Assembly: GCA_022703425.1 (NCBI GenBank)
Contig: JAKLDQ010000006.1
Span: forward strand, 1-36,263
Origin: Patescibacteria group bacterium
Lineage (GTDB): Bacteria > Patescibacteriota > Minisyncoccia > Minisyncoccales > Staskawiczbacteraceae
Reading direction: 5' to 3'
Length of the DNA: 36,263 nt
The position numbers and the translations under genes were made by a program. The notes under the pieces were generated by a model, which worked only from the letters and a program-made list of their open reading frames with translations, searched no databases and was not told the origin of the DNA. This document shows positions 1 to 36,263 of this stretch, piece after piece (position 1 is the first letter of the stretch; every line of letters begins with the position of its first letter).

Positions 1-986
1 CCTGCTCCTGGAGCAATATGGACTATTCCCGTGCCTTCTGACTCCGTAACAAGATCTTTATCAAGCAAAACGGTGTGAAAAGTCCTGGGATTTTCAGCTT
101 CTGCCTTTCTAACCCTGGAAAGAGCATCAAAAGCAGCGCGATATTTGGCGCCCTTCAGTTCTTTTCCTTTTATTGTTTTTTCTAAGCTATAATCTGTACC
201 CAGTATTTTTTCGGCAAGTGAAACAAGCAGAATAAGCTCTTCTCCGTCTTTTTTATAAATTCCATATTCCAGGTCCGGGTTTACCGCCAATGCTGAGTTG
301 GCAGGAAGAGTCCAAGGGGTCGTCGTCCAAACAAGAAATTTTTTGCCTTTGAATTTTCCCTCTGTCACAGGAAGCTTAAAGAAAACCGATTTGTGTGTTA
401 TTTCTTTATATTCTTCTGTTAAAATTTCGTGCTGGGAAATTGCCGTTCCGCACCTCGGACACCATGGCACAGAGTCTCTTCCTTTATATAAGTACCCTTC
501 CTGCCAGCACTTTTTAAGGAAATGCCAGATTGCATAATTGTTTTCGTCTGACATCGTAAAATAAGAATTTCCCCAATCCATCCATTGCCCGAGCCTTATT
601 GACTGGTCTCTCTGGATGCCGGAATATTTCAAAACCCTTTCTTTGCACTTTTCAACAAACTTATCGACACCATATGCCTCAATGTCTTTTTTGTTTTTGA
701 AACCAAGCTCCTTTTCAACTTCAACCTCAACCCAAAGCCCCTGGCAGTCAAAACCGTTTTGGTATCTCTCGTCAAATCCCTGCATTGCCTTATATCTCTG
801 AAAGAGATCCTTGTATGTCCTGCCCCAGGCATGATGCACTCCCATAGGATTATTTGCAGTTATCGGGCCATCTAAAAAAGACCAGCGGTCTTTCCCTAGA
901 TTTTTTTCCCTTAATTTTTGGAAAATACTTTTCTCACTCCAAAATTTTAATATCTCGTTTTCTTTTTCAGGAAAATTGTAACTCAT
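1..986 (-). CDS. ileS: Isoleucyl-tRNA synthetase, N-terminal part (runs off the window)
   Basis: Charges tRNA-Ile with isoleucine in the cytoplasm. Only the first 328 codons are present, and the 3' end lies before base 1. The translation starts MSYNFPEKENEILKFW and carries the class I nucleotide-binding region as GPITANNPMGVHHAWGR, a variant HIGH signature that I associate with a subgroup of IleRS. It continues with DCQGLWVEVEVEKELGF and a CP1 region with a zinc-type CPRC motif (VPWCPRCGTAIS), then the editing-domain start (VWTTTPWTLPANS). The TTPWT motif is typical of IleRS editing domains. The ATG lies 12 bases after the argS stop, so the gene is the third member of the UMP kinase-argS-ileS operon. 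No good Shine-Dalgarno sequence is visible. Identity is secure; the subtype is inference. Confidence 0.93.
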   Translation of the reverse strand, partial: MSYNFPEKENEILKFWSEKSIFQKLREKNLGKDRWSFLDGPITANNPMGVHHAWGRTYKDLFQRYKAMQGFDERYQNGFDCQGLWVEVEVEKELGFKNKKDIEAYGVDKFVEKCKERVLKYSGIQRDQSIRLGQWMDWGNSYFTMSDENNYAIWHFLKKCWQEGYLYKGRDSVPWCPRCGTAISQHEILTEEYKEITHKSVFFKLPVTEGKFKGKKFLVWTTTPWTLPANSALAVNPDLEYGIYKKDGEELILLVSLAEKILGTDYSLEKTIKGKELKGAKYRAAFDALSRVRKAEAENPRTFHTVLLDKDLVTESEGTGIVHIAPGA

Positions 987-998
987 AGTTTTGTTAAC

Positions 999-2585
999 TC
1001 ACATTTTTTCGGGAGCTGAGATGCCCATTAAGTCCAAAGTATTTTTTAATACTATTCTCGATGCACAAATCAAACAAAGCCGCGCCTCACTTATTTTTTT
1101 ATCATCTGATATAACCCTACATTTCTCATAGAATTTATGAAAGGCGTCTGAAAGATCTGTCGCATATTGCGGAAGCCTCTGTACCTGATAATCTATTGAA
1201 ACATCTTTCACTATATCCGGCAATTTGAGCATTTCTTTCATTAGCTCGAGCTCCGACGGCTCTGAAAGTAAGTTCAAATTTTTGGATTTTGGATTTCTGG
1301 TTCCGGCTTTTTTAAGGATGCTGTTTATTCGGGCATATGCATACTGCGCTTTAAATACAGGATTTTTTTCTGATTTCTCTTTTGCCAAGTCCATATTAAA
1401 GTTCATGTGTGTGTTTGGACTTATCATTAAAAAGAAAAATCGTGCAATGTCCAATCCAACTTCATCAATAAGTTCATCAAGAGTGTAATATATTCCTGCC
1501 CTTTTTGACATCCTAACTTCTTTCCCTTTTTCAAAAAGCCGGACCATCTGCATAACAATTGCATCAATTTTTTTATTTTCAAATCCCAGCGCAGTTGCCG
1601 CCGCTCTTAGACGCGGAACATATCCGTAATGATCCGCTCCCAAAAACATAATAAGGCGGTCGAACTTCCTTTTGAATTTATTGTTCAAATAAGCAATATC
1701 GGAAGCAAAGTATGTTTTGATTCCATCTGCCCGTATCAAAACCCTGTCTTTATCGTCTTCTAAGTCTTTTGATTTAAACCATACGGCTTTTTCGCTTTCA
1801 TATGTAAAACCGTTCTTTGCGAGCTGGGCGATTGCTTTGTCCACATCATTTTTTTCATAAAGGCTTTTTTCAGAAAACCATACATCAAATTTGATGCCCA
1901 TCTTTTTGACAGCCGGTTTTAGCATCTTCTGCAAAATATATTTTGCCGCTATTTCTCCAACCTTCTCCGGATCATCTCCTTTTATCTCGTCTCTCAACTT
2001 CAAAATGTATTCTCCCTTATAAACCGCCTCGCTGTCGCCGATTACCGAGTGACCAAGCTTTTTAATCTGATTGCCCGTGTCATTGATGTAATACTCCTTT
2101 GTAACGCTGTATCCGGCTTTCTCTAAAACATTTGCGAGCACGTCTCCGCAGAAACCTCCTCTTCCATTGCCCAGCGTCAGGGGACCTGTCGGATTTGCGG
2201 AAATAAACTCAACATTAATTTTTTCCTTTTTTACCGGTTTTAGACTTCCAAATTTATTCTTCTCCTTTAAAATTTTTTCAAGCTGTTTTTTGAGATAATT
2301 TCTTGAAATAAAAAAATTTAAAAATCCATTTACCACCTCAACCTTTTCAATTATTGACTTTTCCTTTTCAATTTCCTGTTTAAGAAAAGTTGCGATTTCA
2401 AAAGGATTTTTCCCGATATTTTTGGCAATTAAAAAAGCTGCGTTGGCTGAATAATCTCCCCTCATTTTCTCTTTCGGCTCTTCGATTAAAATTTCAGAAA
2501 GAGAGATTTTTTCAAACCCCTCTTTATTTTTCACCCTGCCGATTGCGGCTTCAACTATTTTTTCCAGTTCTTGTTTTATTGTCAT
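999..2585 (-). CDS. argS: Arginyl-tRNA synthetase
   Basis: Charges tRNA-Arg with arginine. At 528 residues it is slightly shorter than many ArgRS (about 550-580). Order of parts: an N-terminal ArgRS domain (residues about 1-85), the Rossmann catalytic core beginning FISANPTGPLTLGNGRGG (about 127-144), the KMSKS loop as RMSKRAG, then a C-terminal DALR-type anticodon-binding helical domain. The region where ArgRS usually reads PLHVGHGRG is here PLTLGNGRG, so both histidines of HIGH are replaced (T and N). The other core motifs (YYINDTGNQI, FLGADHYGYVPRL) are intact, so I expect an active enzyme. Its ATG overlaps the last four bases of the UMP kinase gene (ATGA), which implies translational coupling, and ileS follows 12 bases later. 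Confidence 0.96.
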   Translation of the reverse strand: MTIKQELEKIVEAAIGRVKNKEGFEKISLSEILIEEPKEKMRGDYSANAAFLIAKNIGKNPFEIATFLKQEIEKEKSIIEKVEVVNGFLNFFISRNYLKKQLEKILKEKNKFGSLKPVKKEKINVEFISANPTGPLTLGNGRGGFCGDVLANVLEKAGYSVTKEYYINDTGNQIKKLGHSVIGDSEAVYKGEYILKLRDEIKGDDPEKVGEIAAKYILQKMLKPAVKKMGIKFDVWFSEKSLYEKNDVDKAIAQLAKNGFTYESEKAVWFKSKDLEDDKDRVLIRADGIKTYFASDIAYLNNKFKRKFDRLIMFLGADHYGYVPRLRAAATALGFENKKIDAIVMQMVRLFEKGKEVRMSKRAGIYYTLDELIDEVGLDIARFFFLMISPNTHMNFNMDLAKEKSEKNPVFKAQYAYARINSILKKAGTRNPKSKNLNLLSEPSELELMKEMLKLPDIVKDVSIDYQVQRLPQYATDLSDAFHKFYEKCRVISDDKKISEARLCLICASRIVLKNTLDLMGISAPEKM

Positions 2586-3265
2586 TTAATGACTGAGCCA
2601 ATAAACTGCTTGTTGTTTAAAAAATCTTCCAGTCTGTCCAAATGCTTGCCGTTTATTGAAACAACTCTTAATTTTAATTTTTCGGCGATTTTTGTCGCCC
2701 TCGGATCAAAAGGCATTGAAAGTCCGGGAATCCATTTATCACCAACTATTCCTTTAAAACTTTTCCAATCTATTTCTTTCAGCGGTTTTGCATCGGGGGA
2801 CTGTATCGGATTTTTATCGTAAACGTAATCCACGTTTGTTAGATTGATTATAGTATCAATTCCATAAGTCTTAGCTATCAAAACGGAAACATAATCCGTT
2901 GACCATCCGGGCTTGTACCCCGCCCCTATCAAGACACTTTTATTTGCTTTTATTTTTTTCGTGGGATCTGTAATAATTTTCGGATAACAATATCCTGTAA
3001 ATACCTGTCTGACGATTTCAGCATTTAATTTAGTTAAGCTGATACCCATCCAGTCCCTGTCGTTACTTTTTGCTCCGAATTCAAGAAGCGCTTTTTGATA
3101 GACTCTCGCAGTCTTCCCTCCGCCAACTGATACAAAAAACTGCTTTGTATCAAAATACTTCTGCAATGTATGCTTGAAATTCTTTAAAAACCCCAAATCT
3201 ATCTCGTTTGGGACAACAAGCGATCCCCCCAGTGAAATTATTATTGTTTCCTTCTTTGGCTCCAT
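2582..3265 (-). CDS. pyrH: Archaeal-type UMP kinase (amino acid kinase family)
   Basis: Phosphorylates UMP to UDP with ATP in pyrimidine nucleotide synthesis. The 227-residue protein opens with the amino acid kinase phosphate loop (IIISLGGSLVVP), has the second glycine motif SVGGGKTARVYQ, the acceptor-site segment GWSTDYVSVLIA, and the nucleotide-binding stretch NLTNVDYVYDKNP, and ends with MPFDPRATKIAEKLKLRVV. These features and the length fit the short archaeal-type UMP kinase better than the usual bacterial PyrH of about 240 residues. This is judged by eye; a profile search would settle it. It is the first gene of the operon with argS and ileS. Upstream lie 154 non-coding bases shared with the divergent smpB. 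A pyrimidine kinase leading two tRNA synthetases is not an obvious functional pairing. Confidence 0.85.
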   Translation of the reverse strand: MEPKKETIIISLGGSLVVPNEIDLGFLKNFKHTLQKYFDTKQFFVSVGGGKTARVYQKALLEFGAKSNDRDWMGISLTKLNAEIVRQVFTGYCYPKIITDPTKKIKANKSVLIGAGYKPGWSTDYVSVLIAKTYGIDTIINLTNVDYVYDKNPIQSPDAKPLKEIDWKSFKGIVGDKWIPGLSMPFDPRATKIAEKLKLRVVSINGKHLDRLEDFLNNKQFIGSVIK

Positions 3266-3384
3266 TATGATTAAGCTTATCTTATTTTTCTCAAAAATTA
3301 AAGGGGTTCTGGGACAGATTTTTAAAGGCTCAAAGACCTATTGAGAGGTTGGAAATTTTAAATTTACATCATAATTCAATCTTA

Positions 3385-3413
3385 TTGTCAATATATGCAT
3401 AATATGTTATAAT
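3385..3413 (+). promoter_or_regulatory. Promoter of smpB-ssrA
   Basis: TTGTCA at 3385-3390, a 17-base spacer, and a perfect TATAAT at 3408-3413. The -10 box ends only six bases before the smpB ATG at 3420, so the expected start of transcription coincides with the start codon. No SD is possible on such a message; it would be leaderless. Confidence 0.75.
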
Positions 3414-3419
3414 AAGAGT

Positions 3420-3869
3420 ATGAAAGAAGTGCAGATATATTCAGAAAACAGAAAGGCCTACTATGACTATAATGTCCTGGAGAAATTCGAGGCTGGGCTT
3501 GTTTTACTCGGGTTTGAGGTCAAATCTATTAAATCCGGTCATATGAGTTTGGCGGGGTCATACGTGATTTTCAGACAGGGAGAACCTTATTTGATAGGCT
3601 CAAAAGTTGCCCCATACCAGCCCAATAACACGCCCGAAGGATATATTCAGGAAAGAGAGAGAAAACTGCTTTTGAGCAAAAAAGAGATAAATTATCTGTC
3701 TGGGAGGTCGAGCGAGAAGGGTTTTTCGCTTGTGCCCTTGAAAATTTATGAGAAAAGTGGTAGGATAAAGCTTGAATTTGGCTTAGCCAAAGGAACAAAA
3801 AAATACGACAAAAAAGAGAAAATAAAGAAAAGAGACATAGAGAGAGAAATACAAAGAGAGCTGAGTTAA
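3420..3869 (+). CDS. smpB: SsrA-binding protein SmpB
   Basis: Binds tmRNA and brings it to ribosomes stalled on broken messages (trans-translation). The 149 residues match the usual SmpB length of 145-160. Visible family features: the N-terminal strand SENRKAYYDYNVLEKFEAGLVLLGFEVKS (given here as the span of residues 8-36), the segment YNVLEKFEAGLVL, the GSYVIF strand, the HEPYL-like region as GEPYL, and the basic C-terminal tail (KKYDKKEKIKKRDIEREIQR) that normally enters the mRNA channel. The promoter's -10 box is six bases upstream, so the message is probably leaderless. The stop codon is two bases before the 5' end of tmRNA, so protein and RNA partner are almost certainly transcribed together. 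Confidence 0.97.
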   Translation: MKEVQIYSENRKAYYDYNVLEKFEAGLVLLGFEVKSIKSGHMSLAGSYVIFRQGEPYLIGSKVAPYQPNNTPEGYIQERERKLLLSKKEINYLSGRSSEKGFSLVPLKIYEKSGRIKLEFGLAKGTKKYDKKEKIKKRDIEREIQRELS

Positions 3870-3871
3870 AT

Positions 3872-4223
3872 GGGAGCGTAAGCTTCGACAGGTGTTCTTT
3901 TTAAAAATATGCAAATTCAGTTTTCTAGAACCTGGTTAAACTTCTAGAAAAAACATAATTGCCAATTTATTCAATAGGCAACCAGCATTAGCTTTAGCTT
4001 AATGCTGCATTCTTACTGTTGATTCCTGATAAACAGAAAAAGAGTGTTATATCATCAGGATAGATAATTCTTTTGCTTCAAAGGAATTATTAAAAATTCC
4101 GAAGACCGGATATAAAAATTTTGTTCACCTTCTATTTTATATCTTAAATTCCAAGGTAAACTAAATTTGTAGAAATATTTTTAAAAAACATTTGGACGCG
4201 AGTTCAATCTCGCCGCTTCCACC
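3872..4223 (+). ncRNA. ssrA: tmRNA (transfer-messenger RNA)
   Basis: One-piece tmRNA. The 5' end GGGAGC pairs with GCTTCC (4215-4220), and the T-arm is GCGAG-TTCAATC-CTCGC near 4199-4213. The 3' sequence reads ACCC, so a full CCA is not encoded and must be added. The tag frame is best read from GCC at 3961: ANLFNRQPALALA followed by TAA at 4000-4002, with the expected hydrophobic ALALA end. The stop codon sits in a hairpin (GCATTA with TAATGC). Just before the tag a perfect 10-bp stem (3921-3930 with 3942-3951) takes the place of the first pseudoknot region. Downstream stems include TCCTGAT with ATCAGGA and GATATAAAA with TTTTATATC. The exact first tag residue is inference; the end is clear. 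Confidence 0.95.
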
Positions 4224-4224
4224 C

Positions 4225-4280
4225 GTTCGACTCGCTGCTGCTCGCTCAGGGCGAGTCACTTCGACTCCGCTCAGGGCGGA
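4225..4280. repeat. Two tandem GC-rich REP-like hairpin units
   Basis: Directly after tmRNA come two related units: GTTCGACTCGCTG...CTCGCTCAGGGCGAGTC (4225-4257) and CTTCGACTCCGCTCAGGGCGGA (4259-4280, shown as motif). The first forms a perfect 7-bp stem, GACTCGC (4229-4235) with GCGAGTC (4251-4257). The second forms CCGC with GCGG around the same TCAGG loop. Both share TTCGACTC and GCTCAGGGCG. They stand out as GC-rich in an AT-rich region. They could help end or process the tmRNA transcript, or be copies of a dispersed repetitive extragenic palindrome. No U-tract follows, so a standard terminator is unlikely. Confidence 0.65.
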
Positions 4281-4297
4281 TAAATAAATTAAAAAAT

Positions 4298-4801
4298 TTG
4301 GATAAAGTATTAGTAAACAATTACATAAGGGCAAAAGAAGTGAGGGTCATAGACAATGAAGGCAAACAGCTTGGCGTAATGAATATTTTTGATGCAATTG
4401 ATCTGGCAAAATCAAGAGGCCTGGATCTGATTCAGGTAACTGAAAAAGTTGACCCGCCTGTCTGCAGAATTGCAGATTACGGAAAATATCTTTATTCTCA
4501 GCAGAAAAAAGAAAAGAAAATAAAAACACAGGGAGGAGAATTAAAAGAAATCCGGCTAGGTTTTAACATTTCTCCGCACGATATAGAAACAAAAGCAAAA
4601 CAGGCAGAAAAATTTCTGAAAGCCGGGGATAAAGTGAAAGTAAGCATGGTATTGCGCGGAAGAGAAAAAGCATTGGGAGACTACGCGAAAAACAAAACAT
4701 TATCCTTTTTGGAAGAAGTAGACAAAATAATTTCAATAAAGGTTGAAAGAGAGTTAAAAAGAGAGCCCAAGGGGTTCACAATAATAGTATCAAAACAATA
4801 G
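4298..4801 (+). CDS. infC: Translation initiation factor IF-3
   Basis: Binds the 30S subunit, prevents premature 50S joining and checks start codon and initiator tRNA. The 167 residues cover the N-terminal domain (VNNYIRAKEVRVIDNEGKQL at about 6-25, then DLIQVTEKVDPPVCRIADYGKY shown as the PPVCRIADYGKY motif near 53-64), a basic linker, and the C-terminal domain (KEIRLGFNISPHDIETK, FLKAGDKVKV, and RGREKAL near the middle). The reading frame begins at TTG (4298); there is no in-frame ATG before the conserved NNYIRAKE. Rare start codons are a known hallmark of infC and allow self-regulation, but the usual one is ATT, not TTG. The rpmI and rplT genes follow in the standard order. Confidence 0.96.
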   Translation: MDKVLVNNYIRAKEVRVIDNEGKQLGVMNIFDAIDLAKSRGLDLIQVTEKVDPPVCRIADYGKYLYSQQKKEKKIKTQGGELKEIRLGFNISPHDIETKAKQAEKFLKAGDKVKVSMVLRGREKALGDYAKNKTLSFLEEVDKIISIKVERELKREPKGFTIIVSKQ

Positions 4802-4808
4802 ATCTAAC

Positions 4809-4997
4809 ATGAACAAGACAAAAAAAGCATTGGTAAAAAGATTTAAAGTTACCAAGAACGGAAAAATCCTCAGGAGGCTTTCTGGTCAAAATCATTTTCA
4901 GGCAAAAAAGTCGGGTGCCAGAAAAAGAAAGGGCCGCAAGTGGGTTCAGGTTTCAAAGTCGGAAACCAAGAAGATTAAACAGTATTTACATATTTAG
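4809..4997 (+). CDS. rpmI: 50S ribosomal protein L35
   Basis: Small basic protein of the large ribosomal subunit. The 62 residues match the family length (about 64). Recognisable features are the KTKKALVKRFKVTKNGKILRR start (residues 3-23), the QNHFQAKKSGARKRKGRK centre and a C-terminal KKIKQYL. It lies seven bases after infC and 19 bases before rplT, the canonical infC-rpmI-rplT cluster. In other bacteria this operon is controlled by L20 binding its leader or the rpmI region. I cannot see a clear L20 mimic here. Confidence 0.96.
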   Translation: MNKTKKALVKRFKVTKNGKILRRLSGQNHFQAKKSGARKRKGRKWVQVSKSETKKIKQYLHI

Positions 4998-5016
4998 AAG
5001 TTTATTTTGAACTGAC

Positions 5017-5367
5017 ATGTCAAGAGTAAAAAGAGGAACAACAGCCAACAAACGCAGAAAAAACATGCTAAAGCATGCGAAGGGTTTTCAGTGGGGAAGA
5101 AAATCCAAATATAAGCTTGCAAAAGACGCACTGAGGCATGCGTGGACTTATGCTTTCAGAGACAGGAAAGCAAAGAAAAGAAGTTTCAGACAGCTTTGGC
5201 AGCTTCAGATTAATTCCCAGGCAAGAGAAAACGGAATAACTTACAGCAGGTTTATACACGCCCTAAAAGAAAACAAAATTGAAATCGACAGAAAGGTCCT
5301 TTCACAGATGGCGAGCAAACATCCGGAAATCTTTAAGAAAATTGTCGAAACAGCTAAAGCAAAATAA
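5017..5367 (+). CDS. rplT: 50S ribosomal protein L20
   Basis: Assembly-initiator protein of the large subunit that binds 23S rRNA early. It has 116 residues, the usual length. The long basic N-terminal helix is clear (MSRVKRGTTANKRRKNMLK, then HAKGFQWGRKSKYKLAK), followed by AWTYAFRDRKAKKRSFRQLW and the globular C-terminal domain (INSQARENGITYSRFIHALK, DRKVLSQMASKHPEIF). It is the last gene of the infC operon, and a strong hairpin terminator starts 11 bases after the stop codon. Confidence 0.97.
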   Translation: MSRVKRGTTANKRRKNMLKHAKGFQWGRKSKYKLAKDALRHAWTYAFRDRKAKKRSFRQLWQLQINSQARENGITYSRFIHALKENKIEIDRKVLSQMASKHPEIFKKIVETAKAK

Positions 5368-5378
5368 GTGCAATTAAA

Positions 5379-5404
5379 AACTCCGGCAAGTGCCGGAGTT
5401 TTTT
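5379..5404. terminator. Bidirectional terminator between rplT and ogt
   Basis: Perfect 10-bp stem AACTCCGGCA (5379-5388) with TGCCGGAGTT (5391-5400), a two-base loop, and T-runs on both sides. It ends the rplT operon on plus and the MFS-polX-nudix-ogt operon on minus. Confidence 0.9.
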
Positions 5405-5405
5405 G

Positions 5406-5672
5406 TTATATTGTTGCGCCGCTTCCCCAGCCCTCTTTTTTCAAGATTTTTATTTTTTCTTCGGAGCCTCTGTTATAACCACCCGTTTTCCCATCGCTTC
5501 TTATAACCCTGTGGCAGGGTATTTCAGGATTATGGTTTTTATTCAAAGCATTGCCCACCGCCCTGAATGCTTTCGGCCTGCCCGCCATCTCTGCAACTTG
5601 TTTATAAGTCAAAACAGTTCCCTCGGGAATTTTTTTTACAATATCAAATATTTTTTTCCGAAATGAAATCAT
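5406..5672 (-). CDS. ogt: Minimal O6-alkylguanine-DNA alkyltransferase
   Basis: Predicted to remove alkyl groups from O6-guanine by transfer to its own cysteine (a suicide repair protein). Only 88 residues are present, corresponding to the DNA-binding, catalytic C-terminal domain; the N-terminal domain of Ada/Ogt proteins is absent. The active-site motif is intact as IPCHRVI, with Cys53, so this is not a Cys-less alkyltransferase-like (ATL) protein. The recognition helix GRPKAFRAVGNALNKN and the downstream GKTGGYNRG segment also fit. The start overlaps the end of the Nudix gene by 29 bases, so the two are probably co-translated. It is the last gene of a repair-flavoured operon. Confidence 0.9.
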   Translation of the reverse strand: MISFRKKIFDIVKKIPEGTVLTYKQVAEMAGRPKAFRAVGNALNKNHNPEIPCHRVIRSDGKTGGYNRGSEEKIKILKKEGWGSGATI

Positions 5673-6096
5673 TAACTTTCTTCAAAAGCAATTTTGAATT
5701 TTTATAAGTAATCTTTTTAAAAGCTTCTTCAAAGGGAAGCCAGACAAAACCAATGTGCTCAGAAGAAATTTTTACATCTTTTTCTTCTGTTTTCGCAACA
5801 TAAAAAACAACAAGCTTGAACACCCATGGCGCTTTCTTCTTCTCCTCGGGCGACAAACCATATCCTTTTCTGAAAAAATATTTTATATATTCTTTAAAGC
5901 CAGGGATAATTTTTATGCTTTCGATTCCTGTTTCTTCTAGAACTTCTCTTTTAATCGTTTCTTCCTCAGTCTCGTTTTTTTCAATATGGCCTTTTGGAAA
6001 CTCCCAGTGGCCAGAATGATAATGTAAAAGAAGATAGTATCTTTTACCATCTTCTTTCCTATATATTACTGCGCCTGCTGATTTTTCTTTGGGCAT
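5644..6096 (-). CDS. Nudix hydrolase, diadenosine tetraphosphatase-like
   Basis: A 150-residue Nudix protein that should cleave a nucleoside diphosphate linked to another group. The complete Nudix box runs from about residue 36 to 58: G, five residues, E, seven residues, then REVLEETGI. The surroundings (KSAGAVIYR, HWEFPKGHIE, and FYVAKTEE followed by HIGFVWLPFEEA) resemble the asymmetric Ap4A hydrolase/MutT-like branch. The substrate cannot be fixed from sequence. It starts four bases after the polX stop and overlaps ogt, in an operon with two repair enzymes. That fits a role in cleaning oxidised or signalling nucleotides, but this is inference from position. Confidence 0.88.
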   Translation of the reverse strand: MPKEKSAGAVIYRKEDGKRYYLLLHYHSGHWEFPKGHIEKNETEEETIKREVLEETGIESIKIIPGFKEYIKYFFRKGYGLSPEEKKKAPWVFKLVVFYVAKTEEKDVKISSEHIGFVWLPFEEAFKKITYKNSKLLLKKVNDFISEKNI

Positions 6097-6100
6097 ATTA

Positions 6101-7822
6101 TTAAAAATACTTCTGTATTTCGTTTACAGATAGAGAATTTATTATATCTTCTTTTGCGGCCCAGCCACGCTTTGCCATAAAAATTCCGTATTTTATCATA
6201 TCCATCTGCCCAGCTTGATGGGCATCTGTATTTATTATCATTTTTACGCCGCTCTCTTTTGCCTTCCTTATATATATGTCTCTTAAATCCAACCTATATG
6301 GGGATGCATTTATTTCCAGAATTGTCCCCGTTTCTTTTGCGGTTCGCAAGATTTCTTCAAAATCAATTTGATATTCGTCCCTCGTTCCAACCAATCTGCC
6401 GGTGGGATGCGAAATTATATCCACGTTTTTATTTCGCATGGCGACAATTATCCTTTTTGTCATTTCCTCTTTCTCCATTTTCAGCGTGGAATGGACGCCT
6501 GCAATAACATAATCCAGCTTTTCAAGCACTTCGTCTGCAATATCTATCGAGCCGTCGTTCATAATATTTGCTTCACATCCATGTAAAACCCGGAACTTAG
6601 AACCTTCTTTGTTCAGTTTCGCATTTATTTTTTTAATTTCCTCATTTTGTTCCAACAGTTGTTTTTCATCAAGTCCATGCTCTATTTTTAAAAATTTTGT
6701 ATGATCAGAAATCCCAATATATTCATATCCAAGCACCTGCGCTTTTTCAACTAACTGTTCAATCGAGTTTTTCCCTCCATCCCAGCTTGAATGGCAATGC
6801 AGATCTCCCTTAATGTCCTTCAGATCGATTAAATCGGGCAGTTTTCCCTTTAATGATAGTTCAATTTCGCCCTCATTTTCCCTTATTTCCGGCGGCATCC
6901 AGTTTAAGCCGATTGCCTTATACACCTCATCTTCGGTTTTTCCGGCAATAAATTTTGAACCGCGGAAAACGCCGTATTCGCTAAGCTTCAGTCCTTTTTC
7001 GATTGCTATGCGCCTTGTCACAATATTATGCTCCTTTGAACCTGTAAAATATTGAAGGGCAGATCCGTAGCTTCTCTCGGGCACGACGCGCAAATCCATG
7101 TCAAATCCTGCACGCATTCTTATTGATGATTTTGTTTCTCCTTTCCCCCAGATTTTTTCAACTCCCGGCAACGAAGTAAAATAATCCATCACTTTTGCAG
7201 AATCTTTGGAGACAGCTAATATATCGCAATCTCCGATTGTTTCCTTTCTCCTTCTTAAAGAGCCGGCAATACTTGCATGTTTTATTTCTTTCAGACTCTT
7301 TAATTTTTCCAGGACATCTTCTGCGATCGGAAGTATATCGCCGATTAAAAATCTACCTTTGTCTCTTTTTAAAAATTCGATTCCCTGCAATATATTTTCC
7401 TCGGTTTTTTCTCCAAAGCCAAACAACGGCGCTATCTTGTTTGTTTTTGCCGCTTTTTCAAGATCTTTAATATTTGCAACTCCAAGTTTCTGGTATAAAA
7501 TTTTTATCTTGCGCGGTCCGAGCCCTTCAACACGCATCAGTTCGTCCATTTGCAACGGCATTCTTTTTTTGAATTTTTCATGTTCTTTAATCTTGCCTGT
7601 TTTCAGATACTCTTGTATGTGTTCGGCCATACTTTTTCCGATTCCGGGAATCTCAAGCAATTCCTTTTCTCCTCCTCTCTTAAAGATTTCCTTTATATCC
7701 TCTTTTAGCCCCTCCAAAGAAGCGGCGGCTTTTTCATAGGCATATGGCTTAAAATCCACTCTGTCCATTTTCAGAAACTCCGCCATTTCATAAAATATTT
7801 TTGCGATTTCCTGGTTTATCAT
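6101..7822 (-). CDS. polX: DNA polymerase X family protein with PHP domain (PolX)
   Basis: Gap-filling DNA repair polymerase with a phosphoesterase/exonuclease domain. Length 573 residues, normal for bacterial PolX (about 570). Order: helix-hairpin-helix lyase-like region (residues about 1-115, with EIPGIGKSMAEHIQEYLKTG and RVEGLGPRKIKILYQ), polymerase palm with AGSLRRRKETIGDCDILA (the GDCD metal-binding pair) and the third aspartate in MDLRVV, then the C-terminal PHP domain with GDLHCHSSWDGGKN, GISDHT, HGCEANI, GVHSTL, SHPTGR and NTDAHQ. All visible metal ligands are present. The MFS gene stop overlaps its start by one base (TAATG), and the Nudix gene follows after four bases. Confidence 0.96.
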   Translation of the reverse strand: MINQEIAKIFYEMAEFLKMDRVDFKPYAYEKAAASLEGLKEDIKEIFKRGGEKELLEIPGIGKSMAEHIQEYLKTGKIKEHEKFKKRMPLQMDELMRVEGLGPRKIKILYQKLGVANIKDLEKAAKTNKIAPLFGFGEKTEENILQGIEFLKRDKGRFLIGDILPIAEDVLEKLKSLKEIKHASIAGSLRRRKETIGDCDILAVSKDSAKVMDYFTSLPGVEKIWGKGETKSSIRMRAGFDMDLRVVPERSYGSALQYFTGSKEHNIVTRRIAIEKGLKLSEYGVFRGSKFIAGKTEDEVYKAIGLNWMPPEIRENEGEIELSLKGKLPDLIDLKDIKGDLHCHSSWDGGKNSIEQLVEKAQVLGYEYIGISDHTKFLKIEHGLDEKQLLEQNEEIKKINAKLNKEGSKFRVLHGCEANIMNDGSIDIADEVLEKLDYVIAGVHSTLKMEKEEMTKRIIVAMRNKNVDIISHPTGRLVGTRDEYQIDFEEILRTAKETGTILEINASPYRLDLRDIYIRKAKESGVKMIINTDAHQAGQMDMIKYGIFMAKRGWAAKEDIINSLSVNEIQKYF

Positions 7823-8463
7823 TATGGTTCAACAACCGGTTTTTCAGGTGTTATGTTTATTCCGTCCGCTCTGCTTGAAATATTATTTCTTACGTAAAAT
7901 AACAAAATTGTTGCAAACAAGGACAGAACGCTGACAAACACAAATAAAGCTTTAAAGCCAAAGATCGATGCAAGGATTCCGCCGGCTCCTCCTGCTATTC
8001 CTGCTCCTGCTCCTATTGAAGTTGTTTCCATACTCCATTCAAAGGCCTCTTTTCCCTTGTCTATGTGACGCGTAAAAATAGCCAGCCAGGAGGGTAGAGT
8101 CATTGCCATTCCTACTGCGTGCAGAACCTGTAAAACATATATTTCCCATGCATGCTCTGAAAACAGAAAACCGATAGGAACAAGTGAGACAACAAACAGG
8201 CCAATAACCATAAACCAATAATCATCCTTTTCACCCTCTTTTTTATCAAGAAATTTTCCAATGGGTATCTCGATGAAAGATTTTGAAAGCCAGTAAAATA
8301 ATGCTGCAAATCCGGCCACCTCCGCAGCCTTTGCCGGATTATTCAAAGTTATATTATCCAATATAAAAAGCGCAAAAACGGGCGCAAGAAGCCCCCATCC
8401 CAAATTTAGAAAAAAATCGCTTATAATTAGCACTTTTACTATTTTGTTTATTGCTTTGGGCAT
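7822..8463 (-). CDS. Half-size MFS-type membrane protein
   Basis: A 213-residue membrane protein resembling the N-terminal six-helix half of a major facilitator transporter. Hydrophobic segments lie at about residues 13-35, 48-68, 84-104, 108-128, 146-166 and 170-192. The loop after the second segment, IPIGKFLDKKEGEKDD, resembles the MFS loop 2-3 signature (GxLaDrxGrR). A glycine-rich helix (TSIGAGAGIAGGAGGI) fits helix 5. The reading frame ends with a soluble tail (GINITPEKPVVEP), and the next base begins polX, so there is no second half nearby. It could act as a homodimer or be a reduced relic; the substrate is unknown. It is the first gene of the operon with polX. Confidence 0.75.
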   Translation of the reverse strand: MPKAINKIVKVLIISDFFLNLGWGLLAPVFALFILDNITLNNPAKAAEVAGFAALFYWLSKSFIEIPIGKFLDKKEGEKDDYWFMVIGLFVVSLVPIGFLFSEHAWEIYVLQVLHAVGMAMTLPSWLAIFTRHIDKGKEAFEWSMETTSIGAGAGIAGGAGGILASIFGFKALFVFVSVLSLFATILLFYVRNNISSRADGINITPEKPVVEP

Positions 8464-8510
8464 ACTTTATAAAATATTTTATATTTTCATATTATATAAT
8501 ACGGGAGGTA

Positions 8511-8538
8511 ATTAAAAAACCCCGTTTCCAGGGCTTTT
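8511..8538 (-). terminator. Terminator downstream of greA
   Basis: Read on minus: AAGCCC, loop TGGAAACG, then GGGTTT and further T residues. The stem is six pairs with one G-U. It begins five bases after the greA stop codon and before the MFS gene, which separates greA from the polX operon. Confidence 0.65.
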
Positions 8539-8542
8539 GTTT

Positions 8543-9019
8543 TTAGGCGTTAATATATTTTATATTTTTAATTTTGTATACGGTTTTGACGGGAGAGTTA
8601 ATCACCACTTCATCTCCTACTTTATGGCCGAGAAGAGCTTTTCCAACGGGGGATTCATTACTGATTTTTCCCAAAGAAGGATTTGCTTCAAGCGTTCCGG
8701 TAATAATAAATTCGTTTTTATTTTCATCTACTTCTACTTGGACTTTTGCCCCCAAATCAATTATATTTTCCTGGTCCTTCGACGGCTTTCCTATTATCTC
8801 ATAGTTTGCAAGCACATTTTGAAGCTCATCAATCCGCGATCTTAAAAACCCGATATCTTCCTGAAAGCTCACAAATTCGGGGTTTAAATCTTCTGATTCA
8901 AGGATTCGCGGCGCATCCTCTCCTAAAGTTTTATTGTGTTCAAAAGCCAACAGGGTCTTGTATTCTTCTTCAATTTCATCATACTTTTGTTTGGTTAAAT
9001 AAAACTTTTTCCCCTCCAT
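8543..9019 (-). CDS. greA: Transcript cleavage/elongation factor GreA
   Basis: Rescues backtracked RNA polymerase by stimulating cleavage of the nascent RNA. The 158 residues give the standard length. The N-terminal antiparallel coiled coil is residues about 1-75 (YLTKQKYDEIEEEYKTLL, with acidic residues near the tip around GEDAPRILESEDLNPEF), followed by the FKBP-like C-terminal domain with IIDLGAKVQVEVDENKNEF, SNESPVGKALLGHKVGDEV and the closing KIKNIKYI. The tip loop differs in length from the classical RENAEY pattern, but D and E residues are present. It is a single-gene unit with its own strong promoter and terminator. Confidence 0.94.
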   Translation of the reverse strand: MEGKKFYLTKQKYDEIEEEYKTLLAFEHNKTLGEDAPRILESEDLNPEFVSFQEDIGFLRSRIDELQNVLANYEIIGKPSKDQENIIDLGAKVQVEVDENKNEFIITGTLEANPSLGKISNESPVGKALLGHKVGDEVVINSPVKTVYKIKNIKYINA

Positions 9020-9058
9020 AATATTTTATTTAATTTTATCCATCCCGTGGGATAATTA

Positions 9059-9087
9059 ATTTTACACATGTAAAAATTCCTTGTCAA
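9059..9087 (-). promoter_or_regulatory. Promoter of greA
   Basis: On minus: TTGACA (9082-9087), a 17-base spacer and TAAAAT (9059-9064). Transcription would start near 9052, leaving a leader of about 33 bases before the greA ATG at 9019. Confidence 0.8.
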
Positions 9088-9110
9088 TCGTGTAAAACTG
9101 GGCAATGTCG

Positions 9111-9139
9111 TTGTATTTACCGGCATACTGTTATACAAT
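9111..9139 (+). promoter_or_regulatory. Promoter of the 109-residue protein gene
   Basis: TTGTAT (9111-9116), a 17-base spacer and TACAAT (9134-9139). Start expected near 9146. The leader ends in a very strong SD, AAGGAGG (9170-9176), seven bases before the ATG at 9183. It is divergent from the greA promoter. Confidence 0.65.
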
Positions 9140-9182
9140 GCTCTAACAGCTTCTTTGAAATTATAATCGGAAGGAGGCGATT

Positions 9183-9512
9183 ATGTCTACCTCAACTGAG
9201 GCCCCTGTTTACGATCTTTATGTCGCCCGTCTCGAAAATCCCAAGGAACTGCTGGAGAAAATTGCGGACATTGTCCAAAAGATTTCAGAATGGTTCCAGC
9301 AAAAAACAGTTTCCTGTGTAGTTCTTAAAATCGTGAAGTTCGTAATAAACGGCCACGAAACGGCTGAAAAAAGCATGGGAAACATCCGATTCGTCAATGA
9401 CGGAGATCAAATCGATCTTTCATACAGCATTGTCAGCGCACTGCAAGACATCATTAGCTGTTTCGAAGACAGGACTCTTAAATATCTGCAAATAGAAATT
9501 TTCGCCTCATAA
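9183..9512 (+). CDS. Uncharacterised 109-residue protein, single-gene unit
   Basis: I do not recognise this protein. It is soluble and has no signal peptide or membrane segment. The N-terminal part is helical and mildly acidic (NPKELLEKIADIVQKISEWF), followed by strands (KTVSCVVLKIVKFVING, IRFVNDGDQIDLSYSI) and an amphipathic C-terminal helix region (SALQDIISCFEDRTLKYLQI). The gene has its own promoter, one of the best SD sequences in the window (GGAAGGAGGCG seven bases from ATG) and its own terminator right after the stop. Its codon use has more C- and G-ending codons than neighbouring genes. This independence suggests either a highly translated small protein or a recent acquisition. Coding reality is supported by SD and terminator placement; function is open. 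Confidence 0.75.
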   Translation: MSTSTEAPVYDLYVARLENPKELLEKIADIVQKISEWFQQKTVSCVVLKIVKFVINGHETAEKSMGNIRFVNDGDQIDLSYSIVSALQDIISCFEDRTLKYLQIEIFAS

Positions 9513-9517
9513 AACAA

Positions 9518-9541
9518 AACCTCGCTTTGCGAGGTTTTTCC
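9518..9541 (+). terminator. Terminator of the 109-residue protein gene
   Basis: AACCTCGC (9518-9525), loop TTT, GCGAGGTT (9529-9536), then TTTC. Perfect 8-bp stem starting six bases after the stop codon. On minus it also lies just beyond the stop of the 181-residue gene and could act in both directions. Confidence 0.88.
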
Positions 9542-9554
9542 TTTTTAAAATTCT

Positions 9555-10100
9555 TTATTTAATTATGTTTAAAAGCTTTTGAGCCAGATCCTTTTTATCG
9601 ATTATAAAATTTGAGTATTTGTCTCTGCCCGCGTCTCCTGAAAAATCTGTTTCAAAACTAAATGCATCCCCGGCGGCAGGGGAAAGATTCTTTATTTCCG
9701 AAAACGATAAAAAACATATTTTATCTTCGATATCTTGCCTTATTACATCAAAAAAGGCAAATACAAAATATAAATTTTGAGCACTCGATCCCTTAATGCT
9801 TATACTTTTTTTGAAAACCTGCCCTTTGTTTAATCTGATTTGACCATTTACTGAAATGGATATTTCTCGCCTGCTTAATTTCGGGCTGCGTCCAAAAACA
9901 CTTATTCTCTTTAATATGCTCTTGGTCTCCAATCTGGCAGAACGCGTTTCGTACTCTCCTTTTCTCTTAACCAGGATGTCGCCTCCTTTTGCAAAGTCTT
10001 TCGCCTTAAAGACAGTAAGACGGTCATCAGCTTCGTCTATAATACAGTCTATTATTTTATTTTCCAAAGTTTCTTTCTCTTTTATGCTTAAATCTGTCAT
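9555..10100 (-). CDS. Uncharacterised 181-residue protein
   Basis: Not recognised. The sequence is mixed alpha/beta without membrane segments. An N-terminal helix (KEKETLENKIIDCIIDEAD) leads to strand-rich sequence with several basic patches (ILVKRKGEYETRSARLETK, VFGRSPKLSRREISI). Then comes a hydrophobic strand-helix (AQNLYFVFAFFDVIRQD) and a C-terminal region with DKICFLSFSEI and FSNFIIDKKDLAQKLL-like segments. The D...G-D-I-L-V-K pattern followed by long strands is reminiscent of restriction-endonuclease-like folds, but I do not see a convincing PD-(D/E)xK set, so no function is assigned. It follows the EF-Tu-domain-2-like gene by two bases, so the two form an operon. Confidence 0.7.
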   Translation of the reverse strand: MTDLSIKEKETLENKIIDCIIDEADDRLTVFKAKDFAKGGDILVKRKGEYETRSARLETKSILKRISVFGRSPKLSRREISISVNGQIRLNKGQVFKKSISIKGSSAQNLYFVFAFFDVIRQDIEDKICFLSFSEIKNLSPAAGDAFSFETDFSGDAGRDKYSNFIIDKKDLAQKLLNIIK

Positions 10101-10102
10101 AT

Positions 10103-10393
10103 TTAAATTTTAAATACCTTGTATCCATCTCTGACTTTTTCCTTTACTTTCAGCCCAATTGATTTCCCCTTTCCTGCCGTTTTTACTTTTTTGTGATCAA
10201 TTTCTATCGAGTTTATCTTCTGGCTGAAATCCGTGTTCTCGCCTCCGGTAATATTTATCGTATCGCCATTTTTTAAAGAACCTGAAAGTTTGATTACGGC
10301 AACATTTATGTTTGAAAAATAATGAGTAATTTTGCCGATTGGCTTGTTGGCTTTCGTCTTTTTTATAGTCAGCTTCTTTTTTGTAACAGCCAT
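10103..10393 (-). CDS. Stand-alone translation-factor domain 2-like protein
   Basis: A 96-residue basic protein with a lysine-rich N-terminus (AVTKKKLTIKKTKANKP) followed by a small beta barrel: PIGKITHYFSNINVAVIKL, SGSLKNGDTINITG, then KVKTAGKGKSIGLKVKEKVRDG and YKVFKI. The order (strand, GxLKxGDxI turn, then a GxxIGLKV strand and a basic RDGYKV end) matches domain 2 of EF-Tu-type GTPases and the similar domain in peptidase U32 proteins, without any GTPase domain. Such single-domain proteins are often labelled translation elongation factor-like. The function is unknown; binding RNA or the ribosome is plausible from its charge. It is the first gene of a two-gene operon. Confidence 0.7.
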   Translation of the reverse strand: MAVTKKKLTIKKTKANKPIGKITHYFSNINVAVIKLSGSLKNGDTINITGGENTDFSQKINSIEIDHKKVKTAGKGKSIGLKVKEKVRDGYKVFKI

Positions 10394-10445
10394 ATTTAAA
10401 AAGTTAATACTTTACATAATAATAAACCACTAGCATCTCATTTAC

Positions 10446-10623
10446 AAATAAAAAACCGTTCAATGCTAAACATCAAACGGTCTTTTATTGAGGGGGTATA
10501 TAATTCTTAATAATCTCGGCTTTTTTCGAAAAATAGCTTCGGACATTTTGAAGCCATGTACATACTTTGCCTGCTTCACCAAGAACTACTTTGTCCTCGA
10601 GAATAAATCTCTCACCCCCTCAA
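10446..10623 (-). ncRNA. Predicted structured non-coding RNA with 10-bp closing stem
   Basis: Transcribed on minus from near 10622. The core is closed by a perfect 10-bp stem, TTGAGGGGGT (10614-10623) with ACCCCCTCAA (10488-10497). Nested within are TCTCG/CGAGA (10598-10602 with 10514-10518), GGACA/TGTCC (10592-10596 with 10541-10545) and TGAAGC/GCTTCA (10573-10578 with 10549-10554). A side hairpin (GC, UUUUU/AAAAA, GC) lies on the 3' strand at about 10519-10537. A terminator follows: ACCGTT with AACGGT (10455-10481) and then TTTTTT. The rod with a 3'-side hairpin recalls 6S RNA, but I see no conserved sequence that proves it. An alternative is a 39-codon frame from ATT (10604) to TAA (10485) behind GGGGGTGA; the closing stem argues against it. 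Confidence 0.65.
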
Positions 10624-10628
10624 ATTGC

Positions 10629-10656
10629 ATTCTATTACTTTAAATAAACGTGTCAA
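10629..10656 (-). promoter_or_regulatory. Promoter of the predicted RNA at 10446-10623
   Basis: On minus: perfect TTGACA (10651-10656), a 16-base spacer and TAGAAT (10629-10634). The predicted start, near 10622, falls at the first base of the closing stem of the RNA. Confidence 0.75.
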
Positions 10657-10726
10657 TGCCAGAAATTATTAACAATTTTCAACAAGCATATTCACCTGAA
10701 ATACACAATTTTTACACACTATTTTG

Positions 10727-10798
10727 CGTCCTCAGGAAGATTCGAACTTCCATTTTGAACTCCGGAGGTTCACGTTCTATCCATTGAACTATGAGGAC
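10727..10798 (-). tRNA. tRNA-Arg (anticodon CCG)
   Basis: A full cloverleaf of 72 bases on minus: acceptor GTCCTCA pairs perfectly with TGAGGAC, D stem GTTC/GAAC, anticodon stem TGAAC/GTTCA with loop CTCCGGA (anticodon CCG, reads CGG), a four-base variable loop, T stem GGAAG/CTTCC with loop TTCGAAT, and discriminator G. The next bases are CA, so CCA is not encoded. Confidence 0.96.
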
Positions 10799-10916
10799 AT
10801 ATTTTTATTTTTATTTTTCGTTTTGAAATGTCCTGAACTTTGCGGTATCTGAACTTATCTGGAGTCCTATATGCCAGCTTTCCGCGTTTTGCCTGCTTGC
10901 GCGAATAATTCTTCAT
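10770..10916 (-). CDS. Possible 48-residue very basic protein overlapping tRNA-Arg
   Basis: An open frame on minus starts at ATG (10916) and ends inside the tRNA-Arg sequence. The first 39 residues are strongly basic and not obviously random (MKNYSRKQAKRGKLAYRTPD, then KFRYRKVQDISKRKIKIKI). The last nine residues are read from the tRNA gene itself. There is only a weak purine stretch (AAAGCGG) upstream. It fills an otherwise empty 177-base gap between tRNA-Arg and the Nif3-family gene. It may be a real small nucleic-acid-binding protein, a 3'-eroded relic, or chance. I keep it at low confidence because a stop codon inside a tRNA is unusual for a functional gene. Confidence 0.25.
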   Translation of the reverse strand: MKNYSRKQAKRGKLAYRTPDKFRYRKVQDISKRKIKIKICPHSSMDRT

Positions 10917-10940
10917 CCGCTTTAATATTATCAATTTCTT

Positions 10941-10966
10941 AAAATAAAAACAGGGCTTTTGCCCTG
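10941..10966 (-). terminator. Terminator of the Nif3-family gene
   Basis: On minus: CAGGGC, loop AAAA, GCCCTG (10951-10956 with 10961-10966), then TTTTTATTTT. It begins nine bases after the stop codon at 10976. Confidence 0.85.
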
Positions 10967-10975
10967 CTTTTCTGA

Positions 10976-11935
10976 TTAACTCACAACACGTGAAACACGC
11001 GAAACTCTTGTAAAGCCCGAACAGGGGACTATTTCAATCCCTTGTTTTTCCAGCTCGTCCATAAACAAATTGACCCCCAGAGAATCAGATGAAATATGAC
11101 CCGCAATTACAACGTTTATATGTGCAGCTTCCGCTTCCTTTTTATGTTCTTCTGAGATATGCATTCCCACAACCGTTCCGATGCCTGCTTGAGCAATTTT
11201 TTCATACAACTTGGGCGATCCCTCTGTCCCTCCTGTTATTTCTGACATTGCAATTTTTCCGCAATGATTGTCGGGAGAGCCCACAAAAATTTTAGGACCT
11301 ACGCCAATTTTAGCCGCTTCTTTATATTCGGGAATTTCTTTCAGAATATCAATGAGTTCTGAAACCCTTTCAATCTTTTTCCCTTCTATAAGACTCTTTA
11401 AAAATTTTGCAGCAAGATTGTCGCAGGGAGTATGCGAATTCATCAGGTTAACTTTTATCAGTTTTGCCGCGTCCACGGTTCTTTGGTGGTTTGACGGATT
11501 TACACCTCTTGCAACCTCCGAAATCCTTTCTCTCATCAAACCCTCAGAAATATTAATCGGCACTCCGTAGTAGCTCAAGACATCGCATTGCAGATCCATA
11601 ACATCGGCAAGCTGAGCAAGGCCTTTCCCGATCGGATGATGAGCAATAACCAAATCTATATCTCCAAGCTCTCTCGCAATTAAAATTTCTTCCGGTCCGA
11701 TATCAATGCCCACAAGAACTTTTTTAATATCTTTGTTATCCGAAACATTCCAGACTCCGGAATCAAGATAAGGATTTTCTAAAGCATCCTTGTCAAAATC
11801 CTGTTTTGCTTTTTCGGGAAGATTTTCATATTTTTTCCTTTTGTTTTCCAGAAGCTTTTCAACTCCTTCTCTTCCTCTAAAATCAGCCTCAATTCCAACC
11901 CTTATCATTAAATTATAAATTTCTTGGATTTTCAT
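10976..11935 (-). CDS. Nif3/DUF34-family dinuclear metal protein
   Basis: A 319-residue member of the Nif3 (YbgI/DUF34, 'GTP cyclohydrolase type 2 homolog') family, whose biochemical role is not settled. Visible family motifs: VLVGIDIGPEEILIAREL, LVIAHHPIGKGL (the metal-binding HHP), NLMNSHTPCDNLAAKFL (HTxxD), and the C-terminal VVIAGHISSDSLGVNLF, which supplies further metal ligands. The N-terminus (residues 1-80) is longer than in the short YbgI type and includes a charged helical stretch (REGVEKLLENKRKKYENL). It starts one base after the stop of the small lysine-rich gene, so the two are co-transcribed, and it ends in its own terminator. Confidence 0.85.
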   Translation of the reverse strand: MKIQEIYNLMIRVGIEADFRGREGVEKLLENKRKKYENLPEKAKQDFDKDALENPYLDSGVWNVSDNKDIKKVLVGIDIGPEEILIARELGDIDLVIAHHPIGKGLAQLADVMDLQCDVLSYYGVPINISEGLMRERISEVARGVNPSNHQRTVDAAKLIKVNLMNSHTPCDNLAAKFLKSLIEGKKIERVSELIDILKEIPEYKEAAKIGVGPKIFVGSPDNHCGKIAMSEITGGTEGSPKLYEKIAQAGIGTVVGMHISEEHKKEAEAAHINVVIAGHISSDSLGVNLFMDELEKQGIEIVPCSGFTRVSRVSRVVS

Positions 11936-12151
11936 TTATTTTTTTGATTTACTTTTCTGTTTTGGTTTCGGAACCGGCTTCTCTCCGGTTTTTTTAGAAT
12001 TATTTTCAAATTCAACCACTTTCCCGTCCAAAAATTGTTTATACAATGCTGAAATTTCTTCTTTCTGTTTTTTTATATCAAGAAATTTTGCCCTGATTTG
12101 GGCCTTTTGGCGCCTTATAAATTTCTTTTGCGATCTTGCAAGCTTTTTCAT
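11936..12151 (-). CDS. Small lysine-rich protein, unknown
   Basis: A 71-residue protein not recognised from sequence. It is almost entirely helical and very basic: KKLARSQKKFIRRQKAQIR at the start, a central helix DIKKQKEEISALYKQFLDGK, and a disordered KPVPKPKQKSKSKK tail. No cysteines, signal or membrane segment. Its stop is immediately followed by the start of the Nif3-family gene, which supports it as a real coding region. Charge and size suggest binding to RNA or DNA, but that is only inference from composition. Confidence 0.65.
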   Translation of the reverse strand: MKKLARSQKKFIRRQKAQIRAKFLDIKKQKEEISALYKQFLDGKVVEFENNSKKTGEKPVPKPKQKSKSKK

Positions 12152-12198
12152 AATAAAAAATACATATTTAAATATGTATAAATATACTCCAATTTCGC

Positions 12199-13428
12199 TT
12201 ATAAATCAACCTTGATGCTTTCTGCGGCAACCTCCCTGTCGCTCCAGGGGATTTTTTTACCATTTGACAGGCACATCCACGGTTCAGATCCTTTTCCTGT
12301 AATAACAACTATGTCTTCATCGCGCGCTGAGTGTATAGCAAAAGAAATGGCTTCTTTTCTGTCCAAAATAATATCGGCATTTCTTGCCTTCTGGGCGACC
12401 TGGCTGATTATTTCCATCGGATCCTCGTCATAAGGGTCTTCATTTGTTATAATGATTTTTTTGCAATATTGACTTGCTATTTTTCCCAGCACAGGCCTTT
12501 TCCATTTGTCTCTTCCCCCCCCGCAAGATCCCAAAACGCAGACCAAATTTTTGCTGTTTAAAGATTTATAGGCAGATTCGAGCTGTTCGGGAGTATGAGC
12601 ATAATCAACTATTACAGTAGGGTTTTTAGACACAATTTCCATTCTGCCCGGAATTCCTTTTGCCTTCTGGAGGGCTTTTTTACACGTCCGTAAATCAATT
12701 CCATACGACATTCCGACTGCGACCGCGGAAAGCGCGTTGTAAACATTAAAATCGCCGATCAAATTTAACTTGAAAATTTCTCCCTCTACATAAAATTCTG
12801 TGCCATCGGGAGATGACCGGACGTTTTGCGCAGTAATGTCAGCTTTACTTTTGACCCCGAATCCGATTTTTCTTACTGCCTCTGTTTCCCAAAAGAATTT
12901 TGAGTTCCCATCGTCAACGTTCATAATGTGCGTTTTTTTACACGCCTGGAAAAGTTTCAGTTTTGCATTTCTGTAATTTTCAAAACTTCCATGAGATTCA
13001 ATATGCTCGGGCGTCAAATTTGTAAAAACAACCGTATCAAATTTAATAAATCTGTGCCTGTGCTGGATAATACCCTGGGATGTAACCTCCAAAACGGCAT
13101 ATTTGCATCCTGCCTTTCTAGTCTGATTGAGAAATTTCTGGATCACAAAGCGTCCCGGCATTGTCATTTTATATTTGTTTTCCCAGACCTTCTCTCCCAC
13201 CTTAAATTTTATCGTTGAAATAGATGCGACTTTATTCCCGCCTTCCTCTAGAATTTTTGCAATAAGGTCTGTCGTTGTGGATTTGCCACTTGTGCCTGTG
13301 ACACCTATGACTACCAAGCCTCCGGAAGGAAATCCAAAAATGAGAGCGCCGATAAGAGCCCACGTATAATGGTAAATATCCAAAACAAAACCTGGAATTA
13401 TTCTTTTAATTCGGTCCTTAAATGTCAT
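12199..13428 (-). CDS. murE: MurE-like Mur ligase (UDP-MurNAc tripeptide synthetase family)
   Basis: Predicted to add the third amino acid to the UDP-MurNAc-dipeptide in cell wall synthesis. The 409 residues are shorter than typical MurE (about 480-500); the N-terminal UDP-binding domain is missing or reduced to a hydrophobic segment (residues about 20-40). The ATP loop is GVTGTSGKSTTTDL; the centre has VFTNLTPEHIESHGSFENY and an ALSAVAVGM segment; the C-terminal domain starts near VIVDYAHTPEQLESAY and has GSCGGGRDKWKRP and ITGKGSEPWM. Where DAP-adding enzymes carry DNPR this protein has NEDPYDEDP, so the added amino acid cannot be called. A stand-alone gene, separate from any mur cluster in the window. 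Confidence 0.85.
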   Translation of the reverse strand: MTFKDRIKRIIPGFVLDIYHYTWALIGALIFGFPSGGLVVIGVTGTSGKSTTTDLIAKILEEGGNKVASISTIKFKVGEKVWENKYKMTMPGRFVIQKFLNQTRKAGCKYAVLEVTSQGIIQHRHRFIKFDTVVFTNLTPEHIESHGSFENYRNAKLKLFQACKKTHIMNVDDGNSKFFWETEAVRKIGFGVKSKADITAQNVRSSPDGTEFYVEGEIFKLNLIGDFNVYNALSAVAVGMSYGIDLRTCKKALQKAKGIPGRMEIVSKNPTVIVDYAHTPEQLESAYKSLNSKNLVCVLGSCGGGRDKWKRPVLGKIASQYCKKIIITNEDPYDEDPMEIISQVAQKARNADIILDRKEAISFAIHSARDEDIVVITGKGSEPWMCLSNGKKIPWSDREVAAESIKVDL

Positions 13429-13454
13429 TGCTTACAATTTATCATATATTCAGC

Positions 13455-13483
13455 AAAATAAAAAGCCGGCGCTTGTCCGGCTT
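13455..13483 (-). terminator. Terminator of the zinc-ribbon gene
   Basis: On minus: AAGCCGG (13477-13483), loop ACAAGCG, CCGGCTT (13463-13469), then TTTATTTT. It begins eight bases after the stop codon at 13491 and separates this gene from murE. Confidence 0.85.
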
Positions 13484-13490
13484 ATGTTAG

Positions 13491-13664
13491 CTAAAAGCCA
13501 AAATAATTGCGGAACGTCCTGCCGCAAACGGGGCATTTGCCATCCCTTACTTCGTCTTGTGTAAAAAACTTTGGCGCTTCGTCGGGCTTTGAACCCTTTT
13601 CCTTCCAGTCTTTAATACAACACTGGCATCTTAATCTTATCAGACGCTTTTCCGCTATACCCAT
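13491..13664 (-). CDS. Small zinc-ribbon protein (57 residues)
   Basis: A short gene. The protein begins MGIAEKRLIRLRCQCCIKDW, continues with a charged linker, and ends GKCPVCGRTFRNYFGF. The cysteines form a C-x-C-C knuckle near residues 13-16 and a C-x2-C knuckle near 46-49, a plausible single zinc site separated by about 30 residues, as in small zinc ribbons of RNA- or protein-binding adaptors. The ATG is preceded by a good SD (AGGAG, seven to eight bases upstream), a clean terminator follows, and a promoter lies about 200 bases upstream with a structured leader between. I do not recognise the family. The antisense frame on plus is longer but lacks a sensible protein pattern. Confidence 0.75.
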   Translation of the reverse strand: MGIAEKRLIRLRCQCCIKDWKEKGSKPDEAPKFFTQDEVRDGKCPVCGRTFRNYFGF

Positions 13665-13719
13665 GGTAATACTCCTAAATTTTCAAGGAACTGAAGAATT
13701 CTCGTTATTTCGTGCCCTT

Positions 13720-13852
13720 AAAAAGCAAAAACCTCTCGGTGAGAAGAGGCAATTTTGAATTTTTGAATTTGATTTTTAATTTAAATCGCGCCTTCTCTAA
13801 GAGGGGTTAATAATGCTAATAATAATGTTTTTCAGCGCGAAATTCATTTCAC
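13720..13852 (-). promoter_or_regulatory. Structured leader with candidate attenuator before the zinc-ribbon gene
   Basis: Read on minus from the predicted start near 13852. The leader first forms a perfect TCGCGC/GCGCGA stem (13835-13840 with 13786-13791). About 35 bases later comes a hairpin CCTCT/AGAGG (13745-13749 with 13732-13736) followed by TTTTTGCTTTTT, which looks like an intrinsic terminator about 56 bases ahead of the ATG. The segment AGAGAAGG (13790-13797 region) can alternatively pair with CCTCTTCTC of the terminator, giving a possible terminator/antiterminator switch. It could instead be a separate small RNA ending at this terminator. The terminator stem is short, so I am cautious. 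Confidence 0.45.
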
Positions 13853-13858
13853 TTTCAA

Positions 13859-13886
13859 TATATACCTTAATATATCGGTTTGTCAA
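13859..13886 (-). promoter_or_regulatory. Promoter of the zinc-ribbon transcription unit
   Basis: On minus: perfect TTGACA (13881-13886), a 16-base spacer and TATATA (13859-13864). It begins right after the ruvA stop codon, so the unit is not simply a continuation of ruvA. Confidence 0.7.
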
Positions 13887-13887
13887 A

Positions 13888-14454
13888 CTATTTGCCCAAA
13901 CTTTTCAAAGCCATTTTTATTCGATCCTCAGGATTTTTAACAGTGGAGGGTATTTTTTGTAAAGCTTCTTTTGCCTGTTGCCTCGAGAAACCAAGCTGAA
14001 CTAAACCGTCTTCTGCCTCATCAGCCGGACCTTTTTGCTTCTGCCCCGAAATCATTTTAATTTTTCCTGTAAGCTCCAAAATTATTGTCATTGCTTTTTT
14101 TGAGCCGATTCCGGGAATACCGTCAAAAATCTTTTCGTCCTGCGCCAGCACCCTGTCTTTAATTTTTTCCAGAGAACCGAGCGCAGAAATATCAAGCGCA
14201 GACTTTGGTCCCACGCCCCTGACATCATTTAGAACTTCAAAGAACTCAAGCTCTTCAAAAGATAAAAATCCGTATAGGTCCAGAGCTTCCTCTTTGACAT
14301 TTTGGTAGCAAAACATCTTGATAGATTCACCAACTTCTGGTAAACTTAACAAGGTTTTTTGCGAAACGAAAACCTTGTAGCCGATATTTGCCACTTCGAC
14401 AATCACATATTTATCCCTTTTTAAAATTATCCTGCCGTTAATATATGAAATCAT
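13888..14454 (-). CDS. ruvA: Holliday junction DNA helicase subunit RuvA
   Basis: Binds four-way DNA junctions and loads RuvB for branch migration. The 188 residues fit the family (about 190-205). Domain I is an OB fold (MISYINGRIILKRDKYVIVEVANIGYKVFVS); domain II has the helix-hairpin-helix motifs NDVRGVGPKSALDI and FDGIPGIGSKKAMTIILELTGK; domain III (residues about 145-188, with DGLVQLGFSRQQAKEALQKI) is the small domain that contacts RuvB. The gene is alone here; ruvB and ruvC lie about 15 and 18 kb away. It diverges from uvrB, with only 33 bases between the two start codons. Confidence 0.96.
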   Translation of the reverse strand: MISYINGRIILKRDKYVIVEVANIGYKVFVSQKTLLSLPEVGESIKMFCYQNVKEEALDLYGFLSFEELEFFEVLNDVRGVGPKSALDISALGSLEKIKDRVLAQDEKIFDGIPGIGSKKAMTIILELTGKIKMISGQKQKGPADEAEDGLVQLGFSRQQAKEALQKIPSTVKNPEDRIKMALKSLGK

Positions 14455-14465
14455 TGTATTAGTGT

Positions 14466-14493
14466 ATTATAAGATTAATCCTTTTAAATGCAA
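14466..14493 (-). promoter_or_regulatory. Possible promoter of ruvA
   Basis: On minus: TTGCAT (14488-14493), a 16-base spacer and a perfect TATAAT (14466-14471). The -35 lies over the first codons of uvrB. Transcription would begin about five bases before the ruvA ATG, giving a nearly leaderless message. A plus-strand TATTAT (14465-14470) overlaps the same site and may serve uvrB. Confidence 0.5.
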
Positions 14494-16443
14494 TTTAAAT
14501 TAGTTTCAAAATTCAAACCTGCGGGAGATCAGCCCCAAGCAATAGAAAAACTTTCAAAAAATCTGAAAAAGGGCATAAAGCATCAGGTGCTTTTGGGCGT
14601 GACAGGATCCGGAAAAACTATGACAATGGCAAATGTTATTGAAAGCGTGCAGAAACCCACACTTGTAATATCTCCAAACAAAACACTTGCAGCACAGCTT
14701 TACCAGGAATTTAAAGAATTTTTTCCTGAAAACGCCGTACATTATTTTGTTTCATATTACGATTATTACCAACCGGAAGCTTACATCCCCCAGTCCGACA
14801 CATACATAGAAAAGGACTCTAAAGTAAACGAGGAAATAGACAGACTGAGACATTCGGCTGTTCAAGACGTACTTTCCAGAAAAGATACTATCGTTGTCGC
14901 TTCGGTTTCCTGCATATACAACATCGGCTCCCCCGAAAATTATCAGAGTGTTTCGCTAGACATTAAAGCCGGGCAAAAAATAAAAAGAAAAGACTTTATC
15001 ATCCATCTGACAACGATGCAATATAAAAGGAATGACATTGAGCAAAAACCCGGAACTTTCCGCGTGAGAGGGGATATTATAGACATCAATCTTGTAACTG
15101 GAGAAAAAATTGTGCGGATCGAATTTTTCAGTGATGAAATAAAAACCATCTCACTGTCAAAACCCGGACAAGAGCTGTCATTTGCCCCCGTAATGGAAAA
15201 ATACACTTTGTTTCCTGCGACCTTCTGGGTTGCCCCTCAGGAAAAAATAAATTTGGCAATTGAGAACATTAAATTAGAACTTCAGGAAAGACTAAAAGAA
15301 TTGAAAAAGAAAAACAAACTGCTTGAAGCCGAAAGATTGGAACAAAGAACAAATTATGATTTGGAAATGTTACAAGAAGTGGGATTCTGCCACGGAATTG
15401 AAAACTATTCGAGACAGCTGGAGTTCCGAAAACCAGGGGACGCCCCTTTTTCTCTAGTTGATTATTTCGGATATTTTAATCCCGAGGGATTTTTAACATT
15501 TATTGATGAATCACATATTTCGGTCTCCCAAATCCGCGCAATGTCTGTACAGGACAGGGCGAGAAAAGACACTTTAATTGATTTCGGTTTCAGGCTTCCG
15601 TCAGCTGTGGACAACCGGCCTCTCACATTTTCTGAATTTGAGAAGAGAGAAAAACAGGTCATTTATGTTTCTGCAACACCAGCTATATATGAAAAAACAA
15701 ATTCGGGTAGAAATATCGTCGAACAGCTTATCCGTCCCACAGGCTTGCTGGAGCCGTCCATTGAAATCAGAAAAACAGAAAACCAAATAAAAGATTTAAT
15801 GGAGGAAATAAAACAAGAAACTGCAAAAGGAAAAAGAATTCTAGTTGTAACACTCACAAAACGACTGGCCGAAGAAATTTCTGATTATCTTATAGAAAAA
15901 GGAATTAAAACGCAGTATTTGCACTCAGAGGTAAAAACAATGGAAAGACCGGAAATTTTAAAGAATTTACGGCAGGGCAAATATGATGTTTTGGTTGGAA
16001 TAAACCTTTTAAGAGAAGGGCTGGATCTGCCCGAAGTTTCATTGGTTGCAATTTTGGATGCAGACAAAGAAGGCTTTTTAAGAAACGAAACAACGTTAAT
16101 CCAAACTATGGGAAGGGCAGCGCGCCACCCAAACGGGCGCATCATAATGTATGCAGACAAAATTACATTTTCAATGAAGAATGCCATTAACGAAATAAAC
16201 AGGAGAAGAAAAATTCAGGAAGAGTATAATAAAAAAAATAATATTACTCCGCAGGCAATCATAAAAGATATCAGAGACTGGGGATTTTCTAAAAAAGAGG
16301 ATATCGCATCAGAGTTCTGGATGGTAAACGACAAGAAACTGCTGGAAAAAGAAATGAAGGAAGCTGCCAAAAATCTGGACTTTGAAAGAGCGGCGGAAAT
16401 AAGAGATTTACTGGAAAAATTAAGTAATAAAAAACAGCACTAA
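14488..16443 (+). CDS. uvrB: Excinuclease ABC subunit B (UvrB)
   Basis: Damage-verification helicase of nucleotide excision repair, working with UvrA and UvrC (not in this window). Length 651 residues, normal for the family. Visible in order: [14 protein letters not shown], Walker [15 protein letters not shown], the damage-probing beta hairpin with [20 protein letters not shown] (residues about 92-111), [13 protein letters not shown] (Walker B region), [18 protein letters not shown], the helicase C-terminal motifs ([28 protein letters not shown]), and a C-terminal UVR motif ([21 protein letters not shown]) that binds UvrC. The gene is complete and its stop lies inside a terminator hairpin. 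Confidence 0.98.
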
Positions 16444-16455
16444 AAAGCTGTTTTT
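16431..16455. terminator. Bidirectional terminator between uvrB and the 628-residue gene
   Basis: AAAACAGC (16431-16438) with GCTGTTTT (16447-16454), loop ACTAAAAA, T-runs on both sides. It overlaps the last codons of uvrB and abuts the stop of the minus-strand gene at 16456. Confidence 0.85.
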
Positions 16456-18342
16456 TTATTCTTTGTTCAGCCAATCATTCAGGTCTTCCGTTTTCCTTTC
16501 TCTTCTCTTAATTACAAGCTTCTTTCCTGTTTTTTTCTCCAGCTTTTCGGCCTCTTCTTTATAAATCTTCTTAACTAATTCTGTCAGATATTTTTGATAT
16601 TCGTTTTCAGAGAGATGCCTTGTATTTTTTTCAATTTTTGCCCTCGCTAAAATATTTTCACCTGAAACCTGCGACGCGATTTTTATAATTTCATTTGAGA
16701 TTTTTCCTTTTAAGCGCTCCATTTGGTTTTTTTCCGATTCGATTTCAGGATTAAAAATTTCTCCTGGGCCTACCTTTATTTTTTTCCCATCAATTAAAGC
16801 CCTGTTTATCTTGCCTGCCTTGTTCCACAAATTACGTAGGTTGTTTAATTGCATCATAACCTCGTCTGGTTTAGGCTCCTTTTCCTTTTTTTTCTCAACC
16901 TTTATCACGCTCTCTTCGGCGGACGGAACCTGTTTTTCTCTAGCAGGACGCATGGGTTGTTTAGATAGGCCGATTAAAATTTCCTCAAGCTTTCTATTGA
17001 CGATTTCTTCCATTTCAGCTGAATTTTCGATAATTTCACCCCTTCTTTTTTCAACTTTTTTTTGAACGGACTCATCTATTTCTTTTCTTGCATCGCTTTC
17101 TGAAATCTTCATTTTGAGTTCTTCAAGGTTGTCTGCGACGGGTTTTCCATCCCGTGTTACAAATTTTTTTGAAAGCCACGGTAAAATTCCTTTCCCCCTG
17201 ATGTTGTTAAGATCATAGCCCATTTTTATCAGAGTAGCAGCTTCTGCTTTTGTAAAGTAAAGGCTTTTCGGCCAGCTGCTTACAAGAACGTCCTCTCCAG
17301 GTTTCAGCGATATAAACTCCTCTTTTTGCGTCTTTGACAGGGTACTGCCATCGATAATTGCATTATATTCTGATTCATAATATTTAACTCTTGAGTTCCT
17401 TTCAAAATCCTTTCCGGATTGGCTAACCACATCCTCAAACTTTTGCTCGGCCTCCATTTTAATTTCTCTTTTAAAATCCCTGCCGGAAATTTTTCCCGAA
17501 GAGTCTAAAATCTCAAAAATTACTGCCTTTCTTTTCTCAAAAAGGTTTTTCTTTTTTGCATCATCAAGTTCTATGGAAATTTTTTCCTCTATGTCTTTTT
17601 TAATTTCAAAAAGGGACTGTAACTTTTTTTCGGGTGCTTCTTCTTCCGGTTTTTCTTCGGATGATTCTTTTACTGTTTTTTCTTTTTGGGTCTCAGTTTC
17701 TCCAGAAGTTTCCCTTTTTTCTATTTTTGTTCCACTGGAAATAGTAGTTTCTGCACCCGATACAGGAATATTTTTTTCCAAAACGCTTTCTTTTGCTGTA
17801 GAAGTCTTGTGTTTTTCTGTTTTTGAGTATGCCGTGATTTCCTCAAAAACTTCTGACAGAAGATCCAAATCAGTTAAAAGTTCATTATATTCTTCGTTCT
17901 CCTGCCTTAACCCATCCTGATTTTTTCCTTGATTTTTATTCTCGATCCGTTTTATTTTACTTTGCAGACTTTTTTTGATTTTTTTTGATTCTTCAAGTGC
18001 AGGTCTAAAATCTCCGGCATCGGCACGACGCACAATATCGGCATATTTTTGCTCTTCAGCTTTTGCCTTTTCTAAGTCTTTTTCAATTTTTGCTTTTTTC
18101 TTTTCATTTGTTTCCCCGGATAATTTTTCCTCCATGACAGAAATTTTATCCTGAACATCACCGCGTTTATACAGCTCAAAATACTTCCTTATTGCAGGGT
18201 TTTTTGTTTCTTCGGCTTCGGGATTATTTTCAACTGAAGGATCGGGTGAGTTTTCTGGAATTATGACTTCAGTCTCATTTTCTGCTGTTCTGTTTGTTTC
18301 AGCGTTTTTTCCCATAATTTTATAATTATGTAATTTTACCAT
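16456..18342 (-). CDS. Large charged coiled-coil protein, unknown
   Basis: A 628-residue protein that I do not recognise. It is rich in K and E with few hydrophobics, and has no signal peptide or membrane segment. Residues about 60-180 form a helical/coiled-coil region (DKISVMEEKLSGETNEKKKA); about 190-250 is a low-complexity acidic linker. Around 320-420 lies the most ordered segment (EEFISLKPGEDVLVSSWPK, FTKAEAATLIKMGYDLNNIRG, ILPWLSKKFVTRDGKPV), which may be a small globular domain. The C-terminus is again helical and ends with KLVIKRRERKTEDLNDWL. The alternative start at residue 10 (18315, MGKNAETN) is equally plausible. It is a single-gene unit between terminators. A structural or scaffold role is possible but unsupported. 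Confidence 0.75.
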   Translation of the reverse strand: MVKLHNYKIMGKNAETNRTAENETEVIIPENSPDPSVENNPEAEETKNPAIRKYFELYKRGDVQDKISVMEEKLSGETNEKKKAKIEKDLEKAKAEEQKYADIVRRADAGDFRPALEESKKIKKSLQSKIKRIENKNQGKNQDGLRQENEEYNELLTDLDLLSEVFEEITAYSKTEKHKTSTAKESVLEKNIPVSGAETTISSGTKIEKRETSGETETQKEKTVKESSEEKPEEEAPEKKLQSLFEIKKDIEEKISIELDDAKKKNLFEKRKAVIFEILDSSGKISGRDFKREIKMEAEQKFEDVVSQSGKDFERNSRVKYYESEYNAIIDGSTLSKTQKEEFISLKPGEDVLVSSWPKSLYFTKAEAATLIKMGYDLNNIRGKGILPWLSKKFVTRDGKPVADNLEELKMKISESDARKEIDESVQKKVEKRRGEIIENSAEMEEIVNRKLEEILIGLSKQPMRPAREKQVPSAEESVIKVEKKKEKEPKPDEVMMQLNNLRNLWNKAGKINRALIDGKKIKVGPGEIFNPEIESEKNQMERLKGKISNEIIKIASQVSGENILARAKIEKNTRHLSENEYQKYLTELVKKIYKEEAEKLEKKTGKKLVIKRRERKTEDLNDWLNKE

Positions 18343-18354
18343 AATTTAAAACAA

Positions 18355-18382
18355 ACAAAAAAGGACGAGCCATAGCCGTCCT
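18355..18382 (-). terminator. Terminator of the radical SAM gene
   Basis: On minus: AGGACG (18377-18382) with CGTCCT (18362-18367), loop region GCTATGGCT, then TTTTTTGTTTG. It starts about 12 bases after the stop codon at 18395. Confidence 0.85.
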
Positions 18383-18394
18383 CACGTTTTTTGA

Positions 18395-20002
18395 TTATTT
18401 TGGAGATTTTGCATCCCAATAATTCTGCATTTTTACAGTAAGATTCTGGGGGTTGTGCCTTTCCCGCCATTTCTGCATTAGGCGGGAACCGGCGTAAATA
18501 ACAACATCTCTATACCATCCTCTCTTCCACTCGTGCCATCCACGGACAAGATAGTCCACGGGAAAAACGAGGGTTTTCAAACAGATTTTAGCAAAGCTGA
18601 GCGGATAGTAAAACCAGCTCATGAGCTGAATCGGAATCTGCTGAAACTCCTGAAGAGTCATGTTTTTTGGCATAAAACATGCCCAGTTCCCGTCGTAATA
18701 TCGCCATGGCAACAACTCAAGAGGAAAAAGAACGCCTTCTTTAGCCAAACGCCTTCGCAAGTCGGTACCGATTGCCGGAACTGCTTTGAGAATTTGGATG
18801 CTTAATCCGCGCTTGGCAACTTTGTTGGCTTTGCGGATAAAGATTTTGAATCGGTTTTCCATCTCTCTGGCGGGAATTCCACTATTACCGTCCTTTGCCG
18901 GATAGCCGAAGATGCACATAGCGTGAATCCAGAAATATCTGCCCAGAATTTGCGTCCATTCAAGCATTTTAGCAGATGCAAAACCTTTGCGCATGGCTTT
19001 TAAGTCCTCATCGATCGGGGACTCGTAACCGATGCAAACAGTCCTTACTCCTGCTTCTGTCATCGCAGTGATAAGCTCCAAATTTTCAGCAGACTCAAGG
19101 CGTATTTGAACAAGAAAGCTCAACCTGTTCCCATATTTCTGCTTGATAAGCCGGAAGAATTCAATCGTTCCGGGCAAATCTTCTTCAAGACGGTCATCTA
19201 CAATAAAGAATTTTTTAGCTCCGCGTGTTGCGACCAGCCAATTTACTGTTTCAAAAAGATGCCGGGCGCTTGCACTGTGCACTCCGCCTTTGACACTGCA
19301 AAATTCGCAGTTGAATCCGCACCCCCTTGTTCTGCCGATGGGGTAATGCGTTTTTCTCGCAGACAGTTTGGCATATTTTACAAGGCCGTAATTTGGAAAC
19401 GGCAGATTATCCAGATCCTTCACTTCGTTTCTTAAGGCAACCAGTGCCTTGTCCATATCCGGAATCTGCGGAAGAAGTTTCCCTTCCTGGCTGTTATGAA
19501 CAACAGAACCGTCCGGAGTCAAAAAAGAGCAACCTGTGACATCAGAATAAAGCGGTAATCCATCAGCGAAATTGGACAAAATCGTCCAGATAACGGGCTC
19601 GCCGTCGCCATGCACAACCAAATCAATGTTGTGCCTTAATGTTTCCTCGGGACAATAATGTGCATGCCATCCTCCGGCGATCGTGGTGACGCCCTGAGAC
19701 TTGTAATAATCCGCCAGTTCCCAGACGCGTTCAATCGTTGAGGACAGCCCGCAACAAAATCCTACAATGCTCGCAGGATTTTCTTTTTGCAGAGCTTCGT
19801 GGTCGGGGGAGCCGTCTGGTTTTTTCGGTCCGTGATAATTGTTTTCGTTTATCACTTCCACCCGCCAGCCCCACAGTTTATCAGCAACACTGGCAAGCAT
19901 TGTCGAACCTAAATCAGTAGTTGTTTTAGCAGCACGAGAGTAGATGTTTATGTGCGGGAACTTCGGAACAACGATGCGCAACAAAGGCCAACTGTTATTC
20001 AC
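18395..20002 (-). CDS. B12-binding-type radical SAM protein, unknown substrate
   Basis: A 535-residue protein with an N-terminal cobalamin-binding-like Rossmann domain (residues about 1-165: GFCCGLSSTIERVWELADYY, TIAGGWHAHYCPEETLRH, LVVHGDGEP) and a radical SAM domain. The latter has the cluster motif TRGCGFNCEFCSVKGG (C-x3-C-x2-C, about residues 228-236), FFIVDDRLEED, and GVRTVCIGYESPIDEDLKAM. The layout matches the BchE/class B-like family. The C-terminal 150 residues are rich in W and Y (LLPWRYYDGNWACF, WFYYPLSFAK, YLVRGWHEWKRGWYRDVV). The start is GTG with a strong SD (AAAGGAG). It has its own promoter and terminator, and codon use visibly richer in G/C than the flanking genes, so it may be acquired. 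The substrate is unknown. Confidence 0.88.
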   Translation of the reverse strand: MNNSWPLLRIVVPKFPHINIYSRAAKTTTDLGSTMLASVADKLWGWRVEVINENNYHGPKKPDGSPDHEALQKENPASIVGFCCGLSSTIERVWELADYYKSQGVTTIAGGWHAHYCPEETLRHNIDLVVHGDGEPVIWTILSNFADGLPLYSDVTGCSFLTPDGSVVHNSQEGKLLPQIPDMDKALVALRNEVKDLDNLPFPNYGLVKYAKLSARKTHYPIGRTRGCGFNCEFCSVKGGVHSASARHLFETVNWLVATRGAKKFFIVDDRLEEDLPGTIEFFRLIKQKYGNRLSFLVQIRLESAENLELITAMTEAGVRTVCIGYESPIDEDLKAMRKGFASAKMLEWTQILGRYFWIHAMCIFGYPAKDGNSGIPAREMENRFKIFIRKANKVAKRGLSIQILKAVPAIGTDLRRRLAKEGVLFPLELLPWRYYDGNWACFMPKNMTLQEFQQIPIQLMSWFYYPLSFAKICLKTLVFPVDYLVRGWHEWKRGWYRDVVIYAGSRLMQKWRERHNPQNLTVKMQNYWDAKSPK

Positions 20003-20041
20003 TTTTAATCTCCTTTCTAAGATGTAAAAAAAGCTGTTTGT

Positions 20042-20093
20042 ACTATAACACTGATTTCTGACTATTGCAAAAGTCTCAGATATGTGATATGCT
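20042..20093. promoter_or_regulatory. Divergent promoters sharing one palindromic -35 box
   Basis: The palindrome TTGCAA (20065-20070) can serve as -35 in both directions. On minus a 17-base spacer leads to TATAGT (20042-20047) for the radical SAM gene; on plus a 17-base spacer leads to TATGCT (20088-20093) for rpsT. RNA polymerase could not use both at once. Confidence 0.55.
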
Positions 20094-20115
20094 TGTTTTA
20101 TATTGATTTCAAATT

Positions 20116-20382
20116 ATGGCAATAACAAAATCAGCAAAGAAAGCCCTGCGCCAGAACTTAAAACGCAGAGAGCAGAACACGGTTTATAAAAACAAAATGA
20201 AAAAACTCATCAAGGAGATGAGGTCTTTGGTTTCGGCAAAAAAGATTGATGAAGCAAAGAAAATCCTTCCAGGCGTTTATGAAATCTTAGACAAGACAGC
20301 AAAGAAGGGGATCATCAAAAAGAATACCGCCTCAAGAAAGAAATCCAGACTTACAAAATTGCTCCAGAAAAATCAGAAATAG
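20116..20382 (+). CDS. rpsT: 30S ribosomal protein S20
   Basis: Primary binding protein of the small ribosomal subunit. The 88 residues fit the family exactly. It shows the characteristic AITKSAKKALRQNLKRRE start, the long basic helices (NKMKKLIKEMRSLVSAKK) and the KKGIIKKNTASRKKSRLTKL end. The gene ends on the base before the holA stop codon, with no hairpin between, so the two convergent transcripts must overlap. Confidence 0.97.
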   Translation: MAITKSAKKALRQNLKRREQNTVYKNKMKKLIKEMRSLVSAKKIDEAKKILPGVYEILDKTAKKGIIKKNTASRKKSRLTKLLQKNQK

Positions 20383-21318
20383 TCATATCTGGGAGACAAG
20401 CAGGTCCAGCGCGATTTCTGCGTCAATCTTGCCCGTTTTAATATCTGAATCTACCTGAAAAATCTTCTGGTAGATTTTTTTTAGGTCTTCGAAAGAAAAC
20501 TGCGCGCACAGATAAGAGGTTTTTTTTACAACAAAAGGATGCAATCCGCTCTGTTTTGCAACTGCATTGTATGGAATCCTTTTTTCCATCAGCTCCTTTA
20601 TAATAAGGAGGTTTCTAAACTGATAGGCAATCATTGAAAGAAGGTACAGAGCGTTATCGCCGTTTTCCAGATGCTTGTGCATCAAATGCAGAGCCTGATT
20701 TTTGTTTTTTTGAGCGAGCGCATCAATTGTCTTAAAAATATCGTTTTCAATTTTCGGCCTCATGAGCAGAGCTATATCCTCGCGTTTTACTGTTTCATTC
20801 TTTCTGTAGTTTGAAAGTTTTTTGATTTCATTTTCAATCTGCCATAAATCATTACCGGCAAAAGCCAAAAACATATCTTCAGCATCATAACTGATTTTTG
20901 ATTTGTTTTTTCCAAATTCCTGCAATACCCATTTTTTCAGACTTGCGCCCTGCAAAAATTTAAACTCCTGGCATTTCGCTTCTTTTAATAATTTTTTAAA
21001 AAGCTTGCTTCTTTGGTCAGGAGATTCTTTTTCAAAAATTACAACGATATCTTTGGAATCTTTCAAAACACCCACTCCTTCCAATAAATCCTCCTGAAAT
21101 TTTTTGTCCGCAAAAACGTTTTTCAAAATTATAAGCTTCTTTTCTGCAAACATTGAAACGACTTTGAAGTTTTCCAGAACATCTTTAAAGTCTTTTTCTT
21201 TGGCGTCAATATAAACCAAATTAAGTCCGCTCTTGTGGACTTCTTTGTAATGGGCGACTATTTCATCAAGCTTCTGCTTTGCCCTGTATGAATCCTCCCC
21301 AAAAAGAAAATAAATCAT
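20383..21318 (-). CDS. holA: DNA polymerase III subunit delta
   Basis: Opens the sliding clamp as part of the clamp loader during replication. The 311 residues cover the family: an N-terminal domain beginning IYFLFGEDSYRAKQKLDEIV with KVVSMFAEKKLIILKNVF, the DIVVIFEKESPDQRSKLFK segment, a lid with FAGNDLWQIENEIKKLSNY, and the C-terminal collar domain (NDIFKTIDALAQKNKNQAL, LLSMIAYQFRNLLIIKEL, HPFVVKKTSYLCAQFS, SDIKTGKIDAEIALDLLV). Its start overlaps the mutM stop by four bases. It is the last gene of the exonuclease-HAMP-mutM-holA operon, where replication and repair functions are combined. Confidence 0.92.
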   Translation of the reverse strand: MIYFLFGEDSYRAKQKLDEIVAHYKEVHKSGLNLVYIDAKEKDFKDVLENFKVVSMFAEKKLIILKNVFADKKFQEDLLEGVGVLKDSKDIVVIFEKESPDQRSKLFKKLLKEAKCQEFKFLQGASLKKWVLQEFGKNKSKISYDAEDMFLAFAGNDLWQIENEIKKLSNYRKNETVKREDIALLMRPKIENDIFKTIDALAQKNKNQALHLMHKHLENGDNALYLLSMIAYQFRNLLIIKELMEKRIPYNAVAKQSGLHPFVVKKTSYLCAQFSFEDLKKIYQKIFQVDSDIKTGKIDAEIALDLLVSQI

Positions 21319-22187
21319 TTTTGGCAGTTTGGGCAGAAGAAAGCGCTTCTGCCGTTCATTTTAATTCTTTTTATTTTTTCCTTGCACCTTTGGCATTTTT
21401 GCCCTTCTCTTTTATAGACTTTTCTTTCTGTGTCAAAATCTCCTTTTGTTCCGTCTGGCTTCCTATAATCTGAAAAGCTTTCTCCGCCGAGTTTGATTCC
21501 CAATGTGAGAACTTTTTTTATTGATTCAAAAAGAAGTTTTAATTCTTTGTCTTTTAAGGTTGAAACATTTCTGAAAGGATAAATTTTTGACATCCACAGA
21601 GCTTCATTTGAATAAATATTGCCGATTCCGGCAATGGCTTCAGGATCCATTAAAACCTGCTTTACCTTGCCTTTCTTTTTTTGGATTGCTTGTTTGAATT
21701 TTACATAAGTAAATTTTTTTTCCAATGGCTCTGGGCCAAAAGATTTAAATTCCTTTGATTCCAGCATCTCCTTTGTTTTCCATAATTCTACTTTGGCGAA
21801 TTTTCTGACATCAGAAAGAGCTACCATTTTTTTATTGTCCAGAAAAAATATTATATGTATGAACGCGTTTATTTTTTCTTCGAGCGGCCCTTTTTCTACA
21901 GGCTCCCATTTTCCGCTATTCTGTTCCCAGCTTCCGTATAAAAGATGCCCCGTCATTTTCTGATGCACCAAAAGAGAATATCCTCCCGAAAGATCGAAAA
22001 TAATATTCTTACCCCTTCTCCAGATATTTTTGATTTTCTTGTTTTTTATTTCATTTTTAAACAATAAAAAATCTGCCGGCCTTTTTACCATCTTCTTCCA
22101 GTCTGACCACACATCAATAAAGGCCCTTTTGAGGACCTTTTTCTTCAAGCCGTTTATTGTTGTTTCAACTTCGGGAAGTTCGGGCAT
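21315..22187 (-). CDS. mutM: Formamidopyrimidine-DNA glycosylase (Fpg/MutM)
   Basis: Removes oxidised purines such as 8-oxoguanine and cuts the abasic site. The 290 residues start with the catalytic MPELPEVETTINGL (Pro2 nucleophile, Glu3). Further signatures: the LLVHQKMTGHLLYG strand, DVRKFAKVEL, GPEPLEKKFTYVKFKQ, the helix-two-turn-helix DPEAIAGIGNIYSNEALW, and the C-terminal zinc finger with CQRCKEKIKRIKMNGRSAFF followed by CPNCQ. All four zinc cysteines are present. The start codon lies four bases beyond the HAMP gene stop, and holA overlaps its end. Confidence 0.97.
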   Translation of the reverse strand: MPELPEVETTINGLKKKVLKRAFIDVWSDWKKMVKRPADFLLFKNEIKNKKIKNIWRRGKNIIFDLSGGYSLLVHQKMTGHLLYGSWEQNSGKWEPVEKGPLEEKINAFIHIIFFLDNKKMVALSDVRKFAKVELWKTKEMLESKEFKSFGPEPLEKKFTYVKFKQAIQKKKGKVKQVLMDPEAIAGIGNIYSNEALWMSKIYPFRNVSTLKDKELKLLFESIKKVLTLGIKLGGESFSDYRKPDGTKGDFDTERKVYKREGQKCQRCKEKIKRIKMNGRSAFFCPNCQK

Positions 22188-22190
22188 GTT

Positions 22191-22778
22191 TTATTCGATT
22201 ACCTCCGATTCTTTTATATCTTTTTTCCCCTTTTTTTCGATTTTGGTTTTTAAGTCGTCTAAAGCTTTTTTAAAAGATACTACCTCTGATTCTTTCTGTT
22301 TTATTATATTTTTTGTATTTTTCAACTCCTCAAGAGCCCTTTCCAGCTCCAGAGTCCTGTTTTTGACTTTCTGTTCAAGCGCCGACACCGTCTCCTGCAA
22401 AGATTCTGTTCTGGCTTTTATTTTAATGTCGACTGCTTTTTCGACATCTTCAATCCGGATTTTGCTTCTTTCAAGTTCTTCTGCCATTCTGTTGAAGATT
22501 TTTGCCAGCTCGCCAATTTCATCTTTTGTTTCAAGATAAACTCGGGCCTTCATATCTCCTTTGTCCAGATCATCAGCCCGGTTTAAAATTTTATAAACCG
22601 GAGAAGAAAATTTTCGCCCAGCTGCAATTCCAAAAAATAAGAGATACAATGCCAGCAGAAAAAATATTACATAAAGCCCCAGGTCAAGTTTTTCGTAGGC
22701 AATTGCAAGCAAAGAGGCTATGACAAACATTCCCCCGACAACAACCGAGAAAGCGATTTTGTGCGATATTTTTATCAT
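22191..22778 (-). CDS. Membrane HAMP-domain protein with C-terminal coiled coil
   Basis: A 195-residue protein with two closely spaced membrane helices (residues about 8-28 and 33-53), a HAMP linker immediately after (SSPVYKILNRADDLDKGDMK, then KDEIGELAKIFNRMAEELER, about 58-103) and a long coiled coil to the end (KARTESLQETVSALEQKV, NRTLELERALEELKN). There is no periplasmic sensor domain, histidine kinase, cyclase or chemoreceptor output. The last part resembles the signalling helix found between HAMP and catalytic domains. It may act as an adaptor or dimerisation partner; function unknown. It lies between the exonuclease gene and mutM (gap of three bases to mutM) in one operon. Confidence 0.8.
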   Translation of the reverse strand: MIKISHKIAFSVVVGGMFVIASLLAIAYEKLDLGLYVIFFLLALYLLFFGIAAGRKFSSPVYKILNRADDLDKGDMKARVYLETKDEIGELAKIFNRMAEELERSKIRIEDVEKAVDIKIKARTESLQETVSALEQKVKNRTLELERALEELKNTKNIIKQKESEVVSFKKALDDLKTKIEKKGKKDIKESEVIE

Positions 22779-22801
22779 ATCTTCTATATATATTATATAG
22801 C

Positions 22802-23689
22802 TTATCCTTTTCCAAAAACAGAGGGCAGACGATCAATCAGGCTTATAAAATCAAGGTCTCTGAAAATTTTCTCTGCCTGAATAAAATTAAACCTCCCGAT
22901 CGAGCAGGCATCCAGATTAAAATCCATTTCTACATCTGTTTTTGTTTCAACCAGCTCTTTTGAAAGAAAAGCTGATTCTTTGTTTGCTTTAAGCGCCTCT
23001 TTGATTTTTGGCTTTAATACAGCCGTATCGGTTGAAATTTCACTGTACAGATTTTCAATTGTGCCGAATCTTTGTATCAGATCTGCAGCTGTTGTTTTGC
23101 CGATTCCAGGAACGCCAGGGACATTATCTGATGTGTCTCCGGTTAAAGCCTTAAAATCGTTCATTTGTTCGGGAGTAACCCCGAATCTCTCAACAACTTT
23201 TGCTCTATCATATATTACAGAATCTTTTATGCCCTTTCCAAGAGTATAAACCTTAATTTTCTCATCAACAAGCTGAAGATTGTCCAGGTCTCCGCTGACA
23301 ATATACACCTCGCTGTCATTTTCAGATTTTTTTGCTAGTGTTGCAATAAGATCGTCTGCCTCATAACCTTCTTTTTCAAAGATTGGAATTGAAAGCGCCT
23401 TTAAAACTTCTTTTGCTATCGGTATTTGGGATATTATTCCGTCGGGAGTTCTTGCTCTGTGAATCTTATATTGATCAAATTTTTCGTGCCTGAAAGTGGG
23501 TTTTGGCAGATCAAAGCAGGCAACAATACAGTTTGCCTGCACATCTTTTATTGCCTTGAATAGTGTCAGCAAAAAACCGTAAACAGCGCCCGTCTGCTGG
23601 CCTTTTTTATTGGTAAGCGGCGGTAAAGCATGAAAAGCCCTGTGCAATAGGGCGTTTGAATCTATGATGATTAGCGTTTTCTTTTCCAT
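22802..23689 (-). CDS. Stand-alone 5'-3' exonuclease (Pol I N-terminal domain type)
   Basis: Flap endonuclease that removes RNA primers and 5' flaps. The 295 residues equal the N-terminal domain of DNA polymerase I with no polymerase part. Motifs: LIIIDSNALLHRAFHALPP (first metal site), GAVYGFLLTLFKAI, VACFDLPKPTFRHEKFDQYK, GYEADDLIATLAKK, YIVSGDLDNLQLV, and the helix-three-turn-helix ALTGDTSDNVPGVPGIGKTT followed by AADLIQRFGTIENLY. Acidic metal ligands are all in place. It is the first gene of a replication/repair operon and has its own promoter just upstream. Confidence 0.93.
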   Translation of the reverse strand: MEKKTLIIIDSNALLHRAFHALPPLTNKKGQQTGAVYGFLLTLFKAIKDVQANCIVACFDLPKPTFRHEKFDQYKIHRARTPDGIISQIPIAKEVLKALSIPIFEKEGYEADDLIATLAKKSENDSEVYIVSGDLDNLQLVDEKIKVYTLGKGIKDSVIYDRAKVVERFGVTPEQMNDFKALTGDTSDNVPGVPGIGKTTAADLIQRFGTIENLYSEISTDTAVLKPKIKEALKANKESAFLSKELVETKTDVEMDFNLDACSIGRFNFIQAEKIFRDLDFISLIDRLPSVFGKG

Positions 23690-23701
23690 GTGTTATTCCT
23701 T

Positions 23702-23729
23702 ATTCTAACCTTTGCTGAGAATAATGCAA
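23702..23729 (-). promoter_or_regulatory. Promoter of the exonuclease-mutM-holA operon
   Basis: On minus: TTGCAT (23724-23729), a 16-base spacer and TAGAAT (23702-23707). The expected start is about six bases before the ATG at 23689, so the leader is extremely short. Confidence 0.6.
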
Positions 23730-23796
23730 AGATAAACAATTTATGCTCCCAAATTTGTGATAAAATAGAATAAGCATCCGCTAAAACTCTTTTAAT

Positions 23797-25923
23797 ATGG
23801 TAATAAATTTTTATACAGCCACTTCTTTTATAAATTTTGCAACAAGCGCATTGATTGCTGTTTTTGTAGTTCTTAAGGGTAAAAAAAAGAAGGAAAAATG
23901 GGGATTTTTCTTTCTTTTTATTTTTGTTGCCTTATGGAGCCTTTCTTACTTTTTGTGGCAGGGCGTTGCCGAAGATCCTGTTACGGCACTTTTTTGGGTG
24001 AGAGTATTAACTTTCTTCATTATCTTAATATCACCGTCCCTTTTATATTTTTCTTTATCTTTCACAGAATATTTTTATGAAAAAAAACACATTTTTATCG
24101 TCGCTTGCGCCGCAGCGCTTATTTTTATAATTTTTGACTGCACGCCGTACCTGGTAAACGAAGTAAGGCCAATAATGAATTTTAAATATTGGCCGACGGC
24201 CACTCCTTTGTTTTCTGCACTCGTTGCTTATTTTACTCTGACGGTAGGATATTCTTTTCTGTTGCTCATCAAAAAATATGAAACATCCTCAGGCATAATA
24301 AAATTGCAAACAAAATATATTTCCATTGGTTTTATTGCAGCAATGATTTCAGGATCCATAAACTTCATACCATGGTATGGCATATCAATACCTCCTGTTA
24401 CAAATGCCATTGTCCCAATTTATGTAATCCTTTTGGGATATACCATCACAAGATACCGCCTGATGAATATAAAATTGGCTGCAAGGAATATATTTTATTT
24501 TTTTGTTCTTGCGTTTATTTTTTACATCACATTTTACCTGATAGCATTTATATACGAAATATTTTTTGGAGGGATCTTCGAAAAAGGCGCTTACATTTTA
24601 GGAATTTTTATTGCCCCTGTTATTGCAATACTAATGTATAGCGGCAGCGATTATCTGTCGAAATTCACAAACAGATATTTGTTTCCATCAATGTATGAAT
24701 ACCAGAGAACCATAATCAAAGTTTCTCACGAACTCAGCCACTATACAAACCTAAGCAAAATTATAAATATAATTACGAACACAATAAATGAGGTGATAAA
24801 ACCTCAGGATACAACAATTTTCTTAGTAAACGGCAATAAACTTATCCCGGCTTCTGATTCAGATTACAACAAAAAAAGTATTTTGCTTGATATTAATTTA
24901 TTCTCCGATTTTTTTAAAAATGAAAGTTCGACAATAATAAGAGAGGAATTGGACCAAATAATAAAGGACCGGACAGGTAAAAAAGATATAAGCAGTTTAA
25001 TCAAATTAAGAGAACAGATGAACCAAAATGGCATTTACGTCTGTTTTGCATTAAAAAACAGAAATAATTTTTCCGGAATAATCACCCTAAACGAGAGAAA
25101 AGATGAAGATTCATATACGCAGGAAGACATTAGATTACTCGAAATTTTATCTTATCAGGCGGGAATCGCCATAAATAATGCAATATTATATAAAAAAATT
25201 GAGGAAAAAAACGAATATTTGCAGGAGCTTATTGATATAAAAAACGATTTTATAAGAATAGCAAGCCACCAGCTGAATACTCCCTTATCAATAATGCGCC
25301 TTGCATATTCAATGGTAAAAGATAAAACAATCACGTTAAGAGAAGGCATGAAATATTGGGGAAATGGCATCGAAAGAATGAGCAAGGTTATAAAAGATTT
25401 TTGGCAGTTTTTAGAGTTTCAAGGGGAATTTAAAACACGCCCCGAGGCAATGGATATATTGTCTGAAGCAAAAGAAATTATATCTGAAAGAAAAAAGATA
25501 CTGCTCAAACATAAAAAAATTAAAATACTAATTAAAGAAAATCCCGAGATAAAGCCAATTCCTAAAGTATTTTGTGACACTGCTCAAATAAGTTCCGCAT
25601 TTTCGAGCCTTTTAGACAATGCAATTGCCTACACGCCCGAAGGAAGCATTACAGTAAGTTATGAACTTTCCGATGGCGGAAAATATTTAAAAATTAATAT
25701 AGAAGATACCGGAATTGGCTTTTCGCAGGAGGATGCGAAAAAAATAGGAGAAAAGTTTTTTAGAACAAAAGAAAGCGTTTTAACAAGACCGGACGGATCC
25801 GGACTTGGCGTGTATATATGCAAAAAATTTGTGGAGGAAAACAAGGGAATATTTTCTTTTAAAAGCGACGGCAAGGACAAGGGGGCAACATTTAGTTTTG
25901 AATTGCCTGTTTATATTGGCTAA
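23797..25923 (+). CDS. Orphan sensor histidine kinase with multi-pass membrane sensor and GAF-like domain
   Basis: A 708-residue sensor kinase. Residues about 1-290 hold eight or so hydrophobic segments; the first seven resemble the histidine kinase 7TM sensor module (FYTATSFINFATSALIAVFV, then GFFFLFIFVALWSLSYFLW). Residues about 310-470 look like a GAF domain (IINIITNTINEVIKPQDTTI, YTQEDIRLLEILSYQAGIAI). The kinase core follows: H box FIRIASHQLNTPLSIMRL with the phospho-accepting His491, N box LLDNAIAYTPEGS, G1 box IEDTGIGFSQED, and G2 box GSGLGVYICKKFVEEN. All catalytic boxes look intact. No response regulator gene is adjacent; the only receiver protein in the window is about 4.5 kb away. 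The signal is unknown. Confidence 0.9.
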   Translation: MVINFYTATSFINFATSALIAVFVVLKGKKKKEKWGFFFLFIFVALWSLSYFLWQGVAEDPVTALFWVRVLTFFIILISPSLLYFSLSFTEYFYEKKHIFIVACAAALIFIIFDCTPYLVNEVRPIMNFKYWPTATPLFSALVAYFTLTVGYSFLLLIKKYETSSGIIKLQTKYISIGFIAAMISGSINFIPWYGISIPPVTNAIVPIYVILLGYTITRYRLMNIKLAARNIFYFFVLAFIFYITFYLIAFIYEIFFGGIFEKGAYILGIFIAPVIAILMYSGSDYLSKFTNRYLFPSMYEYQRTIIKVSHELSHYTNLSKIINIITNTINEVIKPQDTTIFLVNGNKLIPASDSDYNKKSILLDINLFSDFFKNESSTIIREELDQIIKDRTGKKDISSLIKLREQMNQNGIYVCFALKNRNNFSGIITLNERKDEDSYTQEDIRLLEILSYQAGIAINNAILYKKIEEKNEYLQELIDIKNDFIRIASHQLNTPLSIMRLAYSMVKDKTITLREGMKYWGNGIERMSKVIKDFWQFLEFQGEFKTRPEAMDILSEAKEIISERKKILLKHKKIKILIKENPEIKPIPKVFCDTAQISSAFSSLLDNAIAYTPEGSITVSYELSDGGKYLKINIEDTGIGFSQEDAKKIGEKFFRTKESVLTRPDGSGLGVYICKKFVEENKGIFSFKSDGKDKGATFSFELPVYIG

Positions 25924-25932
25924 TCTGATAAA

Positions 25933-25967
25933 AAAACTGCCGGCGTTTCACGGCAGTTTTTCTTTTT
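25933..25967. terminator. Bidirectional terminator between the histidine kinase and tsaE
   Basis: AAAACTGCCG (25933-25942) with CGGCAGTTTT (25951-25960), loop GCGTTTCA, T-runs on both strands. It sits between two convergent genes. Confidence 0.9.
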
Positions 25968-25970
25968 TTG

Positions 25971-26429
25971 TTATTTTGTTTCAAAAATAATTTCTCGCTT
26001 GCTTTCATCAACAAAAATAAAATCAATATTCAGCGAGTTTTTGGGCAAATATTTTTTTATTTTTTCGGGCCATTCAATTGCAACAATACTTTTTTGTGAG
26101 CCAGCAGGGGGATGAATTATTTCTTTAAAACCCAATTCCAGAATTTCCTCCGGCTTGCTGATTCTATAATAATCAAAGTGAAAAAATACAACAGAATTGG
26201 CATTAAATTTTTTTAAAATTGCAAATGTCGGGCTCAAGATTTTTTCCTTGACTTCGAGCCCCTTGGCAAAGCCCTGCAAAAATGTTGTTTTTCCTCCCCC
26301 TAATTCTCCGCGCAAACACAAAACAATAACCCTTGATTTATCAGAAAGTTTTTCTAGGATTTTTTTTGCAAATTCCAGTCCGATTTCTTGTGTTTTCTCG
26401 GCGCTGTCTGAAATGAATTTTTCTTTCAT
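25971..26429 (-). CDS. tsaE: tRNA threonylcarbamoyladenosine biosynthesis ATPase TsaE
   Basis: ATPase that supports the TsaB-TsaD complex in making t6A at position 37 of ANN-reading tRNAs. The 152 residues match YjeE/TsaE. The P-loop is LRGELGGGKTTFLQGFAKGL (residues 39-58); the switch region SPTFAILKKF and the HFDYYRI segment with the conserved DxYR-like motif follow, then the ELGFKEII and VAIEWPEKIKKYLP blocks. The partner genes tsaB and tsaD are not in the window. Convergent with the histidine kinase gene, divergent from the DHH-like gene 20 bases away. Confidence 0.95.
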   Translation of the reverse strand: MKEKFISDSAEKTQEIGLEFAKKILEKLSDKSRVIVLCLRGELGGGKTTFLQGFAKGLEVKEKILSPTFAILKKFNANSVVFFHFDYYRISKPEEILELGFKEIIHPPAGSQKSIVAIEWPEKIKKYLPKNSLNIDFIFVDESKREIIFETK

Positions 26430-26449
26430 TATGTTGTTAATAAATTAAG

Positions 26450-27580
26450 TTGACTAAAATATTAAAATCGAATAGGGTATATAAAACAAGTTTTCAGCCT
26501 ATGGAAAACATTATAGAAGCAGGAAAATTAATATCACGGGCAAAGACTATATGTATTATTCCCGACGAAAACGGAGGCGATGTGAACTCAGCCTGCGCTC
26601 TTGCTCTTTTTTATACTTTAAGAGAATTGAATAAAAATGTAAACCTGATAACAGAAAAGTTCCCCGACCGTCTTGGTTTTCTTATTCCGTCTCTCGATTT
26701 TATTTCTTTACCCAAAAATTTTGTTATCTCCATACCTCAGAATACTGCAGACATTACTCAAATTTATTATGAAAAAAGCGAGGACGGGTTGAAAATTCAC
26801 CTTACACTGGAAAAAGGAAATATCAAAAAAAATGATCTTTCTTTTTATTATTCAGAATCAAAACCAGATTTGATAATAACTTTAGGAATTAACGATTTTA
26901 AAAAACACCTTTTGGAAAATCTAAATTCGTACGGTTTTCTTTTAGATTCTCCGATACTCAATATAGATAAAAGTTCTGAAAACACTTTGTACGGCGCGAT
27001 AAACCTTGCGGACGGAGCTCTTATGTCAGAAAAAGTAAAAAAAATCATCGACGTCCTTGGAGAAAATTTAATTGATGCAAATATTTCAGGCAGCCTTCTG
27101 TCGGCTTTGATTTTGGAAACTGATAACTTCAGAGGAGAATCGCAATATGAAACATTTGAGGCAGCAAGTTACTTAATTAAAAAGGGAGCTTCCCATCAGC
27201 AAATAGTTAAAAATATATACGGCAGCCAAAACCAGCAAATCAACTTTTTGTCGGCAGTTTTCAAAAACCTGGAAAACTCGGAAGGATCATTTTTTTCAGT
27301 TCTGCGCTCAGATGATTTTCATCATTTCGGATTTCGAGAAGCAGAAATAGCGGCAAACCAATTAAAAAATAATTTTTTGTTTGAAAATTTGCTCGTGCTT
27401 TGGCAAAGCCATGCGTCAGAACCGAAAATAAAAGGGCTATATTTATCCAGAGAAAAAGACCGGCTTTCAAAGCTGCTCAGTCTTGGCGGAACTCTTCGCG
27501 AAAACTGGACATTTCTTGATTTGAATACAAATAATATGGAAGAGGCAAAAGAACAGGTATTAAGGACTTTGGAAAACTGA
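26450..27580 (+). CDS. DHH-family phosphoesterase-like protein with degenerate active site
   Basis: A 376-residue protein with the overall pattern of nanoRNase/oligoribonuclease DHH proteins. It has an N-terminal ARKTI-type helix-strand (AGKLISRAKTICIIPDENGG), then PDLIITLGIND, ILNIDKSSENTLYGAINLAD, GSLLSALILETDNFRGESQY, AASYLIKKGASHQQIVKNIYG, and a DHHA1-like C-terminal domain. The key residues are altered: the first motif reads PDENGGDVNSA instead of the usual HxxPDxDxxGS, and the DHH signature itself reads DKS (residues about 173-175). Metal binding should be weakened or lost. The frame begins with TTG (26450); the first ATG is 17 codons later (26501) and may be the true start. It could be a non-catalytic binding protein. 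Confidence 0.75.
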   Translation: MTKILKSNRVYKTSFQPMENIIEAGKLISRAKTICIIPDENGGDVNSACALALFYTLRELNKNVNLITEKFPDRLGFLIPSLDFISLPKNFVISIPQNTADITQIYYEKSEDGLKIHLTLEKGNIKKNDLSFYYSESKPDLIITLGINDFKKHLLENLNSYGFLLDSPILNIDKSSENTLYGAINLADGALMSEKVKKIIDVLGENLIDANISGSLLSALILETDNFRGESQYETFEAASYLIKKGASHQQIVKNIYGSQNQQINFLSAVFKNLENSEGSFFSVLRSDDFHHFGFREAEIAANQLKNNFLFENLLVLWQSHASEPKIKGLYLSREKDRLSKLLSLGGTLRENWTFLDLNTNNMEEAKEQVLRTLEN

Positions 27581-27597
27581 CAAATTGGATATATAAT
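27569..27597 (+). promoter_or_regulatory. Promoter of the PilB/GspE-type ATPase gene
   Basis: TTGGAA (27569-27574), a 17-base spacer and a perfect TATAAT (27592-27597). The -35 lies in the last codons of the DHH-like gene. Transcription starts near 27604, about 25 bases before the ATG. Confidence 0.65.
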
Positions 27598-27628
27598 TAA
27601 ATAACTAATTTTTAACTGAAAATAATTT

Positions 27629-28972
27629 ATGGAAGAAACAAAAAAACTATTGGGCTCTGTGGCAATTTCTCCAGAAATTATTCAGGAAGTAAAGGACAGC
27701 GTAAAAAATATTTCAGGTTTTGGAGAAAAGATTCAAACCTATATTTCTCAAAGTACAACAAGTCTTTTGGATATTATTTTGTGCGGATCGATTATTTTAG
27801 ATGCTTCCGACATCCACTTAGAACCCCAGGAAGGCGATGCGAGGCTTAGAATAAGACTGGACGGCGTCTTGCAGGACGTTGTTTTTTTTGACCAAAAAAT
27901 CTATCACAGCCTGCTCTCAAGATTGAAACTTCTGTCAAAACTCAAGTTAAACATCACAGACAAGCCACAAGACGGAAGGTTTACAATTGAACTGGAAAAC
28001 CTTTTGATTGAAATAAGAACCTCCAGCCTCCCTGCCGAATACGGAGAGTCTGTGGTTATGAGAATTTTGAACCCAAAGAACCTGATCGGCCTTGACTCGC
28101 TCGGTTTAAGAAAAGATCTTTATAAAATTTTTGAAAAGGAAATAAACAAGCCCAACGGAATGATTATTGTAACGGGACCGACCGGCTCCGGAAAGACCAC
28201 CACCCTTTACGCCTTTTTGATGAAAATACAAAATCCGGAAATAAAAATCATTACAATTGAAGATCCTATTGAGTATCATTTAAAAGGCATTTCGCAAACG
28301 CAGGTCGCTCCGGAAAAAGGATATAATTTTTCTGAAGGGCTGCGTTCGATCGTCAGGCAGGACCCGGATGTCATTCTTGTTGGAGAAATCAGAGACCTAG
28401 AAACATCAAAAATTGCCCTACAGGCAGCGCTTACGGGACATTTGGTACTTTCCACGCTACACACAAACGACGCTGCAGGAACGATTCCCAGGCTTGTGGA
28501 TCTGGGAGTAGACCCCGCATCAATTGCATCTGGCCTTAAAATGGCAATCGCCCAGAGATTGGTAAGAAAAGTATGTAAGAAGTGCTCCTCAAAAGAAAAA
28601 CCCACAACAAAAGAGCTTTCAGATATCAAAAAGGGCCTTAAAAATCTTCCAAAAGAAATTGAGCTTCCTGATTTAGATAAAATAGAAGTTGCAAAAGTAA
28701 ATGAGAAGGGATGCGAAGGATGTAATTTTACCGGATATAAAGGAAGAGAAGGATTATATGAGGCATTTTTGGTTGATAGCGAGATGGAAAAGTTTATTCT
28801 GAAAAATCCTCCTGTTTCTGAAATAAGAGAATTGGCCGTTAAGAAAGGAATGGTAACAATGTATCAGGCAGGATTAATTGATGTTGTTCTCGGAGATACG
28901 ACGTTGGATGAAGTCTTAAGAGTTGTTGAAGAAGACGAGCAGAAAACAGATATATCCGCAGTAGGCACATAA
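27629..28972 (+). CDS. pilB: Type IV pilus/type II secretion assembly ATPase (PilB/GspE family)
   Basis: Hexameric ATPase that powers assembly of a type IV pilus-like fibre at the inner membrane. The 447 residues are short for PilB (about 560); the large N-terminal MshEN domain is missing. Motifs: DASDIHLEPQEGDARLRIRL, arginine-rich RTSSLPAEYGESVVMRIL, Walker A GPTGSGKTTTLYAFL (residues about 182-196), ITIEDPIEYHL (Asp box), Walker B region IVRQDPDVILVGEIRD, the His box TGHLVLSTLHTNDAAG, and the C-terminal zinc site (CKKCSS ... CEGCNFTGYKGREGLYE). All motor motifs are intact. No other pilus gene is in this window, so its partners lie elsewhere. Confidence 0.93.
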   Translation: MEETKKLLGSVAISPEIIQEVKDSVKNISGFGEKIQTYISQSTTSLLDIILCGSIILDASDIHLEPQEGDARLRIRLDGVLQDVVFFDQKIYHSLLSRLKLLSKLKLNITDKPQDGRFTIELENLLIEIRTSSLPAEYGESVVMRILNPKNLIGLDSLGLRKDLYKIFEKEINKPNGMIIVTGPTGSGKTTTLYAFLMKIQNPEIKIITIEDPIEYHLKGISQTQVAPEKGYNFSEGLRSIVRQDPDVILVGEIRDLETSKIALQAALTGHLVLSTLHTNDAAGTIPRLVDLGVDPASIASGLKMAIAQRLVRKVCKKCSSKEKPTTKELSDIKKGLKNLPKEIELPDLDKIEVAKVNEKGCEGCNFTGYKGREGLYEAFLVDSEMEKFILKNPPVSEIRELAVKKGMVTMYQAGLIDVVLGDTTLDEVLRVVEEDEQKTDISAVGT

Positions 28973-28974
28973 TA

Positions 28975-29213
28975 TATAAAAACAAACAAAAACAGCTCCG
29001 GAGTTGGAGGCGTTTTTATGTCTGGGACATAAAGGAAGGTTTGTCTGAGGAATAATCGAGCCGGAGCAAGATTATCCATAATCTGAGACAAGCCCATGTA
29101 AAGCCTCCAACTCCGGAGCTGTTTTTTCAAATTTAAGCTATAATTAAGTCCGAAGCCATTTTCCAGTAATACGGAATTAATAAAAATATAATTTCAGCCA
29201 ATTTCATTCCAAT
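28975..29213 (-). ncRNA. Predicted structured non-coding RNA with 24-bp closing stem
   Basis: On minus, from a consensus promoter with start near 29213. A 5' domain has nested CCATT/AATGG and GGAAT/ATTCC pairs. Then follows a long rod. Its closing stem is 24 perfect pairs (29103-29126 with 28988-29011). The next stem is AGACAAGCC/GGTTTGTCT (29086-29094 with 29038-29046, one G-U), and the terminal stem is GATTAT/ATAATC (29070-29075 with 29052-29057). In the loop region between the first two stems, the 3' strand holds a small hairpin ATGTC-TGG-GACAT (29018-29030). The 3' end runs into TTTTTGTTTGTTTTTATATATT. Closing stem, bubble with a 3'-side hairpin, then terminal stem is the architecture of 6S RNA. 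Identity is inference. Confidence 0.6.
28988..29126. repeat. Perfect 24-bp inverted repeat
   Basis: Arms at 28988-29011 and 29103-29126 are exact reverse complements (core ACAGCTCCGGAG), separated by 91 bases with inner pairing. Flanked by A-run and T-run, so it also ends the pilB transcript on plus. No target duplication is visible around it. Confidence 0.9.
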
Positions 29214-29219
29214 GGTTCT

Positions 29220-29248
29220 ATTATATCACCATATAGGTTTAATGTCAA
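29220..29248 (-). promoter_or_regulatory. Consensus promoter reading away from ruvB into the predicted RNA
   Basis: On minus: perfect TTGACA (29243-29248), a 17-base spacer, perfect TATAAT (29220-29225). This is the closest match to the sigma-70 consensus in the window. No protein gene lies downstream on this strand; only the structured RNA at 28975-29213 does. Confidence 0.85.
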
Positions 29249-29267
29249 GACTAAAACATATTTTAAG

Positions 29268-30278
29268 ATGGCAGCTCCACCGGATAAAAAATTTAAGGAT
29301 GATGAGATATTAGATTCAGCTTTACGCCCGAAAAGCTGGCCGGACTACGTCGGCCAGGAAAATATCAAGGAAAATCTGAGAATCATCATCACAGCCGCAA
29401 AACAAAGAAGTCAATCTCCCGATCATCTTTTGTTCTACGGAAATTCCGGCCTCGGAAAAACAACTCTGGCATATCTTGTAGCGAGCGAAATGGGCAGGGG
29501 GATAAAAATAACATCCGGCCCCGCTCTCGAAAGAGCCGGAGATTTGGCAGCAATCCTTACCAACATGTCAGAGGGAGATGTTCTTTTTTTGGATGAAATC
29601 CACCGGATAAGCAAAACAATAGAAGAATATATTTATCCGGCAATGGAGGAGTATAAGTTAAACCTTATTTTGGGAAAAGGACCGATGGCAAGGACGATGG
29701 AATTGAAACTTCCGCATTTTACAATCATCGGAGCCACTACGAGGCCGGCACTTTTGTCTGCACCTCTAAGAAACAGATTTGGGGCAACATTTCAGTTAAA
29801 TTTCTACAAAAACGAAGACATTGAAAAAATTATCGAGCGCTCTGCCAGAATTTTGGGAATCAAAATCGAACCCGATGCCACAAAGGCAATTGCAGCAAGG
29901 TCCAGATTTACTCCGAGAGTGGCAAACCGCCTTTTAAAAAGAGCAAGGGATTTTGCCCAGGTTGAGGGCAACGGAATTGTTACAAAAGAAATTTCAAATC
30001 GTGCTTTGGATTTTTTGGAAGTTGACCAGATGGGATTGGAACCGGGAGATAGAAAAATTTTATCTGCTTTAATTGAGAAATTTAACGGAGGTCCCGTCGG
30101 GTTACAATCTTTATCAGCGGCAGCAATGGAAGAAGAAGATACAATACTGGACATTTACGAACCATATCTTATGCAGTGCGGATTTATTGAAAGAACGCCA
30201 AGAGGAAGAGTGGCTTCAAAGCTTGCTTATGAACACCTAGGTTTTTATGACAAAAGCGGGCAAAATTCGTTGCTGTAA
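29268..30278 (+). CDS. ruvB: Holliday junction DNA helicase RuvB
   Basis: AAA+ motor that drives branch migration with RuvA. The 336 residues match the family. Motifs: ALRPKSWPDYVGQENIKENL, Walker A FYGNSGLGKTTLAYLVA (NSGLGKT instead of the usual PPGLGKT), TSGPALERAGDLAAILTN, Walker B GDVLFLDEIHRI, sensor I IIGATTRPALLSAPLRNRFG, RFTPRVANRLLKRARDFAQV (sensor II), and the winged-helix C-terminus GGPVGLQSLSAAAMEEEDT, YLMQCGFIERTPRGRVAS. The gene lies apart from ruvA and ruvC. Its terminator doubles as the promoter region of the next gene. Confidence 0.97.
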   Translation: MAAPPDKKFKDDEILDSALRPKSWPDYVGQENIKENLRIIITAAKQRSQSPDHLLFYGNSGLGKTTLAYLVASEMGRGIKITSGPALERAGDLAAILTNMSEGDVLFLDEIHRISKTIEEYIYPAMEEYKLNLILGKGPMARTMELKLPHFTIIGATTRPALLSAPLRNRFGATFQLNFYKNEDIEKIIERSARILGIKIEPDATKAIAARSRFTPRVANRLLKRARDFAQVEGNGIVTKEISNRALDFLEVDQMGLEPGDRKILSALIEKFNGGPVGLQSLSAAAMEEEDTILDIYEPYLMQCGFIERTPRGRVASKLAYEHLGFYDKSGQNSLL

Positions 30279-30294
30279 ATAGCGTAAAAGGTTA

Positions 30295-30341
30295 TTGACA
30301 AAAAATCCTATTTAACATAGATTTTAAATAGGATTTTTTTA
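30295..30341 (+). promoter_or_regulatory. ruvB terminator with the promoter of the next gene nested inside
   Basis: A perfect 15-bp hairpin, AAAAATCCTATTTAA (30301-30315) with TTAAATAGGATTTTT (30324-30338), and a T-run terminate ruvB. TTGACA (30295-30300) lies directly before the hairpin and, 17 bases on, the -10 box TAGATT (30318-30323) forms its loop. The new transcript would start near 30330, within the second arm, so it escapes the terminator. Confidence 0.75.
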
Positions 30342-30374
30342 TAAGAGAGCATCCAAATAAGGGAGAAAAGAGGA

Positions 30375-31055
30375 ATGATCCGCGTTTATGTGCTTGATGA
30401 CAACCGGCTTTTATGCGCTGGCATCAGAGCGTTGTGTGCAGGAGCGCAAGATATCTCCTATGTAGGAGATTCTCCGGTTCACGACAGGCGCCTTTTGTCG
30501 CCATTTTCAAGCAATTACGATATTGCAAAAAGAGATCTCCGTTTTCTCGACCAAATTGAAACAGATGTAATCTTTATTGATCTTTTCCAACATGGCAGAG
30601 ATGCATTTCCATTTTTGGATTATCTCAGAACCAGAAATATTTTCTGTATAACATGGGTTCCTTATAACGTTCCCTGGCTTGCCAGAACCATATTGAGCGC
30701 CGGCGCAAAAGCCTGTATTGACAGACACTTTTGTCCGGAAGATATTCTTGATGTCATAAGATCTGTTTCAACCGGCGAAGTCTACGCCGGCCCAAAAGGT
30801 ATAGGATTTATTTTGAACGGATCCGTCAACGGTTCGTTTTGGAAACTTTCTGCAAGAAAAAAGGAAATCATCCTTTTAATAGGCCACGGCCTGAATGCCG
30901 AGAAAATTGCCATTAAACTTGGCATTTCCCGCAAAACAGTAGATAACCAGATCCAATCCATTAAACATTACTTGAGATTACACACCTGCGGCGATTTATA
31001 CGTTTTCTCTGCAGCCCTGAATAAGCTGGGCATTTTTTACCAAAGCTTGGGATAA
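30375..31055 (+). CDS. NarL/LuxR-type response regulator-like transcription factor
   Basis: A 226-residue protein with an N-terminal receiver-like domain and a C-terminal LuxR helix-turn-helix. The receiver has the acidic pair D8-D9 (IRVYVLDDNRLLCAGIRAL) and phospho-acceptor D69 (TDVIFIDLFQHGRDA). Thr93 is at the usual position (CITWVPY), but Arg117 replaces the conserved lysine (AKACIDRHF). The region between residues 35 and 60 carries an insertion compared with NarL. The output domain reads KLSARKKEIILLIGHGLNAE, then KIAIKLGISRKTVDNQI (about 157-203), a good LuxR HTH. It is a single-gene unit with its own promoter, an SD (AAGGGAG) and its own terminator. Phosphorylation by the orphan kinase is possible but unproven. 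Confidence 0.85.
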   Translation: MIRVYVLDDNRLLCAGIRALCAGAQDISYVGDSPVHDRRLLSPFSSNYDIAKRDLRFLDQIETDVIFIDLFQHGRDAFPFLDYLRTRNIFCITWVPYNVPWLARTILSAGAKACIDRHFCPEDILDVIRSVSTGEVYAGPKGIGFILNGSVNGSFWKLSARKKEIILLIGHGLNAEKIAIKLGISRKTVDNQIQSIKHYLRLHTCGDLYVFSAALNKLGIFYQSLG

Positions 31056-31066
31056 CCAAGCTTTTT
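31043..31066 (+). terminator. Terminator of the LuxR-type gene
   Basis: AAGCTTGG (31043-31050) with CCAAGCTT (31056-31063), the stop codon in the loop, followed by TTTTG. Perfect 8-bp stem. Confidence 0.8.
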
Positions 31067-31080
31067 TGTTTGCAATAAGC

Positions 31081-31086
31081 TATAAT
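31081..31086 (+). promoter_or_regulatory. -10 box of a probably leaderless transcript
   Basis: A perfect TATAAT ends six bases before the ATG at 31093. A good -35 is not visible at the right distance. If used, transcription would start at the start codon, as for smpB. Confidence 0.5.
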
Positions 31087-31092
31087 TTATTA

Positions 31093-31998
31093 ATGAAAAA
31101 AGTCATATTCCTTTTTTTTGTTCCATTATTCTGTTTTGCAGCAGAAAGCGTAGATATAAACAGCGCCTCCCTTTCCCAGCTCGACACCTTGGCAGGAATC
31201 GGGCCAGCAATAGGCCAGAGGATTATTGATGCAAGGCCGTTCGGCTCCGTGGATGATCTTATTAAAGTGAGCGGTATTGGTGAGAAAACTTTGCAAAAAA
31301 TAAAGGCGCAGGGACTTGCCTGTGTAAATTGCCAGACAAAAAATGCAAGTTACCCCGCAGAGAATGATGTTCTAAGTTTAACCGATAATGTTCCCGAAAA
31401 AACAATTGAGGGAGTTTATATTAACGAAATAATGCCCTCGCCAAAAGGAGCAGATGAAGAGGAGGAATGGATTGAAATATTTAATTCAAATAGTTTTGAA
31501 GCAGATTTGTCGGGATGGATAATCAGCGATTTAGAAGGGTCAAAAAGCACCTTTACTTTGAATGTTAAATTGCCCGGCACATCGTTTTTAGTGTTTAAAA
31601 GGCCGGAAACAAAAATTCTTTTAAATAACGATAAAGATACAGTTATACTCTCTTATCCAACATGGAAAACCGCTGATTCGGTGACTTTTGAAAAAGCTCC
31701 GACCGGTTATTCTTATATTAGAACCGATTCAGGATGGAAATGGACATCAAATCCGACGCCCGGAGCAATGAATAAAACTTCTGTTGCGCAGGCAAAAACA
31801 ATCTTGCCAAAAACGGAAAAGTATGATAGTAATGAAGAAGTCAAAGCCGAACTAGCATCTCTTGCCACGCCAATAAACCAAGAAAAAATGGAAAGAAACC
31901 CTTGGTTTTTATTTTTTATTGTTTTGGGAACAACAATTGTTTCTGCGGCAATCGTACTATTTATTAGACAAAAATTTTTAAATAAAAATTCTAACTAA
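31093..31998 (+). CDS. Exported helix-hairpin-helix plus lamin-tail-domain protein
   Basis: A 301-residue envelope protein; the frame is open from 31066 but the ATG at 31093 gives a clean signal peptide (MKKVIFLFFVPLFCFAAES, cleavage after about residue 16). Next comes a ComEA-type double helix-hairpin-helix DNA-binding module (DINSASLSQLDTLAGIGPAI, then GSVDDLIKVSGIGEKTLQKI), with a CVNC pair. A lamin tail domain (about residues 112-230: YINEIMPSPKGADEEEEWIE, SGWIISDLEGSKSTF, SNPTPGAMNK) follows. A single membrane helix near the C-terminus (about 270-293) leaves a short basic tail. It is a surface protein that could bind incoming or extracellular DNA. That role follows from ComEA homology and is inference. 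Confidence 0.85.
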   Translation: MKKVIFLFFVPLFCFAAESVDINSASLSQLDTLAGIGPAIGQRIIDARPFGSVDDLIKVSGIGEKTLQKIKAQGLACVNCQTKNASYPAENDVLSLTDNVPEKTIEGVYINEIMPSPKGADEEEEWIEIFNSNSFEADLSGWIISDLEGSKSTFTLNVKLPGTSFLVFKRPETKILLNNDKDTVILSYPTWKTADSVTFEKAPTGYSYIRTDSGWKWTSNPTPGAMNKTSVAQAKTILPKTEKYDSNEEVKAELASLATPINQEKMERNPWFLFFIVLGTTIVSAAIVLFIRQKFLNKNSN

Positions 31999-32007
31999 TT
32001 AAAACCA

Positions 32008-32733
32008 ATGTCAGGACACAGTCATGCAAAAACAGTAATGGCTACAAAAATGGCCAATGCTGCCAAAAAAGGCAAGATTTATTCAAAATATGGAAGACTG
32101 ATTACTATCGCCGTAAAAGACGGGGGCGGTTCGGGAGATCCAGAAAAAAATTCAAAGCTTAAAGCGGTAATCGAGCAGGCCAAAAATATGAATATGCCCA
32201 AAGAGAATATTGAAAGGGCTATAAAAAGAGGCACCGGGGAACTGGCCGGAGAAGCATTAGAAGCTGTTTCAATTGAAGGATTCGGGCCAGGCGGAATTGC
32301 TCTGATTATCGACGGCATCACAGATAACAAAAACAGAACTTTAAGCGAGGTCAAAGTTATTTTAAATACAAACGGAGGAAAGATGGCGGGAGAAGGAGCT
32401 GTAAGGTGGATGTTTGAGAGAAAGGGATCCATAACAGTTAGCACGGAAAATAAAACAAAAGACGAACTGGAGATGGAAGCAATTGAGTCGGGGGCAGAAG
32501 ACGTTTCATGGAAAGAAGCGGTTCTTAATATCTACACAAAACCCGAAGATTTGGAAACTGTAAAAAAGAATCTTGACTCAAAAGGGATAAAAATTGAGTC
32601 CTCATCTCTTGATTATGTGCCAAAAGAGGAGGTTGAAATTTCAGAAAAAGACAGGCAGTCAGCCGAAAAGCTTTTTGATGCATTGGACGAAAATGACTCC
32701 ATAAACGATATTTATTCAAACCTCAAAGAATAA
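32008..32733 (+). CDS. yebC: YebC/PmpR-family protein (TACO1-like)
   Basis: A 241-residue member of the YebC family, associated with relieving ribosome stalling and formerly described as a transcription regulator. The start is typical (MSGHSHAKTVMATKMANAAK), followed by KIYSKYGRLITIAVKDGGG, NMPKENIERAIKRGTGE, IEGFGPGGIALIIDGITDNK, and GGKMAGEGAVRWMFERKG in the central domain. The last domain contains ESGAEDVSW and IESSSLDYVPKEEVEISEK. Full length. It lies just upstream of ruvC (eight-base gap), a pairing common in bacteria. Preceded by the lamin-tail gene by nine bases, so all three may be co-transcribed. Confidence 0.96.
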   Translation: MSGHSHAKTVMATKMANAAKKGKIYSKYGRLITIAVKDGGGSGDPEKNSKLKAVIEQAKNMNMPKENIERAIKRGTGELAGEALEAVSIEGFGPGGIALIIDGITDNKNRTLSEVKVILNTNGGKMAGEGAVRWMFERKGSITVSTENKTKDELEMEAIESGAEDVSWKEAVLNIYTKPEDLETVKKNLDSKGIKIESSSLDYVPKEEVEISEKDRQSAEKLFDALDENDSINDIYSNLKE

Positions 32734-32741
32734 AATCCTTC

Positions 32742-33239
32742 ATGAAAATTATCGGCGTAGATCCCGGATCTGCAATTACGGGATATGCTGTTATAAAAAG
32801 AGAAAGCGCAAAAGACCATAAGTTTAAAGCCCTTGATTTTGGCTGTATTGTCACAGACCAATATCTGCCGGCAGGTGAAAGGCTGAAAAAAATCCACAAG
32901 GATCTAGGCAAGATAATTGAGAAACACAAGCCCGACATAATTTCGGTTGAAAGCCTTTATTTTTTTAAAAATTTAAAAACGGTTATGCCGGTAAGCCAGG
33001 CAAGAGGCGTGATTTTGCTGACAGCGGCGGAAAAAAGAGTCCCTGTTATAGAATTTACCCCTTTGCAGGTTAAAATGGCAATCGTCGGTTATGGAAGAGC
33101 TGAAAAAAAACAGATTAAAGAGATGATGAAATATTTGATTGATATCGACGGATTTGATCTTAAAAAAAATTTCCGAAAAAAAGATGATGCAATTGATGCA
33201 ATTGGTATTGCAATTTGCGCGGGATTAAAGAGCTTTTAA
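32742..33239 (+). CDS. ruvC: Holliday junction resolvase RuvC
   Basis: Cuts Holliday junctions after RuvAB branch migration. The 165 residues fit the family (about 160-175). The catalytic acidic residues are in place: Asp7 (IIGVDPGSAITGYAV), Glu70 (ISVESLYFFKN), and Asp149/Asp152 (KKDDAIDAIGIAIC). The central segment VMPVSQARGVILLTAAEKRV and TPLQVKMAIVGYGRAEKKQI fits the substrate-binding region. It follows yebC as in many genomes, but ruvA and ruvB are separate. Confidence 0.97.
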   Translation: MKIIGVDPGSAITGYAVIKRESAKDHKFKALDFGCIVTDQYLPAGERLKKIHKDLGKIIEKHKPDIISVESLYFFKNLKTVMPVSQARGVILLTAAEKRVPVIEFTPLQVKMAIVGYGRAEKKQIKEMMKYLIDIDGFDLKKNFRKKDDAIDAIGIAICAGLKSF

Positions 33240-33258
33240 AGTGTGGAAAAGTTGCTTC

Positions 33259-33286
33259 TTGACAATAGTTTCTTAAAAACTATAAT
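33259..33286 (+). promoter_or_regulatory. Strong promoter of the acidic-protein unit, overlapping an inverted repeat
   Basis: Perfect TTGACA (33259-33264), a 16-base spacer and perfect TATAAT (33281-33286). GACAATAGTTT (33261-33271) mirrors AAACT-AT-AATTGTC downstream, so an inverted repeat with a two-base bulge spans the promoter; this may be an operator, or the remains of a ruvC terminator. Confidence 0.75.
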
Positions 33287-33292
33287 TGTCAT

Positions 33293-33582
33293 TAAGGGAA
33301 ATAAAAGAGCTTAAATTTATGCTTTTTTACCCAAAAAATTATCAATAAAGAGTAAAATTTTTTTTATTTATCTCGCCGGAATTAAACTAAAATTACAGTC
33401 CGGCCAGACAAAAAAGATATTTTCTTCTTTATCGTATTATTGAAGCAAAAAGGTCGATTAACCCGGTTAAATAACCGAAAAAGCGTTATTTGATCAGGTA
33501 AATCAAACTTAATCTTTTAAATCCGGCAAAAGTAAATATTTAAATACTGAGTCCGTATTTAATAAGACAAAGCTAAATTAAA
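33293..33582 (+). promoter_or_regulatory. Long multi-hairpin leader (about 290 bases)
   Basis: No protein frame is convincing here. The stretch has a chain of short stems: GCCGGA/TCCGGC (about 33372-33405), GATA...TATC near 33415-33440, CGGTTA/TAACCG (about 33464-33477), TTTGAT/ATCAAA (near 33490-33508) and TTAAATAC/GTATTTAA (about 33539-33561). It runs from a strong promoter to the small acidic gene. It may be an RNA element, a regulatory leader, or an independent small RNA sharing the promoter. No known riboswitch class is recognised. Confidence 0.4.
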
Positions 33583-33747
33583 ATGGAAGAGGAATTTTTA
33601 ACCAGATTAATAAATCAAGACGATGATTTTGATGACAGCAACTGGGACGAAGAGGAAGAAAACGATGAAGATGAAGAAGAGGGTGGGGACGACGCAAACA
33701 AAGATGAAGAGGACGACGACGATTTTTCCGATGAGGAAGACGAATAG
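33583..33747 (+). CDS. Very acidic 54-residue protein
   Basis: A short gene. After MEEEFLTRLINQDDDFDDSN the protein is almost only Asp and Glu (33 of 54 residues), ending FSDEEDE. There is no SD of note. It should be disordered and strongly negative, like the acidic tail of RNA polymerase delta subunit or DNA/histone mimics; its function is unknown. Support for being real: a strong promoter about 290 bases upstream, the termination hairpins directly after the stop, and a clear ATG. Chance for such composition is low because GAN codons dominate for the whole length, but a low-complexity artefact cannot be excluded. Confidence 0.6.
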   Translation: MEEEFLTRLINQDDDFDDSNWDEEEENDEDEEEGGDDANKDEEDDDDFSDEEDE

Positions 33748-33759
33748 AAAAGAAAGGAG

Positions 33760-33835
33760 CCCGTTAAATGAACTGGTTTGAGTTTAACGGGGATTAAATG
33801 AAGGCTCCGTTAGTGTTAACGGAGTTTTTATTTAG
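33760..33835 (+). terminator. Double hairpin terminator after the acidic gene
   Basis: First hairpin CCCGTTAAA (33760-33768) with TTTAACGGG (33783-33791); second hairpin CTCCGTTA with TAACGGAG (about 33804-33823) followed by TTTTTATTT. A nine-codon frame (MNWFEFNGD) behind AAAGGAG lies over the first hairpin. The PBP gene promoter -10 box (TATAAT, 33836-33841) starts right after. Confidence 0.75.
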
Positions 33836-33870
33836 TATAATTAAAATGTATATAACTTAAAACAATATTT

Positions 33871-36183
33871 ATGGATTTATTTGATATATCAAATAAAATA
33901 AGTTCAAAATATCGCGAGATCAAAAAAAATATTCAAAAGTCTTTGCCAGAAATGAGAAAAAAAGCGAAAAAATATTGGCTAGCAAAAAAGAAGAAAATTC
34001 CTCCTCTTCCTGTAATGATTAAAAAAATACCGCCATTAAAGGTGCTTTTACGTTACGGAGCGTATTGTATTTTGGGTTTTCTCGCGCTGGGCATTTTGCT
34101 TTTCTTTTACTACACTTATGATTTGCCCAGGCCAGAAAAATTTACCGAGAGTTCTTTTATCCAGTCGACAAAAATATACGACAGGACAGGAAAGGTTTTG
34201 CTTTATGATATCTTCGGTGAAGAAAAAAGGGAAATAGTTCCTTTCGACAAAATTTCAGATAACCTAAAGCACGCCATAATAGCATCTGAAGATGCAAAAT
34301 TTTATGAGCATTCAGGATTTGACATAACGGGAATTTTTAGGGCAATTTTAACTGACCTAAAACTTAGATCAAAAAGCCAGGGAGGATCAACAATAACACA
34401 GCAGCTCATAAGGTCTGTTTATCTGACGAACCAAAAAAGCATCGGCAGAAAAATCAGGGAAATTGTTTTAAGTATTGAGCTCGAAAGAAGATATTCAAAA
34501 GATCAAATTTTCGACTGGTATCTAAATAAGGTTCCTTTTGGCCAGAACACATATGGAGCTGAAGCGGCGAGCCAGACATATTTTAGCAAGCCGGCATCAG
34601 ATTTAACTTTGGCAGAAGCCGCTTTGCTTACAGCTGTGCTGCCTGCGCCCAGTTATTATTCTCCTTACGGATCACACAAAGACGAACTGCTCAAAAGAAA
34701 AGACCTTGTTTTAGATAGAATGTTAAAAACGGGCTACATAAATGAAGAAGAATTTAAAAAAGCAAAAGAGGAAAAGCTAGTTTTTGCCGAAATATTAGAG
34801 CCGATAAAAGCGCCTCATTTTGTAATGTATATACAAAAATATCTTAATGAGGAATATGGCGAAGACTTTTTAAAGGAAAAGGGCTTGCGCGTTTATACAA
34901 GCTTAAATTGGGAATTACAAGAATATGCTGAAAAAACCATCAGAGATGCTGAAGAAGCAAACAAAGCAAAAAACGCAAATAATACAGCTCTTGTTACTCT
35001 TGACCCAAGAACAGGAGAAATTCTTGCGCTTGTAGGATCTAAAGATTATTTTAAAGATCCTTACCCGGAGGGATGTGAAGAGAAAGGCCCTGGAAGCTGT
35101 CTGTTTGAACCAAAATATGATGTAGCAACAATGGGTTTAAGGCAGCCAGGCTCCTCGTTTAAACCTTTTGTTTATGCGAGTGCCTTTAAAAAAGGTTTTA
35201 CTCCTGACACTATTCTTTGGGACACAAAAACCGAATTTAATCCTTACTGTTCTCCTGATGCAAACCAGGAAAAGGGCAGTGATAATTCAGATTGCTATCA
35301 CCCGCAAAATTATGACGGCATGTTCAGAGGCAAGGTCAGTGTGAGAAAATCTCTCGGGCAATCATTAAACATACCTTCTGTAAAGCTGCTTTACTTGGCA
35401 GGAATCAAAGAGAGTTTGCAGACCGCAAAAGATTTTGGAATCAGCACACTAAATAATACAAACCGGTACGGCCTCGCATTGGTCCTTGGAGGCGGGGAGG
35501 TTAATTTACTGGAGATGACATCAGCTTACGGAGTTTTTGCAACAGAGGGCATGTATATTGCGCCTACAAGCATTTTAAAAATCGAGGACAGCGCCGGCAA
35601 TATTATTGAACAGAATAATAAACAGCCACGGAAAGTTTTAGACACCCAGATTGCAAGACAGATAAGTGGAATACTTCATGACAATGACGCAAGACTTCCT
35701 GAATTTCCTGTAAATTCTCCCTTGGCATTTTTCGGAGAACAGCAGGTTGCCGCAAAAACGGGTACTACTTCCAATTTTAAAGATGGCTGGACAATGGGCT
35801 ATACTCCTTACGCTGTCGTAGGCGTCTGGACCGGAAACAACAATAACACACCGACAAGAGATATAGGTATTGGCATTGCAGCTCCGATGTGGAGAAAAGT
35901 AATGGATAAAATCATCAGTCAGCATCCGGTGGAAAACTTTATCCCCGCAGACCCAATAACAGACAGAAATCCGATATTACTCGGACAATTGGATTCTTCT
36001 GATTCAAATACAATTTTATTCCATATTGATAGAAATGACCCTCTCGGTCCTCCTCCGCAGAATCCCCAGTCCGATCCGCAATATGATAATTGGCAAAGGA
36101 GTATTCAAAATTGGCTTTCGGGAAGGATAATAAATCCGATGGATATTCCTTCCACGCAACTTGAACCAGAAGAAGAAGGATAA
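33871..36183 (+). CDS. Bifunctional penicillin-binding protein 1A-type (glycosyltransferase 51 and transpeptidase)
   Basis: Polymerises and cross-links peptidoglycan at the outer face of the membrane. The 770 residues start with a basic cytoplasmic region, then one membrane helix (about residues 60-84, ILGFLALGILLFFYYT). The GT51 domain follows with IIASEDAKFYEHSGFDITGI (catalytic Glu), GGSTITQQLIRSVYLTN, RKIREIVLSIELERRYSKDQ, and YFSKPASDLTLAEAALLTAV. The transpeptidase has all three motifs: SSFKP (active Ser in PGSSFKPFVYAS), SLN (GQSLNIPSVK), and KTGT (AAKTGTTSNFKDGW). The tail is rich in P, Q and N, probably disordered. A complete class A PBP with its own terminator, likely expressed from the TATAAT at 33836. 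Confidence 0.95.
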   Translation: MDLFDISNKISSKYREIKKNIQKSLPEMRKKAKKYWLAKKKKIPPLPVMIKKIPPLKVLLRYGAYCILGFLALGILLFFYYTYDLPRPEKFTESSFIQSTKIYDRTGKVLLYDIFGEEKREIVPFDKISDNLKHAIIASEDAKFYEHSGFDITGIFRAILTDLKLRSKSQGGSTITQQLIRSVYLTNQKSIGRKIREIVLSIELERRYSKDQIFDWYLNKVPFGQNTYGAEAASQTYFSKPASDLTLAEAALLTAVLPAPSYYSPYGSHKDELLKRKDLVLDRMLKTGYINEEEFKKAKEEKLVFAEILEPIKAPHFVMYIQKYLNEEYGEDFLKEKGLRVYTSLNWELQEYAEKTIRDAEEANKAKNANNTALVTLDPRTGEILALVGSKDYFKDPYPEGCEEKGPGSCLFEPKYDVATMGLRQPGSSFKPFVYASAFKKGFTPDTILWDTKTEFNPYCSPDANQEKGSDNSDCYHPQNYDGMFRGKVSVRKSLGQSLNIPSVKLLYLAGIKESLQTAKDFGISTLNNTNRYGLALVLGGGEVNLLEMTSAYGVFATEGMYIAPTSILKIEDSAGNIIEQNNKQPRKVLDTQIARQISGILHDNDARLPEFPVNSPLAFFGEQQVAAKTGTTSNFKDGWTMGYTPYAVVGVWTGNNNNTPTRDIGIGIAAPMWRKVMDKIISQHPVENFIPADPITDRNPILLGQLDSSDSNTILFHIDRNDPLGPPPQNPQSDPQYDNWQRSIQNWLSGRIINPMDIPSTQLEPEEEG

Positions 36184-36215
36184 GACGAATTACTGAATTA
36201 ATTCAGTAATTCGTC
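36184..36215. repeat. Perfect 32-base palindrome
   Basis: GACGAATTACTGAATT (36184-36199) is followed directly by its exact reverse complement (36200-36215), with no spacer. It begins on the base after the PBP stop codon and precedes a normal terminator. It could form a cruciform or a long hairpin in RNA protecting the 3' end, or be a protein-binding site. Confidence 0.9.
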
Positions 36216-36222
36216 TGTAAAC

Positions 36223-36249
36223 AAAAAACCGCCCCAAAGGCGGTTTTTT
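36223..36249. terminator. Terminator after the PBP gene
   Basis: AAAAAACCGCC with GGCGGTTTTTT (36223-36233 with 36239-36249), loop CCAAA. Perfect 11-bp stem, T-runs both ways. Confidence 0.92.
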
Positions 36250-36263
36250 GTTTTATGTTGATT

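Follow-up and report, generated by a model that had tools for sequence, protein, structure and literature searches.

A conserved structured RNA gene beside pilB in Patescibacteria, distinct from 6S RNA and SRP RNA

The window analysed here is a stretch of 36,263 nucleotides (contig C29, from a genome of 720 kb) of a Patescibacteria group bacterium of the Staskawiczbacteraceae, and it raises the question of what is encoded by a long inverted repeat that lies on the minus strand between a pilB-type ATPase gene (27629-28972, plus strand) and ruvB (29268-30278, plus strand). The first of these genes converges on the 3' end of the repeat and the second diverges from its promoter. The original prediction, made from the sequence alone, described a rod-shaped RNA under a perfect consensus promoter and likened it to 6S RNA. 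Here we ask whether the rod is a gene, on which strand it is read, how widely it is kept and which of the known RNA families, if any, it resembles.

The rod core (28988-29126, minus strand), as delimited by its folding z-score and covariation, consists of three helical parts. A closing stem of 24 bp, P1, pairs 29126-29103 with 29011-28988 and opens on its 5' side into the junction strand J1/2 (29096-29102, minus strand; UUUACAU, then GG), which occupies the position taken by the CACGACAAGCAUGG bulge in a diverged form discussed below. P2 with its apical hairpin spans 29037-29095 on the same strand, where folding joins 29095-29083 to 29049-29037 in the P2 helix proper and 29077-29066 to 29061-29050 in an apical stem closed by a C(UCCG)G cap. 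The small 3'-side hairpin P3 lies at 29015-29033 (minus strand; 29033-29026 paired with 29022-29015), and P1, the P2 arm and P3 are each indicated by both folding and covariation. A T-rich tail extends beyond P1 (28966-28992, minus strand) and presumably serves as an intrinsic terminator. The 24-bp closing stem, the bubble with a 3' hairpin, the second and terminal stems and the T-rich end that had been described beforehand are all borne out by the fold and the sequence. The tetraloop of the tip is of the UNCG type and reads UCCG or UUCG in relatives, with UCAG and UUAG as variants, the P3 loop reads YCCCAGR in the window's family, and the loop letters are very conserved within that family. 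With a minimum free energy of -72.9 kcal/mol against -33.6 ± 3.7 for shuffled sequences (z = -10.5), the rod is about 39 kcal/mol more stable than expected from shuffling; the repeat can fold when read from either strand, so stability alone leaves the strand unfixed.

The minus strand carries a sigma-70-type promoter at 29248-29220, composed of the -35 box TTGACA (29248-29243), a 17-nt spacer and the -10 box TATAAT (29225-29220) with an extended -10 TG. A scan of the whole window returned this site as the sole 12/12 consensus match, which agrees with the claim that it is the window's best promoter. The distance from promoter to rod, estimated originally as about 90 bases, measures about 87 nt and corresponds to a predicted, lineage-specific 5' leader (29128-29214, minus strand), with transcription expected to start at about 29213. 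The window's nearest relative (L002) lacks the long leader, its promoter stopping 13 nt short of the rod, and most other families have the end of the -10 box 0-17 nt ahead of the rod, which marks the window's leader as a local feature. Among 69 rod loci from the order and family, an equivalent promoter matching at least 10 of 12 positions, with TTGACA and a spacer of 16-17, precedes the rod in 67, in a scan covering 110 nt that missed the window's own copy because its leader exceeds that length; the mirrored region on the opposite side of the same 69 loci mostly scores at background (6-8/12). Most of the class rod loci have an equivalent promoter as well. Other members of the family (L003-L008, L014, L020 and L021) also have leaders ahead of the rod, which differ in length, and several of these share a TTTTTACGTAYTA-like stretch. 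The idea that the leader at 29128-29214 is a dispersed repeat was set aside, as no copies were found among the fetched loci. The tmRNA gene of the window (3872-4224, plus strand, 117.5 bits) has a weak promoter-like site upstream, unlike that of the rod.

BLAST searches with the rod region located the element in 34 of 35 family genomes. In the family alignment (A1, 34 sequences), 96% of the pair cells are standard and 30 of the 47 pairs have changed on both sides, above every shuffle (16.5 ± 1.9); these relatives thereby supply the stem covariation that had been proposed as a check. Compensatory changes extend to three of the seven pairs of P3. A second alignment of 65 diverse sequences from about 30 families (A5), which was fitted to a covariance model and hence leans towards the model's structure, shows 93% standard pairs and compensatory change in 43 of the 47, with all 21 modelled P1 pairs changed on both sides. 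When pairs with a G-U majority are left out, the same alignment holds 300 G-U against 64 A-C on the minus strand. On the minus strand the rod is followed by a T-tract in 61 of 69 loci, compared with 25 of 69 on the opposite strand, and it is on the minus strand that the UNCG-type tetraloop forms at the tip. The side of the promoter, the excess of G-U, the side of the T-tract and the UNCG-type tip together assign the rod to the minus strand, and a plus-strand RNA was ruled out by the G-U asymmetry and the promoter side. An open reading frame overlapping the rod (28864-29130, 88 aa, TTG start) was rejected as coding because the frames are not conserved: no frame is open in more than eight of 33 family sequences. 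Rod lengths in the family vary by amounts that are not divisible by three. Judged from these comparisons of sequences, the rod is a real minus-strand RNA gene, far beyond chance.

The gene is by no means confined to the family. When an exact pattern for the rod tip was searched in named genomes, nearly all of the matches fell in Candidatus Staskawiczbacteria (Parcubacteria). A covariance model (R1) detected the rod in 158 of 247 order genomes (100 of 148 genera), as a single copy in most of them; the 89 genomes without a match may represent loss, divergence past the reach of the model or assembly gaps. A broader model (R3) found it in 179 of 384 genomes sampled from the class. In a sample of 380 genomes from the phylum, R3 gave six matches outside the class with E-values of 2e-9 to 7e-4, and four of these have CACGACAAGCAUGG at the 5' side of the P1/P2 junction, a motif absent from the model. 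Of the 380 genomes, 24 contain a pattern derived from this motif (CACGACAAGYAYGG, 40-70 nt, TTCTTG), each of them once, and none contains the reversed pattern. When folded, loci of this kind show P1, then a bulge of 10 invariant letters on one side, then a P2 whose tip is capped in a similar way, and the CACGACAAGCAUGG bulge is invariant over about 20 families. R3 matches nine of the 24 loci in register, and these matches, together with the common architecture, form the basis for homology outside the class; that the CACGACAAGCAUGG loci are a diverged form of the same RNA is a well-supported, though not certain, reading of the sequences. Since sequence, structure and promoter are conserved well beyond the family, an expressed and probably abundant RNA is likely. 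The original claim of an abundant RNA stands as regards a structured gene with a near-consensus promoter that is kept beyond the family, and abundance itself is likely by prediction.

Two individual loci may be mentioned here. One (L121, genome G044) carries two rods about 2.6 kb apart (2501-2640 and 5105-5244), a recent duplication that is rare among the genomes seen. Another, from a member of the window's family (L034, genome G016, at about 1630-1860), has a MITE-like insertion of about 230 bp with terminal inverted repeats AAGGCCTACTACTTAATAATT inside the P2 arm, which could be either a natural knock-out of the rod RNA or a mixed assembly.

Searches against Rfam 15 returned only tmRNA and one tRNA for the window at gathering score, both away from the rod. 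At the rod locus with E<=10 only sub-threshold matches to unrelated families appeared (plant, nematode and other families), which were set aside as chance fits to a long hairpin, and a search of the diverged homologues with E<=0.5 gave none at the rod. The rod family is new in the sense that it lies outside Rfam 15 and is undescribed in the literature searched, whose coverage was partial.

The proposed identity with 6S RNA does not survive closer comparison, the likeness being one of outline only. RF00013 gave no match in the window or elsewhere in the window's own genome at gathering score, nor at the rod locus with E<=10, so the covariance search suggested at the outset left the rod without a match. 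Elsewhere in the order, RF00013 gave full-length matches of 42.7 and 42.4 bits, under the cut-off of 46.4, one of these sub-threshold loci belonging to a member of the window's family whose genome has the rod as well. A Parcubacterial 6S model built from eight such sub-threshold loci matched 29 of 38 relatives; the window's own genome is among them, with 81.6 bits. The 6S RNA of this genome lies outside the window (L094, G000:C1:45697-45831); its core is of the form GGGAGCC...GGCACCCAC and reads GGGAGCCC...GGGCACCCAC. An exact pattern for the 6S core had no match in the same genome, though the relative-derived model found the 6S RNA there. These scores indicate that a Parcubacterial 6S RNA exists just under the Rfam threshold and is likely under-annotated. 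The core GGGAG(CC)...(GG)CACCCAC is absent from the rod alignment, and the rod lacks the wide central opening, unpaired on either side, that marks 6S RNA: its 5' strand measures 7-10 nt only in the window's family, and over the 65 diverse sequences of the order it ranges from 0 to 10 nt with a median of 3. A promoter-like opening of the 6S type is hence not conserved in the rod, and the suggestion that the bubble mimics an open promoter falls with the shortness of this strand, which would be the template.

Some bacteria possess two 6S RNAs, and the rod might be a second, diverged one that binds RNA polymerase by open-promoter mimicry. Such an RNA would account for the shared outline of closing stem, junction with 3' hairpin and terminal arm, for the similar length and strong promoter and for the 5' junction strand retained in the window's family; it is nevertheless decidedly unlikely, as both the own genome and many relatives have a separate RNA with the 6S core, the rod itself gives no 6S score, and the 0-3 nt left of the 5' bubble strand in about 40 of the 65 diverse sequences provide no template bubble. 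The signal recognition particle offers another candidate, because its components appear to be missing in these bacteria. A search for SRP RNA (RF00169) at E<=10 was negative in all 28 relatives examined and positive in 13 of 14 controls, and the Ffh M domain (PF02978) was missing from all 12 relatives tested but present in all 14 controls. This agrees with the absence of ffh and ffs in Parcubacteria reported in 2015 and explained by a YidC with an extended C-terminus (PMC4508563). The rod itself has no RF00169 match (in the window at gathering score, at the locus with E<=10), and with Ffh absent in the tested relatives an identity with SRP RNA was ruled out. It is also highly improbable that a widespread and single-copy rod represents a diverged SRP RNA or a functional stand-in where SRP is missing, considering that the lack of Ffh leaves it no known partner, that it has no SRP family match and that the literature accounts for the loss otherwise.

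Genomic neighbourhood bears on whether the rod acts in cis, as a two-way terminator or an antisense transcript that separates or tunes pilB and ruvB. A convergent pilB lies at the rod 3' side in all 69 order and family loci and all 38 class loci, its stop codon being mostly within 50 nt of the rod (107 loci), and a divergent ruvB lies upstream in 43 of the 69 and 35 of the 38. This constancy and the ability of the stem to fold on the plus strand as well speak for a cis element; however, a terminator has no use for covarying and conserved internal arms and loops, the T-tract that a pilB intrinsic terminator needs is not conserved on the pilB strand, where 25 of 69 loci have one compared with 61 on the rod strand, and the diverged homologues outside the class lie in other surroundings, frequently beside clpP and a VanW-like gene and on either strand (L236-L239, L249-L263). 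An explanation as a pilB terminator only, with the promoter absent in relatives, is at odds with the presence of the promoter in nearly all of them. On this evidence a purely cis element is unlikely, and the rod stem may end pilB transcripts in some species. A regulatory RNA that pairs through its loops (P3 YCCCAGR, or the junction) with mRNAs or rRNA is quite unlikely: the strongly conserved loop letters of the family and the invariant 10-nt bulge of the diverged form would suit it, but the loops differ among the family, order and phylum forms and helices lock up most of the rod. A Shine-Dalgarno or anti-Shine-Dalgarno role for the GGAGG/CCUCC of P1 was ruled out, since most of the order has GGGGG/CCCCC. 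As for an inverted-repeat mobile element or a chance palindrome, the MITE-like insertion within the L034 copy is the one point in its favour, and the probability is negligible, the distribution already contradicting it through low copy number, a position constant across the class and compensatory changes throughout.

That the gene keeps its place within one class and lies elsewhere in others favours a trans-acting RNA, and its movement with the junction retained fits both trans action and protein binding. On balance we therefore lean towards the rod being a constitutive, single-copy, trans-acting structural RNA, probably the core of a ribonucleoprotein, of an uncatalogued housekeeping type. 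RNA polymerase would initiate at the near-consensus promoter, at about 29213, transcribe the rod of about 140 nt and terminate intrinsically at the P1 stem and U-tract. The RNA would fold into the long closing stem P1, the junction, the P2 arm with its UNCG-type cap and, in this class, P3. It may then act in trans, forming the structural core of a ribonucleoprotein in which one or more proteins presumably bind at the conserved junction between P1 and P2 and at the internal loop of P2 (UAG..GGA / UCCUC), and would operate neither by templating RNA nor by base-pairing of P1. The pilB-side position kept throughout the class tells against this reading, as a purely trans-acting gene has no need of it, and a cis role at pilB within the class is conceivable.

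The rod RNA probably has a basic, undescribed cellular role. More tentatively, it could be a new housekeeping ribonucleoprotein RNA ancestral to much of the Patescibacteria, whose invariant junction motif, CACGACAAGCAUGG in several classes, binds either a protein of its own or some large machine (ribosome, RNA polymerase or export apparatus) and on which the reduced, host-dependent way of life relies. The Patescibacteria account for a large share of the diversity of bacteria; they mostly live on other microbes, and their genomes hold very few genes. A small RNA that many of them have retained, under a strong promoter and with a strict structure, is likely to serve a basic function. It would have been missed so far because RNA catalogues rest mainly on cultured bacteria; current annotation overlooks both the Parcubacterial 6S RNA and the rod RNA. 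The rod offers a concrete locus, strand, fold and promoter for testing.

Among known systems, 6S RNA (RF00013, SsrS) comes closest in layout, being an RNA of 130-190 nt with a strong promoter, closing stem, terminal arm and 3'-side junction hairpin, whereas the rod has neither a sequence or model match nor a conserved open bubble and shares its genome with a separate 6S RNA. Bacterial SRP RNA (RF00169, 4.5S) is likewise rod-like and single-copy with a housekeeping-like distribution; however, the rod has an UNCG-type cap in place of the GGAA loop with the AGCAG motif, does not match the model and occurs in relatives that, where tested, have no Ffh. The raiA motif (ModT; PMC11706538) is similarly a conserved, structured, stand-alone bacterial RNA found first by comparative genomics, although the rod has no Rfam match to any such orphan family. 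Intrinsic, including bidirectional, terminators share with the rod a G+C-rich stem at a gene end and T's on the rod strand, but the rod is set apart from them by a structured, covarying insert of about 90 nt, by its own promoter and by forming one family throughout the class.
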